Source: Candidatus Peregrinibacteria bacterium (lineage in GTDB: Bacteria > Patescibacteriota > Gracilibacteria > UBA1369 > JABINC01). From it: a stretch of DNA of 47,309 bases. Position numbers and translations under genes: made by a program. The notes under the pieces are model-generated. The model ran no database searches. It was not told the origin of the DNA and worked only from the letters and a program-made list of their open reading frames with translations. Each line of letters begins with the position of its first letter. The first letter of the stretch is position 1. Shown here piece after piece: positions 1 to 47,309 of the stretch. Location: contig JABINC010000012.1 in assembly GCA_018697675.1 (NCBI GenBank), positions 1 through 47,309 of the forward strand, in the 5' to 3' direction.

Positions 1-190
1 AAACCAATTCTTTTGGACCTTCGAGTTCTTTGCCGTTTATGCTGATGATATCTTCATTTGGATCAATTCTTGTGCCGAGTTCGGTATGGACAATTCCGTT
101 TATAGAAACTTTTCCTGCGAGAATAAGTTCATCTGCTTTGCGCCTGGAAGTAATTCCGGACATGGCAATAAACTTATTTAATCTTATCAT
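1..190 (-). CDS. rRNA pseudouridine synthase (RluB/RsuA-like), N-terminal S4 domain only, cut by window edge
   Basis: Reading the minus strand from the ATG at 190, the 63 visible residues form an S4 RNA-binding domain beginning MIRLNKFIAMSGITSRRKAD and ending near the usual VxING hairpin and a second SINGKEL turn. This start is typical of the RsuA/RluB family, which isomerises uridine in 16S or 23S rRNA. The catalytic domain lies outside the window, so the target site cannot be told. The ATG overlaps the stop of the LCP gene upstream by one base (TAATG), which suggests translational coupling. A stand-alone S4 protein is possible but less likely. Confidence 0.75.
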   Translation of the reverse strand, partial: MIRLNKFIAMSGITSRRKADELILAGKVSINGIVHTELGTRIDPNEDIISINGKELEGPKELV

Positions 191-1614
191 TAGTAGAATA
201 GTTTTGGATTTTCTTCTTTGAAATGCGTGTACTCTTCTCCGACAACTACGATTACATCTGCTCCTGTAGTTAAATGGGCTTCGTCATATATTGTACCTTC
301 AGCATCTTTTGCTTCAGTGTTGAAAATTATTTCAAGTTCTCGTACGGTTTCTGAGTAAGCCTCTGGTTTGCGAAGATAAATTTCAGTTTGGCTAATTTTT
401 TCTTCTGAGTTTCCGTATCGGATTATGTCGAAACCGTATCGTTCCAAATGGGTCAATGTGTCATATGCTAAGTTCGCCGTTTTGGTTCCGTTTAACATGT
501 GAATTGGGGCGTCCTCGATTAAAATATCTGGTCTGTAAAGAGTTAGCATTGCGAATCTTTGTAGCTCTTCGAGAGTGTTAGTTTGTGGTACGAGAACGAA
601 TGCTCCGCCGTAGTATTGCCGTTCTGGGGTGTAAACAAATCCTCCTATTGTGTATGGGTCATCGTTGATAACTGCGTGAGCGATGTTTTCGGTGTTGAAT
701 CCTGAAGTTTGTCGGCCGAGATATATGAATTCATATGGTTGAAGATTTGTGCTCACATTGTCTTGATAGGTTTGATACAGTTTCTTTAATTTGTTTTTAG
801 AGAAAAGTACTTTTGTTGAAATGAGTTTTTCTTTAGCAGCTTTGAGTACGTCGTTTTGTCGGCGAGCTCTATCAAAGTCAGAAGTTGTTTTTCGGCTACG
901 TACGTATTTGAGAGCAGTTTCTCCATCTAAAATTCGCTTACCTGCGTCAATGCTAAATGGCTCGAATTCATATGTCCCATCTTTTGGATAAAATGGATCG
1001 TAAAGCTTCTCTGGGACCTCTACTTCTACTCCTCCTATGTCATCGATAACCTCTTCAAAACCTTTGAAATCTATGAGTGCGTAATAATGAATTGGTACGT
1101 CAATAATTTCTTCGATAGTGCTTCGAAGTAATTCCAAACCGTATTCTTCTGTATGCCCTTGATCGAGTGATAATTCGACTATTTTGTTGATTCTGGTGTC
1201 TCCGACTTCTTCTGTTTTTACCCAGAGATCTCTAGGAATCGATAGCACACCTACTTTTTTCTCATTGATATCAAATGAGGCAATCATGATCGTATCGGTA
1301 AGGTTTGCTCCATCATGTATGCCGCCACCTCTACCTAATAGTAGGAAGTTTGTATGGTTGTATTCATCGGTTTCTGCCGGCCTATTTAATAATGAAAGAA
1401 AGACATCTTTGAAACTAAGTTCTTTTACAAATATGAAAACTTTGAAAACCAAAATCGCAAATAAAAGTACGATAAGTGCACTTATAATTATCGTTAGATT
1501 TTTGAATTTTACGTGTTTTTTTAGTTTTTTCGCATGTCTTTTAAGCGCTTTCTTCGCCACTCTTTTGTAGTGAATATGTTTTATGTTTCGTATTTTTTTA
1601 ACTTTGAAAGACAT
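190..1614 (-). CDS. LCP (LytR-CpsA-Psr) family envelope protein with LytR_C domain
   Basis: This is a 474-residue membrane-anchored protein. A basic N-terminus is followed by one membrane segment at about residues 42-65, then an LCP domain at about 90-300. The LCP hallmarks are LTDTIMIAS, SIPRDLWV and the arginine-rich YVRSRK followed by DFDRARRQ, which in known members bind the polyprenyl pyrophosphate and Mg2+. A C-terminal LytR_C-type domain follows at about 370-465. LCP enzymes transfer lipid-linked glycopolymers to the cell wall or envelope. The full two-domain length fits the family. The gene is coupled by TAATG to the pseudouridine synthase downstream. I saw no clear promoter in the 100 bases upstream. 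Confidence 0.88.
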   Translation of the reverse strand: MSFKVKKIRNIKHIHYKRVAKKALKRHAKKLKKHVKFKNLTIIISALIVLLFAILVFKVFIFVKELSFKDVFLSLLNRPAETDEYNHTNFLLLGRGGGIHDGANLTDTIMIASFDINEKKVGVLSIPRDLWVKTEEVGDTRINKIVELSLDQGHTEEYGLELLRSTIEEIIDVPIHYYALIDFKGFEEVIDDIGGVEVEVPEKLYDPFYPKDGTYEFEPFSIDAGKRILDGETALKYVRSRKTTSDFDRARRQNDVLKAAKEKLISTKVLFSKNKLKKLYQTYQDNVSTNLQPYEFIYLGRQTSGFNTENIAHAVINDDPYTIGGFVYTPERQYYGGAFVLVPQTNTLEELQRFAMLTLYRPDILIEDAPIHMLNGTKTANLAYDTLTHLERYGFDIIRYGNSEEKISQTEIYLRKPEAYSETVRELEIIFNTEAKDAEGTIYDEAHLTTGADVIVVVGEEYTHFKEENPKLFY

Positions 1615-1718
1615 AAGTTGAGTTATTTAAACTGCAGGTTTTTCGAACCCGCCATATTGTACATATTTTTCCTAGATATGCTATGGAAAATTGCATGGTA
1701 TCTGTATACTACTGGTGT

Positions 1719-2330
1719 ATGGTCAAACAAAATGCGTACATTCCGATTTCTAAATGTAAGATCTGTAAAAAGATCAAGGATTATGAGTATGAAGAGACTA
1801 AAAATGGAGAGTTGGATGATGATGTGGCTAACAATTCAGGTTTTCCACCGGAGGTTTGGAAGCTCGAAAATATAGAGCGTGATCAGTGCTATACTCGGCG
1901 CCGTAAAAACCCTTTTGCGAGCTGTCCTAATTGTGGAGTCCGCTATTTATATTCATATAGCTATGACTATTATGTGAATGGGGCGGAGGAGGAACATGAG
2001 CTGGATCGTATGGCTCCGACGGATGTTAAGAATTGGACTGTTTTTGATGTTAAAAAAGAAAAAGAAGCACCAGGCAATTTCATGTCCGATAAAGAATACG
2101 CTTGGCGTATAGAGAATCTCAAAAATGATATTGAGAGTAAGTCTGCGTTGGATAGAGAGTATGCGGCAATCTCTCTGACGATTTATTATATTGATGAAGG
2201 AGATCAAGATTCGATTCTGAAACTTCTAAAATCTGATGATAAATTGATTTTGAAAACCGTGAAAAAAACTCTTTCTCAGCGTAAAGATGATATTAAAGGA
2301 AAGAAATTTGCTAAGCTCAAAAAAAATTAG
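1719..2330 (+). CDS. unassigned protein with two CxxC zinc-knuckle halves and a HEAT-like C-terminus
   Basis: I do not recognise the family. The N-terminal half has two CxxC pairs, CKIC and CPNC, spaced about 55 residues apart, which together could bind one zinc ion as a split zinc ribbon. The C-terminal 80 residues are charged helices (REYAAISLTIYYIDEGDQDS) that look like one or two HEAT-type helical hairpins. I chose the ATG at 1719 because the residues before it are poor in charged residues and read like leader sequence; an in-frame ATG at 1683 is the alternative. No Shine-Dalgarno is present at either. The stop overlaps by three bases the stop of the convergent gene at 2327-2779. Confidence 0.7.
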   Translation: MVKQNAYIPISKCKICKKIKDYEYEETKNGELDDDVANNSGFPPEVWKLENIERDQCYTRRRKNPFASCPNCGVRYLYSYSYDYYVNGAEEEHELDRMAPTDVKNWTVFDVKKEKEAPGNFMSDKEYAWRIENLKNDIESKSALDREYAAISLTIYYIDEGDQDSILKLLKSDDKLILKTVKKTLSQRKDDIKGKKFAKLKKN

Positions 2331-2779
2331 CTGCACCTTATGCCTGCGGCTGGGAAGAGTGATGAGGACATACTCATTCTTATTTGCCCTCTTACTTGAA
2401 GGGTTACGGCGTTGGCGTGTTTTTCTGTGACTTCGATTCTGGTCCCAGGTGGGAATGTTATTTTTAAATTTCCTTGCCCAGCTCTTCGATCTACTTCTAC
2501 AGGTTTTCTTACCGTTGTTTCACCGTATTGAATTTCTCCTTTTCCATCTCTCAATTCGACTGGTACGACAGCTTTTCCCATATCTATTCTTGTACTGTCT
2601 ACTGTAAATGTTATGAGCCCACATGAATTGTCTTGACCGCTCAATGTGCTTCCTATTGGCAGTTCAACTTCTACCCCTCCTTCTCCGTGGGTATGCCTGA
2701 TTCGTGCGTTTCTTGCGACGACGCTTCTTCTATTTGATGGAGCACCCGCATCTTGCCAACTTAGTTGTTTTCCGAACAT
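2327..2779 (-). CDS. unassigned 150-residue beta-rich protein
   Basis: The product is not recognised. It has no signal peptide or membrane segment and looks beta-rich, with alternating polar and hydrophobic strands such as LKITFPPGTRIEVTE and VTLQVRGQIRMS. Two cysteines (one near residue 53, one second from the end) are far apart. The N-terminus is basic. It is convergent with the gene at 1719-2330 and has its own predicted promoter at 2815-2844, so it is probably monocistronic. Function unknown. Confidence 0.6.
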   Translation of the reverse strand: MFGKQLSWQDAGAPSNRRSVVARNARIRHTHGEGGVEVELPIGSTLSGQDNSCGLITFTVDSTRIDMGKAVVPVELRDGKGEIQYGETTVRKPVEVDRRAGQGNLKITFPPGTRIEVTEKHANAVTLQVRGQIRMSMSSSLFPAAGIRCS

Positions 2780-2814
2780 ATATGTTAGTTAATTGCTGAT
2801 TTCAACAGTGTTCG

Positions 2815-2844
2815 ATTTTAGACTATTATATACAGAGAAGTCAA
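2815..2844 (-). promoter_or_regulatory. predicted sigma70-type promoter for the gene at 2327-2779
   Basis: On the minus strand TTGACT (2844-2839) is followed after 18 bases by TAAAAT (2820-2815), giving a start about 28 bases before the ATG at 2779. A better -10 (TATAAT at 2830-2825) also exists but has no good -35 at normal spacing. The same TTGACx-N18-TAAAAT layout recurs at 41613-41642. Confidence 0.45.
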
Positions 2845-2845
2845 C

Positions 2846-3790
2846 CTACTGTTTCATGATTTTTTTGAATGGACCAAGTAGTGTGCACCATGGGAGTTCT
2901 GAGAGGACTGTCAAAATTATTATTGGGGTAGGGAAAAATAAGGTGGCTAGAATTATTGCGAGGCCATTGTTCATGTATGCATTTGATACTGTTATAGCGA
3001 TTTTATCTTCTTTGTTTTTTTTGAAACAAGTTACGTATCCGATGAAGTGAAGAACTATAAAAAACACATAAAGTAATACGATTTGCCATATCACTTGGTC
3101 GATATTTGAAATAATAAATGAACTTTCTGGGCCGATTGCAATGTAGATAAAAAAGAAGATTATTAAGACATTGATTGCGGAAAAATATGGGATAGCTTTT
3201 TGAATTGTGTTGTTGAAATATTTTTTTAATGGGATCGATAAGATGAGTGGTATGAAAATTAGCATTGCGAGTTTCCAGAACATGTCACCTGTTTCGAGAT
3301 TGAGAGTTTCCGTTGGAAGAATTTGAAATAATAGTGGAATTGTGAAAGGGGAGAGTAGGCAGCAGATTATTAAGATGCTCATTGAGAGAGAGGAATTCCC
3401 TTTTACGAGGTCTGTCAGAGCTGGGGTGGCCGTGCCGGGAGGCATTGCCGCGAGTAGTAGAAATCCTACAGCTAGGGTTTGGTCCACGAATGCAAACAAA
3501 AAATACGTAATTACTGGAATTGCTATCATAAATAAAAATGTCAGGTAGCTCATCAATTTCCAGTTTTTCATTCCTCTGAATATCTCTTTGAGTTCTAGTT
3601 TTAGAAATACAAGAAGCAAAATTAATACCAATGCTGGTTCGAGTAGAAATCTTAAACTTGAGCTGTGCTCTGGGGCACTGATCCCAAGAATTATGCCTCC
3701 AATAAAAAAGATCCAGAAATGATTTTGTATGAATTTTGCTAGGTTTTGCATTGACGTTTGTTTTTTCGTGTCGCCAGTGCAATTTAGCAT
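2846..3790 (-). CDS. BASS/SBF-family sodium-dependent organic anion symporter-like protein
   Basis: This 314-residue integral membrane protein has about nine or ten hydrophobic segments. Two regions match the crossover helices of the bile-acid:sodium symporter fold: a first stretch AAMPPGTATPALTDLVKGNS, and a second at SNAYMNNGLAIILATLFF. In characterised members these bind sodium and the substrate anion. The substrate cannot be told from sequence; an ACR3-like arsenite exporter is a less likely reading. The first ATG (3790) overlaps the end of the gene at 3784-4506 by seven bases, and a second ATG at 3751 starts just before the first membrane segment. It is the last gene of a three-gene minus-strand unit starting at 4956. 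Confidence 0.75.
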   Translation of the reverse strand: MLNCTGDTKKQTSMQNLAKFIQNHFWIFFIGGIILGISAPEHSSSLRFLLEPALVLILLLVFLKLELKEIFRGMKNWKLMSYLTFLFMIAIPVITYFLFAFVDQTLAVGFLLLAAMPPGTATPALTDLVKGNSSLSMSILIICCLLSPFTIPLLFQILPTETLNLETGDMFWKLAMLIFIPLILSIPLKKYFNNTIQKAIPYFSAINVLIIFFFIYIAIGPESSFIISNIDQVIWQIVLLYVFFIVLHFIGYVTCFKKNKEDKIAITVSNAYMNNGLAIILATLFFPTPIIILTVLSELPWCTLLGPFKKIMKQ

Positions 3791-4506
3791 TCTTTCACTG
3801 TGAGTTCAAATCCTGTTGGCACAGGAATGTTAGAGTCTTGTTCTTCGTCAAACATTGATGCTAATAGTTCCATCCCTAGTTGTTGCCTTGTTGCTATGAC
3901 TGTTATTGCCAGTGTGCGAAAGACTAACATGATTTTTTGAGAAGCTTCTTCCAAGAGGTGCAGTGAAGATTCACCGTATTTTATTAGGCAAGGGTCTTCG
4001 TATTTCCAGATATCTTTTTCTTTTGTTAAAAGGAATGTACGTACTAGCCCTGGATTACTACTTAGCTTTTCTTGGATTGTTATCCATTTGCCAGTTTCAT
4101 CATTTCCTTTTCGTATTTCGTATATATATGCTGTCTCAGTTTTTGCATCTGTGACTTTTATCTCTAAAGGTTCATTTCCCGTCCAATCACTTTCTCCGGC
4201 AAAGCATGTGATTGCTTCGGCCAGCGTTGTCGCAACTTCTGTTGCGTGAGATTTATCTTTTTCTATTTGAACTTGTTTTGCATCTTCTCTTTCTTTGCTT
4301 TCACGAGTTGCTTTTGTTGTTAGTATTTGTTTAAGCAGCTCTGTTGCTTTTATTTTATCATTTTTTAAAGCTTTCATTCTTATTTTACCAACTTGTTGAG
4401 CTGTTAAAACGTCGTCAGTTAGTAGTTCTGCCAATACATCATTTAGTGTTGCAGGAGTGATTTCTAGATCTCTCCACATTTCTTTAGGTTCTGATGCAAC
4501 TTTCAT
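3784..4506 (-). CDS. unassigned helical protein carrying the SEP-x-W motif
   Basis: The 240-residue product is not recognised. Residues 1-75 are predicted helices and begin with SEPKEMW (residues 5-11), a motif shared with the genes at 4519-4956 and 11261-11635. A charged, probably coiled-coil stretch follows at 65-95. The C-terminal half (about 105-240) has a mixed alpha/beta look with EIKVTDAKTETAYIYEI. There is no signal peptide. It lies 12 bases downstream of the gene at 4519-4956 and overlaps the transporter gene, so the three are probably one operon driven from 4989-5016. Confidence 0.65.
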   Translation of the reverse strand: MKVASEPKEMWRDLEITPATLNDVLAELLTDDVLTAQQVGKIRMKALKNDKIKATELLKQILTTKATRESKEREDAKQVQIEKDKSHATEVATTLAEAITCFAGESDWTGNEPLEIKVTDAKTETAYIYEIRKGNDETGKWITIQEKLSSNPGLVRTFLLTKEKDIWKYEDPCLIKYGESSLHLLEEASQKIMLVFRTLAITVIATRQQLGMELLASMFDEEQDSNIPVPTGFELTVKEC

Positions 4507-4518
4507 TACTTAGTTGAT

Positions 4519-4956
4519 TTAAGATTGTTCACGATTAAGTGCTAGCTCTAGGGCTAGGGCGGCGTCTTCTAGGTTATCTTCTTCTATGAAACTTAAGGCT
4601 GTTCTTGCATGAAATTTTGTAATTTTACCTTGTTGTAATGCTGTAGCAATGCCCCATCTTATTATGGGTTCGCTGTATGGGTCTTTTTCGCATTCAGGTG
4701 CGCCATTCATCTTGTTAGTGTCAGCTTCTGTTCTTCCGTAGCAGCATCTGCCTATTTGGTCGCGTGTGTTTGTATGCGCTTGACCAATTTCAACTGGAAG
4801 CTCACCTCTGCCTAGATCGTCTTTTTGGCTTCTGAAAAATGAACATTCAGCGCATGTCTTTTCTTCTACATTTCTCCAGGCTGCCGACACTTGTCGATCT
4901 CTATCTGGCACCCAGCTTGGCCATGTTTTACCGATTTCTATTGTAGGTGTTGTCAT
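4519..4956 (-). CDS. unassigned protein with a CxxC...CC...C cluster and SEP-x-W motif
   Basis: The 145-residue product has cysteines at about 35, 38, 71, 72 and 89. Four of these could bind zinc or an Fe-S cluster; the arrangement does not match a family I can name. After the cysteines comes SEPIIRWGIA (residues 95-104) and a helical tail ending LALELALNREQS. A similar SEP-x-W-G-I-A stretch opens the protein at 11261-11635. A clear promoter (4989-5016) sits 33 bases upstream. It heads a unit that continues into the genes at 3784-4506 and 2846-3790. Confidence 0.68.
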   Translation of the reverse strand: MTTPTIEIGKTWPSWVPDRDRQVSAAWRNVEEKTCAECSFFRSQKDDLGRGELPVEIGQAHTNTRDQIGRCCYGRTEADTNKMNGAPECEKDPYSEPIIRWGIATALQQGKITKFHARTALSFIEEDNLEDAALALELALNREQS

Positions 4957-4988
4957 AGTTTTTGAATTAAATGTGAATTTTAGATGCT

Positions 4989-5016
4989 ATTATATGTATT
5001 TAGCATGGGTTGTCAA
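4989..5016 (-). promoter_or_regulatory. near-consensus sigma70 promoter for the 4956-2846 operon
   Basis: The minus strand has TTGACA (5016-5011), a 16-base spacer and TATAAT (4994-4989). Both hexamers are perfect. The -35 lies inside the last codons of the upstream HD-domain gene (5000-5641). The predicted start is about 26 bases before the ATG at 4956. Confidence 0.85.
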
Positions 5017-5641
5017 TTATCCTTTCGTAGGAATCTCTTCTAAAATTATAATCTTCTGGATGATTGTCTTCTAGTTGGCTTCCAAAAGTGTCAGACATTC
5101 CTAATAAGATTAATTCTGTGAAAATTTCTTGGTGTCTAGATCTAAACTCGGTAAGTTGATTTTCAATTTCATCGTTTTCTGGGCTTAGGATGCCGTGAAT
5201 TTCACCGTGGTATCTTACTATATTAGTTACGATAGTTTTTTCTTCTTCTGATAAATCAAATCTGTCCAAAATCCTTCTTACTTTTTTAGAGCCCATTTCT
5301 TCGTGCTCTGGGCATGAGGTGACACCTTCCTCTTCGGTTAAGGTTTCAGCTTTGGCAATATCATGGAAGAGTGCTCCAAGAAAAAGCAAATCTTTTCTTG
5401 AGTAGATTTCGACAGTCTGGCCTAAATAAGAACTAACTCTATCATTTACGGTTCCCAGCAATATTCCCAATTCTTCTAAAACTTTTAATGTATGAGTAAA
5501 GACAGATTCATCGCTGTGCCATCGGTTATCTTCAATACAACTTTCTAATTCGAAGAATTCAGGCAATTCATCTTGGAATTCTCCATTTCTCAATTTTTCT
5601 ATACTAATATCTGAGATCTTTATCATAATTTTGTTTATCAA
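5000..5641 (-). CDS. HD-domain protein resembling the HD domain of CCA-adding enzymes
   Basis: This 213-residue protein carries one HD phosphohydrolase domain. Metal-binding motifs appear in the usual order: an upstream histidine in DESVFTHTLKVLEEL, the HD pair in LGALFHDIAKAET, the histidine in CPEHEEMGSKK, and RYHGEIHG. The spacing and the wording around FTHTL and HEEMG resemble the HD module fused to bacterial tRNA nucleotidyltransferases, but no nucleotidyltransferase domain is present. It may be a phosphodiesterase or nucleotidase; the substrate is unknown. Two starts are possible, ATG 5641 and ATG 5626. Its own promoter is at 5665-5692, and its 3' end contains the promoter of the next unit. 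Confidence 0.8.
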   Translation of the reverse strand: MINKIMIKISDISIEKLRNGEFQDELPEFFELESCIEDNRWHSDESVFTHTLKVLEELGILLGTVNDRVSSYLGQTVEIYSRKDLLFLGALFHDIAKAETLTEEEGVTSCPEHEEMGSKKVRRILDRFDLSEEEKTIVTNIVRYHGEIHGILSPENDEIENQLTEFRSRHQEIFTELILLGMSDTFGSQLEDNHPEDYNFRRDSYERIIDNPC

Positions 5642-5664
5642 CTATTGATAATAACCTAAGTATT

Positions 5665-5692
5665 ATTATACGCATTTAAGCTAAATTGTCAA
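5665..5692 (-). promoter_or_regulatory. near-consensus sigma70 promoter for the HD-domain gene
   Basis: TTGACA (5692-5687) is followed by a 16-base spacer and TATAAT (5670-5665) on the minus strand. The predicted start is near 5658, about 17 bases before the first ATG at 5641. Confidence 0.85.
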
Positions 5693-5783
5693 GTGTACGG
5701 TGTGTTTTTTAGGTGTAGTTTTTTAAAGTTTTTTTAATTTTGTTTGGTATAGGAGGAGGAGATTTAGTTTTTAATTATGTTTT

Positions 5784-7289
5784 GTGGTTGATTCGAAGCG
5801 AATTATTAGGCTTGTGTTAGCATTTTTGCTTGGGATTTTGGTTTCCGAGATATTCTTTTCTTTTTTATTTGGAGATGGTGTGTTTTTTGGTAGGCGGATG
5901 CAGTTTGTGAGTTTGGGATTAATAGTTTTAGGTGTTGTTTTGAGGTCTAGGGTTGGGCTTTTGATGGTTTTTGTGGCAGGGATTCTTTATTTTAATGGGA
6001 GTTTTTTGAGTGGAGATGATGTGTTTGGGGTGAAGTTTTATGTGGGGGATGAGGTGAATTGGCGAGTTCGAATTGTGGCGGAGGTGGATGTGCGGCGAAG
6101 TGGGCAGAAATTGATTGTGGAGGTGGAAGATTGTGTAGAAGGAGGTTGTTTTGATGGTTTGAAAGGGAGGGCAATGTTGAATGTTTCGAAATATCCTAGG
6201 TATTTTTATGGGGATAAACTTGAGGTTAAGGGGCTGCTTGAAGAGCCGTTTGAAACTGAAGATTTTTCTTATAAAAAGTATCTTGAGAGATATGGTGTTT
6301 ATGGGGTTGTGAAAAACCCTCGTGTGCGGGTTGTAGGAAATGAGGTTTCTAATCCTTTTTTTGGAGTGATTTTTTGGTTGAAAGAAGGGGTGCAAGAGAG
6401 GATTAATAAATTGTGGGCGGAGCCATATGCAAGTTTTGAATCAGGGCTTCTACTTGGGGCGCGGAAGGGGATTCCAGATTATCTTATTGAGGCATTTAAT
6501 ATTACTGGACTTACACATATTATTGCTATTTCTGGGTATAATATTAGTCTTGTGATTGTGCTGGTTGGGGTGGCTTTTGCTCGGTTTTCGCGGCGGTGGA
6601 AAGTGGTACTTTCTGTAGGATTTGTGATTGGATTTACTGTATTAGTAGGGATGTCTGCAGCTGTGGTGCGTGCGGCGATTATGGGTTCGATTGGGCTTGT
6701 TGCTTTGTTTTTTGGTAGGTCGACTAAGGTAACTTTGACGCTGCTTATGTCGGCTTTGTTGATGAATTTGTGGAATCCGAAAATCCTTCCATATGACGTT
6801 GGGTTTCAGCTCTCTTTTGTAGCTACTTGTGGGATTATTTATGTGGCGCCAAAGATTGATAAATGGTTTTCGTGGAGTATTGAATTTTTGGGTTGTCGGT
6901 TGTGTATTCCTGAAAAGATGGGAATTCGTGAGGCTTTGCAGATGACAATTGCTGCGCAGATCACGACCTTACCCGTGATTTTATTTCACTTTGGGCGGCT
7001 CTCTATTGTTTCTCCGATGGCAAATGTGCTTGTAGCGCCTTTTATCCCTCTGAGCATGGGAAGCGGGGCTATTGCGTTTGTTTTGGATTTTCTGTCGGGA
7101 TGGCTGGGGGTTATGTTTGAATGGTTTTCGATGATTTTTGTTGGGATAACTTGGATTTTTCTCGAAATTATTATTCAGTTGACGCTTTTTTGTTCAAAAA
7201 TTCCACTTGCTAGTGTTGAAGTTGGAGATTTTGATATATTTTTAGTATGCTTGTCATACTTTTTTGTATGGGAAGTGTTTAAAGACTGA
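5784..7289 (+). CDS. comEC: ComEC/Rec2-family DNA uptake channel, without metallo-beta-lactamase domain
   Basis: This 501-residue polytopic membrane protein has an N-terminal DUF4131-like OB region at about residues 60-190 and a Competence domain at about 210-480. The ComEC hallmark GLTHIIAISGYNISLVIVL is present. ComEC forms the inner-membrane channel through which single-stranded DNA enters during natural transformation. The C-terminal metallo-beta-lactamase domain found in long ComEC proteins is absent, so any nuclease function must come from elsewhere. The start is GTG at 5784; a TAA at 5772 rules out longer versions. A perfect purine run (GGAGGAGGAG, about 5752-5761) sits too far upstream to serve this GTG directly, and an ATG at 5777 opens a four-codon ORF that overlaps it. 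The gene starts a plus-strand row with nth. Confidence 0.88.
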   Translation: MVDSKRIIRLVLAFLLGILVSEIFFSFLFGDGVFFGRRMQFVSLGLIVLGVVLRSRVGLLMVFVAGILYFNGSFLSGDDVFGVKFYVGDEVNWRVRIVAEVDVRRSGQKLIVEVEDCVEGGCFDGLKGRAMLNVSKYPRYFYGDKLEVKGLLEEPFETEDFSYKKYLERYGVYGVVKNPRVRVVGNEVSNPFFGVIFWLKEGVQERINKLWAEPYASFESGLLLGARKGIPDYLIEAFNITGLTHIIAISGYNISLVIVLVGVAFARFSRRWKVVLSVGFVIGFTVLVGMSAAVVRAAIMGSIGLVALFFGRSTKVTLTLLMSALLMNLWNPKILPYDVGFQLSFVATCGIIYVAPKIDKWFSWSIEFLGCRLCIPEKMGIREALQMTIAAQITTLPVILFHFGRLSIVSPMANVLVAPFIPLSMGSGAIAFVLDFLSGWLGVMFEWFSMIFVGITWIFLEIIIQLTLFCSKIPLASVEVGDFDIFLVCLSYFFVWEVFKD

Positions 7290-7307
7290 AAAATAAATTT
7301 TTTGAAA

Positions 7308-7997
7308 ATGAAGCAGGAAAAAGTTTTGAAAATAATGGAGATTTTGGAGCGGGAGTTTCCAGATCCTGTGCCGGCTCTAGATCATAAGGATGCGTTTACT
7401 TTACTTGTGGCCGTGATTTTGTCAGCTCAGTGTACGGATGTCAGGGTGAATATGGTGACACCGAATTTGTTTGGAAAAATGGGATGCAATGAAGGTGAGA
7501 TGGGGGTGCTTTACGATTCTCCTGAGAAAATTTTGGAATTGGGGGAAGAAGGATTGAAGAAAATTATTAAAAGCTGTGGATTTTATAATGCTAAAGCTCG
7601 GAATATTATGGGGATGTGTCATGGGCTTATAGAAAAATATGATGGGAAAGTGCCTGATATTTTGGAAGAATTGGTGGAGCTTCCTGGGGTTGGTCGGAAA
7701 ACTGCTTCAGTGATACTTTGCCAGTGGTTTCGGATTCCGGCGGTGCCTGTGGATACGCATGTACATAGAATCTCGAATAGGTTGGGATTGGTAAATGGGG
7801 TACTTGGGCCAGGAGGAACGAAAACCCCTGAGAAAACTGAAATGGCTCTGCGGGAAGTTTTACCTCGTGATAAGTGGATTGATGGGCATTTGCAGATTAT
7901 TTTTCATGGCAGGAAGACATGTACGGCTCGGCGGCCTAAATGCATGGATTGTCCTTTGTGGGAGTTTTGTGAATGGGAGGGAAAAAGTATTGGTTGA
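7308..7997 (+). CDS. nth: endonuclease III (DNA glycosylase/AP lyase)
   Basis: The 229-residue product removes oxidised pyrimidines from DNA and cleaves the resulting abasic site. It has the helix-hairpin-helix LPGVGRKTASV with the catalytic lysine, the catalytic aspartate in PVDTHVHR, and a C-terminal Cx6Cx2Cx5C iron-sulfur loop (CTARRPKCMDCPLWEFC). Length matches the family. I take ATG 7308 as the start; a TTG two codons upstream is possible. It begins 18 bases after comEC, so the two are probably cotranscribed. Its [4Fe-4S] cluster makes it a client of the SUF system encoded in the same window. Confidence 0.95.
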   Translation: MKQEKVLKIMEILEREFPDPVPALDHKDAFTLLVAVILSAQCTDVRVNMVTPNLFGKMGCNEGEMGVLYDSPEKILELGEEGLKKIIKSCGFYNAKARNIMGMCHGLIEKYDGKVPDILEELVELPGVGRKTASVILCQWFRIPAVPVDTHVHRISNRLGLVNGVLGPGGTKTPEKTEMALREVLPRDKWIDGHLQIIFHGRKTCTARRPKCMDCPLWEFCEWEGKSIG

Positions 7998-8078
7998 ATT
8001 GGTGATTAGGGTTGTGATTTCCTGTTTTTTTTGTATTGTGGTTATGGTAGGATTTCTCCTTGAATTTAACTGTATCAA

Positions 8079-8552
8079 ATGGCTTCGATTCTTCTAATTT
8101 ATGGGACGACTGGTGGGAACACTGAGATCGTGGCTGAGGCTGTGTCTGATGGGGTTGAGGAGCGAGGGCATGAGGTTAAGTTGATGAGGATTGAGAAGTA
8201 TTTGCTTGATGAGGTTTTTGCTGAAATTGAGAAATGTGATGTGATGATGATTGCAGCGCCGACTTATGGGCATGGAGAGATGCAGATGGATTTGAAGCCT
8301 TTTTTGAAAGAGCTTTCTGGACGTGATTTAAAAGGTAAGAAATGCATAGTTGTGGGGCTTGGAGAAGCCAAATATGACGATCATTACCATATAGCTTCAG
8401 TGCCGATTTTGGAGGAGCTTTTGACTGGGGTTGGGGCGGAGTTAGTGTTTCGGCCGCTGCGTATCAGTGGAAATCCGGCGACCCATTTGGATCGGTTGAT
8501 TCCTCTTTGGATTGGGCAGTTTTGTGACTTTTTAGAACACTCTGGAACATAA
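8079..8552 (+). CDS. flavodoxin
   Basis: The 157-residue protein starts with a beta strand and the FMN phosphate-binding loop YGTTGGNTE. It continues with the two other FMN-contact loops, one at APTYGHGEMQ and one at GLGEAKYDDHYHIA. The length fits a short- to medium-chain flavodoxin, a soluble one-electron carrier. It lies 10 bases upstream of the 2-oxoacid oxidoreductase genes, which implies it is their electron acceptor. The 81-base gap after nth holds a possible extended -10 (TGGTAGGAT at 8045-8053) without a good -35. Confidence 0.88.
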   Translation: MASILLIYGTTGGNTEIVAEAVSDGVEERGHEVKLMRIEKYLLDEVFAEIEKCDVMMIAAPTYGHGEMQMDLKPFLKELSGRDLKGKKCIVVGLGEAKYDDHYHIASVPILEELLTGVGAELVFRPLRISGNPATHLDRLIPLWIGQFCDFLEHSGT

Positions 8553-8562
8553 ATTTAAAACT

Positions 8563-10344
8563 ATGAGTCGGACTACAATAAAAATAGCGGGAGAAAGTGG
8601 AATGGGGCTTGTGAGCGTCGGGACGATTTTGTCGAAAGCTTTGAAGCGACTTGGATTTTATATAAATCTTGATCGAGAATATCCATCTCTCATAAAAGGT
8701 GGGCATTCGAATGTGCAGATTGATTTTAGCAAGGAGCCTTTGCATTGTTTGTCGCAGGAGGTGGATGTGGTGATGGCGCTGGATAGAGTGGGGTTGGATG
8801 AATATGTGGATACGATTCGTGAAGGTGGAATTCTTGTGCATGGTTATGAGAAGCGCGAAAGACTGAAAGATTTGGAGGAGCGAGCAGCGACTCGTGATGT
8901 AAAGTTGGTTTATCTGCCTGGTCGGCAGGTGGCTTTTTTTCATGGAGGAAATGAGCTCATGGTAAATATGGTGCTTCTTGGGATGATGTGGAAAGTGCTT
9001 GGATTTGATTTGAAAGTTTTGGAAGATCAGGTGAGTGAGCAGTTTGCTTCGAAGCCGGATCTTTTGAAAATTGATTTGGAGATTTTGAGGACTGGGTACG
9101 CGGGTGAGTTTGCGTGTGAGGGTAGTGATGTGGAGAAAGTTGAATTTCCTGAGATGGAAATTGAGGTGCCTGAAGAGGTGCCAGAAACAATTTTGCTAGA
9201 TGGAAATCATGCGATTGCTCTGGGAGCTGTGCAATGTGGAGTGCGTGGATATTTTGTGTATCCGATGAGTCCGGCGAGTTCGATTTTGACGCATTTGGCG
9301 TTGATGGCAGAGAAGACTGGAATGGTGGTGAAGCAGGCGGAAGATGAGATCACTGCGGCTCAGATGGCATTCGGAGCGATGTTTGCGGGGACCCGTGCGT
9401 TCACCGGGACTTCCGGCGGTGGTTATGATCTGATGACCGAAACAATCACTCTTGCGGGGATGACAGAGACTCCGCTTGTTACCGTGGTCGCACAGAGACC
9501 AGGGCCTGCAACAGGGCTTCCTACTTGGACGGGGCAGGGCGACCTCAATCTCGCAATTCATGCTGGGCATGGTGAATATCCAAAAATTGTTGTGGCAGCT
9601 AGTGATCAGAATTCTTGTTTTGAATTGATTCAACATTCATTTAATTTGGCAGAAATGTTTCAGGTACCGGTGATTTTCTTAACAGAGAAAGTTGTTGCAG
9701 AAACCAAGTCGACAGTGCCAACTTTTGCCACAGGTGATATTGAAATTCATCGCGGACTTGTCATGGATGAAGAAGAACTTCAAAACCTTGAAAGAACGGA
9801 TCGATTTAAAATTACTGAGAGTGGAGTTTCAAAAAGATGGGCTCCTGGGAGTTCAGAGACCTACTATTTTGGGAATGGAGATGAGCACTTGGAAGATGGT
9901 CGATTGACAGAGGAGGCGGACACGAGTAGGGCTATGTATGCCAAGAGAATGAAGAAAATGGATGCGATTTTCAATTGTCTGCCGGAGCCAGAAGTTTATG
10001 GTGTAAATGAAAAGGCTGAGATCTCGTTTATTGGCTGGGGGAGTACGAAAAATGCAATGAAAGATGTGATAAAAGAATGTGCGGCTGATGATATAAAAGT
10101 GAATTATTTGCACTTCGAATATGTGTATCCATTGAAAGTTGATATGCTGAAAAAATTCATAGCTAGGAATAAAAATGTCTGTCTGATCGAGGGGAATTAT
10201 ACTGGTCAGTTCGGAGATTTGATTAAATTAAAACTTCAAGATGAAGGAGTCTTGTTCAAATTCAAAAAACGATTTTTGAAATACAATGGGCGACCATTTT
10301 TCCTTGAGGAAACGATGCAATTTATTATTGAAAATAAACTATGA
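8563..10344 (+). CDS. 2-oxoacid:acceptor oxidoreductase, fused gamma-alpha subunit
   Basis: This 593-residue subunit has an N-terminal gamma domain at about residues 1-185 (GESGMGLVSVGTILSKAL, YPSLIKGGHSNVQI) joined to an alpha pyrimidine-binding domain at about 210-593. The alpha part shows FVYPMSPASSI, the catalytic-face glutamate region QAEDEITAAQMAFGA and TGLPTWTGQGDLN. The order is that of KorA-type enzymes, which oxidatively decarboxylate a 2-oxoacid with CoA to an acyl-CoA and reduced carrier. Pyruvate or 2-oxoglutarate cannot be separated from sequence alone. No ferredoxin domain is present. The stop overlaps the start of the beta gene by ATGA. GC skew changes within the gene at about 9.5-9.8 kb. 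Confidence 0.92.
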   Translation: MSRTTIKIAGESGMGLVSVGTILSKALKRLGFYINLDREYPSLIKGGHSNVQIDFSKEPLHCLSQEVDVVMALDRVGLDEYVDTIREGGILVHGYEKRERLKDLEERAATRDVKLVYLPGRQVAFFHGGNELMVNMVLLGMMWKVLGFDLKVLEDQVSEQFASKPDLLKIDLEILRTGYAGEFACEGSDVEKVEFPEMEIEVPEEVPETILLDGNHAIALGAVQCGVRGYFVYPMSPASSILTHLALMAEKTGMVVKQAEDEITAAQMAFGAMFAGTRAFTGTSGGGYDLMTETITLAGMTETPLVTVVAQRPGPATGLPTWTGQGDLNLAIHAGHGEYPKIVVAASDQNSCFELIQHSFNLAEMFQVPVIFLTEKVVAETKSTVPTFATGDIEIHRGLVMDEEELQNLERTDRFKITESGVSKRWAPGSSETYYFGNGDEHLEDGRLTEEADTSRAMYAKRMKKMDAIFNCLPEPEVYGVNEKAEISFIGWGSTKNAMKDVIKECAADDIKVNYLHFEYVYPLKVDMLKKFIARNKNVCLIEGNYTGQFGDLIKLKLQDEGVLFKFKKRFLKYNGRPFFLEETMQFIIENKL

Positions 10345-11267
10345 CATGTGACCCGAAAAACAATTGTACGGAATATCTGAAAGGCCTTGCTGAAAAGAGG
10401 GCGCAATATGCGTCATTTGATAATGAAGAGAAAATTACGTGGTGCTCTGGCTGTGGAAACATGGGAATCCAGAATGCTCTCAAGCGTGCCTTTTCTTTTG
10501 AAGGACTGGGCGTCAAAGATTTGCTTCTTTGTTATGATATCGGTTGCAATGGGAATGGATCTGACAAGATGGGAACGTATTCACTTCATGGATTGCACGG
10601 ACGAATTATTTCTGCGGCGGCAGGTGCGGCCGTGGCAAACACAAACCTCAAAGTGATAGCAATTGCAGGTGATGGCGGAACTATGAGTGAGGGAATAAAT
10701 CATCTGGTGCACGCAGTTCGAAATGATTACCCGGTTTTATTTGTTCTTCATAATAATCAAAATTACGGGCTGACAACTGGTCAAGCTTCAGCAACTACGC
10801 GAAAAGGTTACGCTATGAATGGTTCTCCCGATGGAGTGACGACAGAGCCTATGAATCCATCTGAATTTGCACTTGGTCTCGAGCCTTCATTTGTCGCTCG
10901 GACTTTTTCTGGAGATATGAAACATATGACAAAGATTTTCCGTGAGGCGTTAAATCACAAAGGTTTTGCATTTGTGGAAGTTATGCAGGTTTGCCCAACT
11001 TACAACAAAGCCACTCCTTCGAAATGGTTTTGGGATCGTCTAAAATTTGTAGAGGATATAGAAGGTTACAACTCTGCGGATCTCGAAATGGCTCGTGAAG
11101 CAGCTCATGATATGAATGATAGTCTTGCTATGGGAATTCTCTATCGAGACCCAACAATGCCAAGTTTTATGGAACGTCTAAAATCCCGGGAAGGTCTTGA
11201 AACCAGCATCCTTGTGGATGAAGTGAAGCATTATGATGTTTCAGGTTTTTTGGAGGAGCTTCAGTGA
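10341..11267 (+). CDS. 2-oxoacid:acceptor oxidoreductase, beta subunit (ThDP and [4Fe-4S])
   Basis: The 308-residue subunit holds thiamine diphosphate and one iron-sulfur cluster. The cluster ligands expected in this family are visible: a CxxC pair in TWCSGCGNMG, a cysteine in YDIGCNGNGSD and one in EVMQVCPTYN. The ThDP/Mg2+ loop is IAIAGDGGTMSEG followed by HNNQNYGLTTGQ. It is translationally coupled to the alpha gene (ATGA overlap). Its stop overlaps by seven bases the convergent gene at 11261-11635. With the flavodoxin it should give a complete acyl-CoA forming unit that delivers low-potential electrons. Confidence 0.93.
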   Translation: MTCDPKNNCTEYLKGLAEKRAQYASFDNEEKITWCSGCGNMGIQNALKRAFSFEGLGVKDLLLCYDIGCNGNGSDKMGTYSLHGLHGRIISAAAGAAVANTNLKVIAIAGDGGTMSEGINHLVHAVRNDYPVLFVLHNNQNYGLTTGQASATTRKGYAMNGSPDGVTTEPMNPSEFALGLEPSFVARTFSGDMKHMTKIFREALNHKGFAFVEVMQVCPTYNKATPSKWFWDRLKFVEDIEGYNSADLEMAREAAHDMNDSLAMGILYRDPTMPSFMERLKSREGLETSILVDEVKHYDVSGFLEELQ

Positions 11268-11635
11268 TAATTTGGTAGACTCTCTTCTTCTGAGACAGGT
11301 TTAAAGCCTATGATGAATTCTGGTTTTCCTTTGCCTAATATTTTTGTTATTAGTGAGAGGGCTTCTATAGCAACTTTCATTACTTCATCTATTTCATCTG
11401 AAGTTATTATGGCATCTATCGTTCCGGCTATAGCACCTCCTAGTGTTATTCTGGTTATTACAATCAATTGTACCGTTGGTCCTTTAATTCTTAGGTCACG
11501 GAGACTGTCTAGTTGATAAACCTGTACTAGTTCTTCCTCATATATTTTTTCAAATATCGGGGACTGGACGCCTTGATGTTCTAATGCCGCTTTAGCTATT
11601 CCCCAGTTTGTAGGCTCACTAATAAGTTCTATCAT
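11261..11635 (-). CDS. unassigned 124-residue protein opening with the SEP-x-W motif
   Basis: The family is not recognised. The protein starts MIELISEPTNWGIAKAAL, matching the SEP-x-W-G-I-A stretch of the gene at 4519-4956. Central residues 50-75 are beta-rich (VQLIVITRITLGG), then an acidic helix and a basic C-terminal strand follow. There are no cysteines. It is convergent with and overlaps the oxidoreductase beta gene. Its promoter (11663-11690) holds a perfect inverted repeat between -35 and -10. Confidence 0.62.
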   Translation of the reverse strand: MIELISEPTNWGIAKAALEHQGVQSPIFEKIYEEELVQVYQLDSLRDLRIKGPTVQLIVITRITLGGAIAGTIDAIITSDEIDEVMKVAIEALSLITKILGKGKPEFIIGFKPVSEEESLPNYH

Positions 11636-11662
11636 TTAAATATGTTTATCAAAGAAGATGGT

Positions 11663-11690
11663 ATATTAACGTTTTTACGTTAGATGTCAA
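11663..11690 (-). promoter_or_regulatory. promoter with internal palindrome (possible operator) for 11261-11635
   Basis: On the minus strand TTGACA (11690-11685), a 16-base spacer and TAATAT (11668-11663) precede the gene by about 28 bases. A perfect inverted repeat with 6-bp arms TAACGT/ACGTTA lies at 11667-11682, filling the spacer. A dimeric repressor bound there would block RNA polymerase. The -35 overlaps the stop codon of the upstream DJ-1 gene. Confidence 0.7.
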
Positions 11691-12220
11691 TTCTGGCTAA
11701 GTTTCTCTGCAATTGCTTGTCCAAATTCTGTTGCGGCATGTGGGCCGTTTGCGGTGATTATTCGGCCGTCTATGACTACGTCATCGCTTTGGTAAATACA
11801 GTTTCCATCACAGAGGTCTTGCTTGGCCCCCGACCAAACCGTAGAGCGTTTGCCAGTTAAAAGTCCTGCCTTGGCCAGTATTACTGGAGCTAAGCAAATT
11901 GCTGCGACAATTTTTCTTGAGTTGTATGTATCCCATGCGAGTGCATGAGCTCGCTTGTCATCGATGTAGGTCTGTGCGCCTCCGCCCCCTATGAATGCTA
12001 TTGCATCGTAGTCTTCGATTTTTGATGTGCCATCTGCTGTGAAAAGTTCTTCAAAAAGCACATCAACTTCTACTTCTTTTTTTTCAATTGCACTTATTGC
12101 CCGGAGCGTTTTTGAAGTAGTTATCACTTCGTGCCTTGCTGCTTCTAAAACTTCTTTCGGTTCGAAATATTCTTCATCTCGAAAATTCTCCGGTGCAATT
12201 ATTAAAAGTACTTTTGCCAT
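11687..12220 (-). CDS. DJ-1/PfpI family protein
   Basis: The 177-residue protein has the DJ-1/PfpI fold. The conserved acidic residue lies in PENFRDEEY near residue 17, and the nucleophile-elbow cysteine in AAICLAPVILAKAG near residue 107, followed by GLLTGKRSTVW. Family members include glyoxalase III, deglycase-like and cysteine-peptidase-like proteins; the exact activity is not predictable. It follows the DHH gene by 34 bases on the same strand, with a hairpin in that gap. Confidence 0.88.
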   Translation of the reverse strand: MAKVLLIIAPENFRDEEYFEPKEVLEAARHEVITTSKTLRAISAIEKKEVEVDVLFEELFTADGTSKIEDYDAIAFIGGGGAQTYIDDKRAHALAWDTYNSRKIVAAICLAPVILAKAGLLTGKRSTVWSGAKQDLCDGNCIYQSDDVVIDGRIITANGPHAATEFGQAIAEKLSQN

Positions 12221-12231
12221 TGGTGATAAAG

Positions 12232-12253
12232 ATTAGTTTTTAATTGAACTAAT
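12232..12253 (-). terminator. hairpin between the DHH gene and the DJ-1 gene
   Basis: Perfect 7-bp arms ATTAGTT (12232-12238) and AACTAAT (12247-12253) flank an eight-base loop, directly after the DHH stop. The U-rich tail on the minus strand is short (CTTTATC), so termination would be partial at best. Confidence 0.35.
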
Positions 12254-12254
12254 A

Positions 12255-13241
12255 CTATTTAATCTTGATCTTCTTCACAACCTCTTCTTCAAGGTGGCCG
12301 GGGATTGTGAAGCCGGCGGCTTTGCGGTGGCCGCCGCCGCCAAATACTCCGGCGATTTTGCTGAGGTCGACATCGTCTCGGAGGGTTCGGCATGAGCCTT
12401 TTATGTTTCCTTTCATGTCTTCTGTGAGAAGTATGCAGAATTTTGAATCGGGGGTTGAGTTTAGGTAATCAATAACTCCGGACAGGTCGTTTGGTTCAAG
12501 CTCAAGTTCTTTTAAATCCTCTTCTGTGATGTTCGAAACAAGTACGTCTTTGTCATTCAGGCGCGCGCGGCTGAGCGCGCGACCCCATAATTTGAGTCGA
12601 TTTATCGATGTGGTTTTGAATAAATGGTTTACTATTAATTTGTAGTCAGCTCCTTTGTGCATCAGGTGTGAAGTGACTGCCAAAACCTCTGAAGATGTGT
12701 TTGAATGTTTGAACGATCCGGTGTCGAAGTAGAGCCCTGCAAGCATTGAAGTTGCCATGTCTGTGTTAACTTCTACTCCTAAAAATTTAAAGAAAAAATA
12801 TAGGACAAGTGTTGTTGACGCCCCCTCTCTATCTAGGATGTTTGCATTTCCAAAAAGATCGTTTGAGGCATGGTGATCTATGTTTATGATTGGGATTTCT
12901 TTTGAAAGAATTTGTGGAATAGTTTCATGATATTTCACGAGATAGTGAGCTCCGCAGTCCACTGTAATTATCAGGTCGTATTCTTGGATTCTTTGCCATG
13001 TTAAATCTTGTAGAAATTGATCTCCATATTTCATGAATTGTAAATTTTCCGGGACTGGATCTGCACATGCAGAAGAAACAGTTTTGTCCATGCTTTCTAA
13101 TGCAATTCGAACTGAACTATTTGCCCCTATCGAATCCGCATCGGGATTTCGGTGTGAAATTATAAGCACACGACTAGACTGTGCGATCAAGTCTCGCGCT
13201 TTTTTGAGTTCATCTATATCTAGTTGGATCCGATGGTTCAT
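12255..13241 (-). CDS. DHH/DHHA1 phosphoesterase, NrnA-like (oligoribonuclease / pAp phosphatase)
   Basis: This 328-residue enzyme has a DHH domain with SHRNPDADSIGANSS and the metal-binding NIDHHASNDLFGN. A DHHA1 substrate domain with the GGGHRKAAGF signature lies near the C-terminus. NrnA-like proteins cleave very short RNAs and 3'-phosphoadenosine 5'-phosphate; some relatives cleave cyclic dinucleotides. Length fits NrnA (about 310-330). No RecJ-specific extra domain is present. The start at ATG 13241 has no Shine-Dalgarno. Confidence 0.9.
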   Translation of the reverse strand: MNHRIQLDIDELKKARDLIAQSSRVLIISHRNPDADSIGANSSVRIALESMDKTVSSACADPVPENLQFMKYGDQFLQDLTWQRIQEYDLIITVDCGAHYLVKYHETIPQILSKEIPIINIDHHASNDLFGNANILDREGASTTLVLYFFFKFLGVEVNTDMATSMLAGLYFDTGSFKHSNTSSEVLAVTSHLMHKGADYKLIVNHLFKTTSINRLKLWGRALSRARLNDKDVLVSNITEEDLKELELEPNDLSGVIDYLNSTPDSKFCILLTEDMKGNIKGSCRTLRDDVDLSKIAGVFGGGGHRKAAGFTIPGHLEEEVVKKIKIK

Positions 13242-13335
13242 AATGAATAATTTGATGGGAAAATGCCGAAGAATTAAATCTACTCGAAAAGATATTTTTA
13301 AGAAACCCTCTCTACTTGAACATATGTCAAAGAAG

Positions 13336-13359
13336 TTGTATAGCCTGCAGGCTGTACAA
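13336..13359 (-). terminator. 24-base hairpin in the 13242-13388 gap
   Basis: A nearly perfect palindrome has 10-bp arms (13336-13345 and 13350-13359) around TGCA, with one T/G position that becomes a wobble pair in RNA. It lies 30 bases after the stop of the gene at 13389-14573. The tail on the minus strand (CTTCTTTG) is only moderately U-rich. It could be a terminator or a protein-binding palindrome; a TTGACA (13330-13325) follows directly on the minus strand but lacks a good -10. Confidence 0.45.
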
Positions 13360-13388
13360 TTATTTCAGGTGGTGGGCAAGTGGAAGTA

Positions 13389-14573
13389 CTATTGTCTTAC
13401 TTTGGCTGGATTTCTTCTTTCTGGTTCTTTGGCAGGTTCTAATTCTGATTGTTTTGCTTGGCCCCTGCATGCTCTGACAAATTCTTCTAATTCTTGTTCT
13501 GCATCTGCTTGTGCCGTTATTTCTATAATACCCTCTAGTATTCTATCTGAATCGGTTCTTGCTTTACTATCCTCTAAGGCTTTAATACCTGCCATCAATC
13601 GGCTCCTTAGCTTAAGTATTTCTTGTAGTTCTTTTGGACTTATTTCTTTTGAGAGTCCCTTTACTTTTTTGTTGAATAGTAGTTGAGCATTAATGATTTT
13701 TCCTCCTTCTATTTTTTCGAGTTCTTCCGGATTTCCTAGTGTGCTCAGACTTGGTAAGGCTTGTACGGTTCTGGCATTTATATTTGGTGATTCGTTCGGA
13801 CTATATTTAAATATATAAGCAACGAAAGCAAAGGCACATATTGCCATAAAGATGTTTTCGGGTGTTTCATTGCTATATTGTATAGGGCCATCTGGGTTTA
13901 ATATTTCTTCCATGAATAAAGCTATTGCTATTGCTGGTCCGAATAATGGAAATATTGACTTCCGATGTTCTGTTATTAGGCGTTTGATCCTTCTTGGTGA
14001 TATTTGCCATTCTGTTGGATCGATATTTCTAAATGGGTTTGGATCTAAATTAACCTTTTGTCTTTCTAGCCAAGTGAGGTGTTTTTGCATTCCTGTACGT
14101 GATTCTGTCATTTGGGCAGCTACTTCAATTGGGTCTTCAGGCTGTACATATAGAAGATCTTTAAGATCGAAAGAATCGATTCTTTCGGCAATTTTTATAA
14201 TGCTTCTAAGATCGTTAACATCTAGTTTGTTCAGTAGATTTGGCATTGCTTCTTCCATTTTCTCGAAAAATTCTTTGAGTGCATCTTGGATCATTTTTAG
14301 TTTCTTTTCTTTCCCTTTCCCCTCTTCCCCCTCTTTTTCCGTTTGAGTTTCTATGATGGTTGTAAAGATAGTATTGAGGATTCTGTTAACATCCTCTAGA
14401 GACTCAATTTTTGAAAAAGGTATATCTTTTCCTAGAGTAGTGCAAAGATCATCTCTTAGTTCCAACATTGCATTTGATACCTCTGTTGGAATTTTCATTC
14501 CCGGCTTTCTTTCTGCGATACCATCCAAGAGTTGAAGGATTGGAAAATCTTTTCTGTCGATTTCTATGGTCAT
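13389..14573 (-). CDS. unassigned protein with a central pair of membrane segments
   Basis: The 394-residue product is not recognised. Residues 1-190 are charged and helical, with a low-complexity lysine/glutamate stretch near 80-95. Two hydrophobic segments follow at about 205-222 (IFPLFGPAIAIALF) and 235-258 (IFMAICAFAFVAYIF), so both ends would lie on the same side of the membrane, probably cytoplasmic. The C-terminal 130 residues are again helical, and the last 20 are proline- and charge-rich. A strong promoter lies at 14597-14624, and a hairpin at 13336-13359 follows the gene. Confidence 0.65.
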   Translation of the reverse strand: MTIEIDRKDFPILQLLDGIAERKPGMKIPTEVSNAMLELRDDLCTTLGKDIPFSKIESLEDVNRILNTIFTTIIETQTEKEGEEGKGKEKKLKMIQDALKEFFEKMEEAMPNLLNKLDVNDLRSIIKIAERIDSFDLKDLLYVQPEDPIEVAAQMTESRTGMQKHLTWLERQKVNLDPNPFRNIDPTEWQISPRRIKRLITEHRKSIFPLFGPAIAIALFMEEILNPDGPIQYSNETPENIFMAICAFAFVAYIFKYSPNESPNINARTVQALPSLSTLGNPEELEKIEGGKIINAQLLFNKKVKGLSKEISPKELQEILKLRSRLMAGIKALEDSKARTDSDRILEGIIEITAQADAEQELEEFVRACRGQAKQSELEPAKEPERRNPAKVRQ

Positions 14574-14596
14574 TTTTTCATGTTAAATAAGGTAGC

Positions 14597-14624
14597 ATTA
14601 TAAACTTTTACGCCGAAAAGTCAA
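14597..14624 (-). promoter_or_regulatory. sigma70-type promoter for 13389-14573
   Basis: TTGACT (14624-14619), a 16-base spacer and TATAAT (14602-14597) on the minus strand place the start about 17 bases before ATG 14573. The -35 lies just before the stop of sufT. Confidence 0.8.
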
Positions 14625-14627
14625 GCG

Positions 14628-14969
14628 CTACAACTCAATCGTGAATCCTAGTTCGAGTTTGGCGTCGTCGGACATCATTTCTTGGTCCCAAGGTGGGTCA
14701 AATGTGATTTCTACTTCGGTGTCTGTTATTTCTGGGATTTCGCGGACTGCCGTTTCAATTTCTATTGGAAACATATCTGCAAAAGGGCAGAAGGGAGTTG
14801 TGAGAGTCATCAGAATGTGAACCTTTTTTTGTGGAGTTATCGTAATGTCGTAAATTAATCCGAGGTCATATACGTTTACAGCCAATTCGGGGTCATAGAC
14901 CTTTTGGAGAGCTTTTATTATTTTGTCTTTCAAGTCGACTTCTTTTGGTTGTTTCGTTTTCTTTGGCAT
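14628..14969 (-). CDS. sufT: SufT-like MIP18/DUF59 iron-sulfur maturation factor
   Basis: The 113-residue protein is a single MIP18/DUF59 domain. The family core YDPELAVNVYDLGLIYDI, the cysteine loop TTPFCPFAD and the tail FDPPWDQEMMS are all present. Such proteins help insert Fe-S clusters into target proteins; SufT in other bacteria is usually encoded with sufBCDSU. Here it is about 900 bases downstream of sufE on the same strand, separated by one unassigned gene. A weaker promoter (TTGCCT-N17-TAGTTT) can be drawn at about 15015-15043, so it may be transcribed separately. Confidence 0.88.
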   Translation of the reverse strand: MPKKTKQPKEVDLKDKIIKALQKVYDPELAVNVYDLGLIYDITITPQKKVHILMTLTTPFCPFADMFPIEIETAVREIPEITDTEVEITFDPPWDQEMMSDDAKLELGFTIEL

Positions 14970-15045
14970 GCTGATGTCTCAAAAAATATTTGGGTAGCTA
15001 TTCGGGCGTCCAAACTATCGAATCTCTTATTTTAAGGCAAGGGGT

Positions 15046-15801
15046 TTATAGATCCTCTATATGTATTACTGTCCAGCCATCTCTTTCGCCGGCTTCTTTT
15101 AGATCTACAATTGATTGAAGACTTTGATTTACGAATCGATTTAGTTCGAAGCGAGATACCCTTATTGTTTTAGCTTCTTCGTCTATTTGTAGACTTGGTA
15201 CTCTGTTTTTGTCGTTATCGTCATCGCAGTTATCATCATCCCATCCATAATCATCCTCGTAATCGTCTTCGTTACCCCATTCATCGTCATCATCTTCGTA
15301 ATCGTTTTCAGGTTTTGTTTGTGGTCCGAGTATTCCTATTTTTACATCTTCTATTATTGATATCACCCATTCAGGAAGATCAATTATTTCTGTAATTTGT
15401 TTTTTTATTGCTAGAACTTCTCTGCATATTGCCAGTTGAAATTTTCTCATATTGATACCTGTCCAGCCGCTTCCAGCGGCTTCTTCTATGCTTGATATTT
15501 CTTCTATAGGTTTGTCCCAATTGCGATCTAGTATTCCTATTCCTAGGCCTTGGATGTACGACCCTAATATTTTTCTAAGGGGAAGTCTTACTGTAAGGAA
15601 TTCTACTGATAGTTCGAGAGTCTGTTCGCTGGGAGTTTCGGTATTTCTCAAAATTATTCCGTGGATGAGTGGACCTCCTATTTCTACGTCTATCATAGGT
15701 TCCCCTGCTGCTTTACTAACTTCTTCAGGAGAGTCTCCTTTAATGATTGTGTGTATGCTGAAAGCATCTCTGTCCGGCATGTGAATGGTTTCTGCATTCA
15801 T
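15046..15801 (-). CDS. unassigned protein with an extreme acidic stretch
   Basis: The 251-residue product is not recognised. Residues 1-165 look like a mixed alpha/beta domain. Residues about 168-200 form a run rich in aspartate and glutamate with scattered Y, W and one C (for example DYEDDDDEWGNEDDYEDDYG), a likely flexible linker or a site for cations. A short alpha/beta tail ends GWTVIHIEDL. It lies between sufE and sufT on the same strand but has its own predicted promoter, so a role in Fe-S assembly is only positional. Confidence 0.62.
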   Translation of the reverse strand: MNAETIHMPDRDAFSIHTIIKGDSPEEVSKAAGEPMIDVEIGGPLIHGIILRNTETPSEQTLELSVEFLTVRLPLRKILGSYIQGLGIGILDRNWDKPIEEISSIEEAAGSGWTGINMRKFQLAICREVLAIKKQITEIIDLPEWVISIIEDVKIGILGPQTKPENDYEDDDDEWGNEDDYEDDYGWDDDNCDDDNDKNRVPSLQIDEEAKTIRVSRFELNRFVNQSLQSIVDLKEAGERDGWTVIHIEDL

Positions 15802-15828
15802 TGGATTTACTTAAAATGCGAAGAAGGT

Positions 15829-15857
15829 ATTTTGGACTAATGTCAGAGGTATGTCAA
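15829..15857 (-). promoter_or_regulatory. predicted promoter for 15046-15801
   Basis: TTGACA (15857-15852) overlaps the TGA stop of sufE. After 17 bases comes CAAAAT (15834-15829), a weaker -10. The start would be about 20 bases before ATG 15801. Confidence 0.5.
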
Positions 15858-16267
15858 CACTTGATAGTGTAATCTTTAATTCTCTGAATTATCGAATAAA
15901 GCCCATTGGCGCGAGTTTGGGAGAGGTGTTCTGCGAGCTTGATGCGGTCTATGAAATACAGTTCTGCGTTTTGGATTTCTTTTGGAGGTTGATTGTTGAA
16001 GATGCGTAAAATTAAGGCGAGTAGGCCGCTTGTGATCAGGGCGTCGCTTTGACCCTGGAGGTGCAAAGTAGCGTTTTGTGAGCTAATGTGTAGCCATACT
16101 TTTGACTGGCATCCTGGGACGAGGGTGTCTTCTGTTTTTAATTTTTTTGGTAGAGGAGGTAGTTCCTGGCCTAGGTTGATTAAGTGTTCATATCGGTCTT
16201 CCCAATTATCGAACAATTCGAATTCTTTAATTATTTCGTCCTGGATTTGGTTGATTGTTTTTGTCAT
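15854..16267 (-). CDS. sufE: SufE sulfur acceptor for the cysteine desulfurase
   Basis: The 137-residue protein is SufE rather than the zinc-type SufU. It has the family pattern WEDRYEHLINLGQELPPLP, the active cysteine in VPGCQSKVWL at about residue 53, and the C-terminal LSQTRANGLYSIIQRIK. SufE takes persulfide sulfur from SufS and passes it to SufB. Its start overlaps the SufS stop by ATGA, so the pair is translated together in about equal amounts. Confidence 0.93.
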   Translation of the reverse strand: MTKTINQIQDEIIKEFELFDNWEDRYEHLINLGQELPPLPKKLKTEDTLVPGCQSKVWLHISSQNATLHLQGQSDALITSGLLALILRIFNNQPPKEIQNAELYFIDRIKLAEHLSQTRANGLYSIIQRIKDYTIKC

Positions 16268-17499
16268 GAAAGTAATGCGAGATTTTTTTTGAGAGCCTCT
16301 ATGAATGTATCAATTTCTTCTAAAGTGTTGTAGCAGGCGAATGAGATTCTGACTGTGCCTGGGATCTTGAAATAGTCCATTAAGGGTTCTGTGCAATGTT
16401 GACCTGTGCGTACTGCTATGCCGTATTTGTCGAGAAGGGTTCCTATGTCGTATGGATGGATTGAGGCGGATGTTTTGGGATTGTGGGCAGTGAATGATAG
16501 TACCGGACCCTTGTTTTTAGCTTCTCCGATTATTCGAATTCCTTCGATTTTTTGAAGTTCCTTTGTGGCGTGTTCTAGTAATTCATTTTCGTGTTTTTGG
16601 ATTTCTTGGAGGCTTGTTTCTTGGAGGAATTTTATAGCTTCTGCGAGGCCAATTGCTCCGGCGATGTTGGGAGTACCTGCTTCGAATTTGTATGGTGAAT
16701 TCTTGTAGTCTGAGCGTTCTAAAGTCACACGTTCAATCATGTCGCCGCCTCCTTTGTATGGGATCATTTCAGATAGGATTTCATCTTTTCCATATAGAAC
16801 TCCAATGCCGGTTGGACCGTACATTTTGTGGCCAGAAAAGCAGTAGAAATCTGCATTGAGATCCTGCATGTCGAGATTTATGTGCGGTGTCGCCTGAGCT
16901 CCATCGATTAGTACGAGGGTGTTATTTTCGTGAGCTAATTTTATAATTTCTTTGATTGGATTGATTGTTCCGAGTGTGTTTGACATGTGCGTTATTGCGA
17001 CCAGGCGGGTTTTTTCTGAGAGTAAATTTTTGTAAGCTTCTATATCGAATTCACCTTTGTCTGTGACGGGAATTACTCGGATAGTCATGCCGGTCAAAGC
17101 GGATAACATTTGCCAAGGGACGAGATTTGAATGGTGTTCTGCAACTGAGATTATCATCTCATCTTCTTTCAAAATATTTCTTCTTCCAAATGTCATTGCG
17201 ACTAGATTGATCGCTTCTGTGGTGCCGCTTGTGAATACGATTTCTTTCGGATCTGCATTTATGAAATTTGCCACAGTTTTCCTTGCGCCCTCGTATAGGT
17301 CAGTTGAATTTTGGCTTAATGTATGAACTCCTCTGTGGACATTTGCATTATGATTTTTGTAATAATCGCTGACTGCATTTATGACGCTGAGTGGCTTTTG
17401 AGTTGTTGAAGCATTGTCGAAATAAACGAGCGGATGTCCATTCATTTTTCGTTCTAGGATTGGGAACTTTTGTCTGATTGTTTTTGGGTCAAATGTCAT
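16264..17499 (-). CDS. sufS: SufS cysteine desulfurase (class II, PLP)
   Basis: This 411-residue enzyme converts cysteine to alanine and enzyme-bound persulfide. The PLP lysine is in CFSGHKMYGPTG and the catalytic cysteine in AVRTGQHCTEPLM. The N-terminus DNASTTQKP and the motif HRGVHTLS are typical of SufS. I chose ATG 17499 because it forms an ATGA overlap with the sufD stop; an in-frame ATG at 17517 would add six residues. The downstream partner is sufE, also ATGA-coupled. Confidence 0.96.
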   Translation of the reverse strand: MTFDPKTIRQKFPILERKMNGHPLVYFDNASTTQKPLSVINAVSDYYKNHNANVHRGVHTLSQNSTDLYEGARKTVANFINADPKEIVFTSGTTEAINLVAMTFGRRNILKEDEMIISVAEHHSNLVPWQMLSALTGMTIRVIPVTDKGEFDIEAYKNLLSEKTRLVAITHMSNTLGTINPIKEIIKLAHENNTLVLIDGAQATPHINLDMQDLNADFYCFSGHKMYGPTGIGVLYGKDEILSEMIPYKGGGDMIERVTLERSDYKNSPYKFEAGTPNIAGAIGLAEAIKFLQETSLQEIQKHENELLEHATKELQKIEGIRIIGEAKNKGPVLSFTAHNPKTSASIHPYDIGTLLDKYGIAVRTGQHCTEPLMDYFKIPGTVRISFACYNTLEEIDTFIEALKKNLALLS

Positions 17500-18149
17500 G
17501 AGTAAATATGTAAGCAATCTTTTTTGAATTCTTTTAGTTTTGTATCTGGGAGATGAATTTTGTCCAGGACTTCTGAGAGGAATGAAAGCGTGAGAAGTTC
17601 CTTTGCTTTGTGTTCGCTGATTCCGCGGGAGCGCATATAAAATAATGTATCTTCATCGATTTGGCCACTCGTTACTCCGTGACGGCAAATTACGTCTTCT
17701 GCAAATATTTCGAGTTTTGGGAGAGCTTTTACTTTTGCTCCTTCAGATAAGAGTAATGTTTTTGTTTCTTGAGTTGCTTCAGTGCCAGCAGCTTCTTTGG
17801 CGACGTATATATTTCCTTCGAAATTTCCTTGTGAATTGTCGTCAAGAATTGCTCTGTAAATCTGTGAACTTTTACAGTTCTTTTTCAGGTGTTTTATTTG
17901 AATTTTACTCGCAGCTTTAGCTCTGCCTTTTAGGATATATAAGCCATAAACTTTTGCTTCTGAATTTTCTCCTTCTAGGGTAATTTCAACTTCTCGACTT
18001 GTGTCTTTTTCTTCGGTTTGAATGTCATAAATTATGAGGGAAGCTCCTGCCATTACAGAAATTTTCAGAGACATTTTATCCTCTTCGAGGGTTATTGTTT
18101 CTGATTTGCCGGTAGGAATTTGAAGTGTTTTTTTAATCATTTTTATCAT
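17496..18149 (-). CDS. sufD: short SufD scaffold subunit
   Basis: The 217-residue protein is the SufBD beta-helix core with the C-terminal signature. That signature is LEIFAEDVICRHGVTSGQID, including the conserved histidine that helps form the SufBC2D cluster site, and then LFYMRSRGISEHKAKELL. It is about half the length of E. coli SufD (423), because the N-terminal helical domain is missing. It is ATGA-coupled to sufC upstream and to sufS downstream. Calling it SufD rather than a second SufB rests on gene order and on the complete SufB at 19465-20925. Confidence 0.88.
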   Translation of the reverse strand: MIKMIKKTLQIPTGKSETITLEEDKMSLKISVMAGASLIIYDIQTEEKDTSREVEITLEGENSEAKVYGLYILKGRAKAASKIQIKHLKKNCKSSQIYRAILDDNSQGNFEGNIYVAKEAAGTEATQETKTLLLSEGAKVKALPKLEIFAEDVICRHGVTSGQIDEDTLFYMRSRGISEHKAKELLTLSFLSEVLDKIHLPDTKLKEFKKDCLHIYS

Positions 18150-18892
18150 GATTTTAACCAGTCGTATCCTTTGCGTTCGAGCTCGATCGCCAATTCTTTT
18201 CCTCCTGATTTTACAATGCGTCCATCGTGCATTACGTGGATATAGTCAGGTTTGATGTAGTCGAGCAGGCGTTGATAATGTGTGACAATGATGATTGCGT
18301 TGTCTTCTGATCGTAGGCGGTTCACGCCGTCTGCGACTACTTTTAGAGCATCGATATCCAGTCCTGAATCGGTTTCATCCAAAATCGCGAGGGTTGGTTC
18401 AAGTACTGCCATTTGGAAAATTTCGTTTTTTTTCTTTTCTCCTCCGGAAAATCCTGAGTTTAGGCCTCGTTGCATGAGGCTTTCATTGACTCCTATTAGT
18501 TCGTTTTTTTCCTTCGCGAGTTTTATGAACTCTGCGGCGGACAGTGGCTCTTCTCCTCGGTATTCACGAATTTCATTTAGTGCAGTTTTTAAGAAATTCA
18601 TAGTGTTTACTCCGGGGATTTCTACTGGATATTGAAATGCCAGAAAAACCCCTTCTCTTGCGCGTTGCTCGGGGCTTAATTCGAGTAAGTTTTTTCCATT
18701 GAAAGTAACGCTCCCTTCGGTCGCGCTGTATTTAGGTTTTCCTGCGAGAGTTGAAGCGAGAGTGCTTTTCCCAGTGCCGTTTGGGCCCATAATTGCATGA
18801 ACTTCACCTTTGCGGACCTCAAGATTGAGGCCTTTTATTATTGGAGAAGTCGAATCATCTGCTTTGATATGTAAATCCTTGATTTGTAGCAT
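18146..18892 (-). CDS. sufC: SufC ATPase of the SUF complex
   Basis: The 248-residue ABC-type ATPase has Walker A GPNGTGKST, the signature SGGEKKKNE, and Walker B LAILDETDSGLD with the SufC-specific DSGLD. It drives the conformational change of SufB-SufD during cluster assembly. It is the first gene of a tightly coupled sufCDSE run. About 570 bases separate it from sufB, and that space holds an opposite-strand gene. A possible -10 (TATACT at 18932-18927) lies 34 bases upstream, with no good -35. Confidence 0.96.
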   Translation of the reverse strand: MLQIKDLHIKADDSTSPIIKGLNLEVRKGEVHAIMGPNGTGKSTLASTLAGKPKYSATEGSVTFNGKNLLELSPEQRAREGVFLAFQYPVEIPGVNTMNFLKTALNEIREYRGEEPLSAAEFIKLAKEKNELIGVNESLMQRGLNSGFSGGEKKKNEIFQMAVLEPTLAILDETDSGLDIDALKVVADGVNRLRSEDNAIIIVTHYQRLLDYIKPDYIHVMHDGRIVKSGGKELAIELERKGYDWLKS

Positions 18893-18986
18893 ATTTTTTG
18901 GTCGAATTTTTATTATTCGGGGCAGGAGTATAATAGATTTTTGGCATTAATCATAGGTTTTTTCGCTATTTTGCAACCTGTTTTGT

Positions 18987-19015
18987 TTGACGAAAATATT
19001 TTTAATTGATAGCCT
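18987..19015 (+). promoter_or_regulatory. weak candidate promoter for 19043-19468
   Basis: TTGACG (18987-18992), a 17-base spacer and TAGCCT (19010-19015) place a start about 20 bases before ATG 19043. The -35 is good and the -10 poor. Confidence 0.35.
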
Positions 19016-19042
19016 TTTATCTCATTCTTAATAAGAAATATT

Positions 19043-19468
19043 ATGACAGCTGAACGAAGGCCAAAAAGTAGAGCGGAGGGGAGATTGACTACCGCTGATA
19101 TGAAGAAATTATCTCCTTTGGTTGCGCTTGCTTTGGCGCTTGCGGCAGGGGCAGTTCTTATTTTCACTGGAGTTGTGCGTGAAAGAATTAAAGAGGGGGT
19201 GTTTTGCATAGAAGGTTTTACGCAAATTCAGGATCCAAAGTCTGGTGATTTGGTTGGTATAGAGGTTAAGACAACTTCAGGGTTAACATTTGTTGTTGCC
19301 CGTGAGTTACTTGAAGATCTTTCTCAGATCCCTGAAAATGACACTCATTGGATGTTTGCTTATGATCCATCTGGAATCGATTGCCTTTCTTTTAATGCAA
19401 ATAATTGTTTTGAAGCCGTTTCCTTAGGGTTTGAAGAAGAATATTGTCGTGAAGTTCCTTTTCTTTAG
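19043..19468 (+). CDS. unassigned single-pass membrane protein on the opposite strand inside the suf cluster
   Basis: The 141-residue product is not recognised. It has a basic, 20-residue N-terminus, one membrane segment at about 24-45 ([17 protein letters not shown]) and an outside domain of about 95 residues with four cysteines, which could form two disulfides. The topology, basic inside and cysteines outside, fits an exported domain held by an uncleaved signal anchor. It lies between sufB and sufC but is read the other way, and its last four bases overlap the sufB stop. Composition is like its neighbours. Confidence 0.65.
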
Positions 19469-20925
19469 CCGACTGACCCTTCCAACTTCAATTCCAGTAG
19501 TTTTCGGGCTTCGGCGGCGAATTCGAGTGGCAGGTGAGTTAATATGTCTCGGCAGAATCCATTTACAATTAGGGAGACGGCTTTTTCTGTGTCTACTCCT
19601 CTTTGGTTGCAGTAAAAAATCTGGTCTTCTGAAATCTTTGAAGTAGTGGCTTCGTGTTCTGTTGTTGCGCTTTGGCAGTCGTTTTCAACTTTTGGGATTG
19701 TGTGTGCGGAGCAGGCGTCTCCTATAAGTAGTGAATCACATTGTGAATAATTTCTGGCGTTTTCTGCAGTTGGTGCTACTCGGACGAGCCCTCTATATGT
19801 ATTTGAACTGTGCCCTGCGGAGATGCTTTTTGAAATTATTGTACTTTTGGTATTTTTTCCTATGTGGATCATTCGACTTCCGGTGTCGGCTTGTTGGTGA
19901 TGCGAGGTGAGGGCGACTGAATAAAACTCTGAAGATGAATTATCTCCTTTCAAAATTGTGCTTGGGTATTTCCATGTGATAGCTGATCCGGTTTCGACTT
20001 GGGTCCATGAGATTTTTGAATTTTCGCCTTTGCAGATTCCTCGTTTGGTTACGAAGTTGTAGATGCCGCCGAGGCCGTGCGCGTCGCCGGGGTACCAGTT
20101 TTGTACTGTTGAATATTTTACTTCTGCATTAGCTTCGGTAATTATTTCGACAACCGCTGCATGCAATTGATTTTCCGGTCTCGCTGGGGCGGTGCAGCCT
20201 TCGAGATAACTCACATAACTATCTTCTTCTGCAATTATGAGGGTGCGTTCGAATTGCCCAGTGTTGGCTGCGTTGATTCGGAAATATGTAGAGAGCTCCA
20301 GTGGGCAGCGAGTTCCTGCGGGAATGTAACAAAATGATCCATCAGAAAATACTGCGGCGTTGAGGGCTGCGTAGTAATTGTCATCTTTTGGCACAACTGT
20401 TCCGAGGTGTTTTCTTACTAGTTCCGGGTGGTTTTTGACTGCCTCTGAAAATGAACAAAATATAATTCCTTTTTCTGCGAGGCTTTTTGTAAAAGTTGTT
20501 GCTACTGAGACTGAGTCGAGTACTGCGTCTATTGCAACTCCTTTTGAGTTGGCGCCTTTTGTCTCTACTCCCGCGAGAGCTTCTCTTTCTTTTAATGGGA
20601 CTCCGAGGCGTTCGAAAGTGCGAAGAAGTTCTGGGTCTGCTTCGTCGAGTGATTTTAGTTTTTTCTTTGGAGCTGCGTAATAGATGATTTCTTGAAAATC
20701 GATTTTAGGGTAGGTGATATTTGCCCAAGTGGGCTCTGTCATTTCGAGCCATTTTTTGTACGCATCAAGCCTCCATTTAAGTAGCCAATCCGGCTCATCT
20801 TTTTTATCTGAAATAAACCGAATAATATCTTCATTCAAACCCTTCGGTGCAAACTCAGTTTCAATATTGGACGTGAATCCGTATTTGTATGATTCCTCTG
20901 TGATGTGCTTTAGGTCTTGGGCCAT
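19465..20925 (-). CDS. sufB: SufB Fe-S cluster scaffold
   Basis: The 486-residue protein is full-length SufB. The conserved stretches [60 protein letters not shown] and [20 protein letters not shown] are all present, the last holding the cysteine and glutamate that receive sulfur in studied SufB proteins. It builds [4Fe-4S] clusters with SufC and SufD. It starts three bases after the trxB stop, so trxB and sufB share one transcript. An opposite-strand gene overlaps its 3' end by four bases. Confidence 0.96.
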
Positions 20926-20928
20926 TTT

Positions 20929-21882
20929 TTAATTTTCCAACTTTTTCTTATTCACATATCCGTATGCGGCGTAGGCCGCGGCGGCTCCTTCGGCTGCACA
21001 GATTACTCCTTGTTTCCATTCAGAATCCGTGACGTCTCCGGCTGCGAAAACTCCAGGGACTGAGCTTCTTGAGTAGCGGTCGATTATGATTTGTTTTCGT
21101 CCGTCAAGGTTACAGCCAAGGTCAATTCCTAGAGCTGAGCGGGCTTCGCCGCCGATCTCTACGAAAACACCTTGAGCTTCGAATGTTGAAGTTTCAGAAG
21201 TTAAAGCATCTTCGATTAGGAGTTCTGTGATTACATTTTCATCGCCTTTGATTTCCTTGATTACAGTGTTGAGCATAAGATCGATCTTTGGGTGCGCTTC
21301 AACACGCTGTGCATTGATTGGTTCTGGGCGAAGATTTTCTTCTCCTCTTCTGTACATGATTGTCACATGCTCGGCATGTTCTGCCAAGAATAATGATTCT
21401 TTGAAAGCTGAGTCGCCACCACCTACAACTATGACTTTTTTTCCGCGGAAAAGTGGGCCATCACAAGTTGCGCAGTATGAGACTCCTTTGTTTGTGTACT
21501 TTGCTTCTCCTGGAACGCCGAGTTTTCTGTGTGCGAGTCCGGTTGCAAGTAGCACAGAGTAAGTAAGTAATTTTTCTCCTTTTGCAGTTTCTACTTCAAA
21601 TATTCCAGCCTTTGTATGAGTGATGTTTGTGACCTTTGTGCTCTTGATTTCTGATTCAACCGATGCAGCATGTTCTATGAATTTCATTCCAAGTTCAAAT
21701 CCTGAAATTGATTTGTATCCTGGGTAATTTTCTACGAGATGAGTCTGTGTAATCGTTCCACCTTGGAGCTCCCCGATAACAAGCGTCTCCATTCCGAAAC
21801 GTTTTGCGTAGATTGCCGAGGCTAGTCCGGCCATTCCAGTTCCGACAATTATTATGTCGTATGTTTTGTTTGCTTCTGTCAT
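20929..21882 (-). CDS. trxB: thioredoxin reductase (NADPH)
   Basis: The 317-residue flavoprotein has the N-terminal FAD motif GTGMAGLASAIYAKRFG, the redox-active CATC near residue 138, the NADPH motif VVGGGDSAFKE and the C-terminal FAD motif GVFAAGDVTDSEWKQG. It reduces thioredoxin with NADPH. It heads the trxB-sufB unit, which ties thiol reduction to Fe-S assembly. A GTGA-N6-TCAC palindrome centred 41.5 bases before the predicted start controls it (21914-21957). No Shine-Dalgarno is present. Confidence 0.95.
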   Translation of the reverse strand: MTEANKTYDIIIVGTGMAGLASAIYAKRFGMETLVIGELQGGTITQTHLVENYPGYKSISGFELGMKFIEHAASVESEIKSTKVTNITHTKAGIFEVETAKGEKLLTYSVLLATGLAHRKLGVPGEAKYTNKGVSYCATCDGPLFRGKKVIVVGGGDSAFKESLFLAEHAEHVTIMYRRGEENLRPEPINAQRVEAHPKIDLMLNTVIKEIKGDENVITELLIEDALTSETSTFEAQGVFVEIGGEARSALGIDLGCNLDGRKQIIIDRYSRSSVPGVFAAGDVTDSEWKQGVICAAEGAAAAYAAYGYVNKKKLEN

Positions 21883-21913
21883 GTTGAAAAAATTAAAATT
21901 AAATTTCAGATGT

Positions 21914-21957
21914 AGTATAAGAGAATTTTCTCAAAAATGAAGTGATAATGGTCACTT
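21914..21957 (-). promoter_or_regulatory. predicted Crp/Fnr-type class II activated promoter of trxB-suf
   Basis: A perfect palindrome with 6-bp arms AAGTGA (21940-21945) and TCACTT (21952-21957) and a 6-bp spacer matches the Crp-type core GTGA-N6-TCAC. On the minus strand the -10 TATACT lies at 21919-21914, which puts the start near 21907 and the palindrome centre at -41.5. No -35 hexamer is needed at a class II site. It lies between the stop of the 21961-23682 gene and the trxB ATG. Confidence 0.72.
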
Positions 21958-21960
21958 GGG

Positions 21961-23682
21961 CTAAGCGGCGTGCCTTAGGTGGTCTCTGTTTTTGAGGACA
22001 GTTTGTCGACGTCTTTTCCTGGCTTCTTTTGTTTCTCTGGCATCACTCAAATCCATAACTTTTTCATCGAGTTTTCCTTCTTTCACTTTTCCTTGAAGGC
22101 GTTGGTCTTTTAATTCTTCTATTCGTCGTTGTGCTCTTTCTGCAGTATCTTTCATACCCCTTGCGGTTTCTTGTTTTCCACTTTGGCTGACTCCTGTTAT
22201 GGAGCTCAATCCCTCTCTGTCAGCTTCACCCTGCATGTCATCCAATACCTCTGCGAGATCTGCAATATTTCGAGATTCTTTCCCATGGAATCCTTTGTTT
22301 AGGTCGGTTCCAATAACCGTTAGTTCTTCTTTTATATCGCTATCTGTGATTTTTTCATCTTTGGCTTCTTTTTCTTCCGTGTGTCCGATCGCGTGGATCA
22401 TTTGATCTTTCAGGTGAGCTCTTCTTACGTGGCGCATTTCTTTTTCTTGTTTCCTTTTAACGGCTTCGTCGCTTTGGTGGGTATTTGCTTCTGTGGCGCG
22501 TGCAGCACTCTCGAGTGCCATCTCCTGAATTGTGAGACGTTGGATTTCAGAATCTCCTTTGTAGAGTTCTTCTTCCGCTTCTCTTCTTGCACGTTCTAGT
22601 GTGACCTGGTCTACTGGCTTTTCTGTAGATGTTGTTGGGGTTTCTGATGTGGTGGGAGTAGGCTTGAGAGTGTTTATTTGAGCAATTATATCTTCAAGTT
22701 TGTCATATTTTTTTAGATCTAGTACTTCTGGGTCGGTCGTTAGGGCGCTGAGCTCCTTCATGGCTGTATCGATGTGAGTAATTGCTTCGTCCATCACTTC
22801 GTCACGTTTTGAGTAGAGTTTTTCTTGAGTTTGCTTGTTGTATAGTCGAAGGAAGAAGTCGTGGGCAGCTGGCTTTTCTTTCATCAATTTATCTCTTCGT
22901 TCATTGAATTCTTGTTCTTTTTGAACGAATCCTTCTATCTTGTTTGGGCCGGTTTCTCCTACCAATTTATTATATCTTTTTATCGCTTCTTCTGGAGTTT
23001 CAGCCTCTTCTATGTGATCTGTCCAAAGTTTCAGAGTGTTTTTTGGAAAGTGCTCTTTGGCAACTATTGTGTATTCCAGGATTATGCGCTTTAAGATACC
23101 TCCTCGCATTTTTTCGATAATTCCATCACAATCTGGGATTGGGTTATCTCGCATGAGAATTCCATGTTTGGTCATTGCGCGATTGCGGTCATATTGTCCA
23201 TAGTATCTTTTAAAATCCTTCTTTAAATCTTTTGGCATTTCTCCATGCATCTTCTCGTATTCCATTTCCCATGCAGTTTCAGTCATGAGGATACGTCTGT
23301 CTATACTACCCGCTGCACTAGTTTCTGATTTTATCTTTGCTTCTAATCTGTTTTTGAAATTTGGTGTCATTCCAGAATATTTTGCATTTTGGTCTTCCAC
23401 TGCCATATTCCAAAGACGCTCCTTCATAATATTCTCTGCTAGAGGAGGGGCTCCGGCAGCCGTATCTCCCAGTAGCATCTTTTGAAAGTCTTCTTTTGAG
23501 CAGCTTTCTGCATAATCGAGCATTGCTTTTAAATGCTCAGGTTGAAATACGCCTCCGCCCATTGTTTGTACGAGAATTCTTTGCTGTTGTTCGCGCAACA
23601 ATTTTTCATGCTCAGGTTCTTGGGTTTCTGGTCCAGAATCTTTACGCATTTTATCGATATGTTGTTCCTGTATTTCTGGCAT
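21961..23682 (-). CDS. unassigned highly charged, helical 573-residue protein
   Basis: The product is not recognised. It is almost wholly charged helices, rich in K, E, R and M, with no membrane segment or signal peptide. A Thr/Pro-rich hinge lies at about 338-353 (TPTTSETPTTSTEKP). Helical regions before and after it are likely coiled coils (ARREAEEELYKGDSE). Glutamine is enriched at the N-terminus. It could be a structural or scaffold protein of the cytosol; no enzyme motif is visible. The 3' end borders the trxB promoter, and the gene is divergent from nrdJ. Confidence 0.7.
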   Translation of the reverse strand: MPEIQEQHIDKMRKDSGPETQEPEHEKLLREQQQRILVQTMGGGVFQPEHLKAMLDYAESCSKEDFQKMLLGDTAAGAPPLAENIMKERLWNMAVEDQNAKYSGMTPNFKNRLEAKIKSETSAAGSIDRRILMTETAWEMEYEKMHGEMPKDLKKDFKRYYGQYDRNRAMTKHGILMRDNPIPDCDGIIEKMRGGILKRIILEYTIVAKEHFPKNTLKLWTDHIEEAETPEEAIKRYNKLVGETGPNKIEGFVQKEQEFNERRDKLMKEKPAAHDFFLRLYNKQTQEKLYSKRDEVMDEAITHIDTAMKELSALTTDPEVLDLKKYDKLEDIIAQINTLKPTPTTSETPTTSTEKPVDQVTLERARREAEEELYKGDSEIQRLTIQEMALESAARATEANTHQSDEAVKRKQEKEMRHVRRAHLKDQMIHAIGHTEEKEAKDEKITDSDIKEELTVIGTDLNKGFHGKESRNIADLAEVLDDMQGEADREGLSSITGVSQSGKQETARGMKDTAERAQRRIEELKDQRLQGKVKEGKLDEKVMDLSDARETKEARKRRRQTVLKNRDHLRHAA

Positions 23683-23995
23683 TTTGTACTCTGTAAGAGG
23701 AATATTTAGTGTGGGTTGATATAAATAACATCACTTATCTTGTGGTGCAAGTGCGTTTTTCCATGAAGTGTTTGATTTTCCATTTTTTGTACATTAGTAT
23801 TGGCAGCACCTACTACATATAGTATATAACGGTTCCTTGAGACACAAGACTTGCTGCGCAGCCGCTATTCTACTGCATCTACCACCCTTTTTTACTACTT
23901 GAACCATCCTTTTGGGTTATTTTTACGGCCTCTTCTTGTCTCTTTTTTTGCTCTCTCCTTATAAATCAAAAAATACATTCTAATTACAAAGAAAT
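23683..23995. other. 313-base divergent intergenic region with nrdJ promoter and long leader
   Basis: I see no gene here. It holds the nrdJ promoter (23800-23828) and a leader of about 160 bases with pyrimidine-rich runs and a GC-rich patch (CTTGCTGCGCAGCCGC, about 23851). No cobalamin riboswitch box was found. At 23701-23711 the string AATATTTAGTGT resembles half of an NrdR box but sits nearer the divergent gene. Confidence 0.5.
23800..23828 (+). promoter_or_regulatory. predicted sigma70 promoter of nrdJ
   Basis: TTGGCA (23800-23805), a 17-base spacer and TATATA (23823-23828) predict a start near 23835, giving a 160-base leader before ATG 23996. Confidence 0.6.
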
Positions 23996-26900
23996 ATGGC
24001 TCCTGCTGACACAACTGTAAAAATACCTACCATCTCTAAAGGGAAGGCTACTTCTGAATTTCAAAATGGTCTTTCTGTTGAACGTGTGTTTACTTCGAGA
24101 GGTAGAGATCCGCTCAGCGATATAAAATATGCTTATCGTGAATCAAAAATTACCGAGCCCGATGGGACGATAGTTTTTGCGATGGATAATGTAGAGGTTC
24201 CTGAGGAGTGGTCACAGCTTGCTACGGATATTATGGTGTCAAAATATTTCCGAAAAGCAGGGGTTCCGGGGACTGGTCATGAAGTAAGTGCAAAGCAGGT
24301 TGTTTATAGATTGGCTCATACAATTGCAGAGGAAGGTAAGGCCTTGGGTTATTTTGCAACAGATGAAGATGCGGCGGCATTTGAGGCGGAGTTGTCTTAT
24401 ATGCTTATGACTCAGCGTGGCGCTTTTAATTCTCCGACTTGGTTCAATTGTGGGCTTTGGCATGAATATGGGATTACAGGTCATAGTGGGAACTGGTCCC
24501 ATGATCATGAAGCCAAGGCAATGGCTCAAATTGATAATGCTTACAAGCGTCCTCAATGTAGTGCATGTTTTATTCAAGAAGCTAAAGATGATTTGATGTC
24601 GATTTTTGATCTTATTAGAAACGAAGCTCGTTTGTTTAAATATGGGTCTGGAACTGGTTCGAATTTCTCTGCTGTTCGTGGTAGACAAGAAAAACTTTCT
24701 GGAGGAGGTACTTCTTCGGGGCTGATGTCATTTCTAGAAGTGTTTGATAGAGGTGCTGGAGCTACTAAATCTGGAGGGACTACTCGTCGTGCTGCAAAGA
24801 TGGTGATCCTAGATATGGATCATCCTGAAATAGTTGATTTTATAAATTGGAAAGTGCGTGAAGAAAAGAAAGTTGCGGCGCTTGTTGCAGCTGGGTATTC
24901 TGCTGATTTCAATGGGGAAGCCTACAAAACAGTGGGTGGGCAAAATTCAAATAATTCCGTACGTGTGAAGGATGAATTTATGGAAGCTGTGAAGAGTGGA
25001 GCTAAGTGGAATACTACACACCGAACTAGTGGTGAGGTGTGCGATGTGTATGAGGCGGCAGATCTCTTTGACCAAATTGCGCATGCCGCATGGGTCTGTG
25101 CGGATCCAGGACTTCAGTATGATTCTACTATTAACGAATGGCATACTTGCAAAACTTCTGGACGAATCAATGCTTCGAATCCTTGCTCTGAGTACATGTT
25201 TTTGGATAACTCTGCTTGTAATTTAGCATCTGTTAATTTGGTTAAATTTCTAAATGAAAAGGATGAATTTAATATCAAAGAATATCGTCATGCTTGTAAG
25301 ACATTTTTTATAGCTCAGGAGATTTTGGTAGATCTTTCTTCTTATCCAACTCGTGAAATTGCTGAAAACTCTCATAATTTCCGACCGCTTGGGCTTGGGT
25401 ACGCAAACCTTGGAGCTCTGCTTATGATCAAAGGAATCCCTTATGATTCAGACAAGGGACGTGCGATTGCTGGAGCTCTGACAGCTATTATGTGTGGAGA
25501 GGGGTATGTTGCATCGAGTGAGATGGCAGCAACTCTTGGAACTTTTGAAAAATATCCTGAAAATGCCGATTCAATGATTGAAGTTATGAAAATGCATCGT
25601 GATCATACTTACAAGATAGATGCTTCTGTTTGTGAGCCGGATATTTTGAAAGAAGCTCAGAAGATTTGGGATGAAGTTGTAGAAAAAGGTGAGAAACATG
25701 GATACAAAAATGCTCAAGCGACAGTGCTTGCGCCGACAGGGACTATCGGTCTTTTGATGGATTGTGATACGACTGGAGTTGAGCCTGATTTTGCAATTGT
25801 GAAGTGGAAAAAGCTCGCTGGTGGTGGATATTTCAAAATTGTGAATCAATCGATTCCTAGGGCACTTCGAGGGCTTGGTTACACCGAATCAGAGATCACG
25901 GATATTATCAAATTCGCTCTTGGAACTGGGACTATCGAAGGGGCTCCGCACCTGGATGAAGATGTCTTCAAAAAACTTGAAATTGATTTTGATCAAGTGC
26001 GTGCGGCGAAAGATCATATAGAAAAAACGAAGAATTTTGATGAATTCGCACCCCATCTCAATACAAAAACTTTAGAGAAAATTCTGACTACTGCTCAGAT
26101 CAATGACATCGTTCTTTATGTAAATGGAGCAGAGACTGTGGAGGGGGCGCCTCATCTCAAAGATGAGCACTTGACCGTGTTTGACTGTGCGAATACCTGT
26201 GGAATTGGGAAAAGATTTATTGCTCCTATGGGGCATGTGAAGATGATGGCTGCTGCGCAGCCATTCCTTTCTGGTGCGATTTCTAAAACCGTAAATCTTC
26301 CGCATGAAGCGACAGAAGAAGAGATTAAAGAAATTTATTTTGCAGGTTGGGAGATGGGCTTAAAAGCAGTTGCTCTTTATCGTGATGGTTGTAAGTTGTC
26401 TCAGCCACTTAACAAGACAGCTTCAGAGGGGGATTCTAAAAGAGAAGAGGGAGATGCATTCGCATCTCTGGAAAAAACAGGTGAAACTATAGTTGGTCCT
26501 AATATGAAACATGGGGAGAGGATTCCTCTTCCTCGTCGTCGTGATGGGATCACTGTTGAGGCGACTATTGGAGGTCAGAAAATGTTCCTTCGGACAGGTG
26601 AATATGAAGATGGAAAAGTTGGTGAGATCTTCGTAGATGTATTCAAAGAAGGAGCTTCGTACAGAAGTCTTCTGAACTGTTTCGCAGTGTCTATTTCGCT
26701 TGGGCTTCAGCATGGAGTGCCTCTAGATAAATATGTCGATTCATTCTCATTTACTCGATTTGAGCCATCTGGAATGACTAATCATCCAAATATTAAAACT
26801 ACGACTTCGATGGTTGACTTCATCTTCAGAGTTCTTGGTATGGAATATCTCGGGCGAACTGATTTTGTCCACGTGAAACCAGAATCAATCCAGCTCGATG

Positions 26901-27193
26901 TTATAAATGCACGCCAAATTAAAAAAGCTGTGGAGAAAGAGCAAGAAGTTTCTGCTGAAAATGAAGAGACCTCTTCGGCTGCTCCAGCAGTGGCTCCAGC
27001 AAAAGTTGAAGAGTCGACAGGTGCAGTTAGTATTGAAACCTCTACCGATACAGATGATGGGACCGCTCAGTTCAACAAGTCCATGTCAGCCATGATGGGC
27101 GACGCTCCAATCTGTAATTGTGGCCATGTAACAGTCCGAAACGGCGCATGTTACAAATGCCTAAACTGCGGAAACTCGATGGGATGTAGTTAG
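23996..27193 (+). CDS. nrdJ: adenosylcobalamin-dependent (class II) ribonucleotide reductase
   Basis: The 1065-residue enzyme reduces ribonucleotides to deoxyribonucleotides using a B12-generated radical. Family regions in order are SPTWFNCGLW, the substrate loop CSACFIQEAKDD, the allosteric and glycine-rich part KYGSGTGSNFSAVRGR, the active-site NPCSEYMFLDNSACNLASVN and APTGTIGLLMDCDTTGVEPD. Two GAPHL loops precede DCANTCGIGKRF, as is normal in this long NrdJ form. The C-terminus is a zinc-ribbon-like tail, CNCGHVTVRNGACYKCLNCG, carrying the cysteines that re-reduce the active site. An Ala/Ser/Thr-rich linker lies before the tail. No B12 synthesis gene is in the window, so cobalamin is probably scavenged. 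Reduction by thioredoxin would involve trxB nearby. Confidence 0.96.
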   Translation: MAPADTTVKIPTISKGKATSEFQNGLSVERVFTSRGRDPLSDIKYAYRESKITEPDGTIVFAMDNVEVPEEWSQLATDIMVSKYFRKAGVPGTGHEVSAKQVVYRLAHTIAEEGKALGYFATDEDAAAFEAELSYMLMTQRGAFNSPTWFNCGLWHEYGITGHSGNWSHDHEAKAMAQIDNAYKRPQCSACFIQEAKDDLMSIFDLIRNEARLFKYGSGTGSNFSAVRGRQEKLSGGGTSSGLMSFLEVFDRGAGATKSGGTTRRAAKMVILDMDHPEIVDFINWKVREEKKVAALVAAGYSADFNGEAYKTVGGQNSNNSVRVKDEFMEAVKSGAKWNTTHRTSGEVCDVYEAADLFDQIAHAAWVCADPGLQYDSTINEWHTCKTSGRINASNPCSEYMFLDNSACNLASVNLVKFLNEKDEFNIKEYRHACKTFFIAQEILVDLSSYPTREIAENSHNFRPLGLGYANLGALLMIKGIPYDSDKGRAIAGALTAIMCGEGYVASSEMAATLGTFEKYPENADSMIEVMKMHRDHTYKIDASVCEPDILKEAQKIWDEVVEKGEKHGYKNAQATVLAPTGTIGLLMDCDTTGVEPDFAIVKWKKLAGGGYFKIVNQSIPRALRGLGYTESEITDIIKFALGTGTIEGAPHLDEDVFKKLEIDFDQVRAAKDHIEKTKNFDEFAPHLNTKTLEKILTTAQINDIVLYVNGAETVEGAPHLKDEHLTVFDCANTCGIGKRFIAPMGHVKMMAAAQPFLSGAISKTVNLPHEATEEEIKEIYFAGWEMGLKAVALYRDGCKLSQPLNKTASEGDSKREEGDAFASLEKTGETIVGPNMKHGERIPLPRRRDGITVEATIGGQKMFLRTGEYEDGKVGEIFVDVFKEGASYRSLLNCFAVSISLGLQHGVPLDKYVDSFSFTRFEPSGMTNHPNIKTTTSMVDFIFRVLGMEYLGRTDFVHVKPESIQLDVINARQIKKAVEKEQEVSAENEETSSAAPAVAPAKVEESTGAVSIETSTDTDDGTAQFNKSMSAMMGDAPICNCGHVTVRNGACYKCLNCGNSMGCS

Positions 27194-27216
27194 GGCGTCA
27201 TTACCTTTTGTCATAA

Positions 27217-27846
27217 CTACTGGGTAGTTTCAGAATCTATTCCTGAACTTGCTAATTGCTTGTCTGAGTATGTTACTTTAGTGCCTTCAAGTGTAAGCAA
27301 TGCCCTATCTTGTGTTAATACAAAGTAATTTGCTTCATGCCTTGCTACTGGTTTTTTAGTATCGGCTTTATCGCTATCGAACAATGTTATCCAACCTCTC
27401 TTTGCGAGATTTAAGACTTCTTCAAATGTAAGACTACATGGAGTCAAACCATTCCTTTCTATTAGCCATGTTATGAATTCTTCTGACCTTTCACCTTTTC
27501 CTATCATCCCGGCTGCAGAAGCAGCTTGAGCTAGTGCGGTAGCTTGTAGTACAGCTCCTTCTTGTAATTTTGCTAATATTTCTTCAGTTCTTTCTGCATT
27601 TTCTTTTGCTGCTGTTACGCTTCTTGCATATGAATCTCTTGCTTTTATTTCTTCTTGCAGGGCAACTCTTATCTTCTCAAGAGCTTCTTTGAGTTTTGGA
27701 TTATCAATGCCTGCAAGCATTTCATCTACATCTTCTTGGTCTTCTAATAGCATTTCTAACAGCGGATCAAGAGCTATATTTAATAGTGAACCGAATATTC
27801 CATCTAATTCCCCTGTGGGTGGTTCGTAGTTTACTGATGGTGGCAT
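27217..27846 (-). CDS. unassigned protein with a central coiled coil
   Basis: The 209-residue product is not recognised. The N-terminus is proline- and leucine-rich, then a coiled coil runs at about 50-115 (EALEKIRVALQEEIKARDSY), and a C-terminal alpha/beta part at 125-200 contains SEEFITWLIERNG, loosely like the SEP-x-W motif of other unassigned genes here. No signal peptide is visible. It converges with nrdJ and has a good promoter at 27884-27912. A short hairpin (27215-27229, arms AACTAC/GTAGTT) spans its stop. Confidence 0.62.
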   Translation of the reverse strand: MPPSVNYEPPTGELDGIFGSLLNIALDPLLEMLLEDQEDVDEMLAGIDNPKLKEALEKIRVALQEEIKARDSYARSVTAAKENAERTEEILAKLQEGAVLQATALAQAASAAGMIGKGERSEEFITWLIERNGLTPCSLTFEEVLNLAKRGWITLFDSDKADTKKPVARHEANYFVLTQDRALLTLEGTKVTYSDKQLASSGIDSETTQ

Positions 27847-27883
27847 AGTAGTGTGATTAAAAATATTGTTACAATAAGATTGT

Positions 27884-27912
27884 ATTTTACGTATGAATGG
27901 CCGTTATGTCAA
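27884..27912 (-). promoter_or_regulatory. sigma70 promoter for 27217-27846
   Basis: TTGACA (27912-27907), a 17-base spacer and TAAAAT (27889-27884) on the minus strand predict a start about 31 bases before ATG 27846. Confidence 0.75.
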
Positions 27913-27991
27913 GTACGTTTTGATCTAAATTGTAGAGTTTGTTTTTTAGTTTTATTTAGCTAATTTCATATTCTTATATTTGATGTATTTT

Positions 27992-28000
27992 TGTTATACT
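27992..28000 (+). promoter_or_regulatory. extended -10 promoter for the lipoprotein gene
   Basis: TG-N-TATACT at 27992-28000 is an extended -10 element without a recognisable -35. The start would fall near 28007, about 25 bases before ATG 28032. Confidence 0.5.
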
Positions 28001-28031
28001 CCGTGTGTGTTTATTTTTTAATATTTCAAAA

Positions 28032-28799
28032 ATGAAAAAAAGTTTAATTCTCTTTGGGCTTATTTTAATGATGTGTAGTTTTGTTTTGGCTGGGTGCTTT
28101 GGAGGAGATGATATTGATGTATCTGGTGATGAAGTTGAATATCTGGAAGCGGAGCATCTTGAAGATAGTGAGGTGATTGATGATAGGGATTTGGCGGCGG
28201 ATCTTTATGATGAAGAAGGGGATTCTAGCTCTGGAATGGGAGTTGTGGTTACTGGTGACGAATGTGAGGCCTTGGAGGGGACCTGGGTGATGAATACTTA
28301 TGCGACGAATATAACTTCGGCTGCTGGCGCGATTTCTAATATTCACAATAATAGTGGGAAAATCATGACCTTAGGTGCGGAGTGTACGTATACCGAGGAT
28401 TACGCGACTGAACAATTTGTGCCGGCTCGATTGGTACAAACTTATGAGGATCGGGGGATGGATATTAGTCAAATTACCGCTCTGATAGGGGTTCCGGCGG
28501 AGGATATTCAATGTAGTTATGAAGGGCAAAACATAGGTGAATTTACGATTGATCCAACTGGGAATGGGTACAATGTAGTTGCTTTTGAGCAGGAAGAAGG
28601 GAATCAAATCTCAGGTAGTTGCAGCCCAAATGTAGCTGGAGCTGTAAAAATCAGTGGCACTCATTATACTCCTGGAGTGGCAACGACCGCTGTGAAGCAA
28701 TATGAATATCTTTTGAATGGTGATAAGTTGACGCTCCGTGCGGCTTTTATTCCTCAAACTGGAACAGAGGTTGAAATGGTGATTACTTATACGAAGTAG
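28032..28799 (+). CDS. secreted lipoprotein of unknown function
   Basis: The 255-residue product begins with a lysine-rich start, a hydrophobic stretch and the lipobox VLAGC, so the cysteine at about residue 22 should be lipidated and the rest exposed on the cell surface. An acidic linker (about 27-75) leads to a beta-rich domain starting at GDECEALEGTWVMN, with further cysteines at ECTYTED, IQCSYEG and SGSCSPN that probably form disulfides. The GTWxxN start and beta-strand pattern recall lipocalin-like small domains, but I cannot name a family. I chose ATG 28032 because it starts the signal peptide; an in-frame GTG at 28005 is unlikely. Confidence 0.8.
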   Translation: MKKSLILFGLILMMCSFVLAGCFGGDDIDVSGDEVEYLEAEHLEDSEVIDDRDLAADLYDEEGDSSSGMGVVVTGDECEALEGTWVMNTYATNITSAAGAISNIHNNSGKIMTLGAECTYTEDYATEQFVPARLVQTYEDRGMDISQITALIGVPAEDIQCSYEGQNIGEFTIDPTGNGYNVVAFEQEEGNQISGSCSPNVAGAVKISGTHYTPGVATTAVKQYEYLLNGDKLTLRAAFIPQTGTEVEMVITYTK

Positions 28800-28814
28800 A
28801 TATTTTTGATCGTG

Positions 28815-28852
28815 AGGTTAACCTAGGAATTTTGGCTTTTAGATGCTATAAT
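28815..28852 (+). promoter_or_regulatory. promoter of the LOG-like gene with an upstream palindrome
   Basis: An extended -10, TG-C-TATAAT, lies at 28844-28852 and predicts a start near 28859. In place of a -35 there is a perfect 10-bp palindrome AGGTTAACCT at 28815-28824, centred at about -39.5, a possible activator or repressor site. Confidence 0.5.
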
Positions 28853-28887
28853 TATCGGAGATCTTAGAATGTAATTTTAAAAGTTTT

Positions 28888-29598
28888 ATGAACCCTCAGA
28901 ATACTGACATCAATGAAGTTTTCGAAAATGAAGAGAAGAAGAATCGTTTTCGTGTAGTGGTTTTTGGGTCTGCGCGGACTAAGCCTGGAGACAGCGCTTA
29001 TGAAGAGGTGTTTAAACTTGGGAAGAAAATAGCTGATAAGGGTTTTGATGTGGTCACAGGTGGTGGTCCCGGAGCTATGGCGGCCGCAAATCTCGGACAT
29101 GCAGATTCTGAAAACGAGGGGGTTGTGGATTCCTATGGAATAAATATTAAGCTTCCTTTTGAGCAGAGTGTGAATAAGGGCGTAGAGATTGCACATGAAC
29201 ATGAGCGATTTTCAACTCGGTTGGATGAATTTATGTCGCTTGCGAATGTAGTTGTTATTACTCAGGGTGGAATAGGAACACTACTTGAGCTTTTTTATAC
29301 TTGGCAACTTATACAAGTTAAGCAGATGAGTCATATTCCAATTGTGGTCGTGGGTGATATGTGGGATGGACTTTTTGAATGGATGAAACGCGATATGTTG
29401 TCTCGGGGAATGTTTAGCGAAGAGGATCTGGATGTGATTAATTTTGCAGATAATTGTGAAGAAGCTATAGAAATTATTGAAGATTGGCATTCAAAATGGG
29501 AAGAATTAGGTGGGGATGATTGTTTGGATTGCAAAAAATATAAGCTCAAAGGTAAGCCTTATAAAGTTCTTTTTGATCAGAGTGAGGAGGGTGCTTAA
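28888..29598 (+). CDS. LOG-family (TIGR00730-like) nucleotide-binding Rossmann protein
   Basis: The 236-residue protein has the LOG-type fold with VVFGSARTKPGD, the loop GGGPGAMAAANLG and a variant of the catalytic PGGxGTxxE motif, here QGGIGTLLE. Family members cleave the N-glycosidic bond of nucleoside monophosphates, including AMP and cytokinin nucleotides. The proline-to-glutamine change at the start of the motif is unusual, but the glycines and glutamate remain. Its stop faces the stop of 29602-29928 across a shared hairpin. Confidence 0.85.
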   Translation: MNPQNTDINEVFENEEKKNRFRVVVFGSARTKPGDSAYEEVFKLGKKIADKGFDVVTGGGPGAMAAANLGHADSENEGVVDSYGINIKLPFEQSVNKGVEIAHEHERFSTRLDEFMSLANVVVITQGGIGTLLELFYTWQLIQVKQMSHIPIVVVGDMWDGLFEWMKRDMLSRGMFSEEDLDVINFADNCEEAIEIIEDWHSKWEELGGDDCLDCKKYKLKGKPYKVLFDQSEEGA

Positions 29599-29614
29599 GT
29601 TTTAGAACCCTCCT
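29585..29614. terminator. hairpin spanning two convergent stop codons
   Basis: Perfect 8-bp arms AGGAGGGT (29585-29592) and ACCCTCCT (29607-29614) enclose a 14-base loop that contains both stops. It could serve as a two-way terminator, although neither side has a long T run. Confidence 0.4.
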
Positions 29615-29928
29615 GGATCAGTAATGATATTATTGATTTTTGCGTATCCAGCATCGATTGGCCCTAGTCCATCAAATGAAGAAGGTTTTATGTAATCAAC
29701 TGGCTGAAGGTCGTCAAATGAAGAGCCTTTTTTATATCCAGCATCAATTGGTCCTATGTCATCAAATGTAGGTTTTATGTAATCAACTGGTTGAAGGTCA
29801 TCAAATGAGTTTAGGTTTTTTAGTTTTCCTTGGCTATCTTCTACAGGTAAGATCCCTAATGCAAGTACTGCTCCAAGTACTACTACTAATGCGAGAACTA
29901 GCATTTTTATACCTTTTTTATTGTTCAT
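29602..29928 (-). CDS. membrane-anchored protein made of two tandem repeats
   Basis: The 108-residue product has a short basic start, a membrane segment or signal peptide at about 9-28 (MLVLALVVVLGAVLALGI), and then two tandem units of 28-29 residues (41-69 and 70-97). Each unit reads SFDDLQPVDYIKP then FDDIGPIDAGY or FDGLGPIDAGY, so there are four FDxxxPxD half-repeats. A glycine/proline tail ends the protein. The function is unknown; the exported repeats might bind a partner or metal. It has a good promoter at 29961-29989. Confidence 0.65.
   Translation of the reverse strand: MNNKKGIKMLVLALVVVLGAVLALGILPVEDSQGKLKNLNSFDDLQPVDYIKPTFDDIGPIDAGYKKGSSFDDLQPVDYIKPSSFDGLGPIDAGYAKINNIITDPGGF
29638..29808 (-). 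repeat. tandem 28-29 codon repeat inside the 29602-29928 gene
   Basis: Two near-identical coding units follow each other directly. The second differs from the first mainly at KPT/KPSS and FDDIG/FDGLG. Nucleotide identity is high, which suggests recent duplication or ongoing gene conversion. Confidence 0.75.
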
Positions 29929-29960
29929 TTTGTTTTTGATTAAAATATATTATCCACATC

Positions 29961-29989
29961 ATTATAACATAATTATGCACGTAAGGCAA
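29961..29989 (-). promoter_or_regulatory. promoter of 29602-29928
   Basis: On the minus strand TTGCCT (29989-29984), a 17-base spacer and TATAAT (29966-29961) with an upstream TG form a strong promoter, with a start about 26 bases before ATG 29928. Confidence 0.7.
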
Positions 29990-30063
29990 TGTCGCCAGGT
30001 CACTTGCTATTTTTGATGTTCGGTTTTAGTGTGTGTACGAATTATTTTATTTATTATTTTTTT

Positions 30064-30711
30064 ATGTTTGGAAATTTTACTGAAATTATTGATGTGTCGA
30101 GGTCATTGCATTCTGGAATGGCGATTTATCCTGGGGATCATGGTTTTGAATTGGAGGCTCTCAAGCGGATGCCTGGAGATACGGCGGATTTGTCGGCAAT
30201 TTCTGCGGGCCTTCATACAGGGACGCATGTGGATGCGCCTGGACATTTTTTAGAAGGTGCGGAGCGAATCGATGAAGTGGGATTGGGGAAATTTATGGGT
30301 GAAGCGGAGGTCTTGGATTTTTCTGATTTTGAAGGGCAGCTTTTATCTGAGGAAGTGATGAAGGAGAAATGTGAGGGGAAGGATCTGTCCGGAAAAATTG
30401 CAGTTATAAAAACTCGGAATTCTTTTTCTGATCCAAATGTTTTTGATGAAGAATTCGTAGGGCTTTCTGGGGAGGCGGCTGAGTTCTTGGTGGGATGTGG
30501 GATCAAGGCGGTGGCGGTTGATGGGCCTTCCGTGGACAAATTCCATTCAGGTGGACACAATGCGCATCATGCACTTTTTAATGCCGGCTGTGTAATTTTT
30601 GAAACTCTTATTTTGGACAAAGTTGAAGAAGGGCCCTACTTTTTCATTGGTTTGCCATTAAAAATCAAAGACGGTGAAGCCTCAATGGTGAGAGCGATTT
30701 TGCTTAGATAG
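30064..30711 (+). CDS. cyclase/kynurenine formamidase-like metal hydrolase
   Basis: The 215-residue protein belongs to the cyclase family with the metal-binding motif HTGTHVDAPGHF near residue 46 and a second histidine pair in HSGGHNAHHAL. Members include arylformamidase and cyclic amide hydrolases; the substrate is open. I chose ATG 30064 because MFGNFTEIIDVSRSLH is the usual family start; the residues in front of it are hydrophobic and unlike the family. The stop overlaps the convergent transporter gene by eight bases. No tryptophan catabolism genes are nearby, so a kynurenine role is not supported. Confidence 0.85.
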   Translation: MFGNFTEIIDVSRSLHSGMAIYPGDHGFELEALKRMPGDTADLSAISAGLHTGTHVDAPGHFLEGAERIDEVGLGKFMGEAEVLDFSDFEGQLLSEEVMKEKCEGKDLSGKIAVIKTRNSFSDPNVFDEEFVGLSGEAAEFLVGCGIKAVAVDGPSVDKFHSGGHNAHHALFNAGCVIFETLILDKVEEGPYFFIGLPLKIKDGEASMVRAILLR

Positions 30712-31585
30712 GCTGATGCTCTTTCTTCAATATTAAAAGCATTCCTGTCGCTATTGGTATGAATCCGAGGAGTTGCCAGATGGTTGGAATCTCTCCCAGG
30801 ATTAAAAATGCGAAAATTATTGTAATTGCTGGGAGCATTGTTAGGAAGGAAGTCGCCTTGGTGATAGGTATTCTTTTTATTCCTTCTAGCCAGCCGATTT
30901 TTTGAATCCCAAAAAATAAAACACCATTTATTAATAGGAATACGATAGATGGTTTTAATGCTGAGTAGGGAATACTTGGCTCTAAATTGATCGCAAGAAT
31001 AAGTATTATAGTTCCCGCTATGATGCTCCGTACTAACATCATGAAGTATGAGCTTACTTTTTCACAAGCTCTCTTTTGAAAGAAATTTCCGATTGGTCCG
31101 AAGAATACAGCACTTAGTATAAGTAGGTCTCCAATGTGTAGTTCCATTTCTCCGGGGAGCAGAATTATTAGTGCACCGATACCCATTATGATTGTTCCGA
31201 ATATTTTTCTAAAGGAGTGATTCTCTTTGAACCATATTTTAAAAATTACGAATGCGAAAAATATTTCCATTAAGCTTATTATGCTAGCGTTACCTGCGGT
31301 TGTGTATTTTAAGCCGAGAAACATCAATGTATAAAGAATAGTTCCATTGATTAAACTTCCTAAAATTATATCTAGCCAAGCTTCTTTGATTTTGAATTCA
31401 TGCCAGAGGCGTTTGTAGGTGATTATTATTGTGAAGAAGAGTGCGGCGATGAGAATTGAGTAGGCGGCTGAATAAAGTGGAGTTAGTGACGAGTAACTTA
31501 AAATTACAACTATGGGGAAAAATGCCCATATAAAATTTGAACTTATGATACTTAATTCTCCTTTGCGTTGTTCTGAGAATTTCAT
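30704..31585 (-). CDS. EamA/DMT-family transporter
   Basis: The 293-residue membrane protein has ten hydrophobic segments arranged as two EamA repeats of five, with FIWAFFPIVVIL in the first and the second repeat ending ILGEIPTIWQLLGFIPIATG. DMT transporters export or import small metabolites; the substrate is unknown. Its ATG overlaps the gnd stop by one base (TAATG), so it is the last gene of the pentose-phosphate operon and may carry a sugar or sugar acid linked to it. Confidence 0.85.
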   Translation of the reverse strand: MKFSEQRKGELSIISSNFIWAFFPIVVILSYSSLTPLYSAAYSILIAALFFTIIITYKRLWHEFKIKEAWLDIILGSLINGTILYTLMFLGLKYTTAGNASIISLMEIFFAFVIFKIWFKENHSFRKIFGTIIMGIGALIILLPGEMELHIGDLLILSAVFFGPIGNFFQKRACEKVSSYFMMLVRSIIAGTIILILAINLEPSIPYSALKPSIVFLLINGVLFFGIQKIGWLEGIKRIPITKATSFLTMLPAITIIFAFLILGEIPTIWQLLGFIPIATGMLLILKKEHQPI

Positions 31586-32520
31586 TATTTCTTTGTTACT
31601 GCATGGCCGCCGAATCCGTTTCGGATTGCGGCTATTACACGTCCTGCAAAGGATGGATTTTCTTGGCTTTCTTCGCGGACTTGTAAGGCCAATTCTATGC
31701 TGGGAGCTGGGGTTCCTTGCTCATGTGCCTGATCTGCAGTCCACTGACCTGTCTGGCCTCCGCCGATTTTTCCAATTAGACTTTTGAGCCTTGGATCATC
31801 TTTGAATTTTTCTTCTGCTAGTTCGAGCATCCATGAACGAATCACTGATCCGTGATTCCACACTTTTGAAATTTGATGAAAATCTAATTGATCTGAATAT
31901 GGTCCCTCATGCAAAATATGAAACCCTTCTGCATAGGCTTCCAAGATTGCGTACTCAATTCCGTTGTGAACCATTTTCACAAAATGTCCTGATCCGATTT
32001 CTCCCATATGTCCGTATCCATCTTCCATTGCAATCGCTTCAAATAACCACTCCGTTTTCTCGAAAACTTCTTTGTTTCCGCCTATCATCAGGCACGCACC
32101 ATTTCGAGCGCCTTCCATTCCTCCGGATGTTCCGCAGTCCAAAAATCCGATTCCTTTTTCTTTCGCTTCTTCGTAGTGTTTTATCGCTTCTTTGTATTGG
32201 TTGTTTCCTCCATCTATGATGACGTCTCCTTCGGCGAGAAGTGGCAGAAGTTCTTGGAAGGCTGTTTCAGTTGGTTCGAGAGAGGGTAGGTACATAATGA
32301 TTGTGCGAGGTCCTGTGAATGCGTTTGAAAGTTCTTCGTATGTTTTTACAGCTATTGGTTTTGATTCTTCTGAGGGTGAGAGAAGAGAAGCTTCTTCAGC
32401 AAATTTCACCGTTTTTTCATGTGTGCGATTGTATGCAATTACTTTAAATCCTTGTTCAGCTAAATGAAGTGCGATGTTGCGCCCCATTTTCCCGAGGCCA
32501 ATTATTCCGATTTCTTTCAT
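31585..32520 (-). CDS. gnd: 6-phosphogluconate dehydrogenase, short form
   Basis: The 311-residue enzyme oxidatively decarboxylates 6-phosphogluconate to ribulose 5-phosphate. It shows the dinucleotide fold GIIGLGKMGRNIALHLAEQG, NRT after the second strand, which in this family suits NADP, GGNNQYKEAIKHY, and the substrate motif CGTSGGMEGARNGACLM. It is about 310 residues against 470 for the long form, as in the YqeC/GndA branch. It is the only gene in the window with a clear Shine-Dalgarno, AGGAGA six bases before the ATG, and it lies 16 bases after zwf. Confidence 0.92.
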   Translation of the reverse strand: MKEIGIIGLGKMGRNIALHLAEQGFKVIAYNRTHEKTVKFAEEASLLSPSEESKPIAVKTYEELSNAFTGPRTIIMYLPSLEPTETAFQELLPLLAEGDVIIDGGNNQYKEAIKHYEEAKEKGIGFLDCGTSGGMEGARNGACLMIGGNKEVFEKTEWLFEAIAMEDGYGHMGEIGSGHFVKMVHNGIEYAILEAYAEGFHILHEGPYSDQLDFHQISKVWNHGSVIRSWMLELAEEKFKDDPRLKSLIGKIGGGQTGQWTADQAHEQGTPAPSIELALQVREESQENPSFAGRVIAAIRNGFGGHAVTKK

Positions 32521-32536
32521 GATATTCTCCTTTTAT

Positions 32537-33949
32537 TTATATTTGATGCCATTTTCTGATCGGATCCAGAAATTCGATTTCTCCATCTGGACCTTCTGAT
32601 CCATCTGAATATTTTTTAAGTGGAATGTTTTGGTTCTCTGCTTCTTTCAAAACTTTGTCGATGAAATGCCAGCATGCGATTACTTCGTTGAAACTTAGAA
32701 AATGAATTCTTTCTCCGTTCATAACATCCAAAAGTAGGCGGCCGTGTTCTGGTAGGCAATCATCCCCGAAGCATGCGAGTGATTCGCTTGGGGACATTTG
32801 ATGATACTCGTGATATGTGCCGCCGCGTTTGTTGGTGATTTTGAAATAAACATGGCCTTCCGGTTGTAGTTCGATTATCAGTTTATTGCTTTTGAGCCCT
32901 TTGATTGATTCTTGAAAACTGAGTTTTTTGAGAACAATTGTGATGTATGTGCTTTTGCGATTCATCATTTTTCCTGTGCGGATGTAAATTGGAACTTTCG
33001 CCCAATCCGTTTGATCGATGCAGAGTTTGAGTGCTGCGAAGGTCTCTGTTTTTGAATCTTCGGGAATGTCTTTTTCTTTTGTGTAGTTGTCGTATTGTCC
33101 GAGTAGTAGAAATTTTTCCGGATTGAAAGTCAGTGCGGATAAAATGTGATATTTTTCTCTATGAACCGATTCTGCGTTAAGATGATTTGGCATAGACATC
33201 GTGACCAGTGCCAGTAGCTGAAGTAAGTGAGATTGAACCATGTCTTTTATAATTCCTACTTCGTTAAAATATCTTCCGCGTTCTTTGATTCCGAATGGTT
33301 CGAAGCTTGTGATTTGGATGTATTCGATGAGCTGTCCTTTGAGCAAGTGATTGATAATTGAGTTTGTGTATCTCATTGAAAGTATGCTTTGGACTGATTC
33401 TTTTCCTAGGTAGTGGTCGAGTAGGTAGACATTGTCTTCGTCGAAATGTTCTTCCAAAATTGCGAACATGTCTCTGGCCGTTGCCTCATCTCCTCCAAAT
33501 GGTTTTTCAATTGTCAGGCGCATGTCAAAATGCTCTTTGAAAGGGCTTAAATTGATGCTGATGTCGTTGAATGCTGTCGGTGGGACTGAGTAATATGCAA
33601 TTAGCGGAGTCCCTTCGGGAGAGTCTTTTTTTAGTGTGTCTAGAAGTTTTTTGTAATCTGCTGGGGCGTTGTATTGCCCTTGAAAATAATCGATGTGGAG
33701 GAGGAGTTTTTCTAATGCGGATTCATTTGTTTCGTCTCCGAATTTTTCTCGGACGCTGTTTTCGAAAGATTTTTTAAATTCTTCTGTTGTCATCTCTGAC
33801 CTAGCATATCCGTAAATCCAAAAATCTTCTGGGAATCTGTGTTGAAGTGCGAACTCATAGAGAGCTGGAAAAATCTTGAGTTTAGCAAGGTCGCCGGAAG
33901 CTCCGAATAAAATGAATACAAATGGTTCTTTTACATTTTTGGATGGCAT
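32537..33949 (-). CDS. zwf: glucose-6-phosphate 1-dehydrogenase
   Basis: The 470-residue enzyme oxidises glucose 6-phosphate to 6-phosphogluconolactone and makes NADPH. It has FILFGASGDLAKLKIFPALY near the N-terminus and the substrate site DHYLGKESVQSI. Length fits the family. It starts seven bases after pgi ends on the same strand and is followed by gnd. No 6-phosphogluconolactonase gene is present in the window, so the lactone is opened by a distant enzyme or spontaneously. Confidence 0.96.
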   Translation of the reverse strand: MPSKNVKEPFVFILFGASGDLAKLKIFPALYEFALQHRFPEDFWIYGYARSEMTTEEFKKSFENSVREKFGDETNESALEKLLLHIDYFQGQYNAPADYKKLLDTLKKDSPEGTPLIAYYSVPPTAFNDISINLSPFKEHFDMRLTIEKPFGGDEATARDMFAILEEHFDEDNVYLLDHYLGKESVQSILSMRYTNSIINHLLKGQLIEYIQITSFEPFGIKERGRYFNEVGIIKDMVQSHLLQLLALVTMSMPNHLNAESVHREKYHILSALTFNPEKFLLLGQYDNYTKEKDIPEDSKTETFAALKLCIDQTDWAKVPIYIRTGKMMNRKSTYITIVLKKLSFQESIKGLKSNKLIIELQPEGHVYFKITNKRGGTYHEYHQMSPSESLACFGDDCLPEHGRLLLDVMNGERIHFLSFNEVIACWHFIDKVLKEAENQNIPLKKYSDGSEGPDGEIEFLDPIRKWHQI

Positions 33950-33956
33950 GTGTGTA

Positions 33957-35183
33957 TTAATTTTCTAAGTATTTTTTTGTAAGTTTTTTTCCAAGTTCTA
34001 CTCCCGGTTGGTTGAATGCATCGATCTGAAAAAACTCTCCTAAGAATGCGGTTGCTCCTTCGAAAGCCATGAATAATCCGCCGAGATTTTTTTCGTTAAC
34101 CTTGTCTATTTTGAAAGTCATATTAGCTTTTCCATAATCTGTGATTGCGCCTTCTGTCGCTCGTTTTTCGGCGTTAATGAGATGTGCGAATTGTACGTTT
34201 TTTAGAAAGTTTATTTTTTCATGATTCACATCACTGTCGGGAATTTTAATTTCACTTTCATGATTTTCTACTTCCAAAAATATGATCATTTTGTCGCGTG
34301 GGCCTTCGTTATAAAGTTGGACCTGTGAATGTTGATCCGTGGTCCCAAGTGCGCTTACTGGAGTTATACCTTTTCCATCTTTTCCGATACTTTCTGCTAG
34401 CAGTTGACTGTACCAATCTGCAAAAGTTTTTAGTCGATTTGTGTATGGCATCATCACATTTATATTCACTCCTTTTTGGTTGAGCAAGTATTGAATTGCT
34501 GCAAACTGGAAACTCAAGTTTGTATTAAACTCCTCTGATAGGAATTTTCTTGCCATTTCTTGACCTCCTTTGAGAAGGTTTTTTATATCTATTCCGATCA
34601 ATGCTGCGGGGAGTAATCCAACTGCTGTTAGGACAGAAAATCTACCTCCTACGTTTTCTGGAACTGAGAATGTTTTTATATTTTCTTTCTCACCTGTTTC
34701 TCGGAGAAATCCTTCCTTGCCGGTTATAAATACGAAGTTTTCTGAGGCGGTTTTTTCTTTGAAATACATGTACTGAGCGAGGGTTTCTGGAGTGCCGCCG
34801 GATTTGGAAATTACTATGAAGAGAGTGCGATCGTAATTGAGAGTTTCATCTAATTTTTCAATCAAATAAGGGTCTACATTATCGATGATGCGAAGTCGAG
34901 GAGATGCTTTGAAAGGATGAGTTAAAGTGTCTCGGAGGCAAATATTTCCAAGTGCTGAACCTCCAATTCCAAGAATTACAATGTCGTCAAATTGACCTTT
35001 TACTTGCGCGGCATATTCCAAGATTCCTGATGGATCTTCATTTACGATTTCATAAAATCCCTGATCTTTTGCTTTTATGTTTTCGAGATACTTCGCAATT
35101 AAATTTGCCGTATCTTTTAATTCTTCCTCTGTTATCTGAGGATCTTTTGCTTTGAATAGATTTGTGTAGTTAAATTGAATCAT
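33957..35183 (-). CDS. pgi: glucose-6-phosphate isomerase
   Basis: The 408-residue enzyme interconverts glucose 6-phosphate and fructose 6-phosphate. SIS-domain motifs VILGIGGSALGNICLRD and VISKSGGTPETLAQY are clear, and the C-terminal region ends with AFNQPGVELGKKLTKKYL. I chose ATG 35183, two bases after the tal stop; an ATG at 35216 would lie inside tal. It is the compact bacterial form. It returns fructose 6-phosphate from the non-oxidative branch to zwf and permits cycling of the pathway. Confidence 0.95.
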   Translation of the reverse strand: MIQFNYTNLFKAKDPQITEEELKDTANLIAKYLENIKAKDQGFYEIVNEDPSGILEYAAQVKGQFDDIVILGIGGSALGNICLRDTLTHPFKASPRLRIIDNVDPYLIEKLDETLNYDRTLFIVISKSGGTPETLAQYMYFKEKTASENFVFITGKEGFLRETGEKENIKTFSVPENVGGRFSVLTAVGLLPAALIGIDIKNLLKGGQEMARKFLSEEFNTNLSFQFAAIQYLLNQKGVNINVMMPYTNRLKTFADWYSQLLAESIGKDGKGITPVSALGTTDQHSQVQLYNEGPRDKMIIFLEVENHESEIKIPDSDVNHEKINFLKNVQFAHLINAEKRATEGAITDYGKANMTFKIDKVNEKNLGGLFMAFEGATAFLGEFFQIDAFNQPGVELGKKLTKKYLEN

Positions 35184-35185
35184 GA

Positions 35186-35839
35186 TTATTTTTGTAAATC
35201 TTTTACTTTTTCCCAATCTGCCAAAAACTTCTCAACTCCCTGGTCTGTGAGTGGATGATGTAGAAGCTTTTCTAAAATAGCTCCTGGCATGGTACAAACG
35301 TCTGCGCCGATGCGAGCTGAATCTATGACGTGTCTAGGGTGGCGTACACTTGCGACTAGTACTTCTGTATCAAAATTGTAATTTTCATAAATTTGAACAA
35401 TTTCTTGTATTAGGTTCATTCCGTCTTCTGAAATATCATCTAACCTGCCGATAAATGGGCTTACTAAATTGGCTCCGGCTTTTGCGACGAGTAGGGCTTG
35501 TCCTGGGTTGAAAACAAGTGTCATGTTCGTCTTAATCCCTTCTTTTGAGAGGATCGATAAAGCCTTTAGGCCGTTTTCTGTTGTTGGAAGTTTTATATAA
35601 ATATTTTTATGCCAAGCTGCGTATTCTCGAGCCTCTGTCAGCATACCATCAAGATCAGTAGCTAGAACTTCTGTCGAGATCGGGCCATCTACAACTTCTG
35701 TAATTTCCATGATTCGAGTTTTGAGATCCACTCCTTCTTTTGCAATGAGACTTGGATTTGTAGTCACTCCATCAACAATGCCCCATGCAGCGTATTTTTT
35801 TATATCTTCGATGTTGGCTGTGTCTAAGAAAAATTTCAT
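35186..35839 (-). CDS. tal: transaldolase, short TalC/fructose-6-phosphate aldolase-like type
   Basis: The 217-residue protein is the short transaldolase form. It has [17 protein letters not shown], the loop [15 protein letters not shown], the Schiff-base lysine in [11 protein letters not shown] and [14 protein letters not shown]. It transfers dihydroxyacetone units between sugar phosphates, or cleaves fructose 6-phosphate; the two activities are close in this subfamily. It is the first gene of the operon and carries the predicted Crp-type promoter (35870-35912). No Shine-Dalgarno is present. Confidence 0.93.
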
Positions 35840-35869
35840 AATGTTTTTGGTTAATATTTATCGATTGGA

Positions 35870-35914
35870 ATTATACAGGTTTCATAAAAAGACTGTAAGT
35901 GATTTATGTCACCC
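35870..35914 (-). promoter_or_regulatory. predicted Crp/Fnr-type class II activated promoter of tal-pgi-zwf-gnd
   Basis: The palindrome AAGTGA-N6-TCACCC lies at 35897-35914, with a perfect GTGA-N6-TCAC core at 35899-35912. On the minus strand the -10 is a perfect TATAAT (35875-35870), predicting a start near 35863. The palindrome centre is 42.5 bases upstream and no good -35 is present. The site lies just after the stop of the Crp-type regulator gene. Confidence 0.75.
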
Positions 35915-35934
35915 AGAGTTTAGAACTTCTCAGG

Positions 35935-36585
35935 TTATTTTTCTGCTAAAGCGATTGAACCGTCTTTTGTAGAGATTAGACCTTCTTTTTTGAGGGCGTT
36001 TAGGGCGCGGGTGACGGTTTCTCGTGAGAGACCTGTTAATTGGGCAAGTTTTTCATGTGTAATCTTGCATTCTTTTCGGAAGATTTTTTTCAAAAGGCCG
36101 CCTTTGCATTCTCGGAGTTCGAGTTGATGAACTATTTTTTCTTTTGCATCGTAAAGTCCTCCCTTGAGTTTTCTTTCATATTTTCTGAGGCGTTCTGACA
36201 TATCTCTCAGAAGTCTGATCATGAGGTCTGGTCGAGAATGGAGAATATTCATAAAATCATCAACTTCTAAGATGCAGATGTGTGCGTTTTCTGTAACTTC
36301 GGCAAAATGAGTGTGTTTCTGTGGTTCAAAATGGATGTTTCCGAAGATTGATCCAGGCTTGAGCGTATCCATTATCAGTTTTTTTCCTCTGTAAGAATGA
36401 TACAAAGTAACCTCTCCTTGTTTTAAGATAAATACTGAGTTTGTTTCATCAAAAGGCGTGTAAATAATTTCTTTTTTTACACACTTCTTTTCGGTCATTT
36501 TTGCTCCGATGCGTTTGATTTCTTTGTCCGACATTCCTCGGAAGAGATCCACCTGTTTTAGATACCAAATTTGTTCTGGTGTCAT
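35935..36585 (-). CDS. Crp/Fnr-family transcription regulator without cAMP-binding residues
   Basis: The 216-residue protein has a cyclic-nucleotide-binding-fold domain at about 13-120, a dimer helix at 120-145 and a winged helix-turn-helix at about 150-216. The recognition helix SRETVTR (187-193) carries R, E and R at the positions that read GTGA in Crp. The cyclic-nucleotide cassette is not conserved: FGNIHFEPQKHTHF (81-94) lacks the glutamate and the arginine-serine pair, but has four histidine or acidic residues that might bind metal. Cysteines are at 35, 104, 160 and 173, not as in Fnr. I chose ATG 36585 because a likely -10 overlaps the upstream ATG 36615. It lies just upstream of the operon it probably controls. 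Confidence 0.85.
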   Translation of the reverse strand: MTPEQIWYLKQVDLFRGMSDKEIKRIGAKMTEKKCVKKEIIYTPFDETNSVFILKQGEVTLYHSYRGKKLIMDTLKPGSIFGNIHFEPQKHTHFAEVTENAHICILEVDDFMNILHSRPDLMIRLLRDMSERLRKYERKLKGGLYDAKEKIVHQLELRECKGGLLKKIFRKECKITHEKLAQLTGLSRETVTRALNALKKEGLISTKDGSIALAEK

Positions 36586-36658
36586 ATTCAAAAATTTATG
36601 ATTTTTCGGCCCCATAGTATCACGATTGGGCGCATATTCATACGGTTTTATCCGTCTA

Positions 36659-37198
36659 TTATTTTTTTAATTGTTTTAATCCGAGTACCACATAGTACAT
36701 CGAGAAGATTGCGAAGAATGTGTTTAGCCAGAAGAATATCCAACTGGCTTCGATATAGCTGAATAGTGCTATTAAGGCACTACCTATTGTGAGTGCCACG
36801 CTCCTGCGGAGCGTGCCCATGTCAAATACATATCCTAGTCCGATTCCAGAAAGACCGATTATGAAAAATACAGTGTTGTAGCTATCGAAAAGATAGAGTG
36901 ACCAGATTATAAATGTGAGTCCAAGTAATATTATTATTAAGCTTTCTATTTTATCGTTTTTTCCTATCATCATCATTATGCTGGCGACTACTACCATAGT
37001 TTCTAGGAATACGAAAAAGATAGCACCTCCTTCTAACCAAGCGAAGATTGAGTATAAAAACATTAGGAATCCTCCAATTGCGAATAGCCAGTTTTTTGTA
37101 GACTTTGTTGGCAGATGTTCCCCTTTTTTTTCTGGCCAAGCGGCTCCAGTTACGACTACGAGAGATCCAATGAGTCCGGTTAGAAATGTATAGTCCAT
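36659..37198 (-). CDS. unassigned polytopic membrane protein
   Basis: The 179-residue product has six hydrophobic segments, at about 6-20, 36-55, 58-77, 85-103, 109-124 and 133-168 (the last possibly two). The loops are short and there are no cysteines or catalytic motifs. I cannot name a family; some bacterial small-molecule sensors and accessory transporter subunits look like this. It lies 24 bases downstream of the cysteine-rich gene and upstream of the Crp-type regulator, on the same strand. Confidence 0.65.
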   Translation of the reverse strand: MDYTFLTGLIGSLVVVTGAAWPEKKGEHLPTKSTKNWLFAIGGFLMFLYSIFAWLEGGAIFFVFLETMVVVASIMMMIGKNDKIESLIIILLGLTFIIWSLYLFDSYNTVFFIIGLSGIGLGYVFDMGTLRRSVALTIGSALIALFSYIEASWIFFWLNTFFAIFSMYYVVLGLKQLKK

Positions 37199-37222
37199 AT
37201 TTGTTTTATCAGAAAATTAAAA

Positions 37223-38866
37223 TTAATAAACAGTTTTCAAATAGCAATCTTCGCAGAGGATTTTTTCATAATTTAATTTGCGTGGGTGATAGGTTGTGAT
37301 TTCTTTTTTGCAGGTGAAGCAATTTGTTGGATTTGGGAATGGGGCCATCATTTGAGTGAAACGTTGTTGGTTTCTCTCTTCGGGGTAAAATTCTGGAAGT
37401 GGTAAATTGTGTGAGCGGTAGAAGTCGAGTTCTTTTTTTATAAAGCTGTATGGTTTTCCGGTTTTGGAACAAGTTATTGTTTTTCCGATCCAGTCATCAT
37501 GAATTTCCTCTGAAGTGTCGGGGAGTGGTGAGCTTGGGGCGGTTATTAGGTCGTTCATTGGCTCCTCTTCGTCTTTTGCTCCTTCGGGTGTGGAGTAATA
37601 AAATCCTGCAAGTGAAAGGTTGAATCCTGTATAGGCAAACTTGTATGGGAAAAATTCTCCATATTCTCCATTCGGAAAGGATTCGCTTCGCGAATCTGTC
37701 ATGTGTTTGATTAGGCGGGCTTTGAGGTTTTTGAATTCTTCTTTGGAATATTGTTTGTTAAGTATGCAGTATTCTTTGCGCTTTAGTCCGACACATCCGA
37801 AAAGATTGTTGCAGTTGTAGCAGTGGTCGAGATATTCAGAATCGAAGCAGTCCACGCAGTAAAATGAAAATTTCACATTATTTAAATGTGCAATCTGGCA
37901 ACATTCGTAATTCAATTCCCCTGAATATTGGCCGCATGTATCCATGGAATCTTTTGCATTTTCAGCTCCTCTCATTCCATATGCGCAGTCCTCATTGTTC
38001 TCCCAGAAGTAGCATTCTCGGCAGTTGCGGCAGTTGGTCAAGTAGTTTCCTTGGCAGTCTTGAATGTTTGTATTGAGGTCGGCTCTATGATATGCGTGTG
38101 TGCGAATTAGGTCTTCGAATTGTGTTTTGTAGTGCTTGAGTGCGTTTCTAGAATTCAATTTGAGTTCTTTTAATTTGGCTTCGTAAGCTTCTTTTGAATA
38201 TTGCTGATTCATGATTTGGTATTGCTGATTTCTGAGATTCCAGCACATGAAACAGTTAGAACAATTTTTACAATCATAGAGAAAGTAGGAGTCGCTGCAG
38301 CTCCGGGAATGCGAGGAAAATTTTAAGTTGTAGCATTTGAAACAGTAGGTGCACTCGTAGCATTGTTCTAATTCGTAGCAGTAAGTTGAATCTATGCAGT
38401 TTCTTGCTTTTAAAACTCGGTATACGTAATACACATCCTCTACCTCTGACATGGAACGGCTTAAGTATGTATTTTTGCAGTACCAGATGTCGTCTGCGTA
38501 TTCGCAATTTGTGTTGCCCTTTCCGAGCTGATGGGCATGAGGGGTCTTGCACTGTAATTCGTAGAGTTGGTCAAAAAATGGTCTATCCCAGTCAATTTCT
38601 TGTTCCGGTGGACTCCAAGCGTCTGAAAACCAGTGCTCTCTTTTGTACACGGGAAACTCTCTGTCAGGGGACATGACTGTGATTATTTGTTCTCCAGATA
38701 GGTCACATTTTCTTTTTCGAAAAATTCCAAATGGCCAAAAAGCGAGCCTTCTACATCTTCTGCAATCTGGGCACAGGGTAGGGGCAGGGACTTCCATTTT
38801 TTGATGGAATTCTTTGTCTATTTCTGGGATTTCAAAACTCTTCTGACATTGTTTGCAGTTTTCCAT
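37223..38866 (-). CDS. very cysteine-rich repeat protein (39 cysteines in 547 residues)
   Basis: The N-terminus and C-terminus each carry zinc-ribbon-like CxxC pairs (CKQC, CPDC and CFTC, CEDC). The middle, about 100-380, is a string of short cysteine-tyrosine units such as CYECTYCFKCYN, CKNCSNCFMCWN, CRNCRECYFW and CYNCNNLFGC, and two copies of a longer unit ending NKQYSKEEF or NQQYSKEAY. I count 39 cysteines (7%). The protein is soluble, with no signal peptide, so the cysteines are probably reduced and bind metal. Related proteins occur in other CPR genomes as uncharacterised zinc-ribbon proteins, from general knowledge. It follows a bacterioferritin-like gene by 26 bases. Confidence 0.8.
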   Translation of the reverse strand: MENCKQCQKSFEIPEIDKEFHQKMEVPAPTLCPDCRRCRRLAFWPFGIFRKRKCDLSGEQIITVMSPDREFPVYKREHWFSDAWSPPEQEIDWDRPFFDQLYELQCKTPHAHQLGKGNTNCEYADDIWYCKNTYLSRSMSEVEDVYYVYRVLKARNCIDSTYCYELEQCYECTYCFKCYNLKFSSHSRSCSDSYFLYDCKNCSNCFMCWNLRNQQYQIMNQQYSKEAYEAKLKELKLNSRNALKHYKTQFEDLIRTHAYHRADLNTNIQDCQGNYLTNCRNCRECYFWENNEDCAYGMRGAENAKDSMDTCGQYSGELNYECCQIAHLNNVKFSFYCVDCFDSEYLDHCYNCNNLFGCVGLKRKEYCILNKQYSKEEFKNLKARLIKHMTDSRSESFPNGEYGEFFPYKFAYTGFNLSLAGFYYSTPEGAKDEEEPMNDLITAPSSPLPDTSEEIHDDWIGKTITCSKTGKPYSFIKKELDFYRSHNLPLPEFYPEERNQQRFTQMMAPFPNPTNCFTCKKEITTYHPRKLNYEKILCEDCYLKTVY

Positions 38867-38892
38867 GTCGGGTATTTAAGAGTTGTGATTGC

Positions 38893-39312
38893 TTACCTTC
38901 CGAGTGAACTTAAGAGGTCTCGTCTGTGTTCCTCTTCTTGGATCAAAATGTCTTCGAGAATTCTGCGGATTCCGTATTCTTGAAGTTCTTCTGCTATGCG
39001 GATTAGGCCTTTGTACATTCGGACAGCATGTTCTTCGCCAGCGAGATCTTGCTCGAGCATAGTTACGGCATCTTTTGCGATGTCTCTTTTTTCAACTTCT
39101 ATACTTGGGATTCCGCCGAGATCAGAAATTGCTTCTGCGACAGTTATTGCATGTGCGAGTTCTTCATTTGCGTGTACAACTAGCTCTTTTGAAATTGCGT
39201 CGTATTCCGGACCAGTGATTACCGCGGCATGCTGTACATACTGCACCGCTGCTGCATATTCCCACTCGAGAGCCTTGTTAAGCCCGGCAATGAAATTCTC
39301 TACTGTTGCCAT
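38893..39312 (-). CDS. bacterioferritin-like diiron protein
   Basis: The 139-residue four-helix protein matches bacterioferritin in spacing. Likely ligands are E18, E51 and H54 (NEELAHA), E94, and E126/E127 with H129 in IQEEEHRRDL. Residue 52, the haem-ligand methionine in Bfr, is leucine, so haem binding is not expected. The protein probably oxidises Fe(II) and stores iron, or acts as a ferroxidase in a smaller cage. Iron storage fits with the Fe-S genes in the window. It lies between a lipoprotein gene and the cysteine-rich gene, all read the same way. Confidence 0.88.
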   Translation of the reverse strand: MATVENFIAGLNKALEWEYAAAVQYVQHAAVITGPEYDAISKELVVHANEELAHAITVAEAISDLGGIPSIEVEKRDIAKDAVTMLEQDLAGEEHAVRMYKGLIRIAEELQEYGIRRILEDILIQEEEHRRDLLSSLGR

Positions 39313-39343
39313 GTTTTTTTAAATTAGATTTTATTTGTCAGAT

Positions 39344-39670
39344 CTACTCTCCAACGATCTCGATGAGTTCGACTTCCGTCATAACATTTCGAGTTCCTTC
39401 GAAACCTTGAGAATATTCTCCAGCTTCGTTCATAAGTGGTCCTCCTTCAACTTTTTCAACCATACCTGTCACTTCGACAGTTTTTTCTGCGTATGTATCA
39501 ACTTCTGTGAAGTCAGTTAGGAAAATATCATCAACTACCGCTCCATCTTTTGTTGCGTGAAGTACTCCGCGAATGGTCATTTTCGTTGGTTCTGAGTTAT
39601 CCATATTACATGCTGTTAAAAAACTAAGAAAAATAATTGTGGTAGTAAGTAGTGCAAGTGTTTTTTTCAT
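39344..39670 (-). CDS. small lipoprotein with an OB-like domain
   Basis: The 108-residue product starts MKKTLALLTTTIIFLSFLTAC, a lipoprotein signal peptide with lipobox LTAC. The mature part of about 85 residues is beta-rich (IRGVLHATKDG, VEVTGMVEKVEGG), consistent with an OB-like fold. I chose ATG 39670 because it starts the signal peptide; an ATG at 39691 would add seven polar residues. It lies 31 bases before the bacterioferritin-like gene. Confidence 0.75.
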   Translation of the reverse strand: MKKTLALLTTTIIFLSFLTACNMDNSEPTKMTIRGVLHATKDGAVVDDIFLTDFTEVDTYAEKTVEVTGMVEKVEGGPLMNEAGEYSQGFEGTRNVMTEVELIEIVGE

Positions 39671-39723
39671 AAAATATTGGGTTAATTCCATGCTGAGTTA
39701 CTTTACCATAAACCTTTGCAACA

Positions 39724-39758
39724 AAAAAACACAGAATTGAAACAATCCCGTGTTTTTT
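39724..39758 (-). terminator. strong intrinsic terminator after the RRM gene
   Basis: On the minus strand a 16-bp stem (39758-39743 with 39739-39724), with two G-U pairs, and a three-base loop is followed by a run of seven T (39729-39723). It lies 20 bases after the stop of the RRM gene. On the plus strand the same stem has two mismatches, so the direction is clear. Confidence 0.85.
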
Positions 39759-39777
39759 ATAGTTTTTTGAGTTTAGA

Positions 39778-40041
39778 CTAGAAGTTGTCGTTTCTTGGAG
39801 GTTTTGCCTCGTTAACAACTAGCGCTCTTCCGTTTAGGTCTTTTTCGTTTAATGCTTCAATAGCTGCTTCTGCGGCTGCATCATCTTCAAAAGTTACGAA
39901 TCCGAATCCTCTAGAACGACCACTCTCGCGATCTTTCAAGATAATTGAGTCTGTTACAACTCCAAATTCTGAGAAAAGAGTTTCTAGCTCTGCGTCAGTA
40001 GTCGTCCATGCGATATTACCAACGAATAGTTTTTTTGCCAT
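39778..40041 (-). CDS. RRM-domain RNA-binding protein
   Basis: The 87-residue protein is a single RNA-recognition motif: RNP2 is LFVGNIAW at residues 4-11 and RNP1 is RGFGFVTF near 44-51. The tail is short (PPRNDNF). Such single-RRM proteins are common in cyanobacteria and CPR, often cold-responsive, and bind single-stranded RNA. A leader of about 87 bases is predicted between the promoter (40136-40163) and the ATG, and a strong terminator follows, so this is its own transcript. Confidence 0.92.
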   Translation of the reverse strand: MAKKLFVGNIAWTTTDAELETLFSEFGVVTDSIILKDRESGRSRGFGFVTFEDDAAAEAAIEALNEKDLNGRALVVNEAKPPRNDNF

Positions 40042-40135
40042 TTTTTATATGGTCAAGTAATAAATTTCGAACACTCTTCTCAGACGAACCTGTTTAAAAA
40101 AAACGAAAACATCGGAAAAGTAAAAGTTCGGCGCT

Positions 40136-40163
40136 AGCTTAGCAGGAAAAAACTGATTTGCAA
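40136..40163 (-). promoter_or_regulatory. predicted promoter of the RRM gene
   Basis: TTGCAA (40163-40158), a 16-base spacer and TAAGCT (40141-40136) preceded by TGC on the minus strand give an extended -10 promoter. The predicted start is near 40129. Confidence 0.45.
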
Positions 40164-40179
40164 GCGAAAAATCGTAATT

Positions 40180-40434
40180 CTACGTCGCTTCTCCTAAAAG
40201 CTCTGCTCCAGATTTCACATTTTTATAGTCAATGTCGTCCTCTTGGAAGCTTATATCTATCGTTTTGCCTGATTCGATCTGATATCGAAGGATCATAGTT
40301 GCAGAGCCTACATCGAGGGTTCTCCCTAGGAGTTTTTTTACTTCTGGGAATGTCATACCTTTTTGAACTTTGAGAAGGTCTGCTTCAGTGATTGTACGAA
40401 CGGTCATTAGTTCGTCCATGTTAAAATTGCCCAT
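40180..40434 (-). CDS. unassigned 84-residue protein with a SmpA/BLIP-like core
   Basis: The product has no signal peptide. The stretch DLLKVQKGMTFPEVKKLLG followed by a tight strand pair resembles the short helix-strand core of SmpA/BamE and BLIP-like domains, where GMT-x2-EV-x2-LLG is typical. Those proteins are mostly exported, whereas this one looks cytosolic, so the similarity is structural at best. An extended -10 (TTGTTATAAAG around 40515 on the minus strand) may drive it. Confidence 0.6.
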   Translation of the reverse strand: MGNFNMDELMTVRTITEADLLKVQKGMTFPEVKKLLGRTLDVGSATMILRYQIESGKTIDISFQEDDIDYKNVKSGAELLGEAT

Positions 40435-40574
40435 ATTTGATTGGTTAGTGCTATCTGATAGGGTGATATTACCGGTTATTTTATCGATTTCTATCGAAAA
40501 AGAATAATCGTCTTTATAACAATCATTTGTACAGTATTCGTGTGAGTGTTAGTTTACTTAAAAATTTAATTGGA

Positions 40575-40612
40575 TACAACTTGTTAGACGTTGTAGTGAG
40601 TTTCTCAGAAAC
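40575..40612. repeat. two inverted repeats just upstream of the ncRNA promoter
   Basis: TACAAC/GTTGTA arms lie at 40575-40580 and 40590-40595. Seven to 12 bases later GTTTCT-C-AGAAAC forms a perfect palindrome at 40600-40612, ending six bases before the -35. They could be operators or a terminator-type hairpin shielding the promoter. Confidence 0.45.
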
Positions 40613-40618
40613 AGGGGA

Positions 40619-40647
40619 TTGACATTGCCGCGGGCATGTGGTATAGT
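40619..40647 (+). promoter_or_regulatory. strong sigma70 promoter with no protein gene behind it
   Basis: A perfect TTGACA (40619-40624), a 17-base spacer and TATAGT (40642-40647) predict a start near 40654. The next plus-strand gene begins over 1 kb later, beyond an opposite-strand gene. Confidence 0.75.
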
Positions 40648-40653
40648 TACATG

Positions 40654-40940
40654 ATGATCATTGAAAAATAGTTGAACCTTGGGGCGCAAATGGTGATAAA
40701 ATAACATTTATCGCTAGTTGTGTCTCAAGCTTCGGATGGCAATAATAGGCTTGGTTGTAGACTTTCCCAAAAGTTTATGGTCACTGTTAACTCGTTCTAA
40801 ATGGGCTTGGTGTTTAGAGAGAAGTAACGGACAGATTTCAAATCGAGGTAACTTGATTTGTAGGAATCTGATTCTAGTGATGGAATCGATTTTACTTTAA
40901 TCTCTTGTCTGATGCTGAAAATGCTATCCGAAACTTGGGG
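40654..40940 (+). ncRNA. candidate noncoding RNA of unknown type, about 290 bases
   Basis: The stretch follows a strong promoter and has several local stems. One stem, GTGATAAA with TTTATCGC, lies at about 40691-40712. Another joins CAAGC and GCTTG around a loop (about 40728-40755), extended by GTCT/AGAC. A third joins GATTC and GAATC at about 40870-40888. I could not match it to tmRNA (no TTCGA near the end, no tag), RNase P RNA (no GAGGAAAGTCC) or SRP RNA. The 3' end is a guess; it may run into the orphan leader copy. Confidence 0.4.
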
Positions 40941-40990
40941 CTTTTTGAGGGCTCGTTTAGAGAGTGGGCGATTTTAAAAATTTAAATTCA
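40933..40990 (+). repeat. orphan copy of the transketolase promoter/leader repeat
   Basis: This stretch aligns without gaps to 43063-43120, with six mismatches that I can see over about 56 bases. It holds the same TTGGGG-N17-TAGAGA promoter frame and the string CGATTTTAA followed by TTTAAATT. No ORF starts after it. Confidence 0.75.
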
Positions 40991-41046
40991 TCAAAATAAC
41001 CTCTAAGGGGAATCTTACCTTAATTGAGTGTTTTGGGGAAGGGGGC

Positions 41047-41583
41047 TTATGTGTAGCCGAGAGCCTCTGCTTCTGCTTGAGTCATTTCGATTCTTTCTAC
41101 AGCCTCTACATCTGTAACAACCCAACCTGCATGACCTTGTATGGTAGTAGTTTTGGCTGCGATGGCTGTTAATGGGATTCTGTGTAAGCCAGTGTTCACA
41201 TACCCTTCTTCTATAGTACATATTTTTTCTGCAGTTCCATCGCCAAATGAAAGACCATCTCCTATTTGTGGTCCTTTTTTTTCTAGCTGTTCTTTTGTGT
41301 TTCCTAGTTGTTGAAGTCTAGTTCTTGCGATCTGTAGGCAAGCTGCGATGTTTTTTGGAGAAGATAAGTTTGCTCTCCATCTGTCATTTTCTGAAATTCG
41401 TTCTTCAATTCCTTTTAAGAATCGGTCTATTTCTTTTAGATCCATTTTTGCCATAGATTCTGACATTTGAACAATGCGACCATCGTTTTTTTGCCCAGCT
41501 CTGCTTCTTAGCTCTGTTAACCTTTCATAAGCTCTATATAGTCGGTTTTGTTCTGGATTTTGAGTTGCTGATTTTCTTCTCAT
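41047..41583 (-). CDS. unassigned helical 178-residue protein
   Basis: The product is not recognised. Residues about 1-110 are charged helices starting MRRKSATQNPEQ; a small beta-rich C-terminal part follows (GYVNTGLHRIPLTAIAAKTT), then a tail of TQAEAEALGYT. I chose ATG 41583 because the promoter at 41613-41642 would start transcription just before it; the longer open frame to 41877 overlaps the divergent amidohydrolase gene and is low in coding character. It lies inside the segment flanked by the two transketolase-leader repeats. Confidence 0.6.
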   Translation of the reverse strand: MRRKSATQNPEQNRLYRAYERLTELRSRAGQKNDGRIVQMSESMAKMDLKEIDRFLKGIEERISENDRWRANLSSPKNIAACLQIARTRLQQLGNTKEQLEKKGPQIGDGLSFGDGTAEKICTIEEGYVNTGLHRIPLTAIAAKTTTIQGHAGWVVTDVEAVERIEMTQAEAEALGYT

Positions 41584-41612
41584 GAAATTGTTTGTTGAAA
41601 ATTCAAGAAAGT

Positions 41613-41642
41613 ATTTTAAGCTATGTTTGAGATGCATGTCAA
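41613..41642 (-). promoter_or_regulatory. promoter of 41047-41583
   Basis: TTGACA (41642-41637), an 18-base spacer and TAAAAT (41618-41613) on the minus strand. The start is predicted near 41606, 23 bases before ATG 41583. Confidence 0.6.
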
Positions 41643-41679
41643 TGTTGGATTCTGGTGTTTCTTGTTTTGAAATTCCGCT

Positions 41680-41707
41680 TTGGACAATTGATGACGTTTG
41701 ATAGAAT
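41680..41707 (+). promoter_or_regulatory. promoter of the amidohydrolase gene
   Basis: TTGGAC (41680-41685), a 16-base spacer and an extended -10 TGaTAGAAT ending at 41707 predict a start near 41714, 26 bases before ATG 41740. It is divergent from the promoter at 41613-41642. Confidence 0.65.
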
Positions 41708-41739
41708 TTATTTGTTGTATTTTTGTAAGAAATTTCTTT

Positions 41740-43053
41740 ATGAAAGATATTTTTAGAGGATGTATTATTCGTTTTGATTCTAATGGTACTGGATTGGAAT
41801 TTTTGAGCGATGGAGTGGTTGTTGTTGGGGATGGGATTGTGGAGTTTGCTGGAGATGTGGCGGAATATGATGGGCAAGAGGTTTCAAAGTCGCAGAATGT
41901 GATCTTGTCTCCTACGATAAATTTGCATGACCATGCTTTTCAGCCTCCTGGTATTCCGGGGGAATTGATTGTTTTTGATGAGGAGAAAAAAGAGCTTGTT
42001 GGGTGGTTGCCGACAACTTTGAAAGAGGGTGAATATGCAGCAAAACAGGATAAAGAAGTGGCGCGGAGGATGATTGGGAGTAGGCTCGAAACTTTTGCAA
42101 AAAATGGTATTGGTACGATCTTGGAATATGCTACGAGTTCTGTTGAAACAGTGGAAGCTGTGCTCGAGGAAGCTGAGAAAATTGGGGTGCGGGTGAGGGT
42201 TGGGTATGTGGCGATGGATCAAGGGATTGATGATATTCAGAAAGGGTTGCAGACTACTTCGGTTGAAGCTTTGGAGAGTACGGAATATTTGCTTGAAAAA
42301 TATGGGCCGGAGAAAATTTGTGTAATTGATCGATTTCCAATTGCAGTGACGTCTCCTACTCGTAAGGGGCTTGCAGAATTAGCTCGAAAATATGGAGCGC
42401 TTTATGAAACTCATATGGATGAATCTATAAATGAGAAGAAAATTCATAGTGATATTTATGGTACGAAAAGTATTGTGACAACTTTGTTGGAAGACTCAGT
42501 TTTTGAGCCTGGTTCGCGAGTAGGATTGGCTCATGCTATTCATGCAAATGCTGACGAGATGAAACAAATTCAGGAAAAAATCAGAGCTGGGTGCACCGTT
42601 AGTATCCGAGCTTGTCCAAATTCCAATGCTCATTTGGGTAGTCATTGGGATGGAGATAAATATGTTAGATTTCCACTTCAAGCTTGGCTCGAAATTGGTG
42701 CAATAATAACTATGGGTACAGACCAAGGTGCTGGAAGGGGTTGGAATATTTTCGATGAATTGCTTGATGAGAGGCGTCGTCATCCAGTTGATAAAAAGCC
42801 TTCAAATGTAGAACTTCTTGAATATGCGACTCTCAATGGTTTTAAATCTCTTGGTATTGATCTTCATGCTGTAAATATTGTTGAAGGAAATAAAGCAGAA
42901 TTCATTGTTGTAGAAATGGCTGGGGCAGAAGGTTTCTATGAAGTTGGTACTTGTAATAAGGATTTTGAAATCGTTGCAGCTCGAACAATAGAAGGCGGTC
43001 AGCTTCCTGAAAATATTAAGGCGATGTATGTCAGAGGGAAGAAGGTTGTTTAG
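41740..43053 (+). CDS. amidohydrolase of the guanine deaminase-like group
   Basis: The 437-residue metal hydrolase has an AtzA/TrzN/GuaD-type layout. The first metal motif is NLHDHAFQPPG (HxH), then YETHMDES, the histidine in GLAHAIHANADEM, the stretch CPNSNAHLG and the aspartate loop MGTDQGAGRGWN. Guanine deaminase is the closest reading, but other aminohydrolases share these motifs. The HxH is HDH where GuaD usually has HxHAxQ, so the substrate may differ. I chose ATG 41740, 26 bases after the predicted start. The gene ends 9 bases before the transketolase leader repeat. Confidence 0.85.
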   Translation: MKDIFRGCIIRFDSNGTGLEFLSDGVVVVGDGIVEFAGDVAEYDGQEVSKSQNVILSPTINLHDHAFQPPGIPGELIVFDEEKKELVGWLPTTLKEGEYAAKQDKEVARRMIGSRLETFAKNGIGTILEYATSSVETVEAVLEEAEKIGVRVRVGYVAMDQGIDDIQKGLQTTSVEALESTEYLLEKYGPEKICVIDRFPIAVTSPTRKGLAELARKYGALYETHMDESINEKKIHSDIYGTKSIVTTLLEDSVFEPGSRVGLAHAIHANADEMKQIQEKIRAGCTVSIRACPNSNAHLGSHWDGDKYVRFPLQAWLEIGAIITMGTDQGAGRGWNIFDELLDERRRHPVDKKPSNVELLEYATLNGFKSLGIDLHAVNIVEGNKAEFIVVEMAGAEGFYEVGTCNKDFEIVAARTIEGGQLPENIKAMYVRGKKVV

Positions 43054-43062
43054 GGTTTTTAC

Positions 43063-43120
43063 ACTTGCGGGTTTTTGAGGGCTTGTTTAGAGTGGGGGCG
43101 ATTTTAACAATTTAAATTTA
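43063..43120 (+). repeat. transketolase promoter/leader repeat, gene-proximal copy
   Basis: It matches 40933-40990 almost base for base and lies directly before tkt. See the findings for what the pair could mean. Confidence 0.75.
43065..43093 (+). promoter_or_regulatory. predicted promoter of tkt
   Basis: TTGCGG (43065-43070), a 17-base spacer and TAGAGT (43088-43093) predict a start near 43100, 26 bases before ATG 43126. The same hexamer spacing is kept in the orphan copy. Both hexamers are only partly consensus. Confidence 0.45.
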
Positions 43121-43125
43121 TTATA

Positions 43126-45084
43126 ATGGAAATCCCTAAATTTGGTGAGAAATTGACTCTTGAACAGGTTGAAGCTTTGAAAGCTTTTTCGAAGTCTTGT
43201 CGAAGTTCAATAGTTGAGATGGTGACAAATGCGTCATCAGGGCATCCCGGTGGAGCACTCTCTACTGTGGATTATTTAGCGCTTTTGTATGCTTTTCGTT
43301 TGAGTCAAACTGGAGAGAAAATTGTTATTTCAAATGGGCATATTTCACCTGCGGTTTATTCGGTTTTGGGCGAAATGGGATATATAGATAAAGACGAAGT
43401 TGTGGAGAATTTTCGAAAAGCGGGAACTCCTTATGAAGGTCATGTGACCCGTCATGTGTCAGGGATTTTTTATGGCACCGGCCCTTTGGGGGCCGGCATA
43501 TCAGCGGCAAGTGGATTTGCGGTTGCGGAAAAAGTTAAAGGCGAGGCGTTGAATAAGGAGGAAATAGAAAAAGTCTTTGGGATTCTTGGAGATGGAGAGG
43601 CTCAAGAAGGACAAGTTTATGAGATGATGAATTTTGTTTCTGCGCATGATTTGAAAAATTTTATTGTGTTTGTGGATTACAATCGTGTGCAGCTTACAGA
43701 TAGTTTAGAGGAGATTATGCCACTTGATATCAGGGCTCATTTTGAAGCTTCGAATTGGAAAGTCATTGATGTGGATGGGCATGATTTTGAAGCTATGTGG
43801 AACGCACTTTCTGAGGCTTCGATGAGTAATGTTCCAGTACTTCTTCTCGGTTATACGATCATGGGGAAGGGCGCTGGGGAGATGGAAAAAGATGGAGCGG
43901 ATTTTAAGCCGACTTGGCATGGTAAGGCTCCTTCAGCGGAGCTTGCTGGAGAGGTTTTGGAGCATCTTGCGATGAGTGATGAGGAGATAAATTCTTTGAA
44001 TGAATTAAAGGAGTGTATTAAAAATGGAGAGACCTATTGGCAACCATCTCCAGCGAAATTTATAGAGCATGGAAGTGTGGTGGCTGAGGTGAATGTAGAG
44101 GGGGCTCGATTGTATGATGTGGATGAATTAACTGATTGTAGATCTGCGTATGGAAATGCACTTTTGGATCTTGGGAATCTGAATAAAAATATTCTTGTTT
44201 TTGATGCGGATTTGCAGGGTTCTGTGAAGACTGCAGCTTTTCATAAAGCTCATCCTGAGCGATTCTTCCAATGTGGGATCGCGGAGCAGCATATGGTGTC
44301 AGTTTCTGGAGGTGCTAGTTTGAATGGTTTTATTCCTTTTTGTTCTACTTTTGGGGCATTTATGTCCAGTCGTGCGAAGGATCAGGCTCGTGTAAATGAT
44401 ATCAATTCAGCAAATGTGAAAATGGTTTCAACTCACTGTGGGCTTTCTGTGGGAGAAGATGGGCCGACGCATCAGGCTATTGATGATATGGGGTCGTTTG
44501 GAGGATTTTTTAACACCGTGGTCTTTGAGCCAGCTGATCCAAATCACTGTGATAGAATAATTCGTCATGTTGCTTCTCATTATGGGAATTATTATGTTCG
44601 AATGGGAAGGCATAAATTGTCTGTTCTGACGAAGGAAGATGGAAGGGTTTTCTATGATGCGGATTATAAATTTGAGGAAGGGGTCTTTGATCTCTATCGT
44701 GAAGGAGAGGATGTAACAATTGTGGCTTCTGGGCCGATGGTTGAGAAAGTTGCAGCGGTGCGAGAGAAATTAGAAGGGCAGGTTAGTGTAGAGATAATTA
44801 TCGCTAATAGTCCTAGTGTCCTCGATGAATCTTTGATTTTGGAATCAGTACAAAAAACGGGACGGCTTATTACAATTGAGGATCATAATACACATACCGG
44901 TATTGGTGCGGAAGTTGCAGCAATGCTACTGGATGCGGAAGCCAGTGGGCCGGATTGGAAGCCAATTCAAGTCGAACGCATGGGTGTTAGAGAATACCAG
45001 CTCTCCGGTAAACATGTTGAGCTATATGAAAAAGCAGGGCTTGGGAACCAGCATATAAAAGAAGTAATCCTCAAGATGCTTTAA
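43126..45084 (+). CDS. tkt: transketolase
   Basis: The 652-residue enzyme transfers two-carbon units between sugar phosphates with thiamine diphosphate. It has the N-terminal ASSGHPGGALSTVDYLALLY, SNGHISPAVYSVLGEMGY, GTGPLGAGISAASGFAVAEK, the ThDP/Mg loop LGDGEAQEGQVYEMMNFVS, and GLSVGEDGPTHQAIDDMG in the second domain. A third C-terminal domain completes the single-chain form. With tal, pgi, zwf and gnd elsewhere in the window it supplies most of the pentose-phosphate pathway; ribose-5-phosphate isomerase and ribulose-phosphate epimerase are not here. It has no GTGA-N6-TCAC site. Confidence 0.97.
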   Translation: MEIPKFGEKLTLEQVEALKAFSKSCRSSIVEMVTNASSGHPGGALSTVDYLALLYAFRLSQTGEKIVISNGHISPAVYSVLGEMGYIDKDEVVENFRKAGTPYEGHVTRHVSGIFYGTGPLGAGISAASGFAVAEKVKGEALNKEEIEKVFGILGDGEAQEGQVYEMMNFVSAHDLKNFIVFVDYNRVQLTDSLEEIMPLDIRAHFEASNWKVIDVDGHDFEAMWNALSEASMSNVPVLLLGYTIMGKGAGEMEKDGADFKPTWHGKAPSAELAGEVLEHLAMSDEEINSLNELKECIKNGETYWQPSPAKFIEHGSVVAEVNVEGARLYDVDELTDCRSAYGNALLDLGNLNKNILVFDADLQGSVKTAAFHKAHPERFFQCGIAEQHMVSVSGGASLNGFIPFCSTFGAFMSSRAKDQARVNDINSANVKMVSTHCGLSVGEDGPTHQAIDDMGSFGGFFNTVVFEPADPNHCDRIIRHVASHYGNYYVRMGRHKLSVLTKEDGRVFYDADYKFEEGVFDLYREGEDVTIVASGPMVEKVAAVREKLEGQVSVEIIIANSPSVLDESLILESVQKTGRLITIEDHNTHTGIGAEVAAMLLDAEASGPDWKPIQVERMGVREYQLSGKHVELYEKAGLGNQHIKEVILKML

Positions 45085-45086
45085 TT

Positions 45087-46247
45087 TTATGCAGCTGGAG
45101 CAAGAGGTTTTAGCTCATTTGCCCAAGCTGTTACGTGTTTATCAGTCGCTGCTAATTTGTCGTCATTCAATTCCTTGATATGTACTCCGTCCATGTTCTT
45201 TAGTGCTTCAAGAGCTATGTTGCATGGAAGGTTCTTGTTCAAAACATCAATTGATATGCATCCGCCCAGATTTGCAAATCCAACTTCTAAGAATACTTTT
45301 TTCACTTTGCCAATTAGTGGTTTTATGAATGCTCTTACTAATTCGATTACCTCTTTGGGCTCCGCGGCATTCCTAACATGTAAATGAATTCCAATTTCAC
45401 TTATTGGATCTTCGTTTTCAGTAGCTTCGACCAGTTTGGTCATTAATTCATCTGCAATTTTTGGATTGCCCATGGCTTCTGTATCTGAAACTATAATTCG
45501 GCTTTCAGGTAAAAGCTTACTTCTAATCTCCATCATTGTTGCCACTACTTTTTCGATATCTTCAGGGCCTTTAATAGGATTTTCTATGCTTCCAGTTGCA
45601 TTTGAATAATAAATATTTAATGGAACTCCGAGGGTTTTTGCGAATGCTGTTAAGCGATCTTTCCGAGCTAGAGATTCTTCTAAAATATCATCTTTTCTTT
45701 CGTCTAGAATTGGGATTAGGTCCTCTAGAGTTGTGTCTTTTGGAGCGATTTTTTCTTTTTTTATCCTTCGAATATGATTTTTCCCTAAAAATCTGTGATC
45801 ATGTGAATGCACATATGCTAGTGAATCCAATACTCCTGCTTCATGTAATTCTCTTGCCCTTTCTAAGAAATTAAAGTTGTCATTTACATCGTTTAATATG
45901 AGCAATTGAAAATTTAATTCTGCTTCTGCCTTTGCTCCAAATCGTTTTCTTATAACTTTCTTTGCTTCGATAAGCCATTTTATCAAATTGGATGTTGTTC
46001 GAGCATGTTTACTATCAATGGCACTCCCGATATCAAAAATTCGTATTCCTGCTTCAAAACAATCAACCACGTGTTCTATTCCTTTTTCCATCATGATGTC
46101 ATCGCAGCGGGTTTGATGTTCTTCAGCGATTTTCATAGCTTGAGCGCCATCACGTGGAGCCGTTGAGATGATTTCAACTTCCAAGTCTAAGTCTTCTGTC
46201 CAAAGTCGTGTGCCTACTTCTGGTTCTCTTTTCCATCTACCTGGCAT
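45087..46247 (-). CDS. DRE-TIM metallolyase, HMG-CoA lyase/carboxyltransferase-like
   Basis: The 386-residue protein has the TIM-barrel layout of the HMGL/isopropylmalate synthase superfamily. The metal-site aspartate is in IISTAPRDGAQAMK, the central strand carries VSDTEAMGNP, the metal histidines are in GIHLHVRNAAEP, and the glycine loop is GFANLGGCISIDVL. The catalytic cysteine region of typical HMG-CoA lyases is only partly similar, so the carbon acid used is open. It could be a lyase or a condensing enzyme. Its stop lies two bases after the tkt stop, so the genes are convergent. A terminator of the next gene (46265-46304) stands in front. Confidence 0.78.
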   Translation of the reverse strand: MPGRWKREPEVGTRLWTEDLDLEVEIISTAPRDGAQAMKIAEEHQTRCDDIMMEKGIEHVVDCFEAGIRIFDIGSAIDSKHARTTSNLIKWLIEAKKVIRKRFGAKAEAELNFQLLILNDVNDNFNFLERARELHEAGVLDSLAYVHSHDHRFLGKNHIRRIKKEKIAPKDTTLEDLIPILDERKDDILEESLARKDRLTAFAKTLGVPLNIYYSNATGSIENPIKGPEDIEKVVATMMEIRSKLLPESRIIVSDTEAMGNPKIADELMTKLVEATENEDPISEIGIHLHVRNAAEPKEVIELVRAFIKPLIGKVKKVFLEVGFANLGGCISIDVLNKNLPCNIALEALKNMDGVHIKELNDDKLAATDKHVTAWANELKPLAPAA

Positions 46248-46264
46248 GTCTAGACAAATTTAAA

Positions 46265-46304
46265 AAATACGGTACGGCATGTTACCCTTGGTCGGTCCGT
46301 ATTT
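46265..46304 (-). terminator. intrinsic terminator of the MscS gene
   Basis: Perfect 8-bp arms (46265-46272 AAATACGG and 46297-46304 CCGTATTT) enclose a 24-base loop. On the minus strand the stem is followed by six T (46267-46262). It lies 24 bases after the MscS stop. Confidence 0.7.
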
Positions 46305-46327
46305 CAAGCCAAAATTCAAAGTTTTTA

Positions 46328-47309
46328 TTATTTTTCTATATGAATAGTGCGTGTTGGGAATGCGAATTCTATTTTCTCTTTCTCAAATGTTTCTATAATT
46401 TTTAGTAGCAATTTCTCATTTTGATCGAGATAAAATTTATAATTTTCTGAGTTGATGTAGTAAATAATTTCGAAATTCTTACTTGAACTAGCGAGTTCTA
46501 CGAGATGTACTCTGTCTAATTCTATTTTTTCGAGTCCTTTGAATGCTTTTTCGATTAATGCTGGTACTTTTTTGAGTTTTGCAAGAGAGGTGTCATATGT
46601 TAGTCCCAGAGTTATCGCTTTTCTTCTTTTCTTCAGTTTTTTGAAGTTGTGTACGCGTGATTCTGTTAGGTCTTTATTTGTGATTACGAGCTCTTGTCCA
46701 TCGAGTAGGGTGATTCTAGTGGTTTTTACGCCGATTGATCTTACGGTTCCTGAGAATTCACCGACCTTGATGTAATCTCCGATTTCGAATGGTTTATCAA
46801 ACAGAATAATTATTCCTGAGAAGAAGTCGCCGAGGACGTTTTGGAGTGCGAGACCTATTGCAATTCCACCAATTCCGAGTCCTGTTATTATTGAAGTCAG
46901 ATTGTAGCCGAGGTTGGAAAGTACCAGTACTAAAATAAATGACCAAACTGCGAATTTTATGAAAAATGTAAAAGTTTTTAGACCTACAGTTGTTTTTTTG
47001 GAAGATTTTTCGATTCCATAGTCCACGAGTGCGCTTGAGATTTTTAGAGCGTAGAGAGTTCCTATAAATACAGTGGCATAATTGATCATGAGCGCAGTTT
47101 TTTCTGGGATATCTGACGCTGTTTTCATGGCAAAAAACATCGCTAATACAAAATAAAGAGGCCAGCCCAGTTTTCTCACCAATTTTAAGAGGAAATCATC
47201 CACATCTGTGGTGGTTTTTTCAGCTAAGCGTTCAAAACGATGAAGGATATAAACTTCTATTAATTTCACAACAATAATTACTCCAAAAAATACCCCAATC
47301 GACAGCGAA
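46328..47309 (-). CDS. MscS-family mechanosensitive channel, start beyond the window
   Basis: The visible 327 residues read open to the window edge; a GTG at 47269 could be taken as start, but in-frame hydrophobic sequence (SIGVFFGVIIVVKLIEVYIL) continues upstream, so the N-terminal membrane helix lies partly outside. The pore-lining helix is GLGIGGIAIGLALQNVLGDF, followed by the beta domain IGDYIKVGEFSGTVRSIGVK and the C-terminal alpha/beta domain. MscS channels release osmolytes on hypo-osmotic shock. The family-usual length of about 280-350 fits. Confidence 0.92.
   Translation of the reverse strand, partial: SLSIGVFFGVIIVVKLIEVYILHRFERLAEKTTTDVDDFLLKLVRKLGWPLYFVLAMFFAMKTASDIPEKTALMINYATVFIGTLYALKISSALVDYGIEKSSKKTTVGLKTFTFFIKFAVWSFILVLVLSNLGYNLTSIITGLGIGGIAIGLALQNVLGDFFSGIIILFDKPFEIGDYIKVGEFSGTVRSIGVKTTRITLLDGQELVITNKDLTESRVHNFKKLKKRRKAITLGLTYDTSLAKLKKVPALIEKAFKGLEKIELDRVHLVELASSSKNFEIIYYINSENYKFYLDQNEKLLLKIIETFEKEKIEFAFPTRTIHIEK

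What the first reader, a model, noticed from the sequence alone, without database searches (positions are those of the whole stretch)
21940..21957. The same palindrome at exactly -41.5 before trxB-suf
A perfect AAGTGA-N6-TCACTT lies before trxB with its centre 41.5 bases upstream of the start predicted from TATACT. I compared gaps across the window and found this core in only two intergenic regions, both in front of redox operons. Together the two suggest a regulon joining NADPH supply, thioredoxin reduction and Fe-S assembly.
Basis: partly seen in the sequence, partly recalled or inferred. Interest (0 to 1): 0.75.

Follow-up and report, generated by a model that had tools for sequence, protein, structure and literature searches.

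The report
Redox regulon of an uncultured bacterium
A short mirror-image DNA site before the thioredoxin reductase gene is very probably the docking place of a CRP-type activator encoded in the same window, which seems to switch on a set of redox and oxidative-stress operons in an uncultured relative of Peregrinibacteria; the kind of switch is known, this regulon is new.

Summary
The palindrome is real. AAGTGATAATGGTCACTT (21940-21957) is perfect, lies in a gap, and is centred 41.5 bases before the start predicted from TATACT. Only one other gap in the window holds the GTGA-N6-TCAC core (35897-35914, before tal); shuffled gaps give 0.017 such sites on average. Its recognition helix (SRETVTR) carries the residues with which E. 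coli CRP reads GTGA. All four orthologs of 52-60% identity, in other families of the order, have a perfect GTGA-N6-TCAC in the gap next to their own gene, before a thioredoxin lipoprotein, followed by ccdA in three. Across genomes, 12 of 13 sites found without using spacing have a -10 box at exactly class II distance (null 6%). Nearly all precede redox genes: trxB, tal-pgi-zwf-gnd, thioredoxin-ccdA, dsbA, thioredoxin-SOD. So the regulon idea is supported, enlarged, and given a candidate regulator. The Fe-S arm is weak: only sufB is clearly in the trxB unit. A same-genus genome keeps the tal site but lacks the trxB site and a detectable regulator. The sensed signal is unknown. New member of a known kind.

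The parts
21940..21957 (-). Activator-type palindrome AAGTGACCATTATCACTT before trxB (core 21942-21955)
21914..21919 (-). Predicted -10 box TATACT of trxB, 22 nt after TCAC; puts the dyad at -41.5
   Evidence: no measured transcription start
20929..21882 (-). trxB, thioredoxin reductase-like (Pyr_redox_2)
19465..20925 (-). sufB (SUFBD_core), 3 nt after trxB
19043..19468 (+). Opposite-strand ORF of 141 codons between sufB and sufC; breaks the presumed trxB-suf operon
   Evidence: no Pfam family above cut-off
15854..18892 (-). sufC, sufD, sufS and SufE-like genes; inclusion in the trxB unit unproven
35897..35914 (-). Second site GGGTGACATAAATCACTT before tal (core 35899-35912)
35870..35875 (-). 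Predicted -10 box TATAAT of tal, 23 nt after TCAC (dyad at -42.5)
35186..35839 (-). tal, transaldolase/fructose-6-phosphate aldolase family
31585..35216 (-). pgi, zwf (G6PD), gnd (6PGD), contiguous with tal: NADPH supply
35935..36615 (-). Candidate regulator, CRP/FNR family (cNMP_binding + HTH_Crp_2), recognition helix SRETVTRAL, Cys45 and Cys114

Best explanation
The palindrome is an operator for the CRP/FNR-family protein encoded at 35935-36615. The dimer reads the two GTGA half-sites with an RETVTR recognition helix. At trxB and tal it sits at -41.5/-42.5, next to a -10 box without a good -35 box, so it most likely activates transcription as a class II activator. The regulon in this genome is trxB-sufB, tal-pgi-zwf-gnd, thioredoxin lipoprotein-ccdA, dsbA and probably peroxiredoxin-SOD, that is NADPH supply, thiol reduction and peroxide/superoxide defence. 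Shown by sequence: sites, spacing, gene contexts, orthologs, helix. Inferred: binding, activation rather than repression, and induction by oxidative or thiol stress. The effector is unknown, and cAMP is unlikely.
For: Site and spacing. The regulator lies beside the second site and has CRP-type domains above Pfam cut-offs. Its helix aligns with CRP RETVGR. All four orthologs of 52-60% identity (G076, G087, G061, G054) have a perfect GTGA-N6-TCAC in the gap beside the regulator, or one small gene away in G076, before a thioredoxin lipoprotein, followed by ccdA in three; chance is about 0.05 per 3.6 kb locus at the rate. G010 (RETVSR) has a one-mismatch site at the right distance before the same genes. 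Three orthologs with RVTVTR helices (G048, G004, G044) have none beside the regulator. 12 of 13 sites found without spacing have TANNNT at 22-23 nt (null 0.057, P about 1.6e-14). The full-architecture pattern gives 15 hits against 1 control in the five regulator genomes, and 35 against 34 in 94 others. New hits from that pattern precede thioredoxin-DUF3179-YaaA-SOD in G076 and thioredoxin-DUF3179-SOD in G087. In G000 the gene-preceding core sites are those of trxB, tal, thioredoxin-ccdA, peroxiredoxin-SOD and dsbA.
Against: No binding or expression data. G001 (same genus, 97% complete) has a tal site with correct spacing but no detectable regulator or HTH_Crp_2 protein, and no site at trxB, peroxiredoxin or sufB. 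The G000 peroxiredoxin site lacks a -10 at 22-23 nt. tal and trxB sites are missing in G061 and G010, and in G054 apart from an off-spacing one-mismatch match at tal, so membership is lineage-specific. The architecture pattern was written after seeing most of the sites it counts: only 4 of its 15 hits were new, and 2 of those lie in coding sequence.
Confidence: 0.82

Rival explanations
1. Same operator and regulator, but the protein represses (or is a dual regulator) and oxidation relieves it.
For: The site touches the -35 region; the effector is unknown; CRP/FNR proteins can repress.
Against: Spacing to the -10 is fixed at 22-23 nt in 12 of 13 sites, as expected for contact with polymerase at class II promoters (PMC7192510); a repressor needs no such fixed distance. 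At trxB and tal no TTGACA-like -35 is visible where it should be (by eye).
Confidence: 0.12
2. The sites are bound by some other factor, and the CRP-like gene is a neighbour by chance.
For: G001 has the tal site without a detectable regulator. Two further weak cNMP-domain matches exist in G000.
Against: Site presence tracks the regulator's helix type across families; the site lies beside the regulator gene in five genomes; the helix predicts the half-site. The window protein is the only HTH_Crp_2 match in G000.
Confidence: 0.05
3. Chance palindromes, promoted by hindsight.
For: The bare core is not enriched genome-wide (20 against 18 control).
Against: Gap enrichment, recurrence at orthologous operons, and fixed spacing.
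Confidence: 0.01

Closest known systems
SdrP (TTHA1359) of Thermus thermophilus and DdrI of Deinococcus radiodurans
   Same: CRP family, RETVT(K/R) helix, GTGA-type palindrome with 6-nt spacer, likely class II activator; SdrP is described as answering to oxidative stress (PMC8465061). DdrI binds without cAMP (PMC11253593).
   Different: Only distant sequence similarity (SdrP structure 2zcw E about 1e-6, weaker than CooA or CRP); no fixed T before GTGA here; target list not compared gene by gene; effector independence untested.
E. coli CRP (CAP), class II promoters
   Same: Fold, recognition-helix residues, GTGA-N6-TCAC core, -41.5 position.
   Different: cAMP contact residues changed in the alignment (Glu72, Arg82, Thr127, Ser128); targets are redox genes, not catabolism.
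FNR
   Same: Superfamily; links redox state to genes.
   Different: No N-terminal cysteine cluster; helix is RETVTR, not the FNR type; site is GTGA-N6-TCAC, not TTGAT-N4-ATCAA.
CooA (C. hydrogenoformans)
   Same: Best single-sequence match among solved structures (E 2e-14).
   Different: The invariant His103 does not align with the CooA haem histidine (the histidine's identity is from memory); no CO-oxidation genes seen near the sites.

Membership tests
CRP/FNR superfamily | cNMP-binding-like domain plus Crp-type winged HTH | tested here: met
   PF00027 and PF13545 above cut-off; model matches CRP-family structures
cAMP-dependent CRP | RETVxR recognition helix and GTGA-N6-TCAC site | tested here: met
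cAMP-dependent CRP | cAMP contact residues Glu72, Arg82, Ser83, Thr127, Ser128 | tested here: not met
   alignment to CRP: Glu72 aligns with Asn, Thr127-Ser128 with Tyr-Glu, Arg82 not kept; only position 83 is conservative
FNR | Fe-S cysteine cluster and FNR-type helix/site | tested here: not met
   sequence and alignment; site type
SdrP/DdrI group | Orthology | tested here: not met
   2zcw (SdrP) ranks below CooA, CRP, GlxR and NtcA
SdrP/DdrI group | DNA binding without effector | not testable with these tools
   needs protein
Class II CRP-type promoter | Dyad at about -41.5 with -10 box | tested here: met
   22-23 nt spacing in 12 of 13 sites; starts predicted, not mapped
Class II CRP-type promoter | Activation by the bound protein | not testable with these tools
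   needs in vitro transcription

The most novel reading that the evidence does not exclude
The regulator is a thiol-switch member of the CRP family. Cys114, invariant in all ten orthologs, and Cys45, present in all seven outside the RVTVTR group, would sense oxidation directly or through the neighbouring thioredoxin-CcdA system, making this a dedicated redox activator of a Patescibacteria lineage, with relatives (RVTVTR helix) that have shifted to another DNA site.
Probability: 0.25. Interest if true: 0.65.

Novelty: new member of a known kind. Interest (0 to 1): 0.55.

Why it matters
Gene regulation in the small-genome Patescibacteria is almost unmapped, since few can be grown; the paper searches made here found no regulon described for Peregrinibacteria. 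A site, a candidate regulator, a fixed promoter geometry and a coherent gene list make one of their regulons testable with purified parts, and hint how such cells meet oxygen.

Tried and rejected
Raw enrichment of the palindrome in the window or genome: none. cAMP or FNR-type sensing: the contact residues and the cysteine cluster are absent. CooA-type haem histidine: not aligned. A simple 'no regulator, no site' rule: broken by the G001 tal site. A shared new palindrome for RVTVTR-type regulators: nothing consistent. Single-sequence scan of genome contigs: no relatives; the alignment scan worked and gave Peregrinibacteria/Gracilibacteria names. Architecture hits in G001:C24, G076:C43, G087:C110, G087:C52, G076:C68 and G061:C2 lie in coding sequence and were discarded.

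Full report
What is there. trxB is on the minus strand, the site reads AAGTGACCATTATCACTT towards it, and TATACT starts 22 nt after TCAC, which places the centre at -41.5 by the usual rule. The second site, before tal, has the same GTGA-N6-TCAC core with one more base of spacing. In dinucleotide-shuffled gaps of this window such a core appears 0.017 times on average, and never twice in 2,000 trials. Raw counts over the whole window or genome are at chance level, so the claim rests on place and geometry.

The missing actor. Just upstream of the second site ends a CRP/FNR-family gene (35935-36615, minus strand). Its recognition helix, SRETVTRAL, aligns with CSRETVGRIL of E. coli CRP, whose arginine-glutamate-arginine triplet reads GTGA (established knowledge; also PMC11253593). 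The predicted model, of moderate confidence (mean pLDDT 78), matches CRP-family structures.

Other genomes. The window is one contig (C5) of a 1.46 Mb draft genome. Named relatives of the regulator are Candidatus Peregrinibacteria and Gracilibacteria. Orthologs of 52-60% identity occur in four other genomes of the order. In all four a perfect GTGA-N6-TCAC lies in the gap beside the regulator (in G076 one small opposite-strand ORF away), in front of a thioredoxin-fold lipoprotein, followed in three of them by a ccdA/DsbD-like membrane gene. The window's genome has the same pair elsewhere (C69), again behind a GTGACATATATCAC. These sites were found by the core alone. Chance gives about 0.05 per locus of that size, so four of four is roughly 5 in a million. 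A sixth genome (G010, helix RETVSR) has a one-mismatch site at the right distance before the same genes. Three orthologs with an RVTVTR helix have no such site beside the regulator.

Geometry. Of 13 sites found without using spacing, 12 have TANNNT at 22 or 23 nt after TCAC; upstream regions give this 5.7% of the time (P about 1.6e-14). The consensus towards the gene is GTGACAWWAATCACTT-N20/21-TANNNT. This matches class II CRP promoters, where the activator sits at -41.5 (PMC7192510). In 99 genomes the full pattern gives 15 hits against 1 control in the five genomes with a close ortholog, and 35 against 34 in the rest. Most of the 15 were known when the pattern was written. Of the four new ones, two lie in coding sequence and two lie before thioredoxin-DUF3179-YaaA-SOD (G076) and thioredoxin-DUF3179-SOD (G087) operons.

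The gene list. In the window's genome the gene-preceding core sites are those of trxB-sufB, tal-pgi-zwf-gnd, thioredoxin lipoprotein-ccdA, peroxiredoxin-SOD and dsbA. A further copy at the end of contigs C4 and C49 is not clearly before a gene. In G076 the sites precede thioredoxin-ccdA, tal-pgi-tkt, trxB, thioredoxin-DUF3179-YaaA-SOD and one LOG-family gene; one more lies at a contig end with its gene missing. The peroxiredoxin site lacks the standard -10 distance.

Weak points. (1) G001, of the same genus and 97% complete, keeps a well-spaced tal site, but has no trxB site, no ccdA pair and no detectable regulator. An assembly gap, a recent loss or another regulator could explain this. (2) The Fe-S arm rests on sufB following trxB by 3 nt; an opposite-strand ORF and 572 nt separate sufB from sufC, and the G076 trxB has no suf genes behind it. 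(3) Of the 30 trxB loci whose upstream regions were scanned, only G000 and G076 have the site. (4) No start site, binding or expression has been measured.

Mechanism and comparison. The best reading is a class II activator of redox genes. It works like SdrP of Thermus, an oxidative-stress activator with nearly the same helix and site (PMC8465061), but it is not an ortholog. cAMP sensing is unlikely because the contact residues are changed. Cys114 is invariant and Cys45 is present in all seven orthologs outside the RVTVTR group, which makes a thiol switch possible but untested.

Verdict. Observation confirmed; interpretation partly supported and extended; a new regulon of a known kind.

Noticed in passing
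window 19043-19468 (+): A 141-codon opposite-strand ORF with a membrane-anchor-like start sits between sufB and sufC and overlaps the sufB stop codon; in G001 sufB and sufC are adjacent, and extra ORFs lie between trxB and sufB instead.
   Followed up: partly
L218 1916-1929 (G001:C43): The same-genus genome has GTGATATCAATCAC with a -10 at 23 nt before tal, although no CRP-like regulator was found in it.
   Followed up: partly
L084, L085, L086: Regulator orthologs with RVTVTR instead of RETVTR recognition helices lack the palindrome beside the regulator; possibly a natural change of DNA specificity.
   Followed up: partly
G000:C4:36-49 and G000:C49:27696-27709: Identical sequence with a GTGAGTATTATCAC core at two contig ends, probably an assembly repeat or overlap.
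   Followed up: no
L080 14964-14981 (G076): A well-spaced site precedes a LOG-family (lysine decarboxylase-like) gene; a homolog in the window (28888-29598) has no such site.
   Followed up: no
window 8563-11267: The two adjacent ORFs look like a 2-oxoacid:ferredoxin oxidoreductase pair, just after a flavodoxin-like ORF (8079-8552); read from the translations, not tested.
   Followed up: no
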